Below are positions 1 through 64,000 of a DNA stretch of 64,000 nucleotides, piece after piece. The first letter of the stretch is position 1; every line of letters begins with the position of its first letter. A program made the translations under genes and the position numbers. The notes under the pieces were generated by a model. The model did not search any database, had not been told where the DNA came from, and saw nothing but the letters and a program-made list of their open reading frames with translations. Origin of the DNA: Acidilobaceae archaeon (GTDB taxonomy: Archaea; Thermoproteota; Thermoprotei_A; Sulfolobales; Acidilobaceae); the NCBI GenBank assembly GCA_027037535.1, contig JALVZQ010000003.1:62001-126000 (forward strand), in the 5' to 3' direction.

Positions 1-214
1 CTTCCTAAACCTAGAAAAATACCTAGAGCCGAAATCAATAACCGCAGAGCAGCTAAGCCTGAAACTACTAGAAGAAAAAGGAGTGGCAACAGTACCAGGC
101 TCATACTTTAGCAAACACTACAAACATGCACTCAGACTAAGCTTCGTGAGCGAAACACCGGAAAGGCTGAGAGAAGGAATACGCCGACTAGCACAATTAC
201 TCGAAGAAATCTAA
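1..214 (+). CDS. PLP-dependent aminotransferase, C-terminal fragment
   Basis: An open frame runs in from the left window edge and stops with TAA at 212-214. The visible 70 residues end in LRLSFVSETPERLREGIRRL, the usual close of class I/II (fold type I) aminotransferases of the aromatic/MocR-like group. Just upstream a VATVPGSYFS segment matches the loop that precedes the conserved arginine, and the arginine in LRLSF would be the one that binds the substrate carboxylate. The PLP lysine and the N-terminal part lie outside the window, so the substrate cannot be named. The gene ends 63 bases before the next start on the same strand. Confidence 0.75.
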   Translation, partial: FLNLEKYLEPKSITAEQLSLKLLEEKGVATVPGSYFSKHYKHALRLSFVSETPERLREGIRRLAQLLEEI

Positions 215-277
215 TATTCACGACAAACAATACTCCATACATCTGAGAAGCCATCACCAATCGGAGGAGGAGAAACA

Positions 278-874
278 ATGCCAACAATAGTATTGGATCC
301 GACACCATACATAATGCTTTTCATAGTACTAGACCCAGTAGGAATAATCCCATACTACCAAGCAATAATAAGCAAAGTACCGCCATCATCACGCAAAGAA
401 GTACTGCGAAGAGCCGTAATAGCAGCACTAGCCATGCTCCTAGGCTTCGCACTGCTAGGAGAATACCTCTTCGGAATACTAGGAGTCACAATAGGCGATT
501 TCCAGATAGCGGCAGGACTCATCCTCCTAATATACGCTGTTTCAAGCATATTCGAAATAAACCTAGGCGCTACAGGTCAAGGCACTAGCGTAGCAATATT
601 TCCCCTAGCAACACCCCTCCTAGCAGGGCCCGGATCCATCACTACACTCATCTACATCAAGTACATCTATGGGCTAGGAACCGCGATAGCCGCTACCATA
701 ATCAACATAGCACTAGCATACCCTATCCTGGCATCCAGTAACCTTATACTAAGGTTCCTAGGCCGGCATGGCTCGCTATTCATAGACAAGTTTATGAGCC
801 TAATATTAGCAGGATTCGCAATATCGATAATAAGAGAGGGAATCCAAGCACTAATCACTGGGTGGGCATCCTAG
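278..874 (+). CDS. MarC-family integral membrane protein
   Basis: A 198-residue, very hydrophobic protein with about six membrane segments. The segment LFIVLDPVGIIPYY near residue 15 is the MarC/UPF0056 signature, and the second half repeats the pattern (PLATPLLAGPGSITT near residue 110), as in this family. MarC proteins are inner-membrane proteins whose transported substrate is not established; the old link to antibiotic resistance in bacteria is not secure. The start is set by a strong GGAGGAGG Shine-Dalgarno motif at 262-269. Its length fits the family (about 200 residues). The neighbours, an aminotransferase and a peptidase, do not suggest a substrate. Confidence 0.85.
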   Translation: MPTIVLDPTPYIMLFIVLDPVGIIPYYQAIISKVPPSSRKEVLRRAVIAALAMLLGFALLGEYLFGILGVTIGDFQIAAGLILLIYAVSSIFEINLGATGQGTSVAIFPLATPLLAGPGSITTLIYIKYIYGLGTAIAATIINIALAYPILASSNLILRFLGRHGSLFIDKFMSLILAGFAISIIREGIQALITGWAS

Positions 875-978
875 GTACGCCCGCTTTAAACATGTTTTGA
901 GGCGTTAAAACTATCTTCTAGGTTGGATCGTGGATAAATATTATGCCGGCTTACAGTTAGCTGACTCGGAGAACAAAG

Positions 979-2295
979 ATGGACATATGCAGGAACGCGC
1001 TGGGCCTTTTATCATTGCTAGTATCCGTAGACACCGTAAATAGTCCGGCCGAAGGTAAACTTGTAGGAATCAACGAGGCAAGAATTATAAGCGATATTCT
1101 TCATAAACATGGCTTCACCCATAATGTCGACGAGCACGCTCCAGTACCTATACTTTATGATATACGTGGAGAAGGTAGACCTGTAACTCTATGGCTTGCT
1201 CATTATGACGTAGTGCCTCCGGGCCCTGGCTGGACCAGGGATCCCTTCAAGCTAACAGTGGAAGACGGGAAAGCTTATGGAAGAGGGGCTACGGACGATA
1301 AGGGTAATGTTACTGCTCTAATAGAGGCCCTAGCTTCATACGAGCCGAAGCAAGGAACAATGATAATCGCCTTTACTGGAGACGAAGAAATAGGGGGCAA
1401 AAGCGCAGAATATCTAGCCGAGAAGCTAGGAGAAATAGGCCTGTTCCCTGATTATATGGTAAACGCTGACGGGGTACTATCAAAAGTTATAATCAGGAGA
1501 CGAGGAGGGTTCGGAGCCCGGATAAGAGTAAAATCCCGGAGGGAAATAGTAAAGGGACGTACACAGGAAAGAACATTCGAGACCAAGATCCTTCTGAGAG
1601 AAACAATGCATAGCGCATACTTCATACCGGGAATAGACACCCATGCGTTAGTCGCGGCAAGTCTCTGGGTAAGAGACAATAACATATCAGTCTCAAGCCT
1701 CTCTGGAGAATGGGTAAAAAGCAACGTTATACCGCGAAAAACTGTGGTAAGATACGTGGAGACAGGCGGAGACAAGCCTGTAGAAGTAGATATCGGGCTA
1801 ACGCAGCTTCTTAAAAGCATAGTACCTCTAGTCCGGGCACCGATTCCGACAGAAAAATACAGCGACTACGGAGTATCTATAAACCCAAACTACTATACTT
1901 TCAAGGGAGAATACCATGAACTAGTCCTAGATATAAGAGCAATGACGACAGACAAGGACAAAATACAAGAAATCCTGGAAGAAATACTAGAAAACAACCT
2001 AGATAATGAATATACACTTATAGTAACAGGCGGAAAAGGATACCTCTATACCGATAGAAACTCTATACTCGTGAGGAAAGCCTCAGCGATAAACAAGCTC
2101 CTAGGTCTTGACCCAGAACCCATAGAGGCTGGAGGGGCAAGTGACAGCAGATACTTTAGCCCAAAAGGCGTAGAATCCATAGATTATGGGCCTCTCGGAG
2201 GTAACATACATGGACCAGACGAGTACGTTAGCATAGAGCATCTATGCAAGACGATTGAGTTCTATAAGAGACTTGCTAAAGAGCTTCACGGGTGA
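979..2295 (+). CDS. M20-family metallopeptidase (DapE/ArgE-like)
   Basis: A 438-residue cytosolic zinc hydrolase of the M20 family, whose members cleave amide bonds of dipeptides or N-acyl amino acids. Metal-site motifs are in the expected order: LAHYDVVPPG (near residue 74), GRGATDDKG (near 103), GDEEIGG with the paired glutamates (near 135) and a C-terminal NIHGPDEYVS that supplies the last histidine (near 411). The central region (about 170-300) would be the lid/dimerisation domain. The start has GGAG eight bases upstream. The substrate cannot be told: desuccinylase, acetylornithine deacetylase and carboxypeptidase members share these motifs. The stop is 26 bases before the start chosen for cysS, so the two may be co-transcribed. 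Confidence 0.85.
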   Translation: MDICRNALGLLSLLVSVDTVNSPAEGKLVGINEARIISDILHKHGFTHNVDEHAPVPILYDIRGEGRPVTLWLAHYDVVPPGPGWTRDPFKLTVEDGKAYGRGATDDKGNVTALIEALASYEPKQGTMIIAFTGDEEIGGKSAEYLAEKLGEIGLFPDYMVNADGVLSKVIIRRRGGFGARIRVKSRREIVKGRTQERTFETKILLRETMHSAYFIPGIDTHALVAASLWVRDNNISVSSLSGEWVKSNVIPRKTVVRYVETGGDKPVEVDIGLTQLLKSIVPLVRAPIPTEKYSDYGVSINPNYYTFKGEYHELVLDIRAMTTDKDKIQEILEEILENNLDNEYTLIVTGGKGYLYTDRNSILVRKASAINKLLGLDPEPIEAGGASDSRYFSPKGVESIDYGPLGGNIHGPDEYVSIEHLCKTIEFYKRLAKELHG

Positions 2296-2321
2296 GGCTA
2301 GAGAGCGAGGAGGGAATAATA

Positions 2322-3752
2322 ATGAGAGTAATAAAGTTGAGAAATACTCTAGGGAGAAGAATAGAAGTCTTCGAGCCGGTAAAACCTCCATTTGTCAACA
2401 TGTATGTCTGCGGGCCAACGCCCTACGACTACACGCATATAGGTCATGCAAGGACGTTCGTAGCATTCGACGGTATCAAGAGATATCTTAGCCTAAGAGG
2501 ATACAGTGTGTTCCATGTACAGAACATAACTGATATTGATGATAAAATCATTAACCGGTCACGCGAGAGAGGAATCGACTGGAGAAACCTCGTCCAGGAA
2601 TACATCAACGACTACATGTATATGCTCTCAACCCTAAACATACAAATAGACGTACATCCAAGGGTAACAGAACACTTCAACGACATAATAGAATTCATCC
2701 AGAGACTAATAGAGAAAGGCTACGCATATGTAGCAGAAAGCGGAAGCGTATACTTCGAAGTAGACAAGTACCCAGACTATGGGAGACTAAGCGGTAGAAC
2801 AAGCAAAAAACTATGGGGTCAAGAAGAAGAACACGCCAGCGAGAAAAAGAAACCCTATGACTTCGCACTATGGAAAGCCGCCAAACCAGGAGAGCCAAGC
2901 TGGCAGAGTCCCTGGGGCCCAGGAAGGCCAGGATGGCACATAGAATGTAGCGTTATGAGCACAAAGTACACAGGGCCAAGCCTAGACATTCACGGCGGAG
3001 CCGCAGACCTAATATTCCCACACCACGAAAACGAAAGAGCACAAAGCGAGTCCCTCCTAGGACGCAAGCCCTGGGTAAAATACTGGCTCCACACAGGATA
3101 TCTAACCATAGAAGGCGAAAAAATGAGCAAAAGCCTAGGAAACATCATAAGCGTAAAAGACGCAGTAAAAGAATGGGGTCCAGGACCCCTAAGACTCTGG
3201 CTTCTAAGCGGCCACTATAGAACCCAGCTAGAATACAGTGATCAAAGCCTGCAACAGTCGAAACGCCTCTACAACCGGTTCAGAGAAGTAGTACAAGAGC
3301 TCCACAAAAGACTAGAGAAGCAGGAGCCAACCTACGTGCTTAAACCCTCCGAGTTAGACGTACTAGACTCGCTGAGAAAAATACACAGACGTTGGCACAC
3401 AGAGATGAGCAGCGACTTCAACTTCGCAGGCGCAATAAGAGAAGTATGGGAATTCACAAACCTCTACTATAAAAAACTATCAAGCACAGAAAGTAACACG
3501 ATTATCCTCTACGCCTACAAGATAGGGCAAGAGATGAACAAGGTATATGCTATAGCAGACGACGTATATCAAGCAACTGAGAGAGCAGTGCCAGAGATAA
3601 CCGAGCAACTAGTCGACCTAATAGTATCGGTTAGAACAGAGCTCAGAAAGAACAAGATGTACGACTTAGCAGACACAATACGTGCAAAACTACTAGAACT
3701 CGGCATACAGCTAAAAGACTACAAGAATAGGACCGAGTGGAGCTGGAAATGA
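2322..3752 (+). CDS. cysS: Cysteinyl-tRNA synthetase
   Basis: Charges tRNA-Cys with cysteine using ATP in the cytosol. The 476-residue length is normal. The class I signatures are present: HIGH at residues 39-42 within YDYTHIGHART, and KMSKS within EKMSKSLGN near residue 267. Zinc ligands specific to CysRS are visible: the cysteine in MYVCGPTPYD, the cysteine in HIECSVMS, and the HHENERAQSE block. A GTG at 2292 would extend the frame by ten residues and overlap the previous stop, but the ATG at 2322 has GAGGAGGG at the right distance and gives the canonical N-terminus, so I use it. The 3' end overlaps the next start as ATGA, indicating translational coupling. Confidence 0.97.
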   Translation: MRVIKLRNTLGRRIEVFEPVKPPFVNMYVCGPTPYDYTHIGHARTFVAFDGIKRYLSLRGYSVFHVQNITDIDDKIINRSRERGIDWRNLVQEYINDYMYMLSTLNIQIDVHPRVTEHFNDIIEFIQRLIEKGYAYVAESGSVYFEVDKYPDYGRLSGRTSKKLWGQEEEHASEKKKPYDFALWKAAKPGEPSWQSPWGPGRPGWHIECSVMSTKYTGPSLDIHGGAADLIFPHHENERAQSESLLGRKPWVKYWLHTGYLTIEGEKMSKSLGNIISVKDAVKEWGPGPLRLWLLSGHYRTQLEYSDQSLQQSKRLYNRFREVVQELHKRLEKQEPTYVLKPSELDVLDSLRKIHRRWHTEMSSDFNFAGAIREVWEFTNLYYKKLSSTESNTIILYAYKIGQEMNKVYAIADDVYQATERAVPEITEQLVDLIVSVRTELRKNKMYDLADTIRAKLLELGIQLKDYKNRTEWSWK

Positions 3753-4462
3753 CCTGGGAGACCCATGAACGATACTCTAGACAGATCCCACTCATCGGAG
3801 AAGAAGGACAGAGAAGACTCCTTGACTCACGCGTCGTAGTCGTCGGGCTCGGAGGACTAGGAAGCCTTGTATCAACATATCTTGCCCTAGCAGGAGTAGG
3901 CAAACTAACCCTAATAGACGGAGACAGGGTAGAATGGAGCAACCTGAACAGGCAACTACTATATGACGAGGCAAGCATAGGCCTCCCAAAACCAGTAATA
4001 GCGACACGGAGAATACGCCAATACAATACCCACACAGAAGTAGACTACAATATAACACGCATCACAGAAAACACAGACCTAGAGAAGACAATAGGAAAAC
4101 CGGACCTAGTAATAGACGCTTTAGACAACTGGACCTCGAGGAAAATCCTAGGAAAATACACGTGCAAGAACAATATACCCCTAGTACATGCAGCAGTAGA
4201 CGGCTTCTACGGCCAAGTAATCCTACTTGACCCAAATAAAGGATACTGCATAGACTGCATAGCGCCTCGGACCGAACACAAGCGAAAGACCCCGATACCA
4301 AACGTAGGGGCTGGAGTAGGCGTAATAGCCTCACTCGAGGCATTAACAGCTATAGAGTATCTTTCCGGGATAACAGACAGGACAGGAACACTCTACGTAA
4401 TAGACCTAAAACACAGACAAATAACCGAGCTAAAGCTCAAACCATGCCACAAGACTTTATAA
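3749..4462 (+). CDS. ThiF/MoeB/HesA-family E1-like adenylyltransferase
   Basis: An E1-like enzyme that adenylates the C-terminal glycine of a ubiquitin-fold sulfur carrier (ThiS, MoaD or SAMP type). Visible motifs are the nucleotide-binding VVVGLGGLGS, the acidic LIDGDRVEWSNLNRQ with its arginine, the lysine in GLPKPV, and VIDALDNWTSR. A CxxC (GYCIDC, near residue 170) is half of the usual zinc site; the second CxxC is not visible and only a lone cysteine remains near the C-terminus, so zinc binding may be altered. Length is 237 residues, near the family norm. The start is the ATG that overlaps the cysS stop (ATGA); a GTG at 3737 is possible. The carrier partner is not in the window, so thiamine, molybdopterin and tRNA thiolation cannot be separated. 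Confidence 0.88.
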   Translation: MTWETHERYSRQIPLIGEEGQRRLLDSRVVVVGLGGLGSLVSTYLALAGVGKLTLIDGDRVEWSNLNRQLLYDEASIGLPKPVIATRRIRQYNTHTEVDYNITRITENTDLEKTIGKPDLVIDALDNWTSRKILGKYTCKNNIPLVHAAVDGFYGQVILLDPNKGYCIDCIAPRTEHKRKTPIPNVGAGVGVIASLEALTAIEYLSGITDRTGTLYVIDLKHRQITELKLKPCHKTL

Positions 4463-4497
4463 AACCCACCACAATATCCAATACAGTGGACAAGGCA

Positions 4498-4604
4498 GGG
4501 CCCGTAGCCCAGCCAGGATAGGGCGCCGGCCTTCTAAGCGCCCAACCGGAACCCTGTGCGGGAAACGCCGGCGGTCCCGGGTTCAAATCCCGGCGGGCCC
4601 GCCA
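4498..4604 (+). tRNA. tRNA-Arg (TCT) with intron
   Basis: A complete cloverleaf can be folded: acceptor GGGCCCG pairs with CGGGCCC, the D stem is GCCC/GGGC, the anticodon stem CCGGC pairs with GCCGG, and the T arm is CCGGG-TTCAAAT-CCCGG. The anticodon loop reads CTTCTA, giving TCT. About 29 bases lie between position 37 and the 3' half of the anticodon stem, a canonical 37/38 archaeal intron. Discriminator G and CCA are encoded. A TATA-like TTTATAAAA lies at 4456-4464, about 35 bases upstream. Confidence 0.92.
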
Positions 4605-4762
4605 CAAACCCCAAATATATGGGCCCCTTCCTTTATAACATATCGTTCTTTTACGTTCTAGGCAGCATTTATCGGGAATAGAGTCGAGTTCTTGTTAGAT
4701 TTCCTGATGAAGACGATTAGGCGGTGTGTTCTTGTTCAATAGTGGGCTTTTCATGATTTACA

Positions 4763-4835
4763 AGTATTTATAAGTACACGATTATATTTAAACTTCATGA
4801 CCTCAATGTCCAAATACCTATATAGAAAAAGGGTG
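4763..4835 (+). promoter_or_regulatory. Archaellum operon promoter region and Shine-Dalgarno
   Basis: Two AT-rich TATA-like boxes (GTATTTATAAG near 4764-4773 and TATATTTAAAC near 4784-4793) precede the archaellin gene. The second would place transcription start at about 4815-4820. GGGTG at 4831-4835 is the ribosome site for the GTG start at 4844. The 240 bases between tRNA-Arg and archaellin hold no gene I can support. Confidence 0.55.
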
Positions 4836-4843
4836 AAGAAGAC

Positions 4844-5470
4844 GTGGCACGGGCTAGGAAGAGGAAAGGTATTGTCGGTATCGAAGCAGCGATCGTCATG
4901 ATAGCATTCGTAATAGTGGCTGCAGCATTAGCATTCGTAGCACTAAACATGGGAATGACAGCAACTCAGAAAACAAAAGAAGCCATATCTTCAAGCCTTG
5001 GAGAGGCAGGAAGCGCCTTAATGGTTGACGGAGACGTAATGGCGTACTACAATGGAACATCTATAACGGATGTAGTGGTACCTATTAGACCTAGCTCTGG
5101 AAAATACCCAGTGGACCTACAACAGGGTAAAACCGTGATTTCAGTACAGGCAGGCTCAGAGTATTATGCAAGTATCCAGTTCTCAGTCTATCCAAACTCA
5201 ACGACTGATGACCTACAGACTATTCTAACAACAACTGGCCTCAGCGCAGCGAATACAACTCAAGGAGCAATAGTGTTCCTAACTAACGATGGAGACCAGG
5301 TACTAGAGTTCGGAGAGAAAGCCCTTGTAATAGTCCACATACCTACAGGACTACAACCATATGATCCGTTCAAGATCGAGATAAAGCCGCCGGAAGGAGC
5401 ACCACTAGTAGTTGAGAGAGTAATACCGCCATCCTTACCAGGAACTGCTGGTCCTCTAAGTCTAGGCTAA
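4844..5470 (+). CDS. flaB: Archaellin (archaellum filament protein)
   Basis: The filament subunit of the archaellum, the rotating motility organ. The N-terminus has the class III (type IV pilin-like) signal: a short basic leader RKRKG, a cleavage point after glycine, then IVGIEAAIVMIAFVIVAAAL, the hydrophobic helix that forms the filament core after processing by the FlaK/PibD peptidase. The 208-residue length is normal. Several N-x-S/T sites (NGTS, NSTT, NTTQ) are likely N-glycosylation positions. The GTG start is supported by GGGTG eight bases upstream. It is the only archaellin in the window and heads the archaellum operon; a T-rich run follows its stop, which would let it be made in excess over the motor genes. 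Confidence 0.93.
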   Translation: MARARKRKGIVGIEAAIVMIAFVIVAAALAFVALNMGMTATQKTKEAISSSLGEAGSALMVDGDVMAYYNGTSITDVVVPIRPSSGKYPVDLQQGKTVISVQAGSEYYASIQFSVYPNSTTDDLQTILTTTGLSAANTTQGAIVFLTNDGDQVLEFGEKALVIVHIPTGLQPYDPFKIEIKPPEGAPLVVERVIPPSLPGTAGPLSLG

Positions 5471-5483
5471 AACCCTAAAAATA

Positions 5484-5496
5484 TTTCTTTTTTCCT
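5484..5496 (+). terminator. T-rich run after archaellin gene
   Basis: TTTCTTTTTT lies 14 bases past the archaellin stop. Archaeal RNA polymerase terminates at such U-runs; a partial terminator here would give a short abundant archaellin transcript and less read-through into the motor genes. Confidence 0.5.
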
Positions 5497-5541
5497 ATTA
5501 ATTAAAACATTTTTATATAATATATATGTAAGGTGGTTATG

Positions 5542-6249
5542 ATGAGCATAGAACAAGTAAATAACGGAGGCAATGACATCAAAGAACTAATAAGAACACT
5601 AAAAGAACTAGTCCTAGAACTAAGAAGCGTCGTAGACGAAATATCAAATCCTCTCCTACGCCCTACTCCGACAATAAACCAAACTTCAACACAAGAAGCA
5701 TCTAAGAATAAAAAACAAGTCAAAATAGTAAAATCATCCGAAGCTGCTCCCCCCTCCCCCCTCCCCTCTCAACAACTAGCCACAATACAGAGACTAACTC
5801 CCTCTCTCACACAGCACCCAGCTCCGAAGACACCCCAGCAATATACGAACCAGGAGATACTACAGCTCCGACCCAAAGGAGAACTCAGACGAGAAGAATC
5901 CCAGATATCAAGCAAAAACATGGAAGAAATGAATCTCGAGAAACTTGCCAGCCTACTAAGACTAGTATACGAGCTACAATCAAGAGTTCCACCGGAATAC
6001 CTACATACTCTCGCAGACATACTGATGAAGAGTTCACTTATCGACGAGACCCAAAAAGAAACCCTCGAGAAAATCATAGAGCTCGGTAAGATAAGCTACA
6101 AGTACGAGCTAGGAGTAGACGAGAGTATCGCAATACTAGCAGCACTTGCTAAGGAACTAGGACTCGACGTTGCAAGTATCACAGAGGAACTAGTACGGTC
6201 AATACTGCGACGACGAGGTGCCGAGACATGGGAGAGTCAACAGCCGTAG
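5542..6249 (+). CDS. Uncharacterised archaellum-locus protein (flaX / flaCDE position)
   Basis: I do not recognise this 235-residue protein. It sits where flaX lies in Sulfolobales and flaC/D/E in euryarchaea. Unlike Sulfolobus FlaX it shows no membrane helix. Three parts are visible: an N-terminal amphipathic helix (residues 10-40, Leu/Glu/Lys heptads), a Pro/Ser/Thr/Gln-rich linker (about 45-120), and a helical C-terminal domain (about 125-235, LRLVYELQSRVPPEYL through SILRRR). A cytosolic role in the switch or motor complex is inferred from position only. AGGTGG at 5531-5536 favours ATG 5542 over GTG 5533 or ATG 5539. Its 3' end overlaps flaG by 22 bases. Confidence 0.72.
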   Translation: MSIEQVNNGGNDIKELIRTLKELVLELRSVVDEISNPLLRPTPTINQTSTQEASKNKKQVKIVKSSEAAPPSPLPSQQLATIQRLTPSLTQHPAPKTPQQYTNQEILQLRPKGELRREESQISSKNMEEMNLEKLASLLRLVYELQSRVPPEYLHTLADILMKSSLIDETQKETLEKIIELGKISYKYELGVDESIAILAALAKELGLDVASITEELVRSILRRRGAETWESQQP

Positions 6250-6713
6250 CACATGCAGTGTTCATAGTCGTGTCAGTGGTGATGGCCAGTGTACTGTCAC
6301 TCGTGGTACTAGGAAAACTTAGCTATGTTCAGTCCCTCTTCTCGCAAATGGTCACAGAGAAAACGAATGCTCTAGGAGTAAGGCTAATGATTGTAAATGC
6401 ATACCGTGATACTGTTAATAACACAATATATATCTATGTTAAGAATATCGGAACAATGCCCTTCAGCGAAATACAAGAAATCGACATATATGTAGGTAAC
6501 TACACACAAAGCCTAGATTACTACAAGTACAATGCCACAGCGACACCTGGTACATTCAACATAACAGAACTATACAAGCAAGACAATGTATGGAGCCCTG
6601 GAGAAACCCTGCGATTTAACGTTAATCCTACAAAGGACTACGCTTCTGTGGTTAGGATAAAGGTAGTCCTACCAAATGGTGTCGTCTCAGAGGAGGTCGT
6701 AGACCTTGGATAA
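6228..6713 (+). CDS. flaG: Archaellum stator protein FlaG
   Basis: A 161-residue protein with one N-terminal membrane helix (about residues 8-32, AVFIVVSVVMASVLSLVVLG) followed by a beta-rich domain that faces the pseudoperiplasm. FlaG works with FlaF as the stator element that anchors the motor to the S-layer. The conserved layout, TM helix then KTNALGVRLMIVNAYRD and an immunoglobulin-like domain with N-x-T sites, fits the FlaG/FlaF family. The ATG has GAGGTG seven bases upstream and lies inside the end of the preceding gene. Order G then F matches crenarchaeal archaellum operons. Confidence 0.88.
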   Translation: MGESTAVAHAVFIVVSVVMASVLSLVVLGKLSYVQSLFSQMVTEKTNALGVRLMIVNAYRDTVNNTIYIYVKNIGTMPFSEIQEIDIYVGNYTQSLDYYKYNATATPGTFNITELYKQDNVWSPGETLRFNVNPTKDYASVVRIKVVLPNGVVSEEVVDLG

Positions 6714-6733
6714 AGGGGAGGGGGTGAGCCGGG

Positions 6734-7264
6734 ATGGGTCTGAGCACAGTGATGGCGTCGACAATAATCTTCTACATGCTGATCACAATGATAGGTTTCC
6801 TTGCAGGAATAACAGTGATGATGCTATCGAGCACGGTGAAAGCCCAACTAATAGTAGACGAACTCCCACACGATAGTATAGACTTAGAAAACTTCACTTA
6901 CAATGATACATTAGCCCAAATAGAAATTAACGTAACTAACACTGGTAGTAATCTTATATACCGGTACGAGGATTTCGATATAATAGTTGAATACATAAAC
7001 AATACTAGTTCAATTATATTCTATGCATCTTTCCTAGGAGCCTATACTAGTACATCGACAACTCCAGGGTGGTACATTAGGGCAATATATGATGCAAGTG
7101 GATTCCCACAGGTATACAACAATACATCGCCAACTCCATGGAAACCTAACACAACCCTAGACATAGTGATAATTTTACCTTCAACTCCTGATCCGGCTAC
7201 CAAAGTAACAGTTACAATCGCTACCCCGGGTGGAGGAAAAGAATACCTTGAATTTACGGGGTGA
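6734..7264 (+). CDS. flaF: Archaellum stator protein FlaF
   Basis: A 176-residue single-pass membrane protein. It begins MGLSTVMASTIIFYMLITMI, the characteristic FlaF N-terminus, and continues into a beta-sandwich domain carrying N-x-S/T sites. FlaF domains bind the S-layer and form the stator with FlaG. A GGGGAGGGGGTGA Shine-Dalgarno stretch precedes the start. It lies 20 bases after flaG and 7 bases before flaH. Confidence 0.9.
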   Translation: MGLSTVMASTIIFYMLITMIGFLAGITVMMLSSTVKAQLIVDELPHDSIDLENFTYNDTLAQIEINVTNTGSNLIYRYEDFDIIVEYINNTSSIIFYASFLGAYTSTSTTPGWYIRAIYDASGFPQVYNNTSPTPWKPNTTLDIVIILPSTPDPATKVTVTIATPGGGKEYLEFTG

Positions 7265-7271
7265 AAAGACA

Positions 7272-7976
7272 ATGACACTCAAACTTCTACCTACAGGAAA
7301 CGATGAATTCGATATGAAGCTGGGAGGAGGAATACCGTATCCAGCCCTTATAGTAATAGAGGGAGAACATGGAAGCGGTAAAACAGCCCTAAGCCTACTC
7401 TTCCTGAAGGGAGCGCTAGACGCAGGTTACAGGGCAATAGTATTCACAAGTGAGTCAAAGCCCTTCGACTATATTATAAAAGCAGAAGCCTCAGGATTCC
7501 CACTAGAGAATCATTACCTAGCACGGAAACTAAGAATATACAGTATGCAATACCCCGGTCCGCTTACAAAAGAGCTAGCCAACGCAATCGTCGAGAGACT
7601 ATCCTATGCGATAAAGAAATTGGCGGACCACTACGACTTCCTAGTAATAGACTCAATAACATACCTGGCGGCATCAGCGACACCGGCTCTCCTTAACGAG
7701 CTATTTGTACAGCTCAAATCCCTGGTCGTCTATAATAAAGGAATAATCATAACATCTCATCCCGGAATCGTGCCCGAAGAAGCAAGAGTTAGACTAGCAG
7801 GCTCAGCAGACGGCTATCTCAAAACATCAGCCGCCGTGATAGGTGGTAGAAGACTCAAGGTCCTCTCGGTCGTAAAGCTTAGAGGTGCTCCTCCTGGAAT
7901 TGATACAACTATCACATTCGATGTTGATCCAGCCTTTGGTATCAAGCTAGTCCCAATCATGGTAAGCCAGGCATAG
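7272..7976 (+). CDS. flaH: Archaellum ATP-binding protein FlaH
   Basis: A RecA-fold/KaiC-like protein that binds ATP and docks on FlaI at the cytoplasmic base of the archaellum. Walker A is GEHGSGKTAL (residues 30-39); the Walker B region is FLVIDSITYL (near 128). FlaH binds ATP with a non-canonical catalytic site, and no clear catalytic glutamate follows the Walker B aspartate here. I start at ATG 7272, which follows GGGGTGAAAAG; an upstream in-frame start at 7230 would overlap flaF and add 14 non-conserved residues. Length is 234 residues, as usual. Confidence 0.93.
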   Translation: MTLKLLPTGNDEFDMKLGGGIPYPALIVIEGEHGSGKTALSLLFLKGALDAGYRAIVFTSESKPFDYIIKAEASGFPLENHYLARKLRIYSMQYPGPLTKELANAIVERLSYAIKKLADHYDFLVIDSITYLAASATPALLNELFVQLKSLVVYNKGIIITSHPGIVPEEARVRLAGSADGYLKTSAAVIGGRRLKVLSVVKLRGAPPGIDTTITFDVDPAFGIKLVPIMVSQA

Positions 7977-7995
7977 TCCTGGGGGGTGGGGGAGC

Positions 7996-9732
7996 ATGGC
8001 GCTAGGAGTACCGAAGCTCAAGCTGAGAAGAAAGAGTAGCCCCAAAAAACAGTTACTAGAGCAACTAGGGATTAAAGAGATAGACTTTGGGGAGAGGCCG
8101 GCATACCTGGAAGAATATATGAGGAAGATATCAGAAGAACTGGGAGAGACGCCCGAACTAGTAGATAAACCAAGTAGCGAGCTAAAAAGAGCGAGAAAAT
8201 TCAATGTTGTCTACCCAGTTGGCGGAGGAGTATTCATCCATGCCTATACACCCAAGGATCCTCTGGAAGCATTCAATATTTACGGGGTAATAGAACCGCC
8301 GAGACCAGATGCCAAACTATTAAGACTTATAGACGAAGCGCTTGCGATAATCATATCAGAAGAACACACGCCCAGAAGTGCTGAAGAAAAGAAAGCACTA
8401 CTCCTCACATTGATAGACGAGGTAATAACACCAGTAGACGAAGGTCCAGACTACGGTGAACTATTAGAAAAAGGAGTAACGGTAACCAAAGTCCCGGTAA
8501 AGAGGGACGAGATCGATTACCTAAAATATCACGTTGTCAGAGACAAGGTAGGTGTAGGAGTATTAGAACCGTTCCTTAGGGATCCATATCTCGAGGACAT
8601 AACTTGTAATGGAGCCGGACCAATCTACGTGGTCCACAAGATATTCGGCAACATGAAGAGCACAGCCGGCTTCAAGACACACGACGAACTAGACGATTTT
8701 ATAGTAAAGCTAGGAGAGAAAATAGGAAAACCAATAAGCCACGCAAGACCAGTAATAGACGCTACTCTCCCTGACGGGAGCAGAATAAACATAGTATATG
8801 GAAAAGACGTCAGCTTATTCGGAAGCAACTTCACAATAAGAAGAGTTGCCAAGATACCAATCAGCGTCACCCAGCTAATAAACTGGGGCACCTTCGACGA
8901 AAAAATAGCAGCCTACATGTGGATGATGCTAAGAGAAGGAATGAGCGTCTTCATATGTGGAGAAACCGCTAGCGGAAAAACAACCAGCCTAAACGCAATA
9001 GCCGCATTCATAAAACCAACAGCAAAGATCGTAACCATAGAAGACACCGCAGAAGTCGTCCTCCCACACCCCAACTGGACACGAGAACTAACAAGAGACA
9101 CGGGCAGGCCAGAGACAAGTGTCACAATGTTCGATCTACTCAGGGCAGCACTAAGACAAAGACCAAACTACATCATAGTAGGAGAGATAAGAGGCGCAGA
9201 AGGAAACATAGCCTTCCAAGCAATGCAAACAGGCCATCCCGTAATGGCGACATTCCACGCAGCAGACCTAACCAGGCTCATCCAGAGACTCACCAACCCA
9301 CCTATAAGCGTACCCAAGACAAACATGGATAGCCTAAACATAGCCTGGTTCCAAAGCGCAGTCTATACGAAGACGGGACTATTAGCAAGGAGAGTAATAG
9401 CTATTAACGAAATAATAGGCTATGATCCTGCAAGTGACGGGATAGCCGCTATACCGGTCTTCACATGGGACCCAGTAGAGGACAGATTCATCTTCGCCGG
9501 AAAAGGAGCAAGCTACCTCCTTGAGGAAAAAATAGGAACCATGAGGGGACTCACAAAGAGAGAAATGAAAATCATATACGACGAGCTCGAGATGAGAGCA
9601 GCATATCTCCGAGAACTAGTCAACAGAAAAATATTCGAGTATCCGAAAGTCTTCAAAGCAATAGTCTACGCGGATAGGGTCGGCATTGAAACAGCATTGA
9701 AGCGAATACGCCAAGGACAACTAGACTTCTAG
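7996..9732 (+). CDS. flaI: Archaellum motor/assembly ATPase FlaI
   Basis: The hexameric secretion ATPase that drives filament assembly and rotation. The 578-residue protein has an N-terminal domain and a C-terminal RecA domain with Walker A GETASGKTTS (near residue 322), the EDTAEVVLPH acid box, Walker B YIIVGEIRGAEG (near 392) and the histidine box TGHPVMATFHAAD. These are diagnostic of type II/IV/archaellum ATPases; the operon context makes it FlaI. A long GGGGGGTGGGGGAG run provides the ribosome site. It sits 19 bases after flaH and 23 bases before flaJ. Confidence 0.97.
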   Translation: MALGVPKLKLRRKSSPKKQLLEQLGIKEIDFGERPAYLEEYMRKISEELGETPELVDKPSSELKRARKFNVVYPVGGGVFIHAYTPKDPLEAFNIYGVIEPPRPDAKLLRLIDEALAIIISEEHTPRSAEEKKALLLTLIDEVITPVDEGPDYGELLEKGVTVTKVPVKRDEIDYLKYHVVRDKVGVGVLEPFLRDPYLEDITCNGAGPIYVVHKIFGNMKSTAGFKTHDELDDFIVKLGEKIGKPISHARPVIDATLPDGSRINIVYGKDVSLFGSNFTIRRVAKIPISVTQLINWGTFDEKIAAYMWMMLREGMSVFICGETASGKTTSLNAIAAFIKPTAKIVTIEDTAEVVLPHPNWTRELTRDTGRPETSVTMFDLLRAALRQRPNYIIVGEIRGAEGNIAFQAMQTGHPVMATFHAADLTRLIQRLTNPPISVPKTNMDSLNIAWFQSAVYTKTGLLARRVIAINEIIGYDPASDGIAAIPVFTWDPVEDRFIFAGKGASYLLEEKIGTMRGLTKREMKIIYDELEMRAAYLRELVNRKIFEYPKVFKAIVYADRVGIETALKRIRQGQLDF

Positions 9733-9755
9733 TAATAAAAGGAGGCCGAACAGAG

Positions 9756-11435
9756 ATGCTATCAAAAATTAATCTACGAATGTTTTTACCAGCAAAAGAG
9801 AAGAAGACATTTCTATACATCGCCTTACTAATTGTAGGGATAGCTGTATTCATACTAGGTACACGTATAGCGTCAACAATGCTTGAGAGCTTAGGCATAA
9901 TAGTTACTATTATCTCGCTCATGCTTCTATTCATAATGCCCTTCGTGAGAAAGTTCCTCTCAGGACCAAGAGTAGATCTAGACCTAGTATACAGCCTCCT
10001 CCATATGAGGCTAGTGGCTTCCGGAAAGAACCCGGCAGGGAAAGTACTAGGATCGGTATCGGATCCTAGCCTCTATGGAATCTATTCGAGGACCTTTGCA
10101 AAAGCAGTTGTACTAGCAAGAGAATGGGGGTACAATCTCTCAGAAGCGTTATCCTATATTGCCAAGAATATAACGGAGAAAGCCTTCAAAGAGGTAGTCC
10201 AGAGACTCGCACTTACAATAAAGCTAGGAGCCGACCTAGAAACTTTTCTGGAAACAGAATACAATACCCTAGCACACGAATATGAGTTCCAGTACCAGAG
10301 ATCACTCAACAATATGAGAGTACTACTAGGAGTCTACGTAGCAACACTAGCAGCCCTAGTCTTTGCCCTAGCAAACTTCATGCTACTTTCATTTTTCTTC
10401 TTCGGGTCACACACAATACTTCTCCAAGCCTATATTGCAGGAATAACCATGGTCATAGTACTTGGAGGGCTCATCGTATTCTTTCTTCCAAAAAAGGTAT
10501 TTGATATCAAGGGACGCTATGCCCGCGAAAACAAACTAGTTAAATTAATTGACTTAACCTCAGGCTTAGCGATTGCATTTGCAATTGTCTTACCTGCATT
10601 TTATCTTAAAGGAAAACCGATCGATGCATTAACGCTTGGAATAGCAGTAACAATTGCAGGTATTCCAATGCTGGTACCAGGAATAATAGCGCTTATGTAC
10701 GAGTCCCGTGTGAACAACGTCGATACATTCTTTCCTGTATTTATCAGAAGCCTTGGAAGTTTCATATCGACGATACCCAGCCTAAAGCATGCTATAAGCC
10801 AAGTACTGCGAGCCGACCTTGGAGGATTATCTAGGCTCATATACAGATTTCACTCTAGATTAGAGAACGAGATTCCACCAAATATCGCATGGAAACGGTT
10901 CTCGATAGAAAGCGGATCAGAGCTGGTCCGTAGGGGCTCAAGAATATTCCAAGACACAATAGAATACGGTGGGGACTCCGAACTTGCGGGAAAGGCAATA
11001 TCCGACCACAACAATATGCTCCTTGGCCTAAGACGATTAAGGAACCAAATAGCGTCAAACTTTACATCGACAACAATAGTTATACACTCGACAGTGGTAG
11101 CGATTTCAATGTTTGTTCTTGGCCTAATAACATATTTTAACGAGGTTCTGATGCAGCTAACAAGCCAGTTAACGCCAGAAGTTGCAGGATACATCTTCAT
11201 TCAGCCTGTCAACATCGAATTCTTAAACAAGACAATATATGCTTTCATAGTAATGCTCACTATAGTTAACTCGTATCTTATAGCGAAAGTTAGACCCTTC
11301 AGCCAGAGAAGTTTCTGGATATATCTCGGTATAATGCTTATAACAACAGGAATATCTGCGTACTTGAGTAGCCGAGCCGTAGACTACGTGTTGCAAACCA
11401 TGGCCTCAGTAAGTCTGCCTGAGCTAGGTGTATGA
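9756..11435 (+). CDS. flaJ: Archaellum membrane platform protein FlaJ
   Basis: The polytopic membrane protein on which FlaI acts and around which the filament assembles. At 559 residues it is the expected size, with two N-terminal helices (about 20-65), a cytosolic domain carrying the T2SF-type pattern (LVYSLLHMRLVASG, near 75), a middle membrane group (about 190-240 and 265-315), a second cytosolic domain and C-terminal helices (about 440-550). GGAGG ten bases upstream sets the start. The gene ends the archaellum operon; a T-rich stretch follows. Confidence 0.93.
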   Translation: MLSKINLRMFLPAKEKKTFLYIALLIVGIAVFILGTRIASTMLESLGIIVTIISLMLLFIMPFVRKFLSGPRVDLDLVYSLLHMRLVASGKNPAGKVLGSVSDPSLYGIYSRTFAKAVVLAREWGYNLSEALSYIAKNITEKAFKEVVQRLALTIKLGADLETFLETEYNTLAHEYEFQYQRSLNNMRVLLGVYVATLAALVFALANFMLLSFFFFGSHTILLQAYIAGITMVIVLGGLIVFFLPKKVFDIKGRYARENKLVKLIDLTSGLAIAFAIVLPAFYLKGKPIDALTLGIAVTIAGIPMLVPGIIALMYESRVNNVDTFFPVFIRSLGSFISTIPSLKHAISQVLRADLGGLSRLIYRFHSRLENEIPPNIAWKRFSIESGSELVRRGSRIFQDTIEYGGDSELAGKAISDHNNMLLGLRRLRNQIASNFTSTTIVIHSTVVAISMFVLGLITYFNEVLMQLTSQLTPEVAGYIFIQPVNIEFLNKTIYAFIVMLTIVNSYLIAKVRPFSQRSFWIYLGIMLITTGISAYLSSRAVDYVLQTMASVSLPELGV

Positions 11436-11544
11436 TAAGATATCCTTAGTTATGTTATTTTATTTTGGTGGCTTGTATTTTTCTAGATTATTTAAAAAGA
11501 ACAAGAAGATTTATAAGTAAACAAAAATATATTTATAGGAACAA

Positions 11545-11561
11545 CCTATTATTTAAATAGG
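11545..11561. promoter_or_regulatory. Inverted repeat, possible operator of the HTH gene
   Basis: CCTATT-ATTTA-AATAGG is a perfect 6-bp inverted repeat with a 5-base spacer, 15-30 bases downstream of a TATA-like box (AAATATATTTATA, about 11525-11537), where transcription of the next gene should begin. Its position would suit autorepression by the two-HTH protein that follows. This is inferred from position and symmetry. Confidence 0.4.
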
Positions 11562-11609
11562 GATGTGTCGCTTCACAGACTATACTACAGGTTAGGGGGT
11601 GCCAGGCCA

Positions 11610-12518
11610 ATGACAACGCTAGAAACTGATATCCTAGGAGACACATTATGTGAGGCCTGGAATGAAGGACTCACTATATCAGAAATACCCACACTCCTAG
11701 GAATATCAAGACCCACATTCTATAAGATTCTCAAAGATTTTTATGCAAGGGGCCAGGTAATAAGATTCATACCAAACATAAACGCTCTTGGCTACGAGAT
11801 CTTAGTTACAAACACAAGAAGTAAATCAGGCCTGAATACCTATAACCTCTTCTACGTTAAATCACGCGAGTCAAAAACAGTTAAGAACATACTAGAAACG
11901 TTAGGCGTCAAAGTTGAAGGATTATACAGGGTTTCATACGTATTATGCAGCGCCAAGAAAATGACTATATGTCTCCCGGCGTCAAAAATCATGAGGCCTT
12001 CACTTGCAGAGATAGCGTTAATCAAAGAACTTAGCATAAAATTCACTCACACGAGAGAACTTGCAGTAAGGACTGGGCTTTCATGGCAAAGAGTCACCTC
12101 TCTTATACAAAAAATCAAAGAGAAAGGCCTTATAATATCTCCCATAATCCATTCATCTGACTCGCAATCAATGACAGGGGCAGTAATCAGGCAGACTAGG
12201 AAGCCTAATCCAAGTGATCTCGCTATGCTTTCACCTAAATACTCTGTTATAGTGCTCTCATCTATAATTGATCCTAATGATTATCTAGTTATCGCTATGA
12301 CTCATACGAGAAAAATACTTGACTACACAGAGCATATATCACATAGTAGACCAGTTATAAGAGAAGTAGTTCTTACAAAGACGTATCCATGGCCTCCTAT
12401 GTCTAGTGAGTGGATAATAGGCGAGGGAGAAGCAAAGAGTATCTCAGAACAACTAGTTACTATCTCTCCTGTTCAAATACCTGTAGGAATAGTAACGACC
12501 TCAAGGTTCTTTAGATAA
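11610..12518 (+). CDS. Two-HTH transcriptional regulator-like protein
   Basis: A soluble protein of about 302 residues. The N-terminal 50 residues form a helix-turn-helix (EAWNEGLTISEIPTLLGIS, then RPTFYKILKDFYARGQVIRF). A second winged-HTH-like unit is at about residues 135-185 (HTRELAVRTGLSWQRVTSLI, then KEKGLIIS). No ligand or membrane domain is evident. It lies directly behind the archaellum operon on the same strand with its own promoter and a palindrome, so control of archaellum or surface genes is possible but inferred. ATG 11610 follows GGGGGTG; a GTG at 11565 would add 15 residues and could be used by a leaderless transcript. Base composition is more AT-rich than the archaellum genes. 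Confidence 0.7.
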   Translation: MTTLETDILGDTLCEAWNEGLTISEIPTLLGISRPTFYKILKDFYARGQVIRFIPNINALGYEILVTNTRSKSGLNTYNLFYVKSRESKTVKNILETLGVKVEGLYRVSYVLCSAKKMTICLPASKIMRPSLAEIALIKELSIKFTHTRELAVRTGLSWQRVTSLIQKIKEKGLIISPIIHSSDSQSMTGAVIRQTRKPNPSDLAMLSPKYSVIVLSSIIDPNDYLVIAMTHTRKILDYTEHISHSRPVIREVVLTKTYPWPPMSSEWIIGEGEAKSISEQLVTISPVQIPVGIVTTSRFFR

Positions 12519-12596
12519 TCTTGCACATTTTGCTTATATTTTAAATTATTATGAAACAATTATTATAATATAACAATGAATATAGCGTGAGTAGAT

Positions 12597-13457
12597 ATGA
12601 ACAAATTAATAATAAAATATAACGAACAAGGCATAGAAACAACAGAAGAATACTACTATCTAAATAAGAATAGTGAAAGTTATACAAAAATAATTAAACT
12701 AGAAGTAAAGCCTATAATCCACACTAAAAAAGGCCTAATACTGTATGTTGATACAAGCCCCTCAATGGACGGAGAAATACTATACAAGACGAGGAAACGG
12801 TTAGAAAAACTGATAAAAGCGAAGCTTCTCGATAAAATAGAAGTGTATTCATGGTGTAGCAATGTAAAAGGACCCACTACGCCAAACAAGCTAAAGATTT
12901 GTGAAGGATCAAACCTTGAAAAAACCCTAAAGCACGCACTGTTACGATCCAACGAGACAAGACTAGATCCGCTAATAATAACTGATTTCGAGATAACATC
13001 CGGAACAAAAAACAAAAAGAAACTCTGCAAAATAATCTCTGAGCTCAAAAATCTAAAACACGAACCATTATTCCTAGTAAATAAAACAGATAAAACAGAC
13101 CAAGAAATATACACTTATCTAAAAGAAGAATGCAGTACAACAATTTATGAACTAGACCCAGAATATGTAGATGCACAAGTTCTTTTACTAACTAAAAGAG
13201 CGTCAAATGTTCCTATAGATATTAAAATAAATAATACAATAAATAATTTAGACATTGTCAAGTATTTAGAGACACCGATCTATCAGGAAAAATACAAGCT
13301 AACAAAATACATCTTCATACAAGAAAGAAGACTAATAGGAGTAAGAATCGTCTCACTAGCAGAAAATCGCAACATAGATACCGGTATTGCCCAAATTTAT
13401 CTAAATAAGATAATCCGTCTAGATGAATTAGAAAGTCTTAGATCTATAGTTGTATAG
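12597..13457 (+). CDS. von Willebrand factor A-like domain protein
   Basis: A 286-residue protein with a vWA-like core. VDTSPSMDG at residues 51-59 is the metal-ion-dependent adhesion site (D-x-S-x-S), preceded by the hydrophobic strand GLILY; PLIITDFEI (near 125) is the later MIDAS aspartate strand. There is no signal peptide, so it should be intracellular. About 45 residues precede the vWA strand and a beta-rich tail follows (about 200-286). The gene is AT-rich and uses AAA/ATA/AAT heavily, unlike the S-layer gene beside it. In Sulfolobus the vWA protein ArnB represses archaella; no homology to ArnB is claimed here, only the shared domain type near an archaellum operon. Confidence 0.68.
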   Translation: MNKLIIKYNEQGIETTEEYYYLNKNSESYTKIIKLEVKPIIHTKKGLILYVDTSPSMDGEILYKTRKRLEKLIKAKLLDKIEVYSWCSNVKGPTTPNKLKICEGSNLEKTLKHALLRSNETRLDPLIITDFEITSGTKNKKKLCKIISELKNLKHEPLFLVNKTDKTDQEIYTYLKEECSTTIYELDPEYVDAQVLLLTKRASNVPIDIKINNTINNLDIVKYLETPIYQEKYKLTKYIFIQERRLIGVRIVSLAENRNIDTGIAQIYLNKIIRLDELESLRSIVV

Positions 13458-13487
13458 TTTCCTCCGACAATACGTCCATAAGCAGAA

Positions 13488-13526
13488 TCCTGGAAACGCC
13501 CCGGGGAAACCCCGGGATTTCCCGGA
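13488..13526. other. Strong stem-loop between vWA and S-layer genes
   Basis: CCCGGGG-AAA-CCCCGGG forms a perfect 7-bp GC hairpin with a three-base loop (13500-13516). It is nested in a second pairing, TCCTGGAAA (13488-13496) with TTTCCCGGA (13518-13526), with one mismatch. This GC-rich structure lies in an otherwise AT-rich gap. It could be a transcript end, an mRNA-stabilising leader or a small structured RNA. Confidence 0.55.
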
Positions 13527-13554
13527 AATCTCTCCTCCTAGATACGGCTTAACC

Positions 13555-13619
13555 CTTAAATAACTAGATGCATCACCCGATAAATAACGAGCACAAAGTA
13601 TTACCCGTATTAGAAGGGT
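13555..13619 (+). promoter_or_regulatory. S-layer gene promoter region
   Basis: TATA-like boxes CTTAAATAAC (near 13555) and GATAAATAAC (near 13579) precede the S-layer gene, and GGGTG at 13615-13619 is its ribosome site. The octamer ATGCATCA occurs at about 13567 and again just before the start codon, which may be coincidence. Confidence 0.45.
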
Positions 13620-13628
13620 GTATGCATC

Positions 13629-16600
13629 ATGAAGTCGAACAGACTAGGAATTAAGACAGCGCTTTACGCTGTACTCCTAATAGCACTTATGGTAATGGCA
13701 TATGCACCAGCACTACCAGCAAAGGCAGCGACCGGAGTAACAGTAGTAACAGAGACAGTAACCGTAAACAACGAAATCTACTTCTACGTAAACCTAACGT
13801 ATCTAAGGGACACACTAGGATGGGTAGGTAGCGGAGTAGACATCTATGTATCAGCCGACCCCTACGCAGTAATATCACCAACAGACTACAGGCTTGTAAC
13901 AGGCGTGTACATAGTAGGATATGACTACATAGCAGGAACACTATACATAAACGACACCGTAGTCAACAGTGTCCTTGGAGGATCAAGCGGATACCTATAC
14001 ATAAAGGTCACAGACGGATCAAACGTAGTAACCTCTAACAGATTCTATATCGTAACCAACGTATCAGACATTATAACAACTAACACAGAGCTATCCTACG
14101 TACCAAACAGTGAAGCAGGAACAACAAACGTACTGAACTTCACTATGAACCTCAGCAGTCTAGGGCTAACAGTAGACTTAACCACATTAAACATAACAAT
14201 TAACATGACTTCGCTCGACAATGTCCAAACAATGAATCTCTACACAAACACCAGCAGTAGCACAAACGGAACAAGCGAAGTAGTAAACCTAACAACGGAC
14301 TCGGTAACAACAGACACAGTACACCTAGTAGGAACCCTACTAGACTTCCCACTACTAACCTATACTAACACCACATTAGTACTAGGTAAACCAGTCAATT
14401 ATGCCGAGTTCAGCTTTGCACTGGAAGCATCAGGAGATCCAATTAACCTAACAGGTAACGTGGTAATAATCGATAACAACGTAGAAGTAGGATCACAAGT
14501 CAACTACACCCTAGATAATGTAGTTCTAAACATAGGATCACTAGACACAACAATAAACATCTATCCAAGCACAGAAGTTGTATCAACAGATGCAACTATA
14601 ACTGGTTCCACAACAGACCTCAACCCAGGGGACCAGATAACAGTAGTAGTACACCAGTTCTTAAACACGGCTGATACTCTAACCGTATGCTTATTCGAGT
14701 CAACCACAGGAACCAAAGTAGCTTCGATACCAACAACAGTATCTGTAGATACAACATATGGAAACGCGACTGTAACTGTAACTCTACCAGAAGAACCATA
14801 TGGCGGACTAGACTACTTCGTGATGGTAAAACAAGGAACGAGCTTCAGGGGACTACCAGCATCCAGTAATACAACAGGAGATATAACCTATCTAACCATA
14901 GTCCCATACCTAGAGGTCGCTGTAGTTCAGAACAATGGAACATTCAAGGACTTCGATACAGAGACTAACTTAGTGCCGGGAGACTACCTACTAGTCAAAG
15001 GTCACGGATTCCTACAAGAGAACATAACCGTATACATATCTGATGGAGTAAGCGACACAGAACTAATCGTAAAGCTAGATAGTGATGGAGACAACATAAT
15101 CACAGTGAATGACAGCGGAATGTTCTTCACAATCCTACAAATACCCTCAACAGTAGACACCACCAGCCCATCATACATAATATATGCGCAGGGAGAAACA
15201 CCTGCAGATAGAGGACCCAGCCCGCTAACATATGTATTTAACCTATCAGGAGCATACGCCAAGGTGTTCGTAAACCCAGTCCCAGTATGGGTAGATCTAA
15301 CAGTATGGAATGAAGATAGTGCAATTATAGACCAGGTACCTGTGGTCGATCCAGCATACCCTGCAGCAACCCCATGGGTAGATATGCTAAGCGGGTACAC
15401 CAACTTTACAGTGGAGGTAATGGGAGTAAACTTCACGACTGGCAACGTATCACTGGTTAACGGTACTAACATCTTCCCAGCACTGTCAACAACCTTCAGT
15501 AACGGCTACTTCTACGGAACAGTCGATGTACCTGTTGCACCATACGGACCATACTATGCCGGAGCCGAGAACGGAACAGTAGTATTCACAGGTTATGAAC
15601 CAAAGATATTCGTCAACTTCACCGTTATGATAATAGATCCAGTAGCTTTACTATTCTACAACGCGACAAACTATACAACAGTAGCATATCTAGGAACACC
15701 AACCAATATAACGGTAGTAGGATATGGATGGCCAGGAAACGCGAACGTAACATGGACAATAATTAAAGAAGGGCTATCAACAGGCTACAGTGAGAACTTC
15801 ACAACTAATGCAAATGGATCATTCAATGTTGAAACTAACATAAGTGACTACCTCGACGTAAACGGAGGAGGAAAATACTATCTAACAGTATACTACAACT
15901 CCACAATACAAGCAAGATTCGTAATCTACTACAACATAACAGCACCAGTAACAATAGAAATACACACAGGAACACTCAAGGTAACCTATCCTGGAGACAC
16001 GGTAGACGTATACATAGTGGTATACCTAGGAGACGAGCTAGCTAACGGAGACGATCTCTATAATGCAACCATCACTGTAACAGTATACTACTACAATGGA
16101 ACATCACTCGAAAAACTAGTCAATAGAGCGCCAGCATCATACACAGGAGAACTAGGAATATGGCACTACAGGTTCCCAGTAACAGCAGATGTAAAAGGAG
16201 ACGAGCTACTAATTAAGGTAGAAGCAACAATACAGCCAAAGTTCTACATGGTACCACAGAGCGACATGAAGTTTGACTCACTCACCGTAGCAGGAGGACT
16301 AGAAGACTACCTCACAATGATCTACAACCAGATTGAAAACGTAAATGACAACGTCAACGCAACCAGAGAAGCAATACTAAACGAGCTATCAAACCTCAAC
16401 CTAACACTAACAGCAATCAACGGACAGCTCGTAGTAATCTCTGATACACTAAACAATGACGTTGTACCAGCACTCTACCTATTACAAGACATGGTAGACA
16501 ACCTAGGACTACAGGTCGACCTAGTCCTAGCTAACCAGGCAGCTATACAAGACCAGATAGCAAACGCCGAGAACAACATCACAAGCCAGCTAGGCACAAT

Positions 16601-17465
16601 ATACTTGGAGCTAGTAGACGTAGCAAACGGTGTATCAGTGCTCAACATAAAGGTAGACAACGGACTAAACTTACTAACAGCAATCAACGCAACAGTAGGC
16701 GAGATCTATAACAACACAGTAGAAATATACACCGAACTAGGAACAGTATACATGAACCTAGCAACACTAATCAACGACCTAAACGCATCACTCTCAGGAC
16801 TAATAGTAGATGAAAGCGGAATGATACAATTTGTAATAGAGACACAGGCAGGAAACATAATCTCCAGTATCAATGAAACAAGAGACCTACTTTGCAATGG
16901 AATCAGGACAAACAGAGAACTAATACTGGCAAGCATAGCGAACCTCAGCAGCAACCTAACAAGCTACGCAACATCAATACTAGCAGACCTAGGAATAATC
17001 AAGAGCAACCTTACAAAGCTTGACGACATAATGGGCATGATAACCAGCGCGCAAACAGCGATCACCGATACAATCTCAAGTGAGAGCGCAAACATACAGA
17101 ACGCAATAGCAGCAAGCGAGGGCAGAGTAAGAGACGACATACAGACCACACAGCAGAAGATAGACAACGCCAAGGTAGAAGTAATGAACCTAATCAACCA
17201 GGTCAACACAAGTCTACAGACAAGCATAAGCAACGGATTCAGCGACCTATCATCACAAGTATCACAGGCAAGTGATACACTAAACACAAAGCTAGACAAT
17301 CTACAGAACACACTAACAGGACAAATACAAAGCCTAGACCAGAACCTAACCACAGCCAACCAGGAGCTCAAGAGCAGAGTCACAACGATAAGCAGCCTAA
17401 GCACGGTCGTACTACTAGCAGCAGTAGTAGCCGTTGGATGGATCTTCGGTAGAGCAAGAACATAA
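13629..17465 (+). CDS. S-layer / surface stalk protein
   Basis: A 1278-residue secreted, membrane-anchored protein. It has a Sec signal peptide (residues 1-33: basic start, hydrophobic LYAVLLIALMVMAYA, cleavage near AKA), a long region of beta-rich Thr/Asn/Val repeats with many N-x-S/T glycosylation sites (about 35-885), a helical coiled-coil stalk (about 890-1250; Asn/Leu/Ile heptads) and one C-terminal membrane helix (VVLLAAVVAVGWIFG) ending in RART. This layout, with a globular canopy at the N-terminus and a coiled-coil stalk anchored by a C-terminal helix, is that of crenarchaeal S-layer proteins such as Staphylothermus tetrabrachion and of SlaB-like anchors. The strong promoter, GGGTG site and biased codon use fit very high expression. 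Only one cysteine is seen. It may be the main lattice protein or its stalk. Confidence 0.87.
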   Translation: MKSNRLGIKTALYAVLLIALMVMAYAPALPAKAATGVTVVTETVTVNNEIYFYVNLTYLRDTLGWVGSGVDIYVSADPYAVISPTDYRLVTGVYIVGYDYIAGTLYINDTVVNSVLGGSSGYLYIKVTDGSNVVTSNRFYIVTNVSDIITTNTELSYVPNSEAGTTNVLNFTMNLSSLGLTVDLTTLNITINMTSLDNVQTMNLYTNTSSSTNGTSEVVNLTTDSVTTDTVHLVGTLLDFPLLTYTNTTLVLGKPVNYAEFSFALEASGDPINLTGNVVIIDNNVEVGSQVNYTLDNVVLNIGSLDTTINIYPSTEVVSTDATITGSTTDLNPGDQITVVVHQFLNTADTLTVCLFESTTGTKVASIPTTVSVDTTYGNATVTVTLPEEPYGGLDYFVMVKQGTSFRGLPASSNTTGDITYLTIVPYLEVAVVQNNGTFKDFDTETNLVPGDYLLVKGHGFLQENITVYISDGVSDTELIVKLDSDGDNIITVNDSGMFFTILQIPSTVDTTSPSYIIYAQGETPADRGPSPLTYVFNLSGAYAKVFVNPVPVWVDLTVWNEDSAIIDQVPVVDPAYPAATPWVDMLSGYTNFTVEVMGVNFTTGNVSLVNGTNIFPALSTTFSNGYFYGTVDVPVAPYGPYYAGAENGTVVFTGYEPKIFVNFTVMIIDPVALLFYNATNYTTVAYLGTPTNITVVGYGWPGNANVTWTIIKEGLSTGYSENFTTNANGSFNVETNISDYLDVNGGGKYYLTVYYNSTIQARFVIYYNITAPVTIEIHTGTLKVTYPGDTVDVYIVVYLGDELANGDDLYNATITVTVYYYNGTSLEKLVNRAPASYTGELGIWHYRFPVTADVKGDELLIKVEATIQPKFYMVPQSDMKFDSLTVAGGLEDYLTMIYNQIENVNDNVNATREAILNELSNLNLTLTAINGQLVVISDTLNNDVVPALYLLQDMVDNLGLQVDLVLANQAAIQDQIANAENNITSQLGTIYLELVDVANGVSVLNIKVDNGLNLLTAINATVGEIYNNTVEIYTELGTVYMNLATLINDLNASLSGLIVDESGMIQFVIETQAGNIISSINETRDLLCNGIRTNRELILASIANLSSNLTSYATSILADLGIIKSNLTKLDDIMGMITSAQTAITDTISSESANIQNAIAASEGRVRDDIQTTQQKIDNAKVEVMNLINQVNTSLQTSISNGFSDLSSQVSQASDTLNTKLDNLQNTLTGQIQSLDQNLTTANQELKSRVTTISSLSTVVLLAAVVAVGWIFGRART

Positions 17466-17504
17466 CCATTAGGAAACTAGTCTTACTCGTAAACTTTAAA
17501 CCCA

Positions 17505-17517
17505 ACCCTTTTTCCCC
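17505..17517 (+). terminator. Pyrimidine-rich terminator-like motif after S-layer gene
   Basis: ACCCTTTTTCCCC lies 40 bases past the S-layer stop. Exactly the same 13 bases follow the hydroxyacyl-CoA dehydrogenase fusion gene at 33260-33272, so this looks like a transcription-termination motif. Confidence 0.5.
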
Positions 17518-17622
17518 GATAAATATTATTCCTTGTATTCCTGGATTTTGCTATACCAGGAGGCATTAAACAGATATCGTATTTATTACTCCGAGTACTA
17601 ATGCTAATGTGGTATACTGGCT

Positions 17623-18408
17623 ATGGTTGTCAGCGTTGATATTACCGGAGTGCTGGAAGAGAGGCTACGTAGACTCGTAGAGTTAGGATTATATGCTAGC
17701 GTAGCAGAAGCAGTGAGGGAAGGAGTTAGACGATTATTAAGTACAATCGACCTCAAAGAAATAGCCCTAAAACTCTACATAGAAAAGAATGTTACATTAA
17801 ATTATATTTGCGAATTCAGTAGTACAAGCTGTACTGAGATAATTGATTACTTGTTAGAAAAAGAGGTTTTACCTTTGCTTGGATCAACAGAGGTAAAAGA
17901 TAAACCAATAATAAGGGAGCAAGATAATATTATTATAGATCCCTCTGCCCTCTATGTGCTATATAACTCTAGATTGTCCGGATTTGTCAGTATGCTTAGA
18001 GAATTAGGATATGTGATTCTTGTACCGAGATCTTTAAAATCGTATTTAGAAGTTCTAGAGGCAAAGGCGTTATTTACGAAGAATGTAAGGTCGCCAATGA
18101 CCATATCATTAAGTACAGAATGTGGGAAAGCAAATATACAGGAGAAAGGAATTATAATTTCTAGTCTAGAACGAGATACACTTGTGCATGCAAAGAGCTG
18201 TGGCTATACATTGATAACAGAAGATATAAGACTAAGACAATTTGCGGAAAAAATTAATCTTAGCGTATATTCGTGGCTAGACTTCGTATACTTCTACAAG
18301 GAGAAAATGGAAAAAACATATATTGAAGAACTTCTACTCAGCCTCAAAGCAATACCAGTTATCCTACCCTATAAACTAGAGTCATTACTACTAACCAACC
18401 AATATTAG
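17623..18408 (+). CDS. Fused RHH / UPF0175-like / PIN-domain protein (single-chain toxin-antitoxin type)
   Basis: A 261-residue three-part protein. Residues 1-42 are a ribbon-helix-helix DNA-binding unit (ITGVLEERLRRLVELGLY, ASVAEAVREGVRRLL). Residues 45-90 resemble the UPF0175 antitoxin helix-turn-helix (EIALKLYIEKNVTLNYICE, TEIIDYLLEKEVLPLLG). Residues 105-225 resemble a PIN ribonuclease of the DUF3368 type: the IIIDPSALYVL strand with the first aspartate, then LERDTLVHAKSCGY and LITEDIRLRQFAEK. UPF0175 and DUF3368 are normally separate antitoxin and toxin genes; here they appear joined. Whether the nuclease acids are complete needs a structural alignment. The next gene follows after 11 bases, with its AGGTGAG site overlapping this stop, so it is co-transcribed with two vWA genes. 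Confidence 0.65.
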   Translation: MVVSVDITGVLEERLRRLVELGLYASVAEAVREGVRRLLSTIDLKEIALKLYIEKNVTLNYICEFSSTSCTEIIDYLLEKEVLPLLGSTEVKDKPIIREQDNIIIDPSALYVLYNSRLSGFVSMLRELGYVILVPRSLKSYLEVLEAKALFTKNVRSPMTISLSTECGKANIQEKGIIISSLERDTLVHAKSCGYTLITEDIRLRQFAEKINLSVYSWLDFVYFYKEKMEKTYIEELLLSLKAIPVILPYKLESLLLTNQY

Positions 18409-18419
18409 GTGAGCGAAAA

Positions 18420-18965
18420 ATGCCTGCCATTGTATACGCGGTGGATGTCTCTATAAGTATGGCCAGATCACATGGAGACTTCCTCCCACATAAACTGGCT
18501 GCATCCCTAAGTGCTCTGGCAGTTTCAGCTAAAAGAATATTATCGCGAAGGGGAAAAATAGGCTTAGTACTATTTGCAGGATTTGCTTCACCAGTAGTAC
18601 CCTTGACAACAGAGTACGATGTCTTGGCCCGGGCACTGGGCATAATTACGAGAACGTATGAGGGCTCAGCGCCTGGAGACGCTATTGTAGAGTCGGTAAA
18701 ACTACTACGTAGAACGTATACATCAGAGAAAAAAATTGTGGTCATTAGCGATGGCGAGTTCAATACTGGAACCCCGATAGAACATGCGTCACTTTATGCA
18801 CGAAACATGGGAGTCTGGGTACATTACGTTACTATCGGGGCACTTCAACAAGTCAAAATAAAAAACATTCTGCTAGAGCTAACTGAGAGGAAATTGCTTG
18901 AATGGAATCATGCCAATTCTAAAAACTCGCTAATATCAACACTTATGAATATATTGAAAGATTGA
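18420..18965 (+). CDS. Stand-alone von Willebrand factor A domain protein
   Basis: A 181-residue protein that is little more than one vWA domain. The MIDAS residues are clear: VDVSISM (D9-x-S11-x-S13), the SAPGDAI turn (near 82) in the threonine position, and VVISDGEFNTG (D near 110). There is no signal peptide or membrane helix. vWA domains mediate metal-dependent protein contacts, often with AAA ATPases or FHA proteins; no such partner lies here. It is the middle gene of a three-gene unit (RHH/PIN fusion, vWA, vWA-like), with AGGTGAG six bases before the ATG. Confidence 0.75.
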   Translation: MPAIVYAVDVSISMARSHGDFLPHKLAASLSALAVSAKRILSRRGKIGLVLFAGFASPVVPLTTEYDVLARALGIITRTYEGSAPGDAIVESVKLLRRTYTSEKKIVVISDGEFNTGTPIEHASLYARNMGVWVHYVTIGALQQVKIKNILLELTERKLLEWNHANSKNSLISTLMNILKD

Positions 18966-18980
18966 AGGGAGGATAATTAT

Positions 18981-19484
18981 ATGATAACGTTATTAGTCGA
19001 CGCTACTAAATCCCTTGAAAGAGCCTGGGCAATTAGCACAGTAAAAATAATACTTGACAAATGCAGAGACATCTACAATTTAGTAATATTTGGTAGGCAT
19101 GCACTACCAATAGTAGAACAATCTAACAACCTGAATATGATAATAAAGGCACTAGAAGAGGCACCATTTATGCCCGGAATACCTGAACCGCTATGGGCAC
19201 TAAAACAAGCAATCGAAATAGACACAGATCTAAATCGTTTCCCAGGAGAGACATACAACATTATAATGTTTTGGAGCATGTCGAAAAAGCCTAGACTAGA
19301 TTTCTGGCCGGCATTATACTATCTCGTATCTAGAAATTACAATATTAACATAATATCCTATAAGACAACTCCCCCAAAATGGATAACACAATTCACACAC
19401 GCATACATTTCAGATAAAGTGAAAATCTACTATAAAAGACCGAAACAAAAATACAAGGATCTAATTAGGAGCCTAAAATGCTGA
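18981..19484 (+). CDS. Degenerate vWA-like protein
   Basis: A 167-residue protein with the vWA strand pattern but an eroded metal site: LLVDATKSLERAW at the N-terminus (D-x-T-x-S), LVIFGRHALPIVE, and a later strand NIIMFWSMSKK where the MIDAS aspartate is missing. The pairing of one intact and one degenerate vWA domain in tandem suggests a heterodimer formed after duplication; this is inference. GGGAGG lies eight bases before the ATG, and 15 bases separate it from the preceding gene. No other similarity is recognised. Confidence 0.62.
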   Translation: MITLLVDATKSLERAWAISTVKIILDKCRDIYNLVIFGRHALPIVEQSNNLNMIIKALEEAPFMPGIPEPLWALKQAIEIDTDLNRFPGETYNIIMFWSMSKKPRLDFWPALYYLVSRNYNINIISYKTTPPKWITQFTHAYISDKVKIYYKRPKQKYKDLIRSLKC

Positions 19485-19565
19485 ACAAAGGCTTAGGATC
19501 TATATACCGTATTTACTAATAGTAGCTGTAGGCCAAATTTCTACGAATGGGAGGGAGATACAGAT

Positions 19566-20408
19566 ATGAAACTAAGATTCGGCCCAGCAGGAAAACCAAT
19601 TTCATTCAAAGGAAAAATTGAGGATGCACCAGAATACCTCAGAAGCATTGGGTTAGACGCCATGGAATATGAAGCGGTAAGAGGAGTTCGTATAGGGGAA
19701 GAAAAAGCAAGAAAACTGGGAGAAAACGCGGAGAAATACGATGTTCTAATGAGTCTCCATGCTCCCTACTACATTAATCTGGCAAGCAAGGAGCCTGAAA
19801 AGGTAGAAGCAAGCATTAAGAGAATAATAGACTCGATGAAGGCTGCTGAATGGATGAAGGCGTATGTGGTTGTCGTGCATACAGGATATTATAAAGGTTA
19901 CAAAGATCGGAAGGAGGCACTTAAAAAAGCAATTGAAGGCTACAAGAGAGTCCTGGAAGAATTACCAGGCTGGGTAAAAACGCCAAACCTAAGCCCAGAG
20001 CTCATGGGCCGAAAAACAGCGATAGGAGACATCGATGAAATAATAGAAATCTGCCGAGAAATAGGGAAACGCTGTAAACCAACGATTGATTGGGCGCATT
20101 TATATGCTCGGTACGAAGGTAATCATGTGAGAACGATAGACGATGTAATCATGGTTATAGATAAACTAGAAAAAGAACTTGGAAATCAGGTATTGAAACC
20201 TCTCCACACACATTTCTCCAAAATAGAATATGGCTCAGGTGGAGAAAGGGAACATCATACACTAGCAGAAAAAGAATACGGACCTGAATGGGAGACAGTA
20301 TGTAAAGCATATATTGAGACCGGAATAGATGCAGTTATAATAAGTGAAAGCCCCGTACTAGAACAAGACGCTCTAATCATGAAGCAAGTATGCGAGAACC
20401 TGTTATAG
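19566..20408 (+). CDS. nfo: Endonuclease IV-like TIM-barrel protein
   Basis: A 280-residue protein of the AP endonuclease 2 (Nfo) family, which cleaves DNA 5' to abasic sites with a trinuclear zinc centre. The metal-site motifs appear in order: MSLHAPYYIN (near residue 65), VVVHTGYY (near 100), SPELMGRKTAIGDIDEI (near 140, the glutamate), TIDWAHLYAR (near 177), LHTHFSKIEY (near 215) and IISESP (near 261). Length equals bacterial Nfo. GGGAGGGAGATA precedes the start. No repair neighbour is adjacent; archaeal genomes often carry more than one Nfo-like barrel, so true abasic-site specificity is probable but not proven. Confidence 0.85.
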   Translation: MKLRFGPAGKPISFKGKIEDAPEYLRSIGLDAMEYEAVRGVRIGEEKARKLGENAEKYDVLMSLHAPYYINLASKEPEKVEASIKRIIDSMKAAEWMKAYVVVVHTGYYKGYKDRKEALKKAIEGYKRVLEELPGWVKTPNLSPELMGRKTAIGDIDEIIEICREIGKRCKPTIDWAHLYARYEGNHVRTIDDVIMVIDKLEKELGNQVLKPLHTHFSKIEYGSGGEREHHTLAEKEYGPEWETVCKAYIETGIDAVIISESPVLEQDALIMKQVCENLL

Positions 20409-20479
20409 GAAACACCACAACTTAATTATAGTTGAGCCTACAATACCCGATCTATGGAGGACAACAAGGTGAACAAGAT

Positions 20480-20806
20480 ATGGGTAAAATAGTAAAAATC
20501 GTGTTAGATACAGCGGAATTCCACCCGCTACACAATGCATGGAAAAAACTCGCACAAAAACTCGCCGAAGAACTAGGAGTAGAACTAGAAATAAAGAAGG
20601 AAGACTACATGTATGCTATAAACCATGGTTTAACAGACGACCTAGGAATGGCCGCACTACCACAGCTATTCGCAGAGCTAGAAGATGGAACAGTCAAACT
20701 AGTACTAGGCCAATATCCATTCGATCCAAAAACAACAAAACCCGACGAGGAACAAGCATATCAACAAGCTAAAAAAGCAATCGAAGAAATATTGAATGAT
20801 CCATAA
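20480..20806 (+). CDS. Small conserved-looking protein of unknown function
   Basis: Not recognised. The 108-residue product has an alpha/beta pattern: strand KIVKIVLDTA, helix PLHNAWKKLAQKLAEELG, strand VELEIKKED, a loop with AALPQLFAELEDG, strand VKLVLGQYPFD and a last helix QAYQQAKKAIEEIL. This order, with a proline before the third strand, resembles a thioredoxin-like fold without a CxxC, but that is only a shape argument. ATG 20480 follows AAGGTG at 20466-20471; a TTG at 20432 would add 16 poorly supported residues. Confidence 0.6.
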   Translation: MGKIVKIVLDTAEFHPLHNAWKKLAQKLAEELGVELEIKKEDYMYAINHGLTDDLGMAALPQLFAELEDGTVKLVLGQYPFDPKTTKPDEEQAYQQAKKAIEEILNDP

Positions 20807-20866
20807 TAAAATACTCGGACTAGAACATTGATAAAAACAGACGGAAACCATCAACAGCAAATATTT

Positions 20867-21427
20867 ATGATAGTTTTTCCAGAGAAACCCACAGTGAAAC
20901 AGCTCAGGCTCAAAGGATACGCAGGCCTATATAAACGGATAGATATTCTAGCAAGGGCCTTTATAATTATAGAACAATACACACTGGTTCAAAAAAAGAA
21001 ACAATTACTAGTACATGGTGTCTTCCCCAAAGACGAAGAAATAATCACAGTACTCGAATATAGACCAACTGGCATGATTAGACATGAAAAACAAGCTGTC
21101 CTAGAAATATTGAAGGCATTAAGGGGAAGAAAGACTAGCCTAGATGTAAGAGAAGAACATGTTGACAAATACTTATACGATTTTTCTAAGCAGTATGATA
21201 TAATATACCTTAGCGAGAGCGGTAAACCCATCAAAAACTACTCTGGGAAAGAGAGAACGGTCTATGTGCTGGGGGCTCATAAGGATCCTCCAGCCATGTT
21301 CCAAGAAGCGTTGAAACGATACAAGCATAGCGAGGTAAGTATTGGTCCTTATAGTTATCTAGCTACACACGTAATAGCATACATCCTATGGAGGAGCAAG
21401 TCCTCTATATTTCTCGATAAAGGTTAG
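20867..21427 (+). CDS. Unknown protein, possibly SPOUT-type RNA methyltransferase
   Basis: A protein of about 186 residues that I do not recognise with certainty. The segment TVYVLGAHKDPPAMF (near residue 130) followed by SIGPYSYLATHVIAYILW near the C-terminus recalls the glycine-rich turns and knotted C-terminal helix of SPOUT methyltransferases. The N-terminal half has basic segments (KQLRLKGYAGLYKRID) that could bind RNA. The start is uncertain: TTG 20828 and ATG 20867 are both in frame and neither has a clear Shine-Dalgarno motif. The 3' end overlaps the opposite-strand small gene by 42 bases. Confidence 0.5.
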   Translation: MIVFPEKPTVKQLRLKGYAGLYKRIDILARAFIIIEQYTLVQKKKQLLVHGVFPKDEEIITVLEYRPTGMIRHEKQAVLEILKALRGRKTSLDVREEHVDKYLYDFSKQYDIIYLSESGKPIKNYSGKERTVYVLGAHKDPPAMFQEALKRYKHSEVSIGPYSYLATHVIAYILWRSKSSIFLDKG

Positions 21428-21649
21428 GAGCCTCTCTAATTCTTCGCATGAAGAGGATTCTCTAATATAGTAGAATATAGGAGCCAGAAGACTTGCAGCA
21501 TATCTCTCCAATATCACGGAGAGCGGAGTACTCTCCTCAGTAAGAGGATGTAGTTCATAGTTTCTTCTTATCATGCTGAGAGCCTCGCTAGTTGATTGAT
21601 TCATATGTTTCACTAGCTTCTCAAGCACTTTCTTCTTATCGCAGTTCAT
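21386..21649 (-). CDS. Possible small helical protein
   Basis: An 87-residue frame with no recognised relative. It is predicted to be nearly all helix (KKKVLEKLVKHMNQSTSEAL, SVILERYAASLLAPIFYYI, CEELERLLTFIEKYRG). GGAG lies about ten bases before the ATG at 21649; ATG 21658 is also in frame but too close to that site. It overlaps the end of the convergent gene by 42 bases. It could be a spurious frame, although the amphipathic helices argue for a real one. Confidence 0.42.
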   Translation of the reverse strand: MNCDKKKVLEKLVKHMNQSTSEALSMIRRNYELHPLTEESTPLSVILERYAASLLAPIFYYIRESSSCEELERLLTFIEKYRGLAPP

Positions 21650-21735
21650 CGTGTTCATACTCCTATGCACACATGTAATATAAAAGGAGTTAAATACCGT
21701 GAATTATTACGCGTTTAGACAAGGGAGCACCACGT

Positions 21736-22770
21736 ATGATACCCACCGATCTATTAGTTGGCTCAGCTACCGCATTCACAGTATCAATCCTACTCACAGG
21801 TATATGGATACGAAGTCTCCAGAATAGACTAAATACAGTCGACGAACAAGAAAGAATGTTGCTTCTCAAATTCTTCTTCGGAAAAGATATGAATAAGCCC
21901 GGCGAGATATATGTGCCTCGATATGGAGGCTTATGGGCAGTAATAGGTATAGTATTCGGTCTACTGGTCCTCGAGGCCTACTACGTGTATCTCCAGGGCA
22001 TCAGATACTTCATAACAGAGATCTTCAGTATAGTAACTCTCCTAATACTAGGCGGATTCATAGGATTGCTTGACGATATTTACGGATTACCCATAAAACA
22101 TAGGTTGCTAGCGACACTACTAATAAGCATACCCTTAGCCACGGTAAAAGCCGGAGTAAGCCAAATATCTTTTCCCAAAATAGGCAAACTAGACCTAGGA
22201 ATATACTATAGCCTCCTACTAGTCCCCATAGGCATAATGGGTGCGTCAAATGCCTTCAACATGCTCGCCGGATACAACGGCCTGGAAGCAGGAATGGCCT
22301 CCATAATACTATCCGGATACGCACTATATGCTTTTCACCACGGAAAATACCTCTCATACCAGCTTGCAGTAATCTCGCTTGCAGGCGTTCTAGGATTCCT
22401 TTACTGGAACCGTTATCCAGCTAGAACATTCCCCGGAAACACCTTCACCTACGCCGTAGGGGCACTTCTCGCCGCAATAGTTATAGTAGATAACTTTGAA
22501 AAGTTCGGAGTAACATTGTTCGCCCTATACTTCTTGGAGCTAGCACTTTTCCTAACGGGACTAGCGAATGGAGTATACAAGCAAAACTTCGGAAAACCCT
22601 CACCGACCGGAGAACTAGACCTACCATACGAGAAAATATACAGTGTAACACACCTAGCGATCTATATACTAAAGAAACTAGGCATAAAATCAACAGAGAA
22701 AAATGTCGTTATCCTAATACTCGGTATACAACTTTTACTCACGATAACAGCACTCGTCATAACATGGTGA
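21736..22770 (+). CDS. Polyprenyl-phosphate GlcNAc-1-phosphate transferase (GPT/MraY family)
   Basis: A 344-residue polytopic membrane enzyme (about ten helices) of the WecA/MraY/DPAGT1 family. It moves a sugar-1-phosphate from a UDP-sugar to a polyprenyl (dolichyl) phosphate, the first step of archaeal N-glycosylation. Signatures are GGFIGLLDDIYGL (near residue 107, the Asp pair that binds magnesium) and MGASNAFNMLAGYNGLEAG (near 170), the second diagnostic loop. Its products would supply glycans for the S-layer protein and archaellin, which carry many N-x-S/T sites. GGGAG precedes the start. Its stop overlaps the next start. Confidence 0.9.
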   Translation: MIPTDLLVGSATAFTVSILLTGIWIRSLQNRLNTVDEQERMLLLKFFFGKDMNKPGEIYVPRYGGLWAVIGIVFGLLVLEAYYVYLQGIRYFITEIFSIVTLLILGGFIGLLDDIYGLPIKHRLLATLLISIPLATVKAGVSQISFPKIGKLDLGIYYSLLLVPIGIMGASNAFNMLAGYNGLEAGMASIILSGYALYAFHHGKYLSYQLAVISLAGVLGFLYWNRYPARTFPGNTFTYAVGALLAAIVIVDNFEKFGVTLFALYFLELALFLTGLANGVYKQNFGKPSPTGELDLPYEKIYSVTHLAIYILKKLGIKSTEKNVVILILGIQLLLTITALVITW

Positions 22771-23216
22771 AAGTCTTGAAACCAGTAAAGATCTATATCC
22801 CTCTCAAGATCGTAGCAAGCAAAATCAAAACAATCATAGGCCCAACAGTCCATATAGGAAAACACTATTATCTTACCCTATCACTCGTAACACCAGATCC
22901 ATTTAAGCCTCGGTGGGAGCCCCATATAATTATAGACAAGAACAAACTCATAAGCAATGACGGATTCTATAAAATAACAGGCTATGTAACATTGGTAAAG
23001 ACCGAGGGACTAGACACATATATGAGACAACTAGTGAAAAACAACCTCGTAGGAAACTATCATCTTGCCCCGTGGGGGACACCAGCACTAGTTACCTTGG
23101 CAATTCAGGAACCATTGAAAATAGAAGAAACAGCTCTTTTAGAAAATAAGGCCCACTTAATATTGAAAATATTGAAAATAGACAAGGCCTTATTTAATAT
23201 ACAAGAGATAGATTAA
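22764..23216 (+). CDS. Hypothetical protein coupled to the GlcNAc-1-P transferase gene
   Basis: Not recognised. The 150-residue protein has no membrane helix and a beta-rich pattern (KIYIPLKIVASKIKTIIGPT, HYYLTLSLVTP, GFYKITGYVTLVKTE). ATG 22764 overlaps the upstream stop, so translation is coupled to the glycosyl-phosphate transferase and a role near that membrane step is possible. GTG 22767 is an alternative. The gene becomes AT-rich toward its 3' end. Confidence 0.6.
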   Translation: MVKVLKPVKIYIPLKIVASKIKTIIGPTVHIGKHYYLTLSLVTPDPFKPRWEPHIIIDKNKLISNDGFYKITGYVTLVKTEGLDTYMRQLVKNNLVGNYHLAPWGTPALVTLAIQEPLKIEETALLENKAHLILKILKIDKALFNIQEID

Positions 23217-23327
23217 GAGTTCTATTTAATTTCGCTCAACTAATATCTAGGTTTTGTAGTTGGAGCATAGCTCAAATAGGTATATCGAATTATCGCTTAT
23301 CACTAGCTATTCGAGAAGTAGATTTTT

Positions 23328-23376
23328 TGGAGCCACTGGCGGGATTCGAACCCGCGACCACTGGCTTACAAGGCCA
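23328..23376 (-). repeat. Displaced tRNA-Thr 3' fragment (putative attachment site)
   Basis: These 49 bases match 24206-24254, the 3' half of the intact tRNA-Thr gene, at 47 of 49 positions. The match covers the anticodon stem-loop, T arm and CCA end. The two mismatches are in the acceptor stem. Sequence on either side is unrelated. A 3' tRNA copy downstream of the intact gene is the standard scar of tRNA-targeting integration. Confidence 0.85.
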
Positions 23377-23452
23377 TCAACGCAATAAATATGATGGAGA
23401 TGATATCGATGTTTTATAATAGCTGAGAAAGTGTACTTTTATTTTATAATAT

Positions 23453-23689
23453 TTAGAATAGATATTTGTTAATTTTAGATGAAGTAAATGTGGTTATCAC
23501 TAATATGGTATTATGGAATCTCTTATAGATGACTACTAGTACTTTTTCTCCGTGCTTCTTAATGCAGCGATAAACGTCGTTTAGGTGATCTACTTTATCG
23601 GGGTCTGTTATACATTCTTCAACGAGTTCTTTGTCGATTCCTCTTTGTTTCATACGTTCTAGCGCGTGAAGTGTATAGCGTATTGTCAA
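23453..23689 (-). CDS. DUF4258-family toxin-like protein
   Basis: A 78-residue protein matching the DUF4258 pattern: ITYTLHA-type start (IRYTLHALERMKQRGIDKEL), then VEECITDPDKV and the strand KVLVVIYKRFHNTILVITTF. DUF4258 proteins are RelE/HicA-like small folds found next to DUF2283 partners and treated as toxins. The TTG start has GGTGAC seven bases upstream and overlaps the stop of the preceding gene (TTGA), so the pair is translationally coupled. Confidence 0.75.
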   Translation of the reverse strand: MTIRYTLHALERMKQRGIDKELVEECITDPDKVDHLNDVYRCIKKHGEKVLVVIYKRFHNTILVITTFTSSKINKYLF

Positions 23690-23916
23690 GCTTCAGTCAC
23701 CAATATGCCTGGACCTTTTGTCACTAACTCCACGAGATCCAACTTATGCTTAGAAAACTCGAGTATCTCGATTCCTATTACCTCGCCATTTTGGTTATAA
23801 TCAACTATTACTCCAGGCACAACCTCGTCAGAATCTACAACTTTATCATCCTTAAACTTTATATATAGTGCATCTGCAATCTTATCGTATCTAATTCTAA
23901 ATTCGATAGTTGGCAT
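23686..23916 (-). CDS. DUF2283-family antitoxin-like protein
   Basis: A 76-residue protein with the DUF2283 pattern IRYDKIADALYIKFKDDKV, then VVPGVIVDYNQNGEVIGIEIL and a C-terminal helix-like tail. In this family the Y-D-x-x-x-D-A-L-Y-I motif is diagnostic. It precedes the DUF4258 gene with a 4-base overlap, the standard antitoxin-first order. Both lie in the tRNA-bounded remnant, consistent with an addiction module outliving its element. Confidence 0.8.
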   Translation of the reverse strand: MPTIEFRIRYDKIADALYIKFKDDKVVDSDEVVPGVIVDYNQNGEVIGIEILEFSKHKLDLVELVTKGPGILVTEA

Positions 23917-24205
23917 ACCTTATCCCAACTATCAATTTGTGGGGAGTCCTACTTATATAATCAAGAAGATTTCCAACACTTTCGGATTCCGTAGTAGCAA
24001 TTATAATGCAAGTTTGAATAGGTCTGTTAGGCTTGTTATTATTAAAATTTGCGAAAATTATGAGGAAGCAGGGATAAACTAACTATAAGATTATGAATAG
24101 GGCTGCTAAATCAGAAACTATGTTCGTTGACTGCGTAAAATTACTTGTTGGTGCAAAATCCCGGGTGACTAGATCATATATTTTAGAGTAAATTGATGGT
24201 ATTGT

Positions 24206-24313
24206 TGGAGCCGCCGGCGGGATTCGAACCCGCGACCACTGGCTTACAAGGCCAGCGCTGTAGGCCCCGCGCAGCGGTTCCTATGTCGGGTCTGCCTGCT
24301 GAGCTACGGCGGC
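24206..24313 (-). tRNA. tRNA-Thr (TGT) with D-arm intron
   Basis: The acceptor GCCGCCG pairs with CGGCGGC; the anticodon stem is CTGGC/GCCAG with loop CTTGTAA, giving TGT; the T arm is GCGGG-TTCGAAT-CCCGC; CCA is encoded. The D stem GCTC/GAGC is interrupted in its 3' strand, after GA, by a 32-base insertion. Removing it yields a 76-base tRNA. The insertion is a non-canonical D-arm intron. Its 3' half was the integration target of the adjacent remnant. Confidence 0.9.
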
Positions 24314-24380
24314 ATCCGGTATCTCATAGATGAGATTTGATGGTTTAAATTTTTCATGTCCTGTTTCTCTATGCATGTTT

Positions 24381-25157
24381 TTATAGGAATGCGGGTATGG
24401 CAGAAATTATTGCGAGAATTCCTATTATTGCAGCGAATACTGTTATTTCTCTGTTGTACTTCTGAGCAAGGACAAGCATTGACTTAGCCGATAGAAGACC
24501 TGCTAACAATGATGCTAGCATTAGTGCCGCTGCCATTGAAATATTCCAGTTTTCGAAGCTATAGGATATAAGTTCGTATAGTGCTGCTGCGCCAGTTGCC
24601 GCGATACCGGTAAGAAACGAAGCCTTAACAGCGTCGATAGGATCCACTCTTCTTAGAAGAAGCACGGCTATTGTTATCCCGCTTCTAGAGAGTCCCGGTA
24701 GAGCTGCGAGTCCCTGGGCTATTCCAAGGATTATTAGATCCGTTATAGTCAAGTCTTTTAGTTTTCTTCCACCGCTGGATCTAGCTTTATAGACTATGAT
24801 GGCGGTTACAATGAGCAAGGCTCCTATCATGAAGTTAAAGAAGTCTCCATTTATGCTTGTGACTTGTTTCTCTAATAGTAGTGCTAGTGGTGCTCCAACA
24901 ATTACAGGTACTATTATTATTTCTACTAGTTTTAGGTCGCGTAGGGCGCGAAGTAGCTCTTTCCGCAGGATAATAGCTCCCGACAGTCCGGTTCCGAGGT
25001 GGGAAGCTATACTTAGTCTATATGCTATGGCAGGCGATACCTCTAGGACTTGTGTAAGTATTAGACTTAGTTGCCCCGAGCTACTTATAGGTAACCATTC
25101 TAGTAGTCCTTGGAGTAACCCGATGAGTATTGGTTCGACTAGGTTCTCGGTAGGCAA
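24381..25157 (-). CDS. uppP: Undecaprenyl-diphosphatase family protein (UppP/BacA)
   Basis: A 258-residue protein with about eight membrane helices. The two inverted-repeat active-site motifs are GLLQGLLEWLPISSSGQL (near residue 13; the Glu and SSSGQ) and GLAALPGLSRSGITI (near 150; the SRSG). UppP removes a phosphate from polyprenyl diphosphate to recycle the lipid carrier; in archaea this would serve glycosylation, which fits the GlcNAc-1-P transferase nearby. The frame starts with TTG, supported by AGGTG eight bases upstream and a TATA-like ATTATAAAC further out. Confidence 0.9.
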   Translation of the reverse strand: MPTENLVEPILIGLLQGLLEWLPISSSGQLSLILTQVLEVSPAIAYRLSIASHLGTGLSGAIILRKELLRALRDLKLVEIIIVPVIVGAPLALLLEKQVTSINGDFFNFMIGALLIVTAIIVYKARSSGGRKLKDLTITDLIILGIAQGLAALPGLSRSGITIAVLLLRRVDPIDAVKASFLTGIAATGAAALYELISYSFENWNISMAAALMLASLLAGLLSAKSMLVLAQKYNREITVFAAIIGILAIISAIPAFL

Positions 25158-25306
25158 TGATTCTACACCTGGATCTGTATTACTGAATACAGTTTATAAT
25201 TATCGGTTGTCGATATGGTTTGAGCCGGATTCGCTATAATCTCTTTTCGAGGAGCTATAATTGTTTTCATAAAAAAGGATAGAGGCCGGTTTCTTTCCCA
25301 GACAGC

Positions 25307-25702
25307 TTATTTTTTCGTTGTAGCTTCTATAACGAGCATGGAGGAGTACTCGTAGAGTTTTTCGATATAGCTTTCAATCCGTTTGTGTTTCTTTGTATAG
25401 CAGGTTTCACAGTTTCCTTTTAGATCGCTAAGCAATGATGATATTATTACAGTTAATGTCCTTATCTTTTCTGATGTCTCAAGTAGTAGTGTTCTATACC
25501 GGAGGTTATCTTCTATTAGTTCTGAGGCTAGTGGGGATGTTTTAAGGTTCGCCGTCCAGTACTCGAAGCCTAGGCCTATTAGGGTTTCTATGGCATTGTT
25601 CGTGCCTTTTCCTGTATGTTTAATATAGTAGTCTACTAGTCTTGCAGTGTCTCTTGATAATGATATCTTCAGTCTTTTTTGTATTAATGAGTTCCATAAC
25701 AT
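25307..25702 (-). CDS. Hypothetical protein with RHH-like N-terminus
   Basis: A 131-residue protein. The first 50 residues (LKISLSRDTARLVDYYIKHT, then NNAIETLIGLGFEYW) have the strand-helix-helix look of a ribbon-helix-helix DNA-binding domain. The remainder is helical (LASELIEDNLRYRTLLLETS, RIESYIEKLYEYSSML) with a CETC pair near residue 98. A regulator is possible but not assured. GGAG lies seven bases before the ATG. The 237 bases upstream to tRNA-Met are AT-rich with no gene visible. Confidence 0.6.
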   Translation of the reverse strand: MLWNSLIQKRLKISLSRDTARLVDYYIKHTGKGTNNAIETLIGLGFEYWTANLKTSPLASELIEDNLRYRTLLLETSEKIRTLTVIISSLLSDLKGNCETCYTKKHKRIESYIEKLYEYSSMLVIEATTKK

Positions 25703-25940
25703 TACTATCTCCTCTATCCCTCTCCCTCAGTATATATGTAATGGTCTCGGACCTATTTATTTCTGTTGTATATTATTTTAACAATAAGTATTTTTAATAT
25801 ATTTATGTAAATTACATAAAGTATATAAAATATAAAATACTGAAAAAAGTCCAATTAAACTAACAATATTAAATTCTTTCTAAACTCAGTAGTGTCATCT
25901 CTAAGAAATAATAGTGAGATTTTGTAGGGGGCCTGGAGAG

Positions 25941-26071
25941 TGGTGCCGCCGCCGGGATTTGAACCCGGGACCTCCGGATCTCTCAGGCCCCCGGATTACC
26001 GACTCCGGAACCTGCAGGAACGCTGCAGGCCGTATGAGTCCGGCGCTCTGCCAAGGCTGAGCTACGGCGGC
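25941..26071 (-). tRNA. Elongator tRNA-Met (CAT) with 53-base intron
   Basis: The acceptor GCCGCCG pairs with CGGCGGC; the anticodon stem is CCGGA/TCCGG; the loop is CTCATA plus A, giving CAT; the T arm is CCGGG-TTCAAAT-CCCGG; CCA is encoded. A 53-base insertion follows position 37, containing a strong CCTGCAG/CTGCAGG hairpin. Removing it gives a 78-base tRNA. The stem sequences match elongator rather than initiator tRNA-Met. Confidence 0.9.
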
Positions 26072-26100
26072 ATGCCTTGTATCGTATATTATTGTAGGGG

Positions 26101-26304
26101 TTATTTAGGTTGTCTGTTGGCTTCGAGCTCCTCTAGAATTTTATTTAGTGCGTATCGTATTAGCTCGCTTCTACTCATTCCCATTTTTCGGGCCAGCTTG
26201 TCAACTTGTTCTAGCTCGCTTGGTGTTATCTTGAAAGTTACAACTCTTAGTCTCTCGTAAAGTGTTTGCTCCGGACTTACTAATACTAGGTGTGTGATCT
26301 GCAT
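26101..26304 (-). CDS. Ribbon-helix-helix (CopG/Arc-type) regulator
   Basis: A 67-residue protein. RVVTFKITPSELEQVDKLAR followed by GMSRSELIRYALNKILEELE is a complete RHH fold: one strand that reads DNA, then two helices. Such proteins dimerise and repress nearby promoters or act as antitoxins; no toxin gene is adjacent. GGTG lies seven bases before the ATG. About 16 N-terminal residues precede the strand. Confidence 0.8.
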   Translation of the reverse strand: MQITHLVLVSPEQTLYERLRVVTFKITPSELEQVDKLARKMGMSRSELIRYALNKILEELEANRQPK

Positions 26305-26434
26305 GCTGTTTCACCGGTATTACTCTATAATATCGAATAGTGTATTTGAGAAAGTAGAGATATGATTAACGTGGAGAGAGGTCGGGGTAACTAATACGTC
26401 TCTAACCGGATATATTATAACAAGGGAAAACCCA

Positions 26435-27220
26435 TTAATCTGCAAGCTGTATGTTCACGAGATGGAACACAAATGTGTTTATATATTGCGGCATTGCTAT
26501 ATCCACGACAATAGTATTTGCAACTGCAAGGCCATTATAATCAACAAGTACGAACTCATATAATGGATAAGTCCACATGTTAATAGGAGTACCTCTCCTA
26601 ACAAGCCTCACTAATAGAGCATCAGTCTCTTCTCCTAGGAATAGGGTTTTCGCGTAAGAAACCTGGACATCCATGACTCCAAGCGTGTAGTTTCTAGGCT
26701 TTATAAGACTAGCATAATAGTCCCAGTTTATATCGTTCGCCTTTCCTACATAACATATCATGTAAATAGGAGCGATACCGGGAAATGGTTCGGCTCCAGT
26801 AATACCCACTGTCTCATTATAAGTCATGTTAAGGCTAGTATAGAATTTATCCTCGAAGAGATATATATTGTTACCACTAGCGTTAATACTAGTATTAGTA
26901 TCAAGATAAGTTATGCTAAAGGATTCGAGCCGCGTTCCATAAGTATATGAGGCTTTTGCAATGAGTGTGTTATTGCCATAATATTCGATTGTTCCAGATC
27001 TAGTTGTAGGATCATTATACACCTTGACGAGATAGAAGTTACCCTCTTTGTCAGTTATATTGTACTCAAGGTATTTTACCCGGTCAAGAACATTGCTCAC
27101 AGCTGTACACTCCTTAACATCCCTTAAGGGAGCAAGGCTCTTATGGTATAAGACGACGCCAGTCACTCCGAGTATGACCATCAATATGAACAATGAAGCA
27201 ATTATCAGCTTTGCATTCAT
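26435..27220 (-). CDS. Membrane-anchored extracytoplasmic protein, unknown
   Basis: A 261-residue protein that starts with a short basic stretch and one hydrophobic helix (residues 4-25, LIIASLFILMVILGVTGVVL), then a beta-rich outer domain with several N-x-S/T sites (NITD, NNTL, NTSI, NASG, NMTY). It contains two cysteines spaced about 100 residues apart (ECTAV and MICYV), possibly a disulfide. No family is recognised. GAGGTG lies ten bases upstream of the ATG. Confidence 0.68.
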   Translation of the reverse strand: MNAKLIIASLFILMVILGVTGVVLYHKSLAPLRDVKECTAVSNVLDRVKYLEYNITDKEGNFYLVKVYNDPTTRSGTIEYYGNNTLIAKASYTYGTRLESFSITYLDTNTSINASGNNIYLFEDKFYTSLNMTYNETVGITGAEPFPGIAPIYMICYVGKANDINWDYYASLIKPRNYTLGVMDVQVSYAKTLFLGEETDALLVRLVRRGTPINMWTYPLYEFVLVDYNGLAVANTIVVDIAMPQYINTFVFHLVNIQLAD

Positions 27221-27350
27221 GACCTGTCTACACCTCTTCTATTTATCAACTAGCTATACGCATACCGCTTATACACGCGCCTTGTAAGGGTTCGTAGTAG
27301 ATAGTAGGATTTAAATCCAATTGTCTATGACACTCGATGTGGTGAAGAGG

Positions 27351-27617
27351 ATGACGCTCGGCCTAGACAAGGGAACAAACGCGCATGGACATGTAGGATG
27401 GGTAACTGTAAGATGCCGTGTATGCGGTAGATACCTAAGCCTAACCGGGCAACAACCAGGCTCGGTGAGAAAAATAGAAGTAGTATACTACTGTCCACAC
27501 TGTGCCAGAGACTATGGAGCATATTTCTGTGCAGCAGATGCAAGAATGGTAAAATATAAGTGTCCATTCTGCGGCAGAGACTTAAAAATAGCGACACCAA
27601 TATTCCAGGAAGAGTAG
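27351..27617 (+). CDS. Zinc-ribbon protein with two CxxC pairs and more
   Basis: An 88-residue protein with CRVCGRYL, YYCPHCARDYGAYFC and KCPFCGRDLK: three CxxC knuckles plus one single cysteine, enough for two zinc sites. A glycine/basic N-terminus precedes them. The function is unknown; such small zinc-ribbon proteins often bind nucleic acid or a larger complex. ATG 27351 follows GGTGAAGAGG; TTG 27321 and ATG 27327 are in frame but lie too near the TATA-like TTTAAA at 27311. It leads a three-gene set ending in dph6. Confidence 0.7.
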   Translation: MTLGLDKGTNAHGHVGWVTVRCRVCGRYLSLTGQQPGSVRKIEVVYYCPHCARDYGAYFCAADARMVKYKCPFCGRDLKIATPIFQEE

Positions 27618-27639
27618 CTCTAGGAGCCGGACAACTACA

Positions 27640-27981
27640 ATGAAAGAAAAACCATTGACAAGAGAAGAATACTTTACTAGGCATGAAAGAGCCGTCATAA
27701 TAGAAGTAGACGGTGCTATACTCTACTCTATAGATACATATCTCCTTATCGAAATCCCCCAACTACCTATAGAGCCCCTTGCATGCATAGAGCAAGGAGA
27801 CGTCAAGCTATGCTATTATCAGCTAACAGATAATTGTCAAGCAGTAATATTAGCAACAGGTAACGGCGAAAAATACGAGGTAATAAACTATAGAGTCAAA
27901 CTACAAAACCCAATACAAGACATAGCATCCTTCAAAAAGAGGTGCGACGAAACAATACGAGAAATTATAGGAAAAAGGTGA
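27640..27981 (+). CDS. Hypothetical protein between zinc-ribbon and dph6 genes
   Basis: A 113-residue protein with no recognised family. Beta strands dominate the centre (RAVIIEVDGAILYSIDTYLL, DVKLCYYQL, QAVILATG), followed by a C-terminal helix (DIASFKKRCDETIREIIG). It follows the zinc-ribbon gene by 22 bases and precedes dph6 by 10, so the three are probably one transcript. Confidence 0.6.
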   Translation: MKEKPLTREEYFTRHERAVIIEVDGAILYSIDTYLLIEIPQLPIEPLACIEQGDVKLCYYQLTDNCQAVILATGNGEKYEVINYRVKLQNPIQDIASFKKRCDETIREIIGKR

Positions 27982-27991
27982 AAAATCAGAC

Positions 27992-28711
27992 ATGAAGAAA
28001 TTCTGTAGTCTTCTAAGCGGTGGAAAAGACAGTAACTATGCATTATATAGAGCACTCGAAAACGGCTGGGAACCATCCTGTATACTATCGATAAGACCAC
28101 GCCAAGACTATAGCTGGATGTTCCACACGCCTCTTGTTGACTACACTATACTACAGGCCGAAGCAATGGGTCTCAGAGAGAGACTCGTGGTAGCCGAGGT
28201 CTCTGGAGAAAAGGAAAAAGAAGTAGAAGAACTACTCAACATACTAAAACATCTCAAAAAAGAATACGACTATGATACTATAGTAGTAGGGGCTCTAGCC
28301 AGCAGATACCAGTACGAGAGGATAAAACGTATATCCGAAGAAACCGATACGGAAGTATATGCTCCAGCATGGCAAATGGATCCGGTAGAATACATGAAAC
28401 TCCTAGTAAACAAGGGGTTCATCTTCATAATAACTCGAATAAGCACATATGGCTTAAAGCCGGAGATTCTGGGTAGACCTATTACCTCGGACTTACTTGA
28501 TAAGATTCTCGATTCTTCAAAAAAGTATGGTTTCCACCCAGCATTCGAAGGAGGGGAAGCAGAAACTCTAGTTGTAGACGCACCACATTACAGGAAAAAA
28601 CTATGCCTAAAGGGCTCACGTGAGAGGAGGGGACCCTACAACTATGATCTCCGGGTAGAGAAAATCTGGCTTGCAGAGAAAGACACAGCAGATTGTATAA
28701 TAATAGACTAA
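27992..28711 (+). CDS. dph6: Diphthine-ammonia ligase family protein (Dph6)
   Basis: A 239-residue PP-loop ATPase. LLSGGKDSNYAL at residues 7-18 is the PP-loop; FEGGEAETLVVDAP near 189 is the family-specific E-G-G-E-x-E-T motif. Dph6 completes diphthamide on elongation factor 2 by amidating diphthine with ammonia and ATP. Length fits archaeal members. The assignment rests on both motifs. It follows two small genes in the same orientation. Confidence 0.9.
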   Translation: MKKFCSLLSGGKDSNYALYRALENGWEPSCILSIRPRQDYSWMFHTPLVDYTILQAEAMGLRERLVVAEVSGEKEKEVEELLNILKHLKKEYDYDTIVVGALASRYQYERIKRISEETDTEVYAPAWQMDPVEYMKLLVNKGFIFIITRISTYGLKPEILGRPITSDLLDKILDSSKKYGFHPAFEGGEAETLVVDAPHYRKKLCLKGSRERRGPYNYDLRVEKIWLAEKDTADCIIID

Positions 28712-28722
28712 AGAAGATACCC

Positions 28723-29478
28723 TTAGCCGTAGAGTAGTCTCTCACTATTCAACGAGGCATGAGAGAGAACAATATCTACGGATACCTTCTTTAGAGACGC
28801 GATTTCCTCTATTGTTCCTTGTATCATTATGGGAGATAATCTGAGACCTCTATAATTGTAGGGTCCGTCGCTTTCAAAAACCATATGTTCGAGAGGCGTA
28901 TATTCCGCTACCCTGCGATGTTTCGTCTGAATCTTCAAGGCCGGGTTTATACTTATGTAGTAGCCTGACGATATAATCTCGTCTATTAGATTCAAAGGTC
29001 CTGTATACCAGTGGAACATGGCCTTCCCAACACCTACTTGGACCATTAACTTCAAAGCTTCTCTCCACGCATACGGACTGTGTACGGTTACATAGGCGTC
29101 TAGTTCTTTGGCGACTTGGAGAAACCTGGTAAATATGGCTTGTTGTGCCGGCCACGTGTTGGGATCAACGAATTTTTTGTCGAGACCTACCTCGCCTATA
29201 CAGTGTATGCCATACTTATAGGCTTGACGGATAACTTCGTCTACCTCTTGGAGGCTCCGTTTTCCTATATTCCAGGGATGGAAGCCTGCACATGGGATTA
29301 TTTTTTCCGGGAAGAGGTCGTAGAGCTCTAGGGTTTTATAGAAGCTCTCGAGATCATCCGAAACGGCCACTATTCTAAGGTTTGAAGCGTTCTCGAGGAT
29401 ATCCGCTATTTCACCGGTATCGAATTCGTATGCGTGACAATGCATATCATATATCTTGGTTATCGGTGCTAGCCGCAC
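28723..29478 (-). CDS. TatD-family metal-dependent hydrolase
   Basis: A 251-residue amidohydrolase-fold protein. YDMHCHAYEF (near residue 10) gives the H-x-H metal site; PCAGFHPWNI (near 62), CIGEVGLDKKF (the glutamate, near 97), VTVHSPYAW (near 131), KAMFHWYTGP (near 155) and FESDGPYNYRG (the aspartate, near 206) follow in TatD order. TatD enzymes are DNases/phosphoesterases; this form diverges from E. coli TatD. The GTG start has AGGTG upstream and keeps the first strand. It overlaps the end of the upstream membrane-protein gene by 32 bases. Confidence 0.83.
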   Translation of the reverse strand: MRLAPITKIYDMHCHAYEFDTGEIADILENASNLRIVAVSDDLESFYKTLELYDLFPEKIIPCAGFHPWNIGKRSLQEVDEVIRQAYKYGIHCIGEVGLDKKFVDPNTWPAQQAIFTRFLQVAKELDAYVTVHSPYAWREALKLMVQVGVGKAMFHWYTGPLNLIDEIISSGYYISINPALKIQTKHRRVAEYTPLEHMVFESDGPYNYRGLRLSPIMIQGTIEEIASLKKVSVDIVLSHASLNSERLLYG

Positions 29479-30472
29479 AGTCTTTCACCTCTCTAACAAG
29501 GGCCTGTTCTATATAGTTGCGCACAGACTTTATAGCGACCAGTATAACTGCCCCAGGTAATATGCTGAAAAGAAGGAAGACCACCCTCCATACCACTAAG
29601 CTATAACTACTCATAATGTCGGAGAGCCCGTACTCGAAGAAAACACTTCCACCCGGAGTAGGACTCATCGTGAGGACATACGAGGCTTCTAATAGTATGA
29701 ATGCTTTTATCAAGAAGACCGGATCAACTAGGGAGAAATGCCCTGTGAGGACAATATAGAGAGCATATGCTTCTATCACATGAGAGATAAGCGTCACTGT
29801 TATAGTGGGTAAGAGAATCCTTGTACTCGTACTGCTTTTTATGGCGCTAAGAAACAGTTTTCGCTGGCCCGAAACATAGCAGATGAGTTCCTCGGGAGCA
29901 TTTATCCGTCTGAGAAAGCCCTCTATCCTATCAGTACTCGCATAGCCTATCCCGCCTATCCACATGCCCAGAATAAATAATGCGACTAGAACAGAGAGCC
30001 AGGAATCGGGGAGAAGCGGGATCAATAATAGTAGTGAGAAGAATACAGGTATAAAGCTATCAAGGATACTCTCATAGACGCTTAACCCGAAGCTATTACC
30101 CGGAGAGAGCCCTGTATACGCAGATATTATAATTGCACGCGTCGGAGTTGCCCCGGCATAGGCGGGGGTCAGTACGCCAACGAATCTCCCAGATATCCTG
30201 GCTAATAAACTGTCCTTGACAGGGATCCTGAATCCTAGGAGCCTGCCTATGAGGGTCAGTCTCCATGATTTAACTATCTCGGCGATAAACAGAATGCTGA
30301 ACGACGCCAATAGTACATTAAGCCTTATGCTTAGCAATATATCGAGAAGGTTTCCTGGACCGCCCACAATATGCATCAGGGATCCAGCGGACAACACCGA
30401 GAGTAACAATAGACCGATAAGCAGTTTTTTCCAGGCTCTTTTGGCACGGTCTCTATCAATAGAGAGATTCAT
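29447..30472 (-). CDS. UPF0104 / lysylphosphatidylglycerol-synthase-TM family membrane protein
   Basis: A membrane protein of 341 residues with about eight helices. GRFVGVLTPAYAGATPTRAI (about residue 110) and LTMSPTPGGSVFFEYGL (about 285) are the hallmark segments of the UPF0104/YbhN/AglD-type family, thought to move lipid-linked or lipid substrates. A role in glycolipid handling at the surface is inferred. ATG 30472 follows GGTGATGGGGG; a GTG at 30541 would add 23 weakly supported residues. The 300 bases upstream (30473-30773) contain no other gene I can support. Confidence 0.82.
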   Translation of the reverse strand: MNLSIDRDRAKRAWKKLLIGLLLLSVLSAGSLMHIVGGPGNLLDILLSIRLNVLLASFSILFIAEIVKSWRLTLIGRLLGFRIPVKDSLLARISGRFVGVLTPAYAGATPTRAIIISAYTGLSPGNSFGLSVYESILDSFIPVFFSLLLLIPLLPDSWLSVLVALFILGMWIGGIGYASTDRIEGFLRRINAPEELICYVSGQRKLFLSAIKSSTSTRILLPTITVTLISHVIEAYALYIVLTGHFSLVDPVFLIKAFILLEASYVLTMSPTPGGSVFFEYGLSDIMSSYSLVVWRVVFLLFSILPGAVILVAIKSVRNYIEQALVREVKDCAASTDNQDI

Positions 30473-30773
30473 ACCCCCATCACCGTAATGCTCGTTCGTA
30501 GTTCGGGCGTTCCCACTTGTGTCCAATGCTTCCCTATCCACCGCTGTAATCGTTGGCGTTCAATGATTTTCTTCACCTATTTCGCAGGCAATGGTCGGTC
30601 GATGGCCAAAGCTATAATGTGGGCGCTTGTAGTAATTATTATATGTATATGAGTATGTTATAGTCCCAGAACATGTTTATGCCTTTACAAGCTAGAATTA
30701 CGCGAAGAAATACTTTGCCACGGGAAAAACCAGGGATTGCCCATGTAACTGCATTAAAATAGCGGCCGCGAAG

Positions 30774-31046
30774 TTACTCTTCTTTCTTTACCTCGCGGTG
30801 CTGTGCTTCCAACACGTTGAATACTACCTGTGCTAGGTGCTCGGGCTTCGTGTAGTACTTGTCGTACATGTATTTCTTACCGGCAAACGATATCTCGATA
30901 TTTTCACCTGTGTCTCTAATAGTCATATATATCTGTCCGCCCTTGATTAGGCTAAAGCTGCTTTTTCCTCTTGGTAGTATCTTGAGACCGTATTTCGCGG
31001 CCTCGGGCTTGACCATGCTCTTGACTTGATCTAGGTACTCGGACAC
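30774..31046 (-). CDS. Small hypothetical protein
   Basis: A 90-residue acidic/basic soluble protein with an N-terminal helix (EYLDQVKSMVKPEAAKYG), a beta sheet (SSFSLIKGGQIYMTIRD, NIEISFAGKKYMYDKYY) and a C-terminal helix (EHLAQVVFNVLEAQHREV). Not recognised. The GTG start has GGTGAAA seven bases upstream. It is divergent from the hydroxyacyl-CoA dehydrogenase fusion gene and may share its promoter region. Confidence 0.68.
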   Translation of the reverse strand: MSEYLDQVKSMVKPEAAKYGLKILPRGKSSFSLIKGGQIYMTIRDTGENIEISFAGKKYMYDKYYTKPEHLAQVVFNVLEAQHREVKKEE

Positions 31047-31227
31047 ACTATTTCACCGCATTAACGGGGGCTTGCTCGACTGTTTTAAAGCTATCTATAC
31101 AACTTGTATTATTACTATAAGGACAGCGCAGGGATATTATTCCCTAAATACTCCAAATATAATTGACGATAGACAATCCCTCCTAAGCATCCAAGGGGAA
31201 AGCCCAGACAGAGGGGTGTTAGTAGAA

Positions 31228-33249
31228 ATGGCAGGACTCGAGAACATAAAGACAATAACCGTTGTCGGAGCAGGCACTATGGGTCATGGAATAGCCGAGG
31301 TAGCAGCAATAGCCGGCTATAACGTGTACCTAGTAGACATAAAGCAAGAGTTCCTCGACAACGCAGTTGAAAAAATCAAGTGGAGCCTCAAAAAACTATA
31401 CGAGAAAGGCGTGGTAAGAGAACCTGTAGAAACAGTTCTCTCAAGGATAAAGACCGTTGTAAACTTGAATCCAGACGGTTCATATACAGAGGAGTTCGCG
31501 AAGGTATTGAAGGAAACAGACTTCATGATAGAGGCTATTATCGAGCGACTAGACATAAAACAGAAGCTCTTCGCATTCGCAGACGAGCACGCTCCCGAGC
31601 ACGCAATCCTAGCAACAAACACGAGCAGCCTCCCCATAACCGAAATAGCCGCCGCCACCAAGAGGCCTGAGAAAGTCGTAGGAATGCACTTCTTCAACCC
31701 ACCGCCACTAATGCCACTAGTGGAAGTAATAAAGGGCGAGAAGACAAGCGACGAAACCGTAGAAATAACTGTTGCACTATCGAAGAAGTTCGGTAAACAA
31801 CCAGTAGTAGTAAAGAAAGACGTACCGGGATTCATAGTAAACAGGATCCTGGGAAGATTCATCAACACAGCATGCAATCTAGTAGCCAAGGGTAAAGCTA
31901 CAATCGAGGAAGTAGACGCCACAGTAAAGTACGTGCTAGGACTACCAATGGGCATCTTCGAGCTATCCGACTACAGCGGAATAGACGTATTCTACTACGT
32001 GTTCCAAGCAATGGCCGAGAGAGGATTCAAGACAACGCCATGCCCGCTCCTAAAGGAGAAATTCGAGAAGAAAGAGTTCGGAATGAAGACAGGCAAAGGA
32101 TTCTACACGTATCCAGCACCAGGAAAATACGCTAGACCAAACATACCCAAAGACCTCGCAGGCAAAGTAGACCCAGTACTCTTACTAGCACCAGCAGTAA
32201 ACGAGGCAGCATGGCTCCTCGAGAACGACGTGGCCACAAAAGAAGATATTGACAAGGCAGTAAAACTAGGACTAGGATGGCCCAAGGGAGTACTAGAATT
32301 CGCTGACGAGTACGGAATCGACAAAATAGTAGAGGCTCTCAAAAAGCTAAAAGAAGAACTAGGCTTAGAAGAGATGGAGCCACAGCCACTACTCCTCAAA
32401 ATGGTGGAAGAAGGAAAACTAGGCCGCAAGACAGGCAAAGGCTTCTACGAGTATGGAGAAGTAGAAGAGATAAAGAAGAAGAACCTTGTAATAAGGATCG
32501 AGAAGCCAATAGCATGGATAGTCCTCAACAGGCCAAAGAGACTAAACGCGCTAAGCCCAGAGCTACTCAAAGAGCTAGGAGAGGCTCTCGACGAGCTAGA
32601 AGACAACAATGACGTAAGAGTAGTAATACTCAAGGGAGAAGGAAGAGCATTTAGTGCCGGAGCAGACGTAACAGCATTCGCAGGAGTAACCCCAATGGAC
32701 ATAGCAAAGTTCTCCAGGAGATTCCAGGAGCTAACTCTAAAGATGCAGTTCTACACAAAGCCAATCATAGCAGCACTACACGGCTACGTACTAGGAGGCG
32801 GACTCGAGATAGCAATGAGCACTGACATAAGGATAGCCGCCGAAGGAACAATGTTCGGACAACCAGAGATAAACCTAGGATTCATACCTGGCGCAGGAGG
32901 AACACAGAGACTACCCAGACTAGTAGGACGCGGACAGGCAAAGCTACTAATATTCTCGGGAGACATGATACCGGCAGACGAAGCACTAAGGATAGGACTC
33001 GTAGAGAAAGTAGTACCTCCAGAGAGACTAGAACAAGAAGCGAGAGCACTAGCACTCAAACTAGCAGAGAAGCCACCGCTGGCACTAATGGCCGCGAAAT
33101 ACGCCGTAGAATACGGACTAGAATCCAATATCTGGGCAGGACTCAGCCTAGAAGCACACCTATTCGGACTACTCTTCAGCACAGAAGACGTCATCGAGGG
33201 AGTAACAGCATTCCTAGAAAAGAGAAAGCCAAAGTTCAAAGGAAGGTAA
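31228..33249 (+). CDS. 3-Hydroxyacyl-CoA dehydrogenase / enoyl-CoA hydratase fusion
   Basis: A 673-residue bifunctional cytosolic enzyme. Residues 1-400 form the NAD-dependent dehydrogenase: VVGAGTMGHGIAE Rossmann loop (near 12), VVGMHFFNPPPLMPLVE with the catalytic histidine (near 150), and two C-terminal dimer domains with GRKTGKGFYEY-type motifs. Residues 418-673 are a crotonase: GRAFSAGADVTAFAG (near 470) and PEINLGFIPGAGGTQRLP (near 545). The order dehydrogenase-hydratase is that of the archaeal crotonyl-CoA hydratase/3-hydroxybutyryl-CoA dehydrogenase used in the dicarboxylate/4-hydroxybutyrate cycle of Desulfurococcales; fatty-acid breakdown is the alternative. ATG 31228 follows GGGGTG; the frame is open further up without support. 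Codon use suggests high expression. Confidence 0.92.
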   Translation: MAGLENIKTITVVGAGTMGHGIAEVAAIAGYNVYLVDIKQEFLDNAVEKIKWSLKKLYEKGVVREPVETVLSRIKTVVNLNPDGSYTEEFAKVLKETDFMIEAIIERLDIKQKLFAFADEHAPEHAILATNTSSLPITEIAAATKRPEKVVGMHFFNPPPLMPLVEVIKGEKTSDETVEITVALSKKFGKQPVVVKKDVPGFIVNRILGRFINTACNLVAKGKATIEEVDATVKYVLGLPMGIFELSDYSGIDVFYYVFQAMAERGFKTTPCPLLKEKFEKKEFGMKTGKGFYTYPAPGKYARPNIPKDLAGKVDPVLLLAPAVNEAAWLLENDVATKEDIDKAVKLGLGWPKGVLEFADEYGIDKIVEALKKLKEELGLEEMEPQPLLLKMVEEGKLGRKTGKGFYEYGEVEEIKKKNLVIRIEKPIAWIVLNRPKRLNALSPELLKELGEALDELEDNNDVRVVILKGEGRAFSAGADVTAFAGVTPMDIAKFSRRFQELTLKMQFYTKPIIAALHGYVLGGGLEIAMSTDIRIAAEGTMFGQPEINLGFIPGAGGTQRLPRLVGRGQAKLLIFSGDMIPADEALRIGLVEKVVPPERLEQEARALALKLAEKPPLALMAAKYAVEYGLESNIWAGLSLEAHLFGLLFSTEDVIEGVTAFLEKRKPKFKGR

Positions 33250-33259
33250 ATAACCGGCT

Positions 33260-33272
33260 ACCCTTTTTCCCC
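33260..33272 (+). terminator. Pyrimidine-rich terminator-like motif
   Basis: ACCCTTTTTCCCC begins 11 bases past the fusion-gene stop and is identical to the 13 bases after the S-layer gene at 17505-17517. Confidence 0.5.
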
Positions 33273-33415
33273 ATAAACTATATTGACTTCGACCAGGATT
33301 CTGCCCTGCCCTAGCACATACCCGTAACGCCGAGTATTTACAGAATAGCAGTAATAATAATCACTGCTAGAATAAATCTAGATAAAGGGATACGCGTACA
33401 GCAGGAGATGACGTC

Positions 33416-35020
33416 ATGCTATACGATGAAGAGCTCGTCGAGGTATCCCCGCCCTGGAGCGGAATCGTTCTCACACTCCTAGCAAGAGGAACAGAACTGC
33501 TCCAAGACAGATCACTAGTATTCGACAAACAATGGAGACCAAAGATACAGATGAAACCCCTACTAGGAACACGCTACGTAGCAGAAGTATACATCGATAC
33601 AGGAAGCAGAAGTGCCCGAAGCACAAGCGGAGTAGAAGAAGGATTCATACTCAAAACCAGTATCCTGCTAAGATACTGGAATGGAGAGACACTAGAAGAA
33701 AGAATACTCTATCCCTATAGTAGGGGGAGCCCTCCCTTCCTACTAGTGAGAGGAGACGACCGGAAACGACAGGCCAGCCTATACGTTGCAGAGCTCGCAA
33801 TGATACTATCAATGCTACAAGAAACCCCGCCACTCGAAGCAGAGCTAGACGGGAGGAGACTAATAGTAAGACACGGAAGCCTACTACAAATACTAGGAAC
33901 ATACTTTAACCCGGTATTCGACCTCGAACGAGAAAGCGCAGAAGCCGTACTCCTATACACGGGACTAGATCCGAGAACAACGATAGAACTCATACGTTCC
34001 GCAACCGTGAAACGAGGAGCAACAGAAAAAGTAAACCCGGGACTCCTGGCGGCGGCAATCCTAGGTCAAATAAAGAATGTTGCCCGGAGAGAACGCCACA
34101 TGGTCATAGGCCTAACAGAGGATGTCTCGAGGGGGAGACACTTATTGGCGAAGGTCCTAGCAGAATCCATAAAGGCAAGCGTAGTAACTATAGGTGTAGC
34201 GAACAGTCAACGAAGACAATTCAATCCAGGCATACTACTAGAGGAAGCAGTAAGAGACATAAGACACTGCTTGGAGGACCTAGGCATATCATCCCTACCA
34301 CACTTCATGGGAGACGCCCACACGTATCTCCGCCAGGTAATAGATAGATCAATAGAGTCCAGAGAAAACACTGACCTCGAAGACATAATCACCGGCCTAG
34401 AGGTAGAGGATCTCTTAGAACGAATATACGAGCGACAAGTACTAAACAACTTTAACCTAGCAAGCGACAGCCACTTCATACTATTATACAATTATCTCTA
34501 TGGAGGTACAGGAAACGGAGAACTAGAAGCGTCCAGTACCGTAGAACTAGATAAGAGCTGGCTATACAGTAGAAGATTCCTTAAATCGTACAATAAAAGG
34601 CTAAAGGGAGCCGAACCCTCCATAACATTAGATGAACTACTAGATCATACATCGGGCGTCAAGCTAAGATACCTCCTAACACAAGCAATACCAGACTGCA
34701 AAGAGATACGAGAAAACGCTGAACGCTTAGGCATAGATAGAAGGCTCCTAGCCGAGCTCATAAGGGTGATTCCACCGATCAGAGTAGAATATTTCTCGGA
34801 GACAACAGACGTCTCTGAGGTCCTAGACCACATAGTCAGCCAAGCAATGGTGACAAGCTACGGAGTCCCACCCCAATTACTCGTAGTCGACTCTAGGAGT
34901 AGAATAAACGAGTGGGAATACGGGGCACTAGCAGGCCTCCTCGAAAGCCTAAGTAGACGGGCTACTCCCTACTCAACATTTATAAGAGATTTTTCTGTTA
35001 GACGCCACCATCTATTATAG
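33416..35020 (+). CDS. NurA-like nuclease-domain protein
   Basis: A 534-residue protein directly upstream of a HerA-like ATPase gene, the usual place of NurA, the 5'-3' nuclease that works with HerA in DNA end resection. The C-terminal part supports this: IPPIRVEYFSETTDVSEVLD, QAMVTSYGVPPQLLVVDSRS, then a helix of GALAGLL type, as in NurA. The N-terminal Asp motif is divergent; RYVAEVYIDTGSRSA (near residue 52) is the best candidate. It is longer than standard archaeal NurA (about 330-450). No mre11/rad50 is nearby, so this may be a second, specialised pair. GGAG precedes the ATG. The stop is 14 bases before the ATPase start. Confidence 0.62.
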   Translation: MLYDEELVEVSPPWSGIVLTLLARGTELLQDRSLVFDKQWRPKIQMKPLLGTRYVAEVYIDTGSRSARSTSGVEEGFILKTSILLRYWNGETLEERILYPYSRGSPPFLLVRGDDRKRQASLYVAELAMILSMLQETPPLEAELDGRRLIVRHGSLLQILGTYFNPVFDLERESAEAVLLYTGLDPRTTIELIRSATVKRGATEKVNPGLLAAAILGQIKNVARRERHMVIGLTEDVSRGRHLLAKVLAESIKASVVTIGVANSQRRQFNPGILLEEAVRDIRHCLEDLGISSLPHFMGDAHTYLRQVIDRSIESRENTDLEDIITGLEVEDLLERIYERQVLNNFNLASDSHFILLYNYLYGGTGNGELEASSTVELDKSWLYSRRFLKSYNKRLKGAEPSITLDELLDHTSGVKLRYLLTQAIPDCKEIRENAERLGIDRRLLAELIRVIPPIRVEYFSETTDVSEVLDHIVSQAMVTSYGVPPQLLVVDSRSRINEWEYGALAGLLESLSRRATPYSTFIRDFSVRRHHLL

Positions 35021-35034
35021 AGGTGTTATAGGGC

Positions 35035-37257
35035 TTGAATAACGAGACACCGATAACAGGCTTCACAACAAGCATACGCGAATATACACGAGTAGAAGGC
35101 ATAATCCTAAGACCAGCAGAGGCGATAGTAAAATATGGCACAATAGTCGAGATAGAAGACAACAGCCAGAGAAAACGATACCTTGCAATGATCGTGAACG
35201 TAGAAGAAGAAACCCCACATCCCGCGCTCGACGTTGAAAGACTAAGAAAACTCTACCAGAGCCTCAGCGAGACGAGCCTCCAAGACGCGAACCGCGTACT
35301 CCTAGAACTACTCAGCCCAACACACCAGCTTATAAAGTGGAGCAGTATAATGAAAGTAGAGCTAAGAGTACTCGGAGAAATAACACGTCACCACGACCTC
35401 GAACGCTTATCACCGTACGAGAGACCACCAAGACCCTTCTCAAGTATTATAGAACCGGACCCTATAAGATTAGAGAAAATTATCCATCATAGTCTCGGCA
35501 AAGACTACGAGTTAAAAGGTATTTATATAGGAAAACTAAGTCTAGCCGATCAAGTTAGAATTTATATTAACCCAGAAAAATTAAACACGCACCTGAGTAT
35601 TTTAGCTCAAACAGGAGGCGGTAAAACAGAGACAGTAAAAAGGTTGGTCTTTGAGATAAGTCAGAGAAGAAACCTCATGCATAAACCTAAGGGTGGAATA
35701 GTAGTTTTCGACATTGCAGGGGAGTACACAGGTTACCCCTACGATGACCGCAATACTGTTTTTCTACTAGATGCTGTACTGGATCCAAGTAGCTACAATT
35801 CTCTTGTGGAGGATCCGTCTATTCCAGAAAAAGTAACTATTATTGTACCTTATGAGACTACAAGAGGCCATTGGGAGGAAACTAGAAAAGACATATGGAA
35901 CAATATGAGAGACCTTGCGTGTAAACTGAGTTCTAGATTGGACGAGGACGTAGACTTACTAGTCGTATTCCCTTATGAACGATTGTATGAAAGAATAAGC
36001 CCCTATTCCTGTCATACATATAATGCGAGTGGGAATAAGGCAAAAATTAATTACAATAATTTTGCAAGCATAGTAGAAAGTTCTAGGTTTCTAGTATTAG
36101 GTATGCCGCTCCCAGGATTTATGAATATGGACGCAATGATAGAATTAAGCGGTACAAAGAGCGAGTATTTCGAGTTAATAATAAACGAGATTGCAGGTAT
36201 ACTTGATCTATACCACGGGGAGGATATATATGGAGTAGGATTATTGTACTCTATATTTAGAAATTGGGATAATTTAGAGAAAGTATCTAATGTTAAAGAA
36301 ACTGTTCAAAGAATACTGAAAATTTTCTTAATCACTTGCGAATTAAATGTGCCGGATCCTATAAAACTTAGGGAATTATTATCGAATAAAGAAATAACTA
36401 ATAAATACGGATTACCTTCAAAGGATATTATGATTAATTTACTCCTTGACAGAAGAAATAAGGATCTATACTACTCATTGTTTAGATATATTGCATGGAA
36501 AGCTTACAAGTGGAAAGTTGCTGATCCCTTCATGGATAACGAGACATCTGCCATTTGTAAAGTTTTAAACGACGATCGCTATTCAGATAGATTAAAACAA
36601 ATGCTTAGCGATCTATTGTTCTATGTGAGTTCAAAAACGATAAAAATAGATAAGAATACTAGATATGGTATAGTTAGAAGATTGAAAAAACTATCAACAA
36701 TGACGAGCGATATGATAGACACCATAGTATTTGACATACTAATGAATAGATTAATGACAGGATTTTCTATTGTTCATTTAGCTCCTCCAAGCGTCGGAGA
36801 CGTAGACACTTTCCTCGGATTAACGATAAGAAGATTATTCTACAGGCATGCCAGAAATTATGATCCCGACAGATTAACGGTTCTTGTAGTAGAGGAGGCC
36901 CATAACCTGGCACCGGCAGGAATATCGAAATCCAGCAAAGACGCTCTCTTACGCGTAGCACGGGAAGGGAGAAAATGGGGCCTGAGCATGTGGCTAGTAA
37001 CACAAAGGCCAAGCTTCGTAGACTCAAGTATACTAAGCCAAACAGCGACAAGCATACTGCTGAGAACAACTAATCCCGAGGATCTGGCAAGCATAAAGCG
37101 GGGCGTCGAAAGCGCTGCTGCAGAGATAATAGATAGGCTCCCCGAGCTTGAGCCGAGCAGAGGCGAAGCCCTACTCACAGGTCTGGCCGCTCCAGAGAGG
37201 AGGATCCCACTACTGATAATGGTGGAAAGGCTAAGACCTGTGAGAAGACAACAATAA
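35035..37257 (+). CDS. HerA-like hexameric DNA translocase/ATPase
   Basis: A 740-residue HerA/FtsK-superfamily ATPase. It has an N-terminal HAS-barrel-like part, Walker A ILAQTGGGKTETVKRL (near residue 190), a GIVVFDIAGEYTGYP strand (near 220), Walker B LTVLVVEEAHNLAPAG (near 615), the sensor LSMWLVTQRPSFVDSSIL (near 650) and the arginine-bearing tail SILLRTTNPEDL. HerA pumps DNA and pairs with NurA, whose likely gene precedes it by 14 bases. It is longer than usual HerA (about 500-600), the extra length lying between Walker A and B. Base composition is mosaic: ends match the genome, the centre (about 35450-36880) is strongly AT-rich. Start is TTG with GAGGTG upstream. Confidence 0.85.
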   Translation: MNNETPITGFTTSIREYTRVEGIILRPAEAIVKYGTIVEIEDNSQRKRYLAMIVNVEEETPHPALDVERLRKLYQSLSETSLQDANRVLLELLSPTHQLIKWSSIMKVELRVLGEITRHHDLERLSPYERPPRPFSSIIEPDPIRLEKIIHHSLGKDYELKGIYIGKLSLADQVRIYINPEKLNTHLSILAQTGGGKTETVKRLVFEISQRRNLMHKPKGGIVVFDIAGEYTGYPYDDRNTVFLLDAVLDPSSYNSLVEDPSIPEKVTIIVPYETTRGHWEETRKDIWNNMRDLACKLSSRLDEDVDLLVVFPYERLYERISPYSCHTYNASGNKAKINYNNFASIVESSRFLVLGMPLPGFMNMDAMIELSGTKSEYFELIINEIAGILDLYHGEDIYGVGLLYSIFRNWDNLEKVSNVKETVQRILKIFLITCELNVPDPIKLRELLSNKEITNKYGLPSKDIMINLLLDRRNKDLYYSLFRYIAWKAYKWKVADPFMDNETSAICKVLNDDRYSDRLKQMLSDLLFYVSSKTIKIDKNTRYGIVRRLKKLSTMTSDMIDTIVFDILMNRLMTGFSIVHLAPPSVGDVDTFLGLTIRRLFYRHARNYDPDRLTVLVVEEAHNLAPAGISKSSKDALLRVAREGRKWGLSMWLVTQRPSFVDSSILSQTATSILLRTTNPEDLASIKRGVESAAAEIIDRLPELEPSRGEALLTGLAAPERRIPLLIMVERLRPVRRQQ

Positions 37258-37286
37258 GAGTTTGGCAAGATATCTAGTTAAGGATG

Positions 37287-37637
37287 CTAGAGGAAGTCCA
37301 TTAGGGTCTTTTTCTTGCGTCGTTCCCTGATAATGCTTCTACCAGTGGACTGGGCCTCGAGATCAGCTATTATTACCTCGATGAAGTCCGACCAGCTTCT
37401 CTCCCCCATGATCCATTCAATAGCCTCACCTGCATGGCGTGAGAGGCTCTTAAGGAGATTCTGCCACCTCAGGTTCATCCTGTGTAAATCATCCTTCCAG
37501 TGGTCCCAGAGGTATTTCGCGAGTCTATTCCCGGCGAATATTACATACTTAGCTCTGCCTCCCTGAGCCTCTAGAAGGGCTCTTAAAGCAACCCTTATTT
37601 CTATTGGCTCCTCTGGAACCTTTAGGATCGTGTTCAA
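37287..37637 (-). CDS. Small protein with PCNA-binding-like C-terminus
   Basis: A 116-residue basic protein of unknown family, helical throughout (RVALRALLEAQGGRAKYV, RLAKYLWDHWKDDLHRMNL, AGEAIEWIMGERSWSDFIEV). It ends RRKKKTLMDFL. The last eight residues fit the PIP box pattern (x-x-x-hydrophobic-x-x-F-L), like tails of archaeal PCNA clients, with lysine in the glutamine position. It lies tail-to-tail with the HerA-like gene, 30 bases apart. A DNA replication or repair accessory is inferred. The TTG start has GGGAG upstream. Confidence 0.65.
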   Translation of the reverse strand: MNTILKVPEEPIEIRVALRALLEAQGGRAKYVIFAGNRLAKYLWDHWKDDLHRMNLRWQNLLKSLSRHAGEAIEWIMGERSWSDFIEVIIADLEAQSTGRSIIRERRKKKTLMDFL

Positions 37638-37786
37638 ACAGTTCTCCCACTATATTAAAGGTTAGCGGAACAAAATAAACTATTATTATAGAGTATTCAA
37701 GCCTATATCCAATACAAGTAACGATCACATGGTAATACTGGCCCATGGTACATACGACTGGTATCCTTCGAGAACCCTTGGGGATG

Positions 37787-38311
37787 TCAGCGTAGCACGC
37801 TCTCCCTGAGGCGATCTATTATTTCCCTTAGTTGGGCGCGCTCCTTTCTACTCCTATACGATAAGGGATCAAGTCTCGAAGGCCCAGCTAGTATTATTCT
37901 ATCAGTGCTTATTTTTTCTCTGGCTTTGTCGAGGACCTCTCGGTAGGCCTTCACGTTGACATAATATACTATGTACTTGTACCGTAAAACTAGATCTCTC
38001 AAATCACTATATACGTGTTGGAACAATATTTCACGTCTCCACGGCTCCCTATGGTAGTAGAGGAGATAGCTCGGATAGATATCGCACCATGTTAGCCTAC
38101 GTTCCTCTCCCCAAGGAACGATCCCTGGTTTACAGCTATCAATAGCCGCCAGATCAACTATGCCATGATCCACGTATTCCCAGACGTCACGAAGTATTAT
38201 CCGCCAATTAGGACAGAGACTATAATCTCCATATTTCACACACTGATTACACGGTAGTATTAGGAGAATATGGCCCTGGCTCGTGTAACTAGGAGAGTAC
38301 ACGGGTCTCAA
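37787..38311 (-). CDS. Partner of TGT-like protein (DUF6884/DUF5591-like)
   Basis: A 174-residue protein. HILLILPCNQCVKYGDYSLC near the N-terminus and LAAIDSCKPGIVPWGEE plus a downstream IYPSYLLYY resemble the cysteine-bearing segments of the DUF6884/DUF5591 group, the latter being part of archaeosine synthase ArcS. Similarity is by pattern only. The TTG start overlaps the stop of the TGT-like gene (TTGA), so the two proteins are translated together. No zinc-ribbon or PUA domain is visible. Confidence 0.5.
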   Translation of the reverse strand: MRPVYSPSYTSQGHILLILPCNQCVKYGDYSLCPNWRIILRDVWEYVDHGIVDLAAIDSCKPGIVPWGEERRLTWCDIYPSYLLYYHREPWRREILFQHVYSDLRDLVLRYKYIVYYVNVKAYREVLDKAREKISTDRIILAGPSRLDPLSYRSRKERAQLREIIDRLRESVLR

Positions 38312-39081
38312 ACCGATACCAGCCCCTCAGCCCTCCCCAGGTATCCTCGTATCGCATGCATATTCGCCTCAACGGGGGTTACGGCGCCATATATGGTTCT
38401 ACGCCTCCACTGTATCTCGGCAAGCCATCCACTACTATCCACGCTGAATACGTTCTTTAGAAGGCCACGCCGCCTAAGGCCTTTGAGGACCCTTATTCCG
38501 ACGCCGAAGATATGTAGGAGCACGTTATATCTGGCGAGCATCCTCACAACTTCAGCCACAAAAGAAACCCTCTTCTTATACCCATCCAATCCCCCGACAC
38601 CTATAACCGGCCTTCCATCCACCGTGTATGCTCGATCCGTAACACCATAGCTCGCTAACTCCTCTAAGAACAAGACATAGTCCCTAGGACTATTGCCCTG
38701 AAGTACAGGGAGGAACTCGCCACTATAAGACTCCATGAACCAGAGAGTTCTCTCTAAAGTGGCTCTAGGGTCGCCAGGAACATCCGGTGCGACAACGAAG
38801 TCCCACAGATCTCTATTCTCCTCTATGACTCTCGTATAAGCCTCTACATCCACTTCTTCGCCTATCTTCATCAAATGATAAGCACCACTATCAAGCATAA
38901 CATAGCCGAGAACCTTTCTCCTACGTAGAGCACGGAGCCTCTCCAAACTAATAGGCTTCCACTTGACTATAGTATAACTAATCAAAACATCAGGCCTACT
39001 ACCATTAGCACCTAGCTTTGCAAGCGCTTCACTCTTCGCTTCGCTCACATCTGGTAATACGATGAATAATCGTACACTCAC
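38308..39081 (-). CDS. TGT-like (tRNA/DNA guanine transglycosylase-type) barrel protein
   Basis: A 257-residue TIM-barrel protein with the catalytic landmarks of tRNA-guanine transglycosylases in order: VMLDSGAYHLM (general acid Asp), DFVVAPDVPGD (base-binding Asp), FLPVLQGNSPRDY (Gln-Gly), PVIGVGGL, LLHIFGVG and NVFSVDSSGW (nucleophile Asp position). It is far shorter than archaeal ArcTGT, has no PUA domain and contains no cysteine, so the normal zinc site is missing. TGT-like DpdA proteins insert 7-deazaguanines into DNA; a tRNA role is the alternative. It is coupled to the next gene and lies near NurA/HerA-like genes. Confidence 0.68.
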   Translation of the reverse strand: MSVRLFIVLPDVSEAKSEALAKLGANGSRPDVLISYTIVKWKPISLERLRALRRRKVLGYVMLDSGAYHLMKIGEEVDVEAYTRVIEENRDLWDFVVAPDVPGDPRATLERTLWFMESYSGEFLPVLQGNSPRDYVLFLEELASYGVTDRAYTVDGRPVIGVGGLDGYKKRVSFVAEVVRMLARYNVLLHIFGVGIRVLKGLRRRGLLKNVFSVDSSGWLAEIQWRRRTIYGAVTPVEANMHAIRGYLGRAEGLVSV

Positions 39082-39235
39082 AGAGAGACCCTGTAGATGA
39101 ACCTAATCCCGTAATACGAATAAGGAAGAAACCCCGAGGAGAAAGGCTAACACCTTATAAATAAACTAGTAGATATCACATGGCCGTCAACTAAATAAAC
39201 CCGTCACGCGATACGATAATATAGTGGCCGCAGGT

Positions 39236-39311
39236 AGCCGGGTCGTCTAGCGGCCCAGGATGCGGGGCTCTGGCCCCCGTGACCGGGGTTCGAATCCCCG
39301 CCCGGCTACCA
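39236..39311 (+). tRNA. tRNA-Gln (CTG), no intron
   Basis: The acceptor AGCCGGG pairs with CCCGGCT; the anticodon stem is CGGGG/CCCCG with loop CTCTGGC, giving CTG; the T arm is CGGGG-TTCGAAT-CCCCG. CCA is encoded and the length is 76 bases. It is the only intact tRNA in the window without an intron. Confidence 0.93.
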
Positions 39312-39406
39312 CTCCTCGACCATATAATCGTCTTAACTATAGATTGAGCACGATCCAAATTGTAATATTCGTATAAGAGTCCATTGTTCCACTGGGAGAA
39401 TAGTAG

Positions 39407-39949
39407 ATGGGCAAGAAAAATAAGGAATGCAGTTTCATAGTATTCTTCGATCTAGACGGTACTATGTGGACTCATCTCGACGTGTCTGCTATGAAGCCTC
39501 CTTTTAGGCTCGTAGGAGAAGGCGTAATAATGGACTCCAACGGGGAAAAACTGAGACTGTATCCCGAGATGGTGGAGTTAGTCAAATATGTTAAGGAGCT
39601 GGGCGGGCTAACTAGTACTCTTAGCTGGAACCGTCAAAGCCATGCGCTATCTGCACTAGAAACCCTTGGAATAAACGGCTTGTTTGACTATCACGCTATA
39701 AGGCCTACACCAGACAAGTACTCCTACATGCGAGAGGTCCTCGAAAAAATAGAAGAAGAGTGCGGCGGTAGAAGGATACCGCCGGGATGCATAGTCTATA
39801 TAGATGACCGCGAGATACATCTCGAGGAAATACTCGAGAACATCGGGAAAATAGTATTCATCAGGGCAGACGAGTGTAGAAACAACATCGAGAAATGCCG
39901 GGAAACAATAAAGGCAATAGCGAATAAATGCCGTGGCATTAGAGATTAA
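39407..39949 (+). CDS. HAD-superfamily phosphatase (MDP-1-like)
   Basis: A 180-residue HAD hydrolase. FFDLDGTMWTH (near residue 13) is motif I with both aspartates; TLSWNRQSHALSALE supplies the motif II region, with TSTLSWN typical of magnesium-dependent phosphatase-1; KYSYMREV gives the lysine; VYIDDREIHLEEI (near 130) is motif IV. MDP-1 proteins are small phosphatases lacking a cap domain. The substrate is unknown. GGGAG lies nine bases before the ATG. Confidence 0.85.
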   Translation: MGKKNKECSFIVFFDLDGTMWTHLDVSAMKPPFRLVGEGVIMDSNGEKLRLYPEMVELVKYVKELGGLTSTLSWNRQSHALSALETLGINGLFDYHAIRPTPDKYSYMREVLEKIEEECGGRRIPPGCIVYIDDREIHLEEILENIGKIVFIRADECRNNIEKCRETIKAIANKCRGIRD

Positions 39950-39987
39950 TTCAAGCAATAATACCTATCCCTATCGGTGCATGCTCC

Positions 39988-41433
39988 TTGAAAGAGTCCT
40001 ACTATAAGGGTCTATCCCCGGAACATTTATTTTCTCTTATAGAAAAAGTCGAGAGCCGCGACATGGATCCATGGACGGGGAAAGTATTCACACACATATA
40101 CGATCCCGGAGAACCAGAACTAATAGAATATGCCCGCGGAGCACTTTTAAGAAACTATGATAAAACAATGCTAGACTTCACAGTGTATCCAAGCATAGTA
40201 TTCTATGAGACAGACCTCGCCAGGTTCCTCCTAGGGATCTTTAAGGGAGGAGAAAACAGCGTTGGATCCTTCACATATGGCGGTACCGAGAGCATAATGC
40301 TAGCCGCCAAGTCGGCAAGAGAATACTTCAAGAAAAAAGCTGGAGACGCAACGCCGGAGATAGTTCTTCCCGAAACAGCTCATCCAGCATTTCGTAAATC
40401 CGCCGAGTACCTCGGAATGAGGACAAATATAGTTAGGGCTAATCGTGAAACCTGGACAGTAGACCCGGCAGACATAGACTCTGCTATAGGAAAAAACACG
40501 GCTATGGTGGTAGTCTCCACTCCCAACTATCCTTATGGGACAGTAGACCCAGTGGAGGAAGTGGCAAGCACTACGAGAGACAAGGATGTATGGCTACACG
40601 TTGATGCATGCCTTGGAGGCATGATTCTTCCATTCCTGAGGGAGAAGGATCCTGAAATACCACGTGTAGGATTTGACGTAGAAGGAGTCTATTCGATAAG
40701 CGTGGACATGCATAAGTTCGGCTATGCACCCAAGGGCTCATCGATGATCCTATACAGGGACAAGCATCTCAGACTAGGCCAGTTATATGTGAACGCATCA
40801 TGGCCAGGATACCCGCTTGTCAACCAGGCAGTCCTCTCAACGCGGAGCGCGGGTACACTCGCAGCTGCCTGGACAATAGCAAGACTACTGGGATACGAGG
40901 GATATTCCCGGATGGCAGAGAAAATCTACAAGGCGAGGAGGACTATTGAGGAAGGCATAAACAATACTGGCTCACTATACGTCATTGGCAAGCCAAAGGC
41001 AGGCACCCTAGCCTTTACAAGCGATAAGAAGAACATATTCCATCTAGGACGTCTCCTCAAAAAGAAGGGATGGATCCTGCAGTCACAGCCAGGCAACAGA
41101 CATCTAGGATATCCTCCCAGCCTTCATATGACGATAAGCCCCGTACACGCAGAGGGTCCAGCGGACAAGTTCGTAGAAGACCTGGCAATGCTTGTCGATG
41201 AGGCCGAGGAATGGAACTGGCAACTTGTTGAGAGCATAATTCAACAATTGGGGCTTGGACAAGGCCACGACCGAGAAGCCGCCGCATTAATGGGTAGAAT
41301 GGTAAAGGAGCAATTGGTCTCGGGTGGCGGAGAGGGAGAGGGACTAGACCTAGTGAATCTCCTAATATACTGGCTTGAACCCGACAAGGTAGAGGAGTTA
41401 TTGAAGATAGCTGTAAATGAGATATTCTCGTGA
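39988..41433 (+). CDS. PLP-dependent group II decarboxylase / sphingosine-phosphate-lyase-like
   Basis: A 481-residue fold type I PLP enzyme. FTYGGTESIMLAAKSAREY (near residue 92) binds the PLP phosphate, WLHVDACLGGMILP (near 201) gives the Asp that pairs with the pyridine nitrogen, and SISVDMHKFGYAPKGSS (near 230) contains the Schiff-base lysine. Relatives decarboxylate glutamate, tyrosine or aspartate or split sphingoid phosphates. Archaeal MfnA is shorter (about 380-400); the extra C-terminal 90 residues here favour the lyase-like branch. The start is TTG with GGTG eight bases upstream. Confidence 0.85.
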   Translation: MKESYYKGLSPEHLFSLIEKVESRDMDPWTGKVFTHIYDPGEPELIEYARGALLRNYDKTMLDFTVYPSIVFYETDLARFLLGIFKGGENSVGSFTYGGTESIMLAAKSAREYFKKKAGDATPEIVLPETAHPAFRKSAEYLGMRTNIVRANRETWTVDPADIDSAIGKNTAMVVVSTPNYPYGTVDPVEEVASTTRDKDVWLHVDACLGGMILPFLREKDPEIPRVGFDVEGVYSISVDMHKFGYAPKGSSMILYRDKHLRLGQLYVNASWPGYPLVNQAVLSTRSAGTLAAAWTIARLLGYEGYSRMAEKIYKARRTIEEGINNTGSLYVIGKPKAGTLAFTSDKKNIFHLGRLLKKKGWILQSQPGNRHLGYPPSLHMTISPVHAEGPADKFVEDLAMLVDEAEEWNWQLVESIIQQLGLGQGHDREAAALMGRMVKEQLVSGGGEGEGLDLVNLLIYWLEPDKVEELLKIAVNEIFS

Positions 41434-41453
41434 CCAGAGGAAAAGTATAGAAG

Positions 41454-42986
41454 CTAATGTTGTTGTCTAAAATGTGAAAGTTCGCGGAACGTCTTTTTCA
41501 CATTCTTATACATTCTCGTATATGATGCGAGGAGCTCCTGATACGTCTCCCTGTATTTTCCAGGCTTATGCTGGCGAGCTATCTTTATCTTTGACGCGTA
41601 TTGTTCCAGGGTAGAATATCCTAGGCCGAAGCCAGCTATCATGGCCCCACCTCTTAGCCCGGCTAGTTCGGGGGCAGAAGGTACTTCTACTATGTAGCCT
41701 GTCATGTCAGCCAGGAGTTGCCCTACGAGCTCACTACGTGCCAGTCCTCCAACTAGTCTTACAGGCTCCATACTACCTGAGAGCTTTGAAGCGTACTTGA
41801 ATCCCCAAGCTGTATTGAGTAGGACGCCTTCAACGACGCTCCTCGTTATTTCTCTCCTATCAGTGTTAAGATCGAATCCTATAAGCACTCCGCGGGCATA
41901 TGGATCGTCGACTGGGCATCTCTCTCCATAAAGCCATGGTCCAAAGAGTAATCCATTAGCTCCAGGCGGTACTTCAGCTATAGCGGTTAGAGCCTCGCCC
42001 ACGTCCTGGAAGCCTAATAAGGTGCTCGCCCAGTCGACGGCTCCACCAGCTACTTCCTGCTCACCTATTGCGAGATAGTATCCAGGATGGGCTGATACAA
42101 GGCTCCCAATATAATGGCTAATATCGAGAATCCTCTTCCTTGTATGAAACGCTGTCCATCCACTTGTGCCTAGATAAACGTGGAGTCTGTGTTCTTCCAC
42201 CGCGCCGGATCCCAGTGCCACGGCCGCGACGTCTCCCATACCCACCAATACCCGGGTATTCTCTGATAAACTAAGCTCTCTGCTGGCCTGCTTAGTTAGG
42301 GTTCCAGCTATCTCGTGTGCCTGCATTATAGTAGGCATCTTACCAGGATCCAAGCCATATCTCATGAATAGCTTTCTGCTCCACTCTGGAGGTATCCGTC
42401 TTGTATCGGCGAGCCAAGTTAGATGAGCATCGTCCGCAGGATATACCGGCGTGCCGGTGGCCTTATAGACTAGGTATCCTATAGCTCCTAGAACATGTTT
42501 GGTCCGCTCATATTCTTCGGGCAAGTTTTCCCGGATCCATACAAGCTTTGAGATAACGTCTTTTCCAGTACTGCTAGGAGCGCCTCCAGTAATCCTTAGA
42601 AATTCTAGTAGCCTAAACACATTGTACCCTGATATACGTAGTAGGCCGCTCCAAACACCCTTGGGTAGACCAGCAGCCCTCTCATCCAGCCAAGTAATCA
42701 AGTTAGTTAACGGTTCACCATTTTCGTCGAGAAGTATTAAGCCAGCCATGTAAGCAACAAAGACGACTGTATCTACACTACCATCGCTTGACGAGACAAG
42801 ATCCTGTGCAAGCCTCGTCACAGTTCTCCAGAGCCATTCCGGGTCTTGCTCTGCCAGTCCTGGAGAGGGATAAATAACTTGGGACTCGGCCTGTCTAACC
42901 TCGTTTATTTTAAGGGACTCCAAGTCTAGGAGGCCAGCCTTTATCTTTGTAGTCCCGATATCAAACACTAATGCCTTAGACGTCAA
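41454..42986 (-). CDS. FGGY-family carbohydrate kinase
   Basis: A 510-residue ATP-dependent sugar kinase. ALVFDIGTTKIKAGLLD at the N-terminus is the phosphate 1 motif of the actin-like fold; LITWLDERA (near residue 84), LVGMGDVAAVALG (near 245), LGTSGWTAFHT (near 268) and VRLVGGLARSELVGQL (near 415) follow in FGGY order. It is closest in look to xylulokinase/gluconokinase members, but the sugar cannot be named. The TTG start has GGGGAGG seven bases upstream. It converges on the decarboxylase gene. Confidence 0.87.
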   Translation of the reverse strand: MTSKALVFDIGTTKIKAGLLDLESLKINEVRQAESQVIYPSPGLAEQDPEWLWRTVTRLAQDLVSSSDGSVDTVVFVAYMAGLILLDENGEPLTNLITWLDERAAGLPKGVWSGLLRISGYNVFRLLEFLRITGGAPSSTGKDVISKLVWIRENLPEEYERTKHVLGAIGYLVYKATGTPVYPADDAHLTWLADTRRIPPEWSRKLFMRYGLDPGKMPTIMQAHEIAGTLTKQASRELSLSENTRVLVGMGDVAAVALGSGAVEEHRLHVYLGTSGWTAFHTRKRILDISHYIGSLVSAHPGYYLAIGEQEVAGGAVDWASTLLGFQDVGEALTAIAEVPPGANGLLFGPWLYGERCPVDDPYARGVLIGFDLNTDRREITRSVVEGVLLNTAWGFKYASKLSGSMEPVRLVGGLARSELVGQLLADMTGYIVEVPSAPELAGLRGGAMIAGFGLGYSTLEQYASKIKIARQHKPGKYRETYQELLASYTRMYKNVKKTFRELSHFRQQH

Positions 42987-43156
42987 ACTTTATCCTCCCC
43001 ATTAGGGCGAGAACAAAAGGATTATTTGCAAGGTTGGTTGTATCCTTACATGTATTTTTGTAAGCTACTAGCTGTAAATAATAATTGATAAATGAAAAAT
43101 AAATACGGTGGGAATAAAAGGGGAACGAGAACGTGGAGCCCTAACAGTAGAAGGAA

Positions 43157-44011
43157 CTAAAGGATAAGGACCTCGACATTACTGAGGGAGCCCACTACAT
43201 CAATTACGAATTGTCTATGTTTACTCTTTATGCTCTTCTTACGTATCACAGCGGCCTCAGCCGGGCCAGGCCATGTCTTAAAGATTGCCTGCTTTATGAC
43301 GTCATCGGTTATGCCTTTCTGGAAAGCATACTTTGGAATAATATGTCCGAAACAGTACTCGCTGTCGAGATGGAGCTCCGTGAACTTCGCCGGGTAATGT
43401 GTCTCTCCGAATCCAGCCGCTCTACGACAACCCGTGTCTATGCCATGCTCGAGAACACTCACAACAGCTTCCGCCATTGATTCCTGTGCCTTCTCGTCTT
43501 TCCATTCTTCAGGCGTGCTGCCTATCTCTATGAAGACAAGCGGTTTCCTATTCGATGTTGGCCCGTGATGGGTTGCCTCAAGAGTCACAACGTATTTTTC
43601 TAATAGTCCTCTTTTTTCTGCTGCTTCCCGATAGTTCCTTAGCAATGTTCTGCTTAGAGGGGGAGCCGAGAAGGATAATGTATAGGGTTCACCGCCGTAG
43701 CTAGAGTCACTTGTAGGATTACCGGTATGATGAGTGGTTAGACTAGGCTTGCCGCTACTCGCACTGTGTCGTGACAAGACGATGACCGCGTCTGCAGATG
43801 GATCCGGAGACTTGTCTAGCCAAGTGAAGTATAGGGTTTCCTCATCGTACCCCGCTAGATAAACATCGTTGCCTAGGATCCAGCATTCTTCTGCTGGCGG
43901 CGGACAAGTAGCCTTTTCAGCATCTACGAGTTCACGGAGTGCCCTTGCAGCTCCAGATCCTGCGGTATCACGCATGCTATAGACGATAGCCAGCCTGGGC
44001 GAAGCGGTCAC
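43157..44011 (-). CDS. dtdA: D-aminoacyl-tRNA deacylase, archaeal type (DtdA/GEK1)
   Basis: A 284-residue zinc enzyme that removes D-amino acids from mischarged tRNA. Signatures are VIVLSRHSASSGKPSLTTHH (near residue 80), THHTGNPT, VVTLEATHHGPTS (near 141), VFIEIGSTPEEW (near 160) and AGFGETHYPAKFTEL (near 200). The histidine-rich set is characteristic of DtdA, and the length matches. The GTG start has GGTGAG six bases upstream. Confidence 0.93.
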   Translation of the reverse strand: MTASPRLAIVYSMRDTAGSGAARALRELVDAEKATCPPPAEECWILGNDVYLAGYDEETLYFTWLDKSPDPSADAVIVLSRHSASSGKPSLTTHHTGNPTSDSSYGGEPYTLSFSAPPLSRTLLRNYREAAEKRGLLEKYVVTLEATHHGPTSNRKPLVFIEIGSTPEEWKDEKAQESMAEAVVSVLEHGIDTGCRRAAGFGETHYPAKFTELHLDSEYCFGHIIPKYAFQKGITDDVIKQAIFKTWPGPAEAAVIRKKSIKSKHRQFVIDVVGSLSNVEVLIL

Positions 44012-44084
44012 TCTATACTCACCAATAGGTCTCCTAGCACTAATAGGAGTCTTCAGCGACTGTAAATCGATAAAGTTATGATGT

Positions 44085-44588
44085 CTATATTCCTAGCCTT
44101 ACTTTAGCGGCCAATAGTAACAGTATTGTCTTAACGTCTTCGATCTCTCCCCTCTCTATCATTTTGAGGGCTTCATCTAGCGGTATTTTGACCAGTCGGA
44201 TTATTTCATGCGGCTCTGGACTACTCTCTCCTGGCTCCGGGTCTGGGGCTAGGAAGAGGTATAGTTTCTCGGTGGAGTAACCTGGCGAGACATATCCTGA
44301 TCCTACTGGTATGAGTTGGGTCGCCCTGTATCCTGTTTCTTCCTTGAGCTCTCTTCGAGCTGCTTCCTCGGGGTTCTCTCCCTTATCGATGACCCCTGCG
44401 GGAGCCTCTAGAATATACTTGTCTATTACTGGCCTGTACTGTCTTATCAACACAACGTCCTTCCCTATTACTGGGAGAACGGCTACTGCGTTAGGAAATA
44501 TTACCTGATCCACTATCATATGGTGGCCGTTTGGGAGAACCTTTTCCTCTGCCCGGAAAAGAACCCTTCTACCCTTACACTCAACCAT
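44085..44588 (-). CDS. NUDIX hydrolase (ADP-ribose pyrophosphatase-like)
   Basis: A 167-residue NUDIX protein. The box GVIDKGENPEEAARRELKEE TG lies near residue 62 and the ADP-ribose-type proline-bearing segment (APDPEPGESSPEP) follows near 112. QVIFPNAVAVLPVIGKDVVL and QYRPVIDKYILEAPAG are typical of ADPRase. Its ATG overlaps the hmgA stop, so it is the last gene of the mevalonate operon; why a NUDIX enzyme belongs there is unclear. Confidence 0.9.
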   Translation of the reverse strand: MVECKGRRVLFRAEEKVLPNGHHMIVDQVIFPNAVAVLPVIGKDVVLIRQYRPVIDKYILEAPAGVIDKGENPEEAARRELKEETGYRATQLIPVGSGYVSPGYSTEKLYLFLAPDPEPGESSPEPHEIIRLVKIPLDEALKMIERGEIEDVKTILLLLAAKVRLGI

Positions 44589-45822
44589 CCTTCTTCACCT
44601 CTCTTCTTCCATAGAGTCGATGGCCACGTGCCATGTGTCCTGCTGCCTGCGCGGCGAGTATATTTAATTCGCCGGCGAGCACGGTCGCCGCTATGATTTC
44701 AGCGAATTTTAACGCGTTCGTGCCCGGTGGGTTTCCTCCACCTGCGACTCCTAGGAGCGAGAGAGCCTCTCTCTGGGTTGGAAGCCAAGTTCCTCCTCCT
44801 ACAGTCCCGATCTCGAGGCTCGGCATGGTTACGCTGATGTAGAGGTCCTCGCCTCTTACCTCTGTCCATGTATAGGTGATGCTGGATTCTACTATTTGGG
44901 CCATGTCTTGCCCGGTTGCCAGGAAGATACCTGCTATTATGTTGGCTGCGTGTGCGTTGAACGTTGGGCTTCCAGCTGCGGCGCTACCCAGAAGGTTTTT
45001 CACGGTGTTTAGCTCGTGTATCTCTTCGACGCTTGCCTTGAGGGTTTGTTCTACGATTTCTTTCTTTACTATTGCCTCTGCGACCACGTATTTTCCTCTG
45101 CCAAGGATACGGTTGATAGCGGCAGGCTTCTTGTCGGAGCACATGTTTCCGCTGACGCTTATACAGTCTATTCTCCCGGGATAGTTCTTTTCGATATATC
45201 TGCAGAGTTCTTCTGTGGCGATCGTTATCATGTTCATTCCCATAGCGTCTCCTGTATGGTAGCGGAACCGTATCCATACGATGTTCCCCACGATGTAGGG
45301 GTAGAAGTCTATTAGTTTGCCGTGGCGCGTGATCCTGGATATAACACTGTGGAATGATTCCTTGTTTTCTTCTATCCACTCCACGAGTGACAGGGCCTCA
45401 TCAATACTAGGCGTCCATATGACTGGTGCCCTGGTCATCCCGTCCTTTACTATTCGTGTGGTTACTCCCCCACTGCTCGTTAGGGCTTTAACCCCCCGGT
45501 TAACACTCGCTACCAGTGCACCCTCAGTAGTCGCGAGAGGAACATAGTATTCTCCACGAGCATAAGTTCCCTTAACCAGTAATGGGCCAACTACTCCGAG
45601 AGGCACCTGTACGGCTCCAATAGGGTTCTCGATGTTACGGCCGAACACGTCTTCAAAGTCAATAATCGTACTAGCTATGGCTGAAAGACCTATACCGTAT
45701 TTACGTTCGAGAAAAAGACGTCTAACGAGGGCGGCGAGGTTCGCGTTTCCAAGCTCCTTCTCGAGACGGGAAAGGGTTATTTCGCCTGATTCAAGCTTCT
45801 CCAGTATCTTGTCCAGCTCCAC
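44581..45822 (-). CDS. hmgA: 3-Hydroxy-3-methylglutaryl-CoA reductase (class I)
   Basis: Reduces HMG-CoA to mevalonate with two NADPH, the committed step of archaeal lipid synthesis. About 413 residues. Catalytic residues are visible: Glu in ENPIGAVQVPLG (near 67), Lys in CSDKKPAAIN (near 230), Asp in GQDMAQIVES (near 310) and His in AAGHMARGHRLYGR near the C-terminus. MGMNMITIATE and GTVGGGTWLPTQ are further class I signatures. GTG 45822 follows GGGTG; a GTG at 45831 adds three residues. It overlaps the DUF35 gene upstream and the NUDIX gene downstream. Confidence 0.97.
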   Translation of the reverse strand: MELDKILEKLESGEITLSRLEKELGNANLAALVRRLFLERKYGIGLSAIASTIIDFEDVFGRNIENPIGAVQVPLGVVGPLLVKGTYARGEYYVPLATTEGALVASVNRGVKALTSSGGVTTRIVKDGMTRAPVIWTPSIDEALSLVEWIEENKESFHSVISRITRHGKLIDFYPYIVGNIVWIRFRYHTGDAMGMNMITIATEELCRYIEKNYPGRIDCISVSGNMCSDKKPAAINRILGRGKYVVAEAIVKKEIVEQTLKASVEEIHELNTVKNLLGSAAAGSPTFNAHAANIIAGIFLATGQDMAQIVESSITYTWTEVRGEDLYISVTMPSLEIGTVGGGTWLPTQREALSLLGVAGGGNPPGTNALKFAEIIAATVLAGELNILAAQAAGHMARGHRLYGRREVKKDG

Positions 45823-46225
45823 TACCTGCACCCAGCACTGGGCGGAACTTCACGCCATAAGTAATTATACCTGTATCACTCGTCTCACTTATCTTTCGTA
45901 CAACGGCTTCGACCTCTAGGCCTGTGCTTAGCTCTCCTGGCAATACATCGGTTAGCTCTGCGACGATGCGTACACCGTTGATATTTACTAGGCCGACTAT
46001 TATGGGGGCGTTTAGCCTGTTATCTCCTGGAACACTATATATTACGCTATAGCTCTCTAGTATGCCTCTCCTCGGGAGCTGTACCTCTTCTAGACTATTG
46101 CTCCCACAGTAGGGGCAACTTGTCCGTGGAGGATAGTGGATCTTGCCACACTCCTTGCACCTAGCACCTATAAGCCTGTAGCGGGGTATTCTCCTCCTCC
46201 ACCATACTGGAAGACTCCTCGTCAT
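45791..46225 (-). CDS. DUF35 OB-fold/zinc-ribbon scaffold of the HMGS-thiolase complex
   Basis: A 144-residue protein: an N-terminal rubredoxin-like zinc ribbon (CKECGKIHYPPRTSCPYCGS, residues 23-42) and a C-terminal OB fold (LESYSVIYSVP, IIVGLVNINGVRIVAEL). DUF35 proteins hold acetoacetyl-CoA thiolase and HMG-CoA synthase together in the archaeal complex that channels the intermediate. The gene lies between thiolase and hmgA in the same operon, 14 bases after the thiolase gene, which fits that role. GGTGAC lies eight bases before the ATG. Confidence 0.9.
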   Translation of the reverse strand: MTRSLPVWWRRRIPRYRLIGARCKECGKIHYPPRTSCPYCGSNSLEEVQLPRRGILESYSVIYSVPGDNRLNAPIIVGLVNINGVRIVAELTDVLPGELSTGLEVEAVVRKISETSDTGIITYGVKFRPVLGAGSGAGQDTGEA

Positions 46226-46239
46226 AGACCAGTCACCTC

Positions 46240-47382
46240 CTATCCCTTCACCTTCCTGAGCAATGCTATCCTTGAACTTGACCCTGCAGCATTAATGGAA
46301 ACAATCATTCCAGTCTCTTCATCTCCCCGCTTTACTCCCTGCCAGGTTCCTGCCAGTATCCGTGAGACCTCTACGAGCTTGTATACGTCTGTGGCTCCTA
46401 TCGGGTGGCCTCTAGCCTTTAGTCCACCGCTTGGATTGACTAGTGGTCCCTCGCCCTCAGCCGAGAAGTAGCCCTCTGCCACTAGCTTAGCGGATTCTCC
46501 TTTCTCTGCCAGGCCCAGGGTTTCCAGTTCTAGGAGACCATATATCGAGAAGCTATCGTGGAGCTCGATCACGTCTATCTTCTCGAGCCCGCCTAGCCTG
46601 CCTAGAGCTGTTCTAAGGCTCTCGAGGTCGAGGGGATCTTCTCTGAGCGCAGGGCTGGGCATTCCCGTTGCTGATATTACTGATTCGATCTCGGCGAGCG
46701 GTCTTCCCTCAAGCTCGTCCCCGTTCTCTAATACTATTGCGGCGGCTCCGTCTCCTAGTGGATAGGCGTCTAGTAGTGTGATTGGCTCGGCTATGGGCAT
46801 GGCTGTCATGACTTTTTCTGGGGCGACTGCGAAGGGCAGCATTGCGTGGGGGTTGTTCTTGGCGTGCATATGCATCATAGCGGGCCAGTACGCTAGGGTG
46901 AGCCTGTCGACTTCGTACTTCTCCATGTATAGCCTCATCAGGAGGGCGGCGATACCCGCATGCCCTATATTATAGTATGCGTCGCTCTCAGTATCGTACA
47001 GTGCCTGCAGCATCACGTATGTTGGGCCGCTGGGATGCTCTGTCATCTTGTCAACTCCTATGAGTAGCACCCTGCTGGCCTCCTGGGATTTTATCAATGA
47101 AACAGCAGTTTCAAGGGCGGCTAGGCCCGAAGACTCGCCTGCCTCTACAGATAATGCCCTTACTCCGTGGAGTCCTAGGCTCGAGGCAATATAGCTGGCT
47201 AGGTCAAGTTGTGGGGCCTGGAGATACGATAAGCTACTGGCGACAATGACGAAGTCCACGTTATCAGAGCCGCTCTCGGCTAGTGCCTGTTTACCTGCCT
47301 GGAACGCTAGGTCTCTTACTCCGAGAGGATAATGACGGGCTATCTTGACCGCTCCCGTCCCAGTAATATATACTTTCACCAT
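46240..47382 (-). CDS. Thiolase-fold protein of the mevalonate operon, without cysteine
   Basis: A 380-residue thiolase-superfamily protein between HMG-CoA synthase and DUF35, the place of acetyl-CoA acetyltransferase. Thiolase landmarks are present: VLLIGVDKMTEHPSG, VIELHDSFSIYGLLELE (HDxF motif) and NPSGGLKARGHPIGATD with its histidine. The nucleophile position, normally Cys in VEAACASG, reads SVEAGESSG; HDCF reads HDSF; and the C-terminal segment reads SINAAGSSS. The whole chain contains no cysteine, so standard thiolase chemistry looks impossible. It may be a structural subunit, or have another activity. ATG 47382 follows GGGGTG; a GTG at 47394 is possible. Confidence 0.87.
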   Translation of the reverse strand: MVKVYITGTGAVKIARHYPLGVRDLAFQAGKQALAESGSDNVDFVIVASSLSYLQAPQLDLASYIASSLGLHGVRALSVEAGESSGLAALETAVSLIKSQEASRVLLIGVDKMTEHPSGPTYVMLQALYDTESDAYYNIGHAGIAALLMRLYMEKYEVDRLTLAYWPAMMHMHAKNNPHAMLPFAVAPEKVMTAMPIAEPITLLDAYPLGDGAAAIVLENGDELEGRPLAEIESVISATGMPSPALREDPLDLESLRTALGRLGGLEKIDVIELHDSFSIYGLLELETLGLAEKGESAKLVAEGYFSAEGEGPLVNPSGGLKARGHPIGATDVYKLVEVSRILAGTWQGVKRGDEETGMIVSINAAGSSSRIALLRKVKG

Positions 47383-47399
47383 ACTATCATTCACCCCTG

Positions 47400-48473
47400 T
47401 TATCCCCTGGGAAGCATTGTAAGGATCTTCCTATACCTCGTGTATAGAGCATAGTCTATTGTTTTCCGCCTAGCGAGATAGTCGTCGAAGCGCGGTGCTA
47501 GTCCCTGCTTCTCCTTGACTGCTTCTGTAACCCTCAGGATATAGGTATCGCTCCCAGCACCGCTTCCGAAGGGAGCCACGAGTATAAGGTCGCCGGGATC
47601 TGCCCTGTCGAGGACTCTAGCTAGTCCGAGAAGCGCGCTAGCGTTATAGGTGTTTCCTATGAATGGCGTGACTAGGCCTGGCTCTATTTGTTCCATTGTG
47701 AATCCGAGGCGTTTTCCTACTCTAACCGGGAACTTGCCATTTGGCTGGTGGAAGACGGCGTATTTGAAGTCTGAGGGCTTGTAGCCTGTTTCTTCGAGGA
47801 GGTTCTTTACACTGCTCATTATATGGTGGAAGTACGCGGGTTCTCCCGTGAATCCCTCTCCATGGCGTGGATAGGGTTTTAGGGCTCTTCTCCAGAAGTC
47901 GGGTGTGTCCGTTACATATGTGTATGTTGCCTCGAATACTGCAGCGGCTCCCTCCCTTGGCCCTACTATGAATGCTACTGCACCGCTAGAAGCCGTGAAC
48001 TCTAATACGTCTCCGGGCTCTGCTTGGGCCGTGTCGCTTCCTATAGCCATAGCGTATTTCATCATTCCACTTGATACTAGTCCTATTGATGCTCTGAGCC
48101 CTTCGCTACCGGCTCTGCACGCGAATTCTAGGTCGCTCGCCATCGTGACAGGCGTTATTCCGAGAGCTTCAGCGACAATAGTGGCCGAGGGCTTCACGGC
48201 GTACGGCTTAGATTCGCTTCCAAAGAATACTGCCTTTATCTCTGAAGGGTCTACCTTGGCCCTAAGCAAAGCATTGTATCCTGCCTCTATAGCCATAGTA
48301 GTTGAGTCTTCGTCGGGGCTGTCTACGCTCTTCTCTTTAACATTAAGGCCCTTGTACTGGTGGGGTGGCCAGCCCCAGACTCTTGCTATCTCTTCCATGG
48401 GGAGCCTCCACCGTGGGACATAGGCTCCCCATCCATGGATTCCAGTCCTTGATTCAGGACGTTCTTGGGTCAT
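47400..48473 (-). CDS. Hydroxymethylglutaryl-CoA synthase
   Basis: A 357-residue thiolase-fold enzyme that condenses acetyl-CoA and acetoacetyl-CoA to HMG-CoA. Archaeal HMGS motifs are GIHGWGAYVPRWRL at the start, MASDLEFACRAGSEGLRA with the catalytic cysteine (near residue 115), YAVFHQPNGKFPVRVGKRLG with the histidine (near 238) and FIGNTYNASALLGLARVL. GGAGGATTAAACA precedes the ATG. It is first of five overlapping or near-touching genes (HMGS, thiolase, DUF35, HMGR, NUDIX), divergent from the radical SAM gene. Confidence 0.95.
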   Translation of the reverse strand: MTQERPESRTGIHGWGAYVPRWRLPMEEIARVWGWPPHQYKGLNVKEKSVDSPDEDSTTMAIEAGYNALLRAKVDPSEIKAVFFGSESKPYAVKPSATIVAEALGITPVTMASDLEFACRAGSEGLRASIGLVSSGMMKYAMAIGSDTAQAEPGDVLEFTASSGAVAFIVGPREGAAAVFEATYTYVTDTPDFWRRALKPYPRHGEGFTGEPAYFHHIMSSVKNLLEETGYKPSDFKYAVFHQPNGKFPVRVGKRLGFTMEQIEPGLVTPFIGNTYNASALLGLARVLDRADPGDLILVAPFGSGAGSDTYILRVTEAVKEKQGLAPRFDDYLARRKTIDYALYTRYRKILTMLPRG

Positions 48474-48565
48474 TGTTTAATCCTCCGTAAACGTCATCGA
48501 TATTTTACATGAAGGCGTGTAGTATTATAAGGGTTTCGCCATCTGACTAGTACTAGGATAGACTA

Positions 48566-49636
48566 TTGTCGAAAAGGGGGATAGACGAAACATTGCCCCA
48601 AGCCTACAAGATAATAGGAAAAATACACGGCCGCAGACTAGCACTGATAAAAGATCCTGCACCACTAGTCGGACACATAGCACTAGGAGTAATAGACAGA
48701 GGCACCAATGTCATCCAAGTGAGGCCATCGACGATCTGCCCCCACAACTGCATCTATTGCAGCGTAGACGCCGGACCATACTCTAAAACGAGGACAACGG
48801 AGTTCCTTGTAGACGCCAAGCACATAATAAAATGGACACGGATACTTGCAAGCATAAAGAAAACACAAGTAGAGGCATTAATAGACGGAGTAGGAGAACC
48901 CCTGACACATCCACAAATACTCGAAATCACAAGAACCATAAGAAACGACCCAAACGTTTTCAGGGTAGCGATCGAGACACATGGAGGCTTCCTATCCAGA
49001 AAACTAGCAGAAAAACTAGACTCAGCAGGCCTAGACAGAATAAACCTAAGCATCGACAGCCTCGACAAGAATAAGGCACGAATGCTTGCAGGAGTACCCT
49101 GGTACGATGTGAGCAAGATCCTCAACATAATCGATTGGATCCTCGAAAACACCTCTATAGACGTCGTCCTAACCCCGGTAGTAGTACCTGGAGTAAACGA
49201 GGAAGACATGAAGGACCTAATAGAATACGCGAAGAGCAGAGAGCTAGGAAAGAAATCCGGATGGCCTACAGGAGTCCTCATACAAAAATATGAAATACAC
49301 AAATGGGGCCGCAAACCATTAGGCAGGCGTCAATGGACATGGTCAAAATTCTACAAATGGCTAAGGTCTCTGGAGGAAGAAACAGGCTATAAGCTAAGGC
49401 CCACCATGGAAGAACTAGGCATAAAGCCTGCTCCAAAGCTCCCCATACTATATAGGCTAGGAGACAAGGTAAGAGTAGAAATACTGGGCCCAGGCTGGCA
49501 CAAGGGAGAACTACTAGCAATGGACACGAGGCGCCAGAGACTCATAGCGGTTTTCTGCGAGAATTGCCGGCCCGGCCAACTAGCTACCGTTAGGATCACA
49601 CGCTCCAAAGACAACATCTATGTAGCGAGGAGATAA
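48566..49636 (+). CDS. Radical SAM protein with C-terminal TRAM-like domain
   Basis: A 356-residue protein. CPHNCIYC (residues 52-59) is the CxxxCxxC site for the 4Fe-4S cluster that cleaves S-adenosylmethionine; the barrel follows with DGVGEPLTHPQILEI and RINLSIDSLDKNKARML. The last 70 residues (LGDKVRVEILGPGWHKGELL, then PGQLATVRITRSKDN) look like a TRAM RNA-binding domain as in MiaB/TrmA enzymes, which suggests RNA as substrate. No family-specific function is recognised. The start is TTG, divergent from the mevalonate operon with about 90 bases between. Confidence 0.83.
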   Translation: MSKRGIDETLPQAYKIIGKIHGRRLALIKDPAPLVGHIALGVIDRGTNVIQVRPSTICPHNCIYCSVDAGPYSKTRTTEFLVDAKHIIKWTRILASIKKTQVEALIDGVGEPLTHPQILEITRTIRNDPNVFRVAIETHGGFLSRKLAEKLDSAGLDRINLSIDSLDKNKARMLAGVPWYDVSKILNIIDWILENTSIDVVLTPVVVPGVNEEDMKDLIEYAKSRELGKKSGWPTGVLIQKYEIHKWGRKPLGRRQWTWSKFYKWLRSLEEETGYKLRPTMEELGIKPAPKLPILYRLGDKVRVEILGPGWHKGELLAMDTRRQRLIAVFCENCRPGQLATVRITRSKDNIYVARR

Positions 49637-49774
49637 ACTAGCCTATCCCACAGGCCCCAGCCGGGATCCCTTAAAGTACTTAAAGTAATTTCATGAAATA
49701 CCTACTCTATCAATAAATATGTCGTCGAACAATACCTTCTATACCGGAATAAATCCTAGCATGGTGTAGTAATT

Positions 49775-51193
49775 ATGAGTGATATAATTACAGGACTAGA
49801 ATCCTATGTAGAGAAAGCATTTAGAAAAGCAGAAGAGCTCGGAGTAGACTTCATAGACGCCAGGATACAAGACTACAGGTACGAGAGCATAGTCTACGAT
49901 AACGACCGTGTAAAGAGCTATTCCTACACGACTACGACCGGAGTAGGATTCAGGATAGTATACAAGGGATTCCACGGATACTCCTCGACAACCATCCCTA
50001 CCTGGGAGGGCATCGAGAAGGCACTACTCACCGCCTACAGAATGGCCAAGGCCCTCTACCATGCTGGAGGAGAGCCTAGTCCACTAGCAGAATACCCAGC
50101 GATAAGGGCCTACAGTAGATCAGGATACATAAAATATCCCTTCGAGATCAGCGACGATGAGAAAATAGAAGTCGTGAAAACACTCGTCTCAACCGCCAAA
50201 GAAGTCAAAGGAGTAGTATCGGCCACTGCAAGGCTGGGCCTACAACACGATAAGAGAGTAGTACTGAACAATGAGGGAACAAGAGTAGAGACAGACGTTG
50301 TACTAACAGGGTTCTTTGTCTCCGCAGTAGCACGCTCCGATAAAGGCATGGAGATGGCCTATGACTCGAAGAGCAAAGTCTCCGGCTGGGAACTAGTAGA
50401 GTACACAGACCTAAACGCCATGGCAAATGAAATAGGAGAGCTCGCAGTAAAAGCAGCTCACGCGACTGTACCAGAGGCAGGAAAATACCGTGTAGTCCTC
50501 CACCCCGAAGTAGTAGGCCTACTCGTGCACGAAGCCCTAGGACACGCGAGCGAGGGCGACTTGGTCGCTAGCGATGCTAGCGTGATAAAAGACAAGCTAG
50601 GCCAAAAAATAGGATCCGACCTAGTAAGCATAGTGGACGACGGCCGGCACCCAGACGGATACTATGTCCCCTTCGACGACGAGGGAGTAGAAAAGAAGAA
50701 GACCACGATAGTAGAAAACGGTGTCCTGAAAGGATACCTTGCCGGAAGGGCAGAGAGCCAGAAGCTTGGAATAGATCCCACCGGCAATAGTAGAGTAATG
50801 AGCTATCAGCACCCTCTACTTGTAAGGCAGACAAACTACTATATCCTCCCAGGAGACCATGCGTTCGACGAGCTAGTCCAAGAAGCAAAAGATGGAATAT
50901 ACGTTACTGGGAAGGGTGCAAGAGGAGGAGAAGTAGATCCCGGCGCGGGAACATTCACGTTCGGTGTAGGAGTCTCGTGGAAAATAGAGAACGGAGAAAT
51001 CACGACTCCTCTGAGAGGAGTAACGCTAACAGGAATGATACTAGATGTGCTCAGGAACATTGAAGCACTAGGAAAAGACCTCCACGTATACACGAGCGTG
51101 TTTGGAGGATGCGGTAAAAGCGGCCAGCTCGTGCGTGTAGGCGATGGAGGGCCATACGTTCTCGTAGGAGAGATCATTGTTGGAGGGAGGTGA
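49775..51193 (+). CDS. tldD: TldD-family metalloprotease subunit
   Basis: A 472-residue protein of the TldD/PmbA family. HEALGHASEGD (near residue 250) is the HExxxH zinc motif, so this is the catalytic subunit. It forms a heterodimer with TldE that degrades unfolded peptides through a narrow channel; bacterial TldD/E also processes microcin and CcdA. The C-terminal beta domain (LTGMILDVLRNIEALGKD and SVFGGCGKSGQ) is standard. The partner gene follows at once. Preceded by AT-rich spacer with a TATA-like stretch. Confidence 0.94.
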   Translation: MSDIITGLESYVEKAFRKAEELGVDFIDARIQDYRYESIVYDNDRVKSYSYTTTTGVGFRIVYKGFHGYSSTTIPTWEGIEKALLTAYRMAKALYHAGGEPSPLAEYPAIRAYSRSGYIKYPFEISDDEKIEVVKTLVSTAKEVKGVVSATARLGLQHDKRVVLNNEGTRVETDVVLTGFFVSAVARSDKGMEMAYDSKSKVSGWELVEYTDLNAMANEIGELAVKAAHATVPEAGKYRVVLHPEVVGLLVHEALGHASEGDLVASDASVIKDKLGQKIGSDLVSIVDDGRHPDGYYVPFDDEGVEKKKTTIVENGVLKGYLAGRAESQKLGIDPTGNSRVMSYQHPLLVRQTNYYILPGDHAFDELVQEAKDGIYVTGKGARGGEVDPGAGTFTFGVGVSWKIENGEITTPLRGVTLTGMILDVLRNIEALGKDLHVYTSVFGGCGKSGQLVRVGDGGPYVLVGEIIVGGR

Positions 51194-51201
51194 ATAGAGG
51201 A

Positions 51202-52557
51202 ATGAGACTAGATCTCGACCTGGAGAAGCTATTGAAATATGCTGAGAAAATGGGAGCCTCCGAGGCAGAGCTATCAGCGTCTGTAACAGACAAATACGTT
51301 TTCGAGATATCCAAGGACAGCCTAGAGCGGGCTCTCTCAACGACAACTATTGGATTCGGCATACGAGTGGCGATAGGGAAGAAGATAGGTGCCGCCGGCG
51401 GAGAGATAACCGGGGAAGAAGGAGCCCTCGAAATAATTAGGCACGCTATAAAGATAGCGAAAAGCACAAGAGAAGACGAAAAATGGCCAGGCTTCAACCC
51501 AAAGATAGGTAAGGCACCTGTAGATGTCCCCGTCTACAGCGAGGAAACAGCTTCCCTAACCGAGGAAGAGGGAGTAAGGATACTCCAAGGGCAGTTGAAG
51601 CTAGTAAAAGAATCTGATCCAAGCATAACAATTGCAGGAGCAAGCTTCCGCGTCTCAAGATCCTATTCGGGATTCATAAACTCCTACGGCGGCCCATTAG
51701 GAGAGGAATCAACCTCCTACTCGTATGTACTGGAGCTTAAGAAGAAGACCGGGGAAGGCGAGGGCACCTATATAGACTGGAAACTAGGCGTGAAGCTCGA
51801 CGCCGAGGGAATAGAGGAGACTACTCAAAGAGCAATAAGCAGAGTATCCGACGCTGTCAAGGCATCTCCCATAGAAGGATTCAAAGGTACACTAATATTG
51901 GATAATGCCGAGGTCGCCTCACTCCTAAGAATATTGATTGTCCCCGCAATATCAGCCGACAACGTGCAGCAGAGGCGGAGTCCCCTCACAGGAAGACTTG
52001 GCGAAAAAGTCCTAAGCGAGAAGATAAACATAATCGATGACCCATTCCTACCCTATGAGACGGGTAGCGCGGTATTCGACGATGAGGGACATCCGACGAG
52101 CAAGAAACACGTCTTCGAGAAGGGAGTACTAGCCACATACCTATACGATCATTATACCGCGAGCATAGAAGGGAGAGAGAGCACCGGCAACGGATTCAAG
52201 TCGTCTCACCACACGCCACCTAGCCCGTCGCCAACAAACCTCATCCTAGAATCCGCGATTCATAAAGAGAAGCTCGAAGACGCAGTAGTAGAAGTGGAGA
52301 AGGGACTCTACGTGGTATCAACGATTGGTAGCTGGCTCTCGAACCCTGTCAGCGGACAGATAAACGCCACGGTAACACTCGGATACCTAATAGTTGGAGG
52401 AGAGATACAGAAGCCCGTGAAAGGAGTAGCTATCAGCGGAAACATCTACGAGGCGCTCGCCGACTCCTTCCAATACACTGCTGGTCCACGGAGATGCCTG
52501 TTCGGCGTCTGCTCAAGCTCAATAGTTGTATCGGACTTCACGATCGCCGGACACTAG
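51202..52557 (+). CDS. tldE: TldE/PmbA-family partner subunit
   Basis: A 451-residue protein homologous to TldD but without the HExxxH motif, so it is the non-catalytic half. The family ending (VKGVAISGNIYEALADSFQY, then a C-rich RRCLFGVCSSSIVVSDFTIAG) is clear. ATG 51202 follows GGAGGTGAATAGAGGA; a GTG at 51190 overlapping the tldD stop is possible. The 3' end overlaps a convergent gene by 20 bases. Confidence 0.92.
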   Translation: MRLDLDLEKLLKYAEKMGASEAELSASVTDKYVFEISKDSLERALSTTTIGFGIRVAIGKKIGAAGGEITGEEGALEIIRHAIKIAKSTREDEKWPGFNPKIGKAPVDVPVYSEETASLTEEEGVRILQGQLKLVKESDPSITIAGASFRVSRSYSGFINSYGGPLGEESTSYSYVLELKKKTGEGEGTYIDWKLGVKLDAEGIEETTQRAISRVSDAVKASPIEGFKGTLILDNAEVASLLRILIVPAISADNVQQRRSPLTGRLGEKVLSEKINIIDDPFLPYETGSAVFDDEGHPTSKKHVFEKGVLATYLYDHYTASIEGRESTGNGFKSSHHTPPSPSPTNLILESAIHKEKLEDAVVEVEKGLYVVSTIGSWLSNPVSGQINATVTLGYLIVGGEIQKPVKGVAISGNIYEALADSFQYTAGPRRCLFGVCSSSIVVSDFTIAGH

Positions 52558-53113
52558 CCCTATAAACTATTTTCCCATCTATATAGACTACTCCTCCACC
52601 CCTTCGCTTCAACCTTTCAAGCATTCTTTGGGCCTCACGACGATAACTACAGTATGCTTCCCTCCTATTCCGGGCAGGAATACCGGTTACATCCGTGCAG
52701 ACAGCGACGATCGTTACAGTGACATCGACAGCTTCTACGTGCTTCGCGATATCCACTAGGTCATCTTCTAGCTCCCAAGGACACACGCCAGGTATCTCTA
52801 ATACTACCTCCTCTGTCCCCCTCTCATAGTCGAGCCCGTAGATCACTACGGCGCTCCACTTACGGGCAAAATCCTCCACCAGCCTAGTTAAAAGACCCGT
52901 GGCCGGATTAGGCTTATATCGGCTCCATCCCCTCTCTGAGACGATCTCCTCGAACCTGTCAAGGTCAATGATTATGAGAGAACCCTGAACCCCTGGGAAC
53001 CGATATGGGGCGGTCGGTGTGAGACTAGGCCGTTCATTCTCGAGGTCCATGGCTGCCCGCGTCCCCATCCCGCCCAGAAAAATAGCATCTAGCCGAGGTA
53101 TAATATCTAACAC
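52538..53113 (-). CDS. Unknown protein, possible palm-fold (GGDEF/GTP cyclohydrolase III-like) domain
   Basis: A 191-residue soluble protein. SLIIIDLDRFEEIVSERGWS (near residue 44) has the beta-alpha start with two aspartates seen in palm-domain nucleotidyl cyclases and archaeal GTP cyclohydrolase III, followed by PNPATGLLTRLVEDFARKW, as in the N-P-x-x-x-L helix of that enzyme, and strands WSAVVIYGLDYERGTEEVVLEI. A second half (DVTVTIVAVCTDVTGIPARN) could be a duplicated palm. The assignment is by pattern only. The GTG start has no Shine-Dalgarno motif and a TATA-like TTTAATAC lies about 27 bases upstream, so the transcript may be leaderless. It converges on tldE. Confidence 0.55.
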   Translation of the reverse strand: MLDIIPRLDAIFLGGMGTRAAMDLENERPSLTPTAPYRFPGVQGSLIIIDLDRFEEIVSERGWSRYKPNPATGLLTRLVEDFARKWSAVVIYGLDYERGTEEVVLEIPGVCPWELEDDLVDIAKHVEAVDVTVTIVAVCTDVTGIPARNRREAYCSYRREAQRMLERLKRRGGGVVYIDGKIVYRASVRRS

Positions 53114-53218
53114 TCAACCGTATAGGTATTAAATGTAAAACCACAGGATTAACCTGGCTCAACACGGAGAAGAGTAATACATGAATCCATAAGACAGGGC
53201 TGCGAGTGAGGAACATTG

Positions 53219-53959
53219 ATGATAGCGCCAGGAATAAGAATAGTTGAACCATATCCAGCACTATACTTAGAAGAGGAGGACGCCGTAGTAATAGCAGACA
53301 TACACCTCGGCTACGAAGAAGCCATGGCCAGGCAAGGAGTATACCTTCCCAGACTACAATACGATAAAATATCAATAATTATAAAGAAACTACTGGAAAC
53401 TACACAAGCATCAAAACTAGTTATCGCAGGAGACATAAAACATGAATTCTCGCGTCTACTAAAACAGGAGAAACTGGAGGTCGCAAAACTCCTCCACGAC
53501 GCGTATCGTGCTGGTTACAAGGAAGTAATAGTTGTAAGAGGCAACCACGATAACTTTATAGGCCCCCTAATAGAGAACCTCGGCGGAAAATTCGTAGAAG
53601 ACCTAGACACTAGCACGGCACTGATAACTCACGGACACAAAGACATCGAGTGTGGCGGTAAACCTATCATAATGGGCCATGAGCACCCCGCTCTACAGGT
53701 AAGCATAGGAGGTGCAAAGACCAAGTTTCCAGTCTTCCTCATAGTGCCATTGGAGGAGTGTGGTACAGCAATAGTTCTCCCAGCAAGCGGAGCGTACCAG
53801 GTAGGAAACAACATAACGCTAGAACAAGAAAACTATCTAAGCCCGATCATAAGGAAAAGAGCAGTCCTAGAAGAGGCGAAACCAATTATTATAGATGAAG
53901 ACGAGGGCCTGATGCCTCTTCCACCACTGGGTGATTTGAGAACGGTACTCGCTATCTAA
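53219..53959 (+). CDS. Calcineurin-like metallophosphoesterase
   Basis: A 246-residue phosphoesterase. The five motifs are in order: ADIHLGYEEAMAR (near residue 27), AGDIKHEF (near 67), VRGNHDNFIG (near 105), LITHGHKD (near 135) and IMGHEHPALQV (near 150). This variant belongs to the archaeal group related to the ICC/helicase-associated phosphoesterases. The substrate is unknown. TTG 53216 is one codon upstream; I take ATG 53219. Confidence 0.88.
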   Translation: MIAPGIRIVEPYPALYLEEEDAVVIADIHLGYEEAMARQGVYLPRLQYDKISIIIKKLLETTQASKLVIAGDIKHEFSRLLKQEKLEVAKLLHDAYRAGYKEVIVVRGNHDNFIGPLIENLGGKFVEDLDTSTALITHGHKDIECGGKPIIMGHEHPALQVSIGGAKTKFPVFLIVPLEECGTAIVLPASGAYQVGNNITLEQENYLSPIIRKRAVLEEAKPIIIDEDEGLMPLPPLGDLRTVLAI

Positions 53960-54115
53960 GATATGTCTAAGGGGCCTCATGTAATTTCCGTGGCAGAAAA
54001 GAGGAGGATATAGATAACGGACCCATAGGGCCTGGGCCCCGGAGGCGAAGAATATCCTGGTATAAGTCCTTGGCGGAAAACCCTTTCTTTCCAGCGCGTA
54101 TTTAATTTTTCCGGG

Positions 54116-54748
54116 CTAGTCTGCAGGTCCTAAAATACACTTCTCTTTCCAGAGCTTTCTATAGATGTTTGCTACCGCTCTCTCAACGTCTATTTCTCTC
54201 TTTGCTCCTGTGATTACCATCTTTCCACTGCTGAATATTAGGAGCACTACCGTGGGGTCGTTCATTCTGTAGATGAGTCCTGGGAACTGCTCTGGCTCGT
54301 ACATGCTTCCCTCTAGGCTGTAGGCTGCTGCTTCAAGGTCTACGTATACGTGGAGATTCGCGCTTGCTACTATATTCTGTATCTGGGTCTTCGGGACTCC
54401 TCTGACCGGTATGCCTGCATCTATTAGGCTCTTTATAATCTTCTTTACTGCGAAGACTAGCTGGTTTACGCTCTTCGCCCCAGTTACAACCATCTTGCCC
54501 GATTTGAAGATGAGGGCCGTTACCTTGGGGTTGTTTAACCTGTATACTAGTCCTGGGAACTGGTCTGGGTTGTAGTCTACGTCCGGTATTCTCGTCTCTA
54601 TGAGGTTTAAGTCGAGAGGGTGGTCTAGTATGACTGTTGCTACTATGTTTTCTATTTTTGCTTCAGGCCTCCGGTAGCCCTCTGGGACCTCGAGAGTCTC
54701 TAGTGGGCTAGGGTTCCTACCGGGGCTACGCTTCTCAGAACTAGACAT
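54116..54748 (-). CDS. tbp: TATA-box-binding protein (TBP)
   Basis: The general transcription factor that binds the TATA box and recruits TFB. The 210-residue protein consists of two direct repeats of about 90 residues: [19 protein letters not shown] with [20 protein letters not shown], and [20 protein letters not shown] with [20 protein letters not shown]. The phenylalanine positions for DNA insertion fall in the FKSG and FSSG strands. GGGTG precedes the ATG. A 22-base inverted repeat lies immediately upstream. There is a short charged N-terminal extension of about 25 residues. Confidence 0.98.
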
Positions 54749-54770
54749 TTATAACACCCACATGTTATAA
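54749..54770. promoter_or_regulatory. Inverted repeat in the tbp leader
   Basis: TTATAACA-CCCACA-TGTTATAA is a perfect 8-bp inverted repeat with a 6-base spacer. It directly abuts the tbp start codon and contains its Shine-Dalgarno bases. It lies just downstream of a TATA-like TTTAAAT (near 54780 on the minus strand), so a bound protein could block initiation or translation. An operator is the more likely reading; an RNA hairpin is the alternative. Confidence 0.5.
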
Positions 54771-55138
54771 GTGAATATGCGTTATTTAAATAGTTCAAAT
54801 AAAAATAGATATACACTCGTCGACAAGGTATAAATATGACCAGTTTATATATACGGGGCAGACGGCCCTGGGCCTCTCCGGACCTGATCGCTCGAAGATT
54901 AATTTACTGCAAGACGTATTATTAAACATATACATGATATCCAAGATATATGCCGCATTGTACATAGGTAATACGTTGAGTAATCGAAGAGGGCCGGTCG
55001 CCCCATTGACCCTAGGGCATCCTATAATATTATACCCCTTATGTCGGCAAGCTCATCCCGGCCAATCTAACATCTATTAGGGTAATCCTTTTAAATCTCA
55101 AAAAACCAGGAAAAGGAAACTGGCCTAAAACAACAGGT
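54771..55138. other. Intergenic region between tbp and tRNA-Lys
   Basis: About 370 bases without a supported gene. The tbp promoter lies at its left end. A GC-rich patch (about 54855-54895, with GGCAGACGGCCC and CTCTCCGGACC) in AT-rich surroundings could mark a small RNA but has no box motifs I can defend. TTTTAAAT at 55089-55096 is a candidate tRNA promoter element. Confidence 0.4.
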
Positions 55139-55247
55139 GGGCCCGTAGCTCAGCCTGGTAGAGCGGCGGGCTCTTAACCCGTAGACGTGCATGGCAACCT
55201 GGCCGCACAGGCGGAAGTCCCGGGTTCAAATCCCGGCGGGCCCGCCA
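55139..55247 (+). tRNA. tRNA-Lys (CTT) with non-canonical intron
   Basis: The acceptor GGGCCCG pairs with CGGGCCC; the D stem is GCTC/GAGC; the anticodon stem GCGGG pairs with CCCGT around loop CTCTTAA, giving CTT; the T arm is CCGGG-TTCAAAT-CCCGG. CCA is encoded. The anticodon loop is uninterrupted, but about 32 extra bases lie between the 3' anticodon stem and the T stem, so the intron is at the anticodon stem/variable loop junction. Exact ends are not resolved by eye. Confidence 0.88.
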
Positions 55248-55317
55248 CATAACCACGTCAACGGGCTCCTTCCCATTCACTCATCGCAAACACCTAGAAT
55301 GGTCCGACTAAGGATAC

Positions 55318-56184
55318 TCACTTCTCGGATCCTGTCTCTTGATCTTCCATCATCGACGATACAGCTATAGCCAGCACGATGAGGCCTGCTCCTACAAGCT
55401 GGTAGTGATCCATGGTCTCATTCAACGCTATATACGAGAATATTCCGGCAAACACTGGCTCCAGCAAATAGACGATAGCCGCGACGCCCGCGCTTATATG
55501 CCTCTGCCCGTAGACCTGTAGTCCAAATGCTCCAATAGTGCATACAAGGGCGAGATACAATAGTACGAGGAGGGCCCTTACATCCATTAGAGGCTCGATA
55601 CCGGTTCTAGCCAGCCCAACAGGAAGAAACACTAGTCCGGGTATCATCTCCAGAAAAACTATGAGGAGAGGATCAGCACGGCTGACATGTGACACCATGA
55701 TGATCTGAGCCGCCCAGAAAACGGCTCCGAGGAGAACAAGGAAATCGCCAATGTTAAGCGCAACGTCTGGACGAGTAAGAAGATAGAGGCCGAGGAGACT
55801 CATTCCAAGGCTAATGGCGAGGTATCGATCATACTTTCTTAGAACAAGCGCCATGTAGGCATGTACAAAGGGAACGTTCATACCCGTTATAAAGGCGCTC
55901 TTCGAAGCCGTGGTTAGCCCGGTCCCCCAGCCCTGGAGCCATATGCCAAGAGTATATGCTATGCCGACTAGGAGACCTCCCTTAACAACATCCCTAGTCA
56001 AGAGATGCCGCTTATACCATACATAGGGGGCCAGGAGCATGATAGTCAACAGGCTCCTCATACCAGTGTAGAGCTCTCCGCCTACATATCCTACAGCGAC
56101 TTTTATCGCTGGAAACGACGAGCCCCAGAATGTACTCGTACCCAAAAGCGGTAGCAGACCCTTCAGTATCTTCTCTCTGTTCAA
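55318..56184 (-). CDS. EamA/DMT-family transporter
   Basis: A 288-residue protein with ten predicted helices in two EamA repeats. TSTFWGSSFPAIKVA in helix 1 and YLLEPVFAGIFSYIALNETMD (near residue 235) are the family signatures. DMT proteins export amino acids or other metabolites; the substrate is not predictable. The start is TTG with GGGAG just upstream. A short acidic tail (MEDQETGSEK) ends it. Confidence 0.88.
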   Translation of the reverse strand: MNREKILKGLLPLLGTSTFWGSSFPAIKVAVGYVGGELYTGMRSLLTIMLLAPYVWYKRHLLTRDVVKGGLLVGIAYTLGIWLQGWGTGLTTASKSAFITGMNVPFVHAYMALVLRKYDRYLAISLGMSLLGLYLLTRPDVALNIGDFLVLLGAVFWAAQIIMVSHVSRADPLLIVFLEMIPGLVFLPVGLARTGIEPLMDVRALLVLLYLALVCTIGAFGLQVYGQRHISAGVAAIVYLLEPVFAGIFSYIALNETMDHYQLVGAGLIVLAIAVSSMMEDQETGSEK

Positions 56185-56316
56185 CCTGCTCCCAGCCCTC
56201 GACGCAGAATTGTATAGTTGGCCGAAATAAAACCTGCATCTTTCACATTATTAAAACACAATATAATACAAGGGGAAGAATAGACAATACCAGATCCCTC
56301 CGATGGAGGCTGTATA

Positions 56317-57504
56317 GTGACAATGACAAGAAAAGAAACCATCGAAACAAAAATAAAATCATGCGGGACACCGCTACAATACACTATAGGAGTACTAGTG
56401 AAAATACCACCAATCCTCGGAGACACATGCAAGCTAGTAAAAGAACTAACAAAGCCAGTGACAAGACTATATGTGAGGGTCAACACGGCGAGGATAAGCG
56501 TCGAACAATACCTAGAACTACTAGACAAGCACGGAATAAGATTCTACAGAGACGAAGAGATACCGGAAGCCATATGGGCAGAGGTCTACGGTCCCTTCGA
56601 GGTACCAATATACCGGGGAAGAGTAATCGCGGATAAAAAAGCCAGCGAATCCGTCCTACTAGGAAGCGACCTTTATGCTCCAGGAGTAATAGGCGCGAGC
56701 CACTTTAGGAAGGGCCAGAAAGTAACCGTTGTCTCCGAGAACGGAGTAATTGTAGGAGCCGGGACAGCTATGATGGATCCCGGCGAGATGATGTCGTCGA
56801 GGAAAGGCCTCGCAGTAAGATTAGAGCATCCAAGATACAAGAGCTATAGGGTCCGAGACCTACCAGGCTACCAAGAGGGATACATATATGGCCAGAGCAT
56901 ATCGAGCATGTACGTCGGCCACATAGTAGACCACGAGCCGGGTCAGACAATAATAGACTTGACAGCGGCGCCAGGAGGGAAAATCTCGCACATAGCCCAG
57001 AAAGCCCCGCCTGACACACGTATAATAGCAGTAGATAGGCCGAGCAAGAAGCAGAAACTCGTTGAAACCCTGAGAAGACTAGGCTTAGAGGACCGTGTAG
57101 AGGTACTAGGCCTAGACTCCCGGAAAATAACTAGAAAGATACCCAGCCTCAATGAGACAGCGGATATCGTACTCGTCGATCCTCCATGCACGAACCTAGG
57201 AGTAAGACCAAAGGTCTACGATCTCAAGCGAGAACAAGACGTTAGAAACATGGTACTGTACCAGAGAGGATTCATAAGGGAAGCCTACAAGCTCCTCAAA
57301 CCAGGGGGAATACTGGTATACTCGACATGCACCCTTACATCTCCAGAAAACACGGGCAATATCGCATGGGCAGAAACCCTGGGCTTCGAACTAATAGAGC
57401 CTCCGAGAGGTCTAAGGAGGCCAACATATGCTGGGGACACGTTATGGTTTAACCCATTAGACGGTATACCAGGATTCTTTATCGCGCTTCTACGGAAGCA
57501 GTAG
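56317..57504 (+). CDS. RNA m5C methyltransferase with PUA domain (NSUN6-like)
   Basis: A 395-residue SAM-dependent methyltransferase. An N-terminal extension is followed by a PUA domain (about residues 112-190: LYAPGVIGASHFRKGQKVTV and VIVGAGTAMM), then the RsmB/NOP2-type catalytic domain: DLTAAPGGKISHIAQ (SAM loop, near 213), IAVDRPSKKQ, VDPPCTNLGVRPK (near 287, release cysteine) and VYSTCTLTSPEN (near 330, catalytic cysteine). The PUA position inside the N-terminal half is that of NSUN6 and archaeal tRNA C72 methyltransferases. The GTG start has GGAGG eight bases upstream. It overlaps the convergent surE by 26 bases. Confidence 0.92.
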   Translation: MTMTRKETIETKIKSCGTPLQYTIGVLVKIPPILGDTCKLVKELTKPVTRLYVRVNTARISVEQYLELLDKHGIRFYRDEEIPEAIWAEVYGPFEVPIYRGRVIADKKASESVLLGSDLYAPGVIGASHFRKGQKVTVVSENGVIVGAGTAMMDPGEMMSSRKGLAVRLEHPRYKSYRVRDLPGYQEGYIYGQSISSMYVGHIVDHEPGQTIIDLTAAPGGKISHIAQKAPPDTRIIAVDRPSKKQKLVETLRRLGLEDRVEVLGLDSRKITRKIPSLNETADIVLVDPPCTNLGVRPKVYDLKREQDVRNMVLYQRGFIREAYKLLKPGGILVYSTCTLTSPENTGNIAWAETLGFELIEPPRGLRRPTYAGDTLWFNPLDGIPGFFIALLRKQ

Positions 57505-58312
57505 CCTCTACCTCCTCAGTTAGATAACCGGCTAGCCGATCAAGGTATTTCTCGATCTCTTCATTGTTTATCCTAGGCGAGAGATCTAGCTGTAATGGAG
57601 TCAGCGTAATTGCCTCCTCTACATGGACGGCGTAGACGTCTGTGCCCGGTATCATCTCTGCAAGCATGCCGTACAGCCAATAATACTTGTTACCTCTCGG
57701 GTCATAGTTGACGTTTACCCTCTGGAGGAACTTTATCTTAGCAGGCCTAGCCACACGTATAGGGGTCTCGGGCCCGATATTCCTTGGATAATTAACGTTG
57801 AGCACGTTGACGCCATCCGGCAATCCATGCTCCAACACATACGATGAGATGATCCTCGTAGCCTTCAAAACGTACTCATAGTACTCAGGATCCTGGAAGT
57901 CCTGGGAATCCTCTATCGCAGCAGAGAAGGCTATAGCAGGGATACCGAGCAGGCTGGCCTGCGCAGCTGCCCCCACGGTACCACTACTCAATATGACCTG
58001 GATACTAGTGTTATCGCCAATGTTGACTCCGGAGACGACGAGGTCGACTCTAGGAGTTATCTCGTTGAGGGCGAGATAAATGATGTCGCTTGGCGTCCCG
58101 TTAGTAACGTATATGAGCGTGTTCCAATACCTTATCCTCCTTATCCGTAGCGGCTTGTGGAGCGTTAGCCCTAGACCGCTCGAACTCTTAGGGGTCTCAG
58201 GAGCGAAGATTATGGATTTACCCAGCGGCTTTACTGCGTCGTAGAGTAGTTTTAGGCCTAGACTGTATACTCCATCATCGTTTGTTACCAGTATTCTTCT
58301 GGATCCCTTCAC
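57479..58312 (-). CDS. surE: SurE survival protein / 5'(3')-nucleotidase, copy 1
   Basis: A 277-residue nucleoside monophosphate phosphatase. ILVTNDDGVYSLGLKLLYDA at the N-terminus holds the metal-binding aspartate pair; FAPETPKSSSGLGLTLH and DLVVSGVNIGDNTSIQVILSSGTVGAAAQAS (near residue 95) complete the site. GTG 58312 follows GGAGGG; a TTG at 58327 is in frame. A second surE lies 2.7 kb away on the other strand and the two are clearly diverged. Confidence 0.93.
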   Translation of the reverse strand: MKGSRRILVTNDDGVYSLGLKLLYDAVKPLGKSIIFAPETPKSSSGLGLTLHKPLRIRRIRYWNTLIYVTNGTPSDIIYLALNEITPRVDLVVSGVNIGDNTSIQVILSSGTVGAAAQASLLGIPAIAFSAAIEDSQDFQDPEYYEYVLKATRIISSYVLEHGLPDGVNVLNVNYPRNIGPETPIRVARPAKIKFLQRVNVNYDPRGNKYYWLYGMLAEMIPGTDVYAVHVEEAITLTPLQLDLSPRINNEEIEKYLDRLAGYLTEEVEATASVEAR

Positions 58313-58527
58313 CCTTCGTCCCTCCAATTGTATTATAGCATTATGAAGGGAGACTCCCCGAGTCTACTTGAGTTACCCGTCTAGCCCTCCCCCAGGTATA
58401 GGGCCCATATGAGCGGACAATTTGCCTAGGCCCGTTCACCTGGAGAGATGTTGGCTTCTTATTTATGAAGAATACGATGTAAAGGTATTATAAAGTATCG
58501 TGTTATGTAGGAAACAATATCTCAGGC

Positions 58528-59613
58528 CTAGCACGGCTCATATGGCTCAGGTGGAGAGTTGAGGCCTGTTGTTTTCTTCGAGGAGCTTAACCGGAATATC
58601 CCGGGTAATCTATCACCGTAGAGTAGGTGATGGACTAGCCTCTTACTCGTCGAGGGCGCCATAGTTAGCCCTGCTCCATTGAATCCTGTGAGTACATATA
58701 CTTCGCCTAGGCTATCTAGTCGATCAGCTATAGGTAGACTGTCGCCACTGGTGTTACATGGCGCCGCCCAGTATGAGACTATGCCAGCGTTCCACGCATC
58801 AGGATTCCGCTCAGCGTATCTTTCTATGATGTCATATATGTCTTCTTGGTCAGGGTTAAAGCCTTCATGCGGATCATTGATCAAAGTATTAGCGCCGTTC
58901 CCAATGTTTGATCGAGACGGGCTAACCGGGACAATATAGTAGTGGAGCGCGTCGTCCTCGATAATTCTAGCAGGCCTGGCTCCTTCTATAGTAGCCATCT
59001 GGCACCGATAGGTTACGAGATATTCTTTGAGCCCGGGTAGGAGCTGGAGGCTCCATGCACCGCCTGCAATAATTATGGGCTGATCTATTCTCCCCCCAGG
59101 CCCCTTGAAGACGTCTCCCTCTCTAACTACTCTTCCACTAATTATGTCTACTCCAAGCCTTGAGGCTTCCTGAACCATCGCGTTAATAGCCCATCCTATA
59201 TCGACCACGAACTCCCTAACCAGGGCGTAGCCCTCTCCGCTATAAGTCCTCATAGAGAAGCCGGCGACCCTAGTAGCTTCATCCGCGTCGATAATCACAG
59301 AGTCTAGGCCTTTTCTATTATGTACCTTTACTAGCTTATCCATGCACCCGGGATTCTTGTTGATCCATAAAGCCCTCACACGCCAAATATTATTCGTGCT
59401 CTCGGGTAGTGACCTGTAGATCTCCAAGCTCTCCAATGGATAGTCGAGAAGCTCCTCAGGCATTATCGTTACAAGTATGCCCGCGCTCTTACCGCTGGCG
59501 CCATAACCTGGATATTCTGACTCGTATACTGCTACTCTAACTCCCTCCCTGGCTAACTGTATTGCTGCCGATAAACCTGCTATGCCTCCTCCTATTATGC
59601 TAATCTTGTTCAT
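58528..59613 (-). CDS. FAD-dependent oxidoreductase (DAO family)
   Basis: A 361-residue flavoprotein. ISIIGGGIAGLSAAIQLARE at the N-terminus binds FAD; ASGKSAGILVTIMPEELL, PIIIAGGAWSLQLLPGL (near residue 180) and YVLTGFNGAGLTMAPSTSKRL (near 310) are typical of the glycine oxidase/D-amino acid dehydrogenase/sarcosine oxidase group. The substrate amine is unknown. No partner subunit is adjacent. The start is an ATG. The 200 bases to the next gene hold no feature I can support. Confidence 0.87.
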   Translation of the reverse strand: MNKISIIGGGIAGLSAAIQLAREGVRVAVYESEYPGYGASGKSAGILVTIMPEELLDYPLESLEIYRSLPESTNNIWRVRALWINKNPGCMDKLVKVHNRKGLDSVIIDADEATRVAGFSMRTYSGEGYALVREFVVDIGWAINAMVQEASRLGVDIISGRVVREGDVFKGPGGRIDQPIIIAGGAWSLQLLPGLKEYLVTYRCQMATIEGARPARIIEDDALHYYIVPVSPSRSNIGNGANTLINDPHEGFNPDQEDIYDIIERYAERNPDAWNAGIVSYWAAPCNTSGDSLPIADRLDSLGEVYVLTGFNGAGLTMAPSTSKRLVHHLLYGDRLPGIFRLSSSKKTTGLNSPPEPYEPC

Positions 59614-59760
59614 GTTTGATCCTCCCAGTATTATTACTAGACCTAATGTGTATTCTACTCCAACCCAGGTATTCGTGGTCGAACCAAGAATCTATACACG
59701 TGTTCCTCGTGTTATCATTTATACTTGTTATCGCGATGTTCTAATGGTGGGGATAGAATA

Positions 59761-60474
59761 GTGCTGGCCGAGATAGCATTTCCTTATGCAACAGGAGTAG
59801 TACTCTTTGCCGCGGCAGCGTTAATAATGCTAGTGTATAAGAGAACAGGTGTTATTAGCCTTGCATACTTAGCTCTCGGATTAGTATTCGTAGGAATAGA
59901 ATCGATCCTGGACGGCTACGAGGCACAGCTCTTATACAACGCGGCTGGCGGCGACTGGAATGCCCTGGCCGGTACGCAAGAACTCTCAAAGATACTGGCG
60001 ATCGATACTATTAGGGGAATTTTCATAGTATTATGGGCTAGCATGGAGGTAATGTTCGCTGCTTCCCTGTCGGGCTCCGATAATAAAGCAATAACATATG
60101 GTGTCCCCGCCGCAATAGTGGTACTAGGTACTGTACAGACGGTGTACTTTAACCATTACTCAGGCATAACACCTCTCTCAGACAGGATCTATGCCTCGAG
60201 CGCCATAAGGGTAATGGGCATACTTGTACCAGTAGCACTAATAGTAGGAGGATATTTACTTGCAAGCCTGTACAGGACTCTGCAGACGAAAAGTATACTA
60301 TTCTATGGTCTAGGATTCGTAATACACGGATTAACTCTACCCACTTATACAGTGGCCAAGGAGGCTGGAACAGTGGCGTTAGGATTATGGTATGCGTTTG
60401 GAGGAGTTATACCAGCATTATTTGCAGTATACGCTACGATACTCTTAGAGAAAGAATCTAAGGAAGCAGTCTAG
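59761..60474 (+). CDS. Seven-helix integral membrane protein, unknown
   Basis: A 237-residue hydrophobic protein with about seven membrane helices (TGVVLFAAAALIMLV, ISLAYLALGLVFVG, and so on) and no large soluble part. The helix count and size are shared with several sensor and redox-membrane families, but no motif is recognised and no retinal lysine context is seen. GTG 59761 follows GGTGGGG at 59746-59752; an earlier TTG at 59725 lacks support. Confidence 0.7.
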   Translation: MLAEIAFPYATGVVLFAAAALIMLVYKRTGVISLAYLALGLVFVGIESILDGYEAQLLYNAAGGDWNALAGTQELSKILAIDTIRGIFIVLWASMEVMFAASLSGSDNKAITYGVPAAIVVLGTVQTVYFNHYSGITPLSDRIYASSAIRVMGILVPVALIVGGYLLASLYRTLQTKSILFYGLGFVIHGLTLPTYTVAKEAGTVALGLWYAFGGVIPALFAVYATILLEKESKEAV

Positions 60475-60613
60475 GCGCCATCGACTATACATTTACACTC
60501 TATAAGCGTCCCGGAGCACATGAATAAGTAATGACTATTGAATACAGTCTTTCCCATTAGCTCTTGACCATACCTATATAGAAGGCTGTTGAGACGGTAG
60601 AGAGTGTAGAATC

Positions 60614-60958
60614 ATGGCATGCCCCTATGCTGAAAGACAAGGAGCCGCGGTATACTGTAAAGTACTAAGGAAAAGAGTAAATCCACTAGCTTATCCATGT
60701 CTATCAAAGAAATATGAGAAATGTAAAGTCTACCAGGAAAAAGAAAAATACCTACAGGAAACAGAGCCCCGAGAACAAGCAGAACAAGTAACAGTCCAAG
60801 CCCAGCGGCCAAGACAAGCAAGAAGGATAGGCATAAGGCTAGACGGGTCACCCGCGAGACACTGCAGGGAATGCATCTACTATGGCAGAACAGGGGTATG
60901 CCTCCTCCTCGGCGTCGAGATAAAGGATCCAAATAATCCACCCTGCAGGGCACAATAA
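60614..60958 (+). CDS. Small protein with two cysteine clusters
   Basis: A 114-residue protein. Four cysteines lie in the first 37 residues (ACPYAE, YCKVL, PCLSK, KCKVY) and four near the C-terminus (HCRECIYY, GVCLLL, PPCRAQ), joined by a Glu/Gln-rich basic linker (about 42-82). Each set of four could hold one Fe-S cluster or zinc. No family is recognised. It sits 47 bases before the second surE on the same strand. Confidence 0.7.
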   Translation: MACPYAERQGAAVYCKVLRKRVNPLAYPCLSKKYEKCKVYQEKEKYLQETEPREQAEQVTVQAQRPRQARRIGIRLDGSPARHCRECIYYGRTGVCLLLGVEIKDPNNPPCRAQ

Positions 60959-61005
60959 TTATTAGATAAGGTAACGGGCAGAATCCTCCTAGGTGCGCTG
61001 TAGAA

Positions 61006-61818
61006 TTGAAGACAGCCCTCCTAGTTAATGACGATGGAATAGACGCAGTAGGCCTAGAAACACTCAAACAAGCACTAATAGAGAAAGGCTACAATATCTA
61101 TATAGCGGCTCCCTCAAGCCAGCAGAGCGGTGCTGGAAAAGGAATAAAGCTCCGCGTCAGGCTCGAGGAGAGAGAGGTTCCCGGCGCAGTAATGTCGTGG
61201 GCCATAGACGCTCCCCCCGCCGCCGCAGTATACATTGCTCTAAAAGCACTCCTTCCCCAGAGACCAGACATAGTCGTCTCAGGAATAAACCATGGCCCAA
61301 ACCTAGGCTTCGAGGACTTCCTCACGAGCGGCACAATAGGAGCAGCCATAGAAGCCGCACTCCAGGGAGTGCCTGCAATAGCGGTGAGCACAACGGATTG
61401 GGAGGCTTCTAGGAGAGAGGAGTTTGAGCCGGCTGCAAGGATCTCTGCTGAGATAGCGGATCAGCTAATACAGGGTAGTCTGATCTCGAGGTGGAAGAGT
61501 AGGGCTGCTCCCCTGATCATTGTTAACTCCCCGGTTAACCCCCGGCGAATAGTACTAGCCAGACTCGCATGGAACGTTTACAGGACTAGAATAAAGGTAG
61601 AAGGAAACACAGCTTTCCCAGTATGGGAGCCGGAGCGAATATACGATCTGGACGCTCCACCCGGCACAGATATATGGGCCGTCCGGAACTATTATGCCAG
61701 CGTAGTCATAGTCGACCTCTACAACATAGCCAAGAACACACCACCAGAAAATATAGAAGCACTAAGATACGCCGAGACCATAATAGAGAAAATAAACGCT
61801 CAGATCTTCGAAGAATAA
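61006..61818 (+). CDS. surE: SurE survival protein / 5'(3')-nucleotidase, copy 2
   Basis: A 270-residue SurE paralogue. LLVNDDGIDAVGLETLKQAL is the N-terminal metal loop; APSSQQSGAGKGI and DIVVSGINHGPNLGFEDFLTSGTIGAAIEAA (near residue 88) match the active site. SurE removes phosphate from nucleoside monophosphates and short polyphosphates. The start is TTG with AGGTG 11 bases upstream. Its 3' end overlaps the convergent LutB-like gene by 19 bases. Confidence 0.93.
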   Translation: MKTALLVNDDGIDAVGLETLKQALIEKGYNIYIAAPSSQQSGAGKGIKLRVRLEEREVPGAVMSWAIDAPPAAAVYIALKALLPQRPDIVVSGINHGPNLGFEDFLTSGTIGAAIEAALQGVPAIAVSTTDWEASRREEFEPAARISAEIADQLIQGSLISRWKSRAAPLIIVNSPVNPRRIVLARLAWNVYRTRIKVEGNTAFPVWEPERIYDLDAPPGTDIWAVRNYYASVVIVDLYNIAKNTPPENIEALRYAETIIEKINAQIFEE

Positions 61819-62999
61819 ACTCTCTTAAGACCCCTTATCAGCATCGACAAGGGAATCTCCATAGGGCAGACCTCGTCGCACCGTGCACATCCTAGGCAGA
61901 GCATAGATAGCTCGGCTCCAGCCTCCTTGCCGAGAGTTATCGCAGTCCACAAGACCCCCATAGGCCCTCCATACGTTGGGCCTCCCCACCTGTTCGCGGT
62001 ATGATGCCATACAGGACACTCCCACTGGCACCGGCCACATCTTATGCATCTGAGATGATCCCTTAAGCCGGGATCGAGTAGTGCTCTTCTCCGGCCATTA
62101 TCTATGAGTACAAGATGTAGCTCTCTGGGGCCATGAGCGCCATAGACGCGTTTATGCTCGATATCGGCAGTGTTGCTGGGGCCGCTTATCACGTTGAGAT
62201 AAGTTGGCGGGAAGAGACCCGCGTAGGCTGCCTGGACTAGAGCATAGCTTATCGCGTCGTTCAGGGTAGGCACTATTTTCTCAATCCCAGTGACGGCAAT
62301 GTGAATCGGCGGATACCCGGTCACAAGCCGTATATTGCCCTCGTTCTCGACAAGCACGATTGACCCTGTGTCTGCTGCGACGGCATTAGCCCCTGAGACC
62401 CCTACATCGGCCCTGTAATATATTTCTCGGAGGAATCGGCGGACAGCAGAGACTATATCTTCTGGCTCAGGGCTACTCGGTAGCTCGACTCCTAGCTTTT
62501 CTCTAACCAGTCTAGCAGCCTGCTCTATTGTTAGATGTACGGCGGGCGCAGTCGTATGCATGGGTCTACCGTGTTCCAATTGTATAAGGAGTTGTCCAAG
62601 GTCAGTCTCCCACACACGGTTACCCAGGGACTCAAGGTGCTCGCGTAGTCCGAGCTCCTCGGCGACTATACTCTTACTAAACACTACTAGTTTTCCAGAG
62701 CCGACAAGGTCTCCTAGGATCTTCTGTGCCTCGTCCCTGTCTCCCGCGATATGGAGCACGCCATGATTACGCTCGAGTGACCTAGCCAACTGATCTATGT
62801 AATAGTCTATGTTCTCTAACGCCTTCTTCTTAGCCTCGAGAACCTGTAAGCGGAGCTCCTCGACATAGGGGTACATTTCTTTTACTCGGAGATGCTTGCC
62901 CTCGGCATTAGAAACACTCCTAGATATCGCCTCCGAGAACTCCGGGTCCTCGAGCCCCCTATAGATGTCTTCGAGGACCTTTTCCAATACTATGCTCAA
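61800..62999 (-). CDS. LutB-like LUD-domain iron-sulfur protein
   Basis: A 399-residue protein with an N-terminal LUD domain (about 60-300; GVSGANAVAADTGSIVLVEN and PTYLNVISGPSNTADIEHKR) and a C-terminal pair of 4Fe-4S motifs: CIRCGRCQWECPVW (near residue 320) and CLGCARCDEVCPM (near 370). Such LutB/LldF proteins oxidise L-lactate or other 2-hydroxy acids with a CCG-domain partner (LutA). The gene for that partner is directly upstream and overlaps it (TTGA). The TTG start has GGAGG nine bases before. Confidence 0.88.
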   Translation of the reverse strand: MSIVLEKVLEDIYRGLEDPEFSEAISRSVSNAEGKHLRVKEMYPYVEELRLQVLEAKKKALENIDYYIDQLARSLERNHGVLHIAGDRDEAQKILGDLVGSGKLVVFSKSIVAEELGLREHLESLGNRVWETDLGQLLIQLEHGRPMHTTAPAVHLTIEQAARLVREKLGVELPSSPEPEDIVSAVRRFLREIYYRADVGVSGANAVAADTGSIVLVENEGNIRLVTGYPPIHIAVTGIEKIVPTLNDAISYALVQAAYAGLFPPTYLNVISGPSNTADIEHKRVYGAHGPRELHLVLIDNGRRRALLDPGLRDHLRCIRCGRCQWECPVWHHTANRWGGPTYGGPMGVLWTAITLGKEAGAELSMLCLGCARCDEVCPMEIPLSMLIRGLKRVYSSKI

Positions 63000-63973
63000 G
63001 GCCCCAGCCTCCTATACAATAATATGCTGAGATCCTGTATATCCCGTTCAATGCCCAGGCCCCGGTAAGCCCTCCGCAAATTAGAGTAACATATCGGGCA
63101 TAGCGTAACGATAGTCCCGCCACCAGCCTCATCCAGTTCTCTGGCACGAGTCTCAGCGATCCTCCGTGAAAGTCTGGGAGCAATGCTCTCGACTGGGCCG
63201 CCGCAGCAATAAGTCATTCGACCGCTCCTACGTGGCTCCACCACGGTATAGCCCGCTCTTCTCAGTAATTGTCTAGGCTCATCTATTATGTTCTCGTAGC
63301 GTGCATAGAAGCAGGGATCATGGATGACTACGCGTCCGGCGTCTCCTTGCTTAAACTGAAGTTTATCAATGTTCTCGGCGAGCACCTCTATATAGGACTT
63401 CACTATAGGAGCGAATCCCTCCACATACTGCGGGAATACCTTGCGGAGCACATGGGTTGTATGAGGATCAACTGTCACAATAGTCTCGGCCCCGACAGAC
63501 TCTAGTTTCTGCGCGACTCTCCTGGCGTGCTCCACGAATACCGTGTCTAGTCCCATATCGTAGAGCAAGACTCCACTATACGAGTCTACGCCCCCAGGAT
63601 AAGCTATCTCTACTCCCGCACGCCTTAGAAGCTCCACGATAGAGACAAGAACCTGCCTAGAATACTCGAGTTTCTCCCGTGAAGGGCGGACAACGATCTT
63701 TGAGAGGTTGGCAAGCCTCCCTAGTCTGCCCGCTGCTTTTAGGAGTAGTCCACCAGCCTTACCGCCCTCGAGCTTCTCGAGGTACTCTGCGAACTCCTCG
63801 ATATAGGGCAGTAACTGGTAGAGTCCACCAGTGTATAGTATTGTGTCTCCCTTCTCTGATAGACCCAGGCCAGTGCTCCAAGATGTGAGAAGGCCTTGGT
63901 CTCCTGGCACTGGTAGGCCTGTCCGCTTGATATTATCGGCTAGGATGCGGAGGATACTACGTACGTCTAGCAA
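62996..63973 (-). CDS. CCG-domain (LutA/GlpC/HdrB-like) protein with one degenerate repeat
   Basis: A 325-residue protein with two CCG-type domains. The C-terminal one is intact: VIHDPCFYARYENIIDE (near residue 217), MTYCCGGPVESIAP (near 255) and TLCPICYSNLRRAY (near 290), which bind a non-cubane 4Fe-4S cluster or zinc. The N-terminal one has the same frame but no cysteine: IAYPGGVDSYSGVLLYDMG and TIVTVDPHTTHVLRK. It should deliver electrons with the LutB-like protein coded by the overlapping next gene. The start is TTG, with GGTG seven bases upstream, close to the window edge. Confidence 0.85.
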   Translation of the reverse strand: MLDVRSILRILADNIKRTGLPVPGDQGLLTSWSTGLGLSEKGDTILYTGGLYQLLPYIEEFAEYLEKLEGGKAGGLLLKAAGRLGRLANLSKIVVRPSREKLEYSRQVLVSIVELLRRAGVEIAYPGGVDSYSGVLLYDMGLDTVFVEHARRVAQKLESVGAETIVTVDPHTTHVLRKVFPQYVEGFAPIVKSYIEVLAENIDKLQFKQGDAGRVVIHDPCFYARYENIIDEPRQLLRRAGYTVVEPRRSGRMTYCCGGPVESIAPRLSRRIAETRARELDEAGGGTIVTLCPICYSNLRRAYRGLGIERDIQDLSILLYRRLGP

Positions 63974-64000
63974 ACACCTGCACCCTATTTATGCTGTGAG

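Follow-up and report, generated by a model that had tools for sequence, protein, structure and literature searches.

The mevalonate gene cluster of an Acidilobaceae archaeon encodes a thiolase-like protein whose catalytic cysteine has been replaced by glutamate. This protein is probably a pseudoenzyme subunit, kept in a complex with HMG-CoA synthase (HMGS) and a DUF35 protein, with a free thiolase making the acetoacetyl-CoA.

Mevalonate cluster and thiolase family assignment

The cluster lies in a 64,000-nucleotide stretch of DNA (hereafter, the window; contig C3:62001-126000) from a 1.65 Mb genome with a completeness of 99.9%. Its genes all share the minus strand, overlap or are separated by ≤14 bp, and follow in the order HMGS (47400–48473; NF003274, 555 bits for a cut-off of 244), thiolase-like protein (46240–47394), DUF35 protein (45791–46225; Pfam), HMG-CoA reductase (44581–45831; Pfam, and TIGR00533 over its cut-off), and, at the cluster end, a Nudix hydrolase (44085–44588; Pfam). 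The thiolase-like gene is thus located between HMGS and DUF35, as the initial annotation had reported. Its open reading frame yields 384 amino acids from a GTG start, or 380 from an ATG at 47382. The DUF35 protein, which combines a zinc ribbon with CxxC pairs and an OB fold, is the presumed third subunit.

The thiolase-like protein has the N- and C-terminal domains of the thiolase superfamily (Thiolase_C_1, E=1.9e-21; PF00108, 40.8 bits for a cut-off of 26.4; PF22691, 76.8 bits for a cut-off of 28), as well as its fold: an AlphaFold2 model built from a 39-sequence alignment (mean pLDDT 93.7, pTM 0.94) had as best Foldseek matches the thiolase subunit of the Methanothermococcus complex (6ET9_C, TM 0.93) and the Pyrococcus thiolase 7YVY. 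The NCBIfam match was to AcCoTHIOL_METTL (E=4e-53). The protein passed no thiolase equivalog cut-off in NCBIfam, scoring 180.6 bits vs 600 for the NF053570-type acetoacetyl-CoA thiolase, and HMGS was far above its own cut-off. Of the features of that thiolase type, the window protein has the HD and GHP histidines and lacks the cysteine nucleophile.

The Methanothermococcus thiolase/HMGS/DUF35 complex provides the closest comparison, since the same three proteins are encoded together in the window, where the complex is predicted from the genes. For all three, chains of 6ESQ were the best or second-best solved relatives; this structure was the best PDB match of HMGS (E=4e-122), and its chain 6ESQ_E matched the DUF35 protein (E=3.5e-26). 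CoA is stated to be bound in 6ESQ by residues from all three proteins, and the thiolase subunit has a catalytic Cys85, where the window protein has Glu87 (PMC6392133).

Replacement of the nucleophilic cysteine

In alignments, the nucleophile loop of the window protein reads VEAGESSG (residues 83–90; 47125–47148, minus strand), and Glu87 (codon 47134–47136) aligns with the cysteine of homologues reading VEAACGSGG or VEAACASG. This column contained Glu in 31 and Asp in 1 of the 32 aligned sequences of the window's family, in agreement with the replacement proposed by the initial annotation. The HDxF and GHP fold motifs were kept, also as proposed: His279 of the HDSF motif (residues 279–282; 46549–46560, minus strand) was found in 29/32 family sequences, and the catalytic-loop His330 of the GGLKARGHPIGAT motif (residues 323–335; 46390–46428, minus strand) in 31/32.

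Two further points of the initial annotation stood in part. The open reading frame does lack any cysteine, and 22 of the 32 family sequences likewise have none. However, the 14 other window proteins average 0.62% cysteine, so that only ~2.4 would be expected in the thiolase-like protein, and a total of zero is unremarkable (chance P(0) ~0.09); the striking feature is the lost nucleophile, not the total cysteine count. Similarly, the supposed HDCF motif does read HDSF, but this does not reflect the loss of a second required cysteine: of 78 Cys-bearing relatives, 68 have Ala at this position and only 5 have Cys, i.e., active-type relatives are mostly HDAF.

We then considered trivial explanations. 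Sequencing or assembly error, which the initial annotation had named as a threat to its claim, is excluded because the 32/32 family sequences agree with an independent Acidilobaceae MAG (L221; 97% identical protein), which also has Glu/Asp at this position. The nucleophile has not shifted to a nearby residue, as no new conserved cysteine takes over, and Ser89 is an ordinary loop serine conserved also in Cys-bearing relatives. Finally, the gene is not a pseudogene: the frame is open, and dN/dS between the window and L221 was 0.052 (0.009 for HMGS, 0.144 for DUF35), i.e., the thiolase-like gene is under purifying selection. Several positions are newly fixed in the Glu clade, including Arg20, Trp170, and Phe188 (script numbering minus 13), and the protein is therefore still constrained, but differently.

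Spread of the loss among relatives

We collected 190 relatives and read the nucleophile column in each. The loss was common in related species, a question the initial annotation had raised, with 104 Cys-less HMGS-linked copies across many families. Within the window's order, Cys-less copies at the HMGS locus were found in families f1, f2, f5, f6, f8, and f11 and in single f7 and f10 genomes; elsewhere in Thermoproteota, in f12, f19, f22, f27, f28, f33, and f35; and, beyond these, in a Bathyarchaeota MAG (L259) and an Odinarchaeia MAG (L252). Named records with Glu include Aeropyrum sp. (L229), Caldisphaera sp. (L227), and Zestosphaera tikiterensis (L264). In the family that includes Sulfolobus, the copy was Cys-less in each of the six genomes read. 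The cysteine was kept in Thermococci, Anaerolineae bacteria, Thermofilum, Methanomethylicus, most f7 genomes, and the unlinked f3, f4, and f9 copies.

On a tree of 90 rows, with motif columns removed and bootstrap support not fully settled, the Cys/non-Cys state required 7 changes, at least 6 of them forced by well-supported branches, a count that cannot separate gain from loss. Since characterised enzymes have the cysteine, it is the plausible ancestral state, and most of these changes were therefore taken as losses. Hence, we infer that the thiolase cysteine was lost repeatedly, in separate lineages.

The association with HMGS was constant after the loss. Each of the 104 archaeal-type Cys-less copies whose flanks could be read was beside HMGS, and Cys-bearing copies were divided between 40 linked and 33 unlinked, although near relatives are included in these counts, which thus do not represent independent events. 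Only 4 Cys-less proteins were unlinked, and these form a lineage of their own, in which Ser occupies the nucleophile position. Both forms occur together in several f2 genomes (G012, G085, and G147), where the HMGS-linked copy has Glu and a second, unlinked copy has Cys and is accompanied by a separate DUF35.

Two other arrangements were observed in this survey. One genome with the Glu type (G043) has a second HMGS-thiolase-DUF35 operon (L126) whose thiolase has the cysteine and HDCF. In addition, nine Anaerolineae/Chloroflexota MAGs (L257, L265, L270, L276, L285, L286, L289, L298, and L299) carry an archaeal-type HMGS-thiolase-DUF35 cluster with the cysteine kept, which suggests that this cluster was transferred to bacteria.

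Divergence of the thiolase next to an intact HMGS

Once the cysteine is absent, the remainder of the active site is less strictly conserved. The HD histidine was kept in 79/104 Cys-less linked copies vs 78/78 Cys-bearing ones, and the GHP histidine in 83/104 vs 77/78. Across Cys-less lineages, the residue replacing the cysteine was Glu, Asp, Gly, Gln, Leu, or a deletion. Thiolase-like proteins also diverge faster after the loss: at 70–75% HMGS identity, thiolase identity was 52% for Cys-less and 70% for Cys-bearing copies. HMGS itself is unaffected, as the initial annotation had recognised from its catalytic cysteine. The window HMGS has Glu87, Cys119, and His242 (HMGS numbering) intact, and the active-site Glu, Cys, and His were present in 175/175 sequences.

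Faster divergence would fit a changed role, such as a regulatory one, in which the subunit has left the HMGS complex and its gene position is a relic. We regard such a departure as very improbable, since the survey found archaeal-type Cys-less copies nowhere but beside HMGS, whereas Cys copies are often unlinked, and since the HMGS-thiolase-DUF35 neighbourhood recurs in lineages where the cysteine was lost separately.

Some linked copies depart further from the active form. The HMGS-linked thiolase at L049:2423-3586 (G018) has Leu for the nucleophilic Cys, Arg for the HD histidine, and Glu for the GHP histidine (GEV), an independent and more complete active-site loss. At L192 (G197) and L193 (G256), the nucleophile loop of the HMGS-linked thiolase-like protein is four residues shorter; the HMGS frame there is about 500 aa long and, because of this length, may be fused to another domain.

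Candidate sources of acetoacetyl-CoA

If the HMGS-linked subunit is inactive, another enzyme would have to supply acetoacetyl-CoA. The search for a cysteine-containing thiolase, advised by the initial annotation, identified a classical thiolase in the window genome (contig C3:23090-24295; TIGR01930 over its cut-off) with VCASG, NEAF, GHP, and CHG motifs, along with an SCP2-type thiolase with Cys. Based on profile searches, as for all genome-wide statements here, the classical thiolase was present in 35/36 family genomes. Among 30 genomes examined, each Cys-less one has another Cys thiolase, f8 excepted. In four genomes where the archaeal type was the only thiolase found (G002, G003, G007, and G065), the cysteine was present. 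A fused 3-hydroxyacyl-CoA dehydrogenase/enoyl-CoA hydratase in the window (31072–33249, plus strand; Pfam and NCBIfam) could be a second source of acetoacetyl-CoA. Supply through the 4-hydroxybutyrate cycle was rejected, as the window genome has no match to PF03241 (4-hydroxybutyryl-CoA dehydratase type).

The f8 exception consists of five genomes (G008, L127; G019, L124; G029, L125; G040, L128; and G048, L199) with HMGS and HMG-CoA reductase in which no Cys thiolase was found. Their only thiolases are a degraded HMGS-linked copy and a Ser-type protein (VENTSGSGG) with both active-site histidines intact, which makes the latter a candidate acetoacetyl-CoA source. ST0096 of Sulfolobus tokodaii (PDB 4YZO, TM 0.84), from the same VENTSGSGG lineage, is like the window protein a Cys-less archaeal thiolase-like protein; this lineage differs in having Ser at the nucleophile position, its histidines kept, no linkage to HMGS in the copies seen, and a separate clade of its own. 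Within the wider thiolase fold, DpsC uses a Ser nucleophile (Ser118-His297-Asp302) and self-acylates (PMC12664062).

The f8 genomes, and the place of the thiolase-like gene in the operon, could also be accounted for by a subunit that still makes acetoacetyl-CoA without a cysteine, either through a direct Claisen condensation in the CoA site or by using the HMGS cysteine to carry the acyl group. Yet thiolases are known to work through a Cys acyl-enzyme, a classical thiolase with its cysteine is retained by the window genome and almost every genome of the family, and the f8 linked copy is even more degraded than the window protein (HD histidine lost, nucleophile residue varied). Cysteine-free condensation is thus hard to credit.

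Other unassigned or atypical frames were noted in the window genome. On contig C8, L004:886-3233 encodes two neighbouring thiolase-like proteins with no obvious cysteine in the nucleophile region, and pairs of this kind were also found side by side in other families (L163, L172, and L173). In the window, a 534-aa open reading frame (33416–35020, plus strand) with no Pfam match at E≤1e-6 is located just upstream of the gene for a HerA-type ATPase (35035–37257).

Discussion

We propose that an archaeal acetoacetyl-CoA thiolase lost its nucleophile (Cys to Glu) in the ancestor of the window's family, and that the protein would then have been retained as one of the subunits of the HMGS complex. 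It would still bind HMGS and DUF35 as in Methanothermococcus, and contribute its share of a three-subunit CoA site, keeping HMGS stable or able to bind CoA esters, with acetoacetyl-CoA made by the classical thiolase and reaching HMGS by diffusion. If HMGS needs this CoA site, or the subunit for its stability, losing catalysis could be tolerated given a second thiolase, and losing the subunit could not. For the window organism, thiolase inactivity, complex formation, and CoA binding are all predicted from genes and models. This reading draws on the kept fold, the low dN/dS, the intact HMGS active site, the constant linkage, and the drifting catalytic histidines, as well as on the repeated losses, the faster divergence, and the classical thiolase in the same genome. 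The initial annotation had suggested a structural scaffold for channeling with another thiolase as supplier; most of this is well supported, but the channeling part needs qualifying because a dead thiolase makes nothing to channel. The feature retained could instead be the three-subunit CoA site.

A precedent for a dead yet needed subunit further supports this reading. In PhlABC of Pseudomonas protegens (PDB 5M3K), which has the same three-subunit architecture, the HMGS-like PhlA is missing the Cys and Glu, catalysis relies on PhlC residues alone, and active enzyme is obtained only when the whole operon is expressed, i.e., one dead member is needed for assembly (PMC6392133). The window cluster would be its mirror image: in PhlABC, the thiolase-like PhlC is active and PhlA dead, whereas in the window HMGS is intact and the thiolase predicted to be dead.

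Several observations nevertheless count against a pseudoenzyme. The near-invariant Glu (31/32) and the kept His279 and His330 appear to reflect more constraint than a pure scaffold needs, the Glu clade has its own new invariant residues, and in the five f8 genomes there is no Cys thiolase that could stand in for the lost activity. The first two would suit a neofunctionalised enzyme, in which the CoA site has been kept and Glu87, His279, and His330 catalyse a different acyl-CoA reaction there (for example, decarboxylation, hydrolysis, or an aldol-type step). Thiolase-fold decarboxylase variants of the KSQ type have Gln at the nucleophile position; the window protein has Glu there, and Gln was found in 1/104 linked Cys-less copies. 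A precedent is provided by the Sal/Ltp2 steroid aldolases, which like the window protein have a thiolase fold without nucleophilic Cys; they are bound to DUF35 partners, with Gly for the nucleophile and YDxY/F catalytic residues (PMC12329534). Unlike these aldolases, however, the window protein has HDSF instead of YDxY/F and is HMGS-linked. Moreover, Pfam annotation of the window revealed no new-pathway gene in the HMGS cluster, and both the replacing residue and the catalytic histidines vary freely in other Cys-less HMGS-linked lineages. For this last reason the different chemistry that the initial annotation had offered as its alternative is disfavoured, and neofunctionalisation seems unlikely. 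An enzyme in which Glu87, His279, and His330, at the CoA site, together form or convert acetoacetyl-CoA (or a similar acyl-CoA) with no Cys acyl-enzyme is more doubtful still; if true, it would be a thiolase-fold chemistry not described so far, and the five f8 genomes would be its natural companions.

Under the favoured pseudoenzyme reading, we rate the finding as a known complex subunit in pseudoenzyme form, recurrent and widespread. No report of Cys-less mevalonate-operon thiolases was found in the open literature, which, with subscription papers outside the search, is weak evidence of novelty. Genes of the Glu87 type are readily annotated as acetyl-CoA acetyltransferase and assumed to catalyse the first step of the mevalonate pathway in archaea; if our reading is right, this step is misassigned in pathway reconstructions for a large part of Thermoproteota. 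These lineages also offer a natural experiment on the thiolase/HMGS complex: thiolase catalysis would have been removed several times and the subunit kept, so that the subunit must do something besides making acetoacetyl-CoA. What the shared CoA site does structurally can thereby be told apart from substrate channeling. Overall, this suggests that, if the thiolase-like subunit is now structural, another enzyme would perform the first step of membrane-lipid synthesis.
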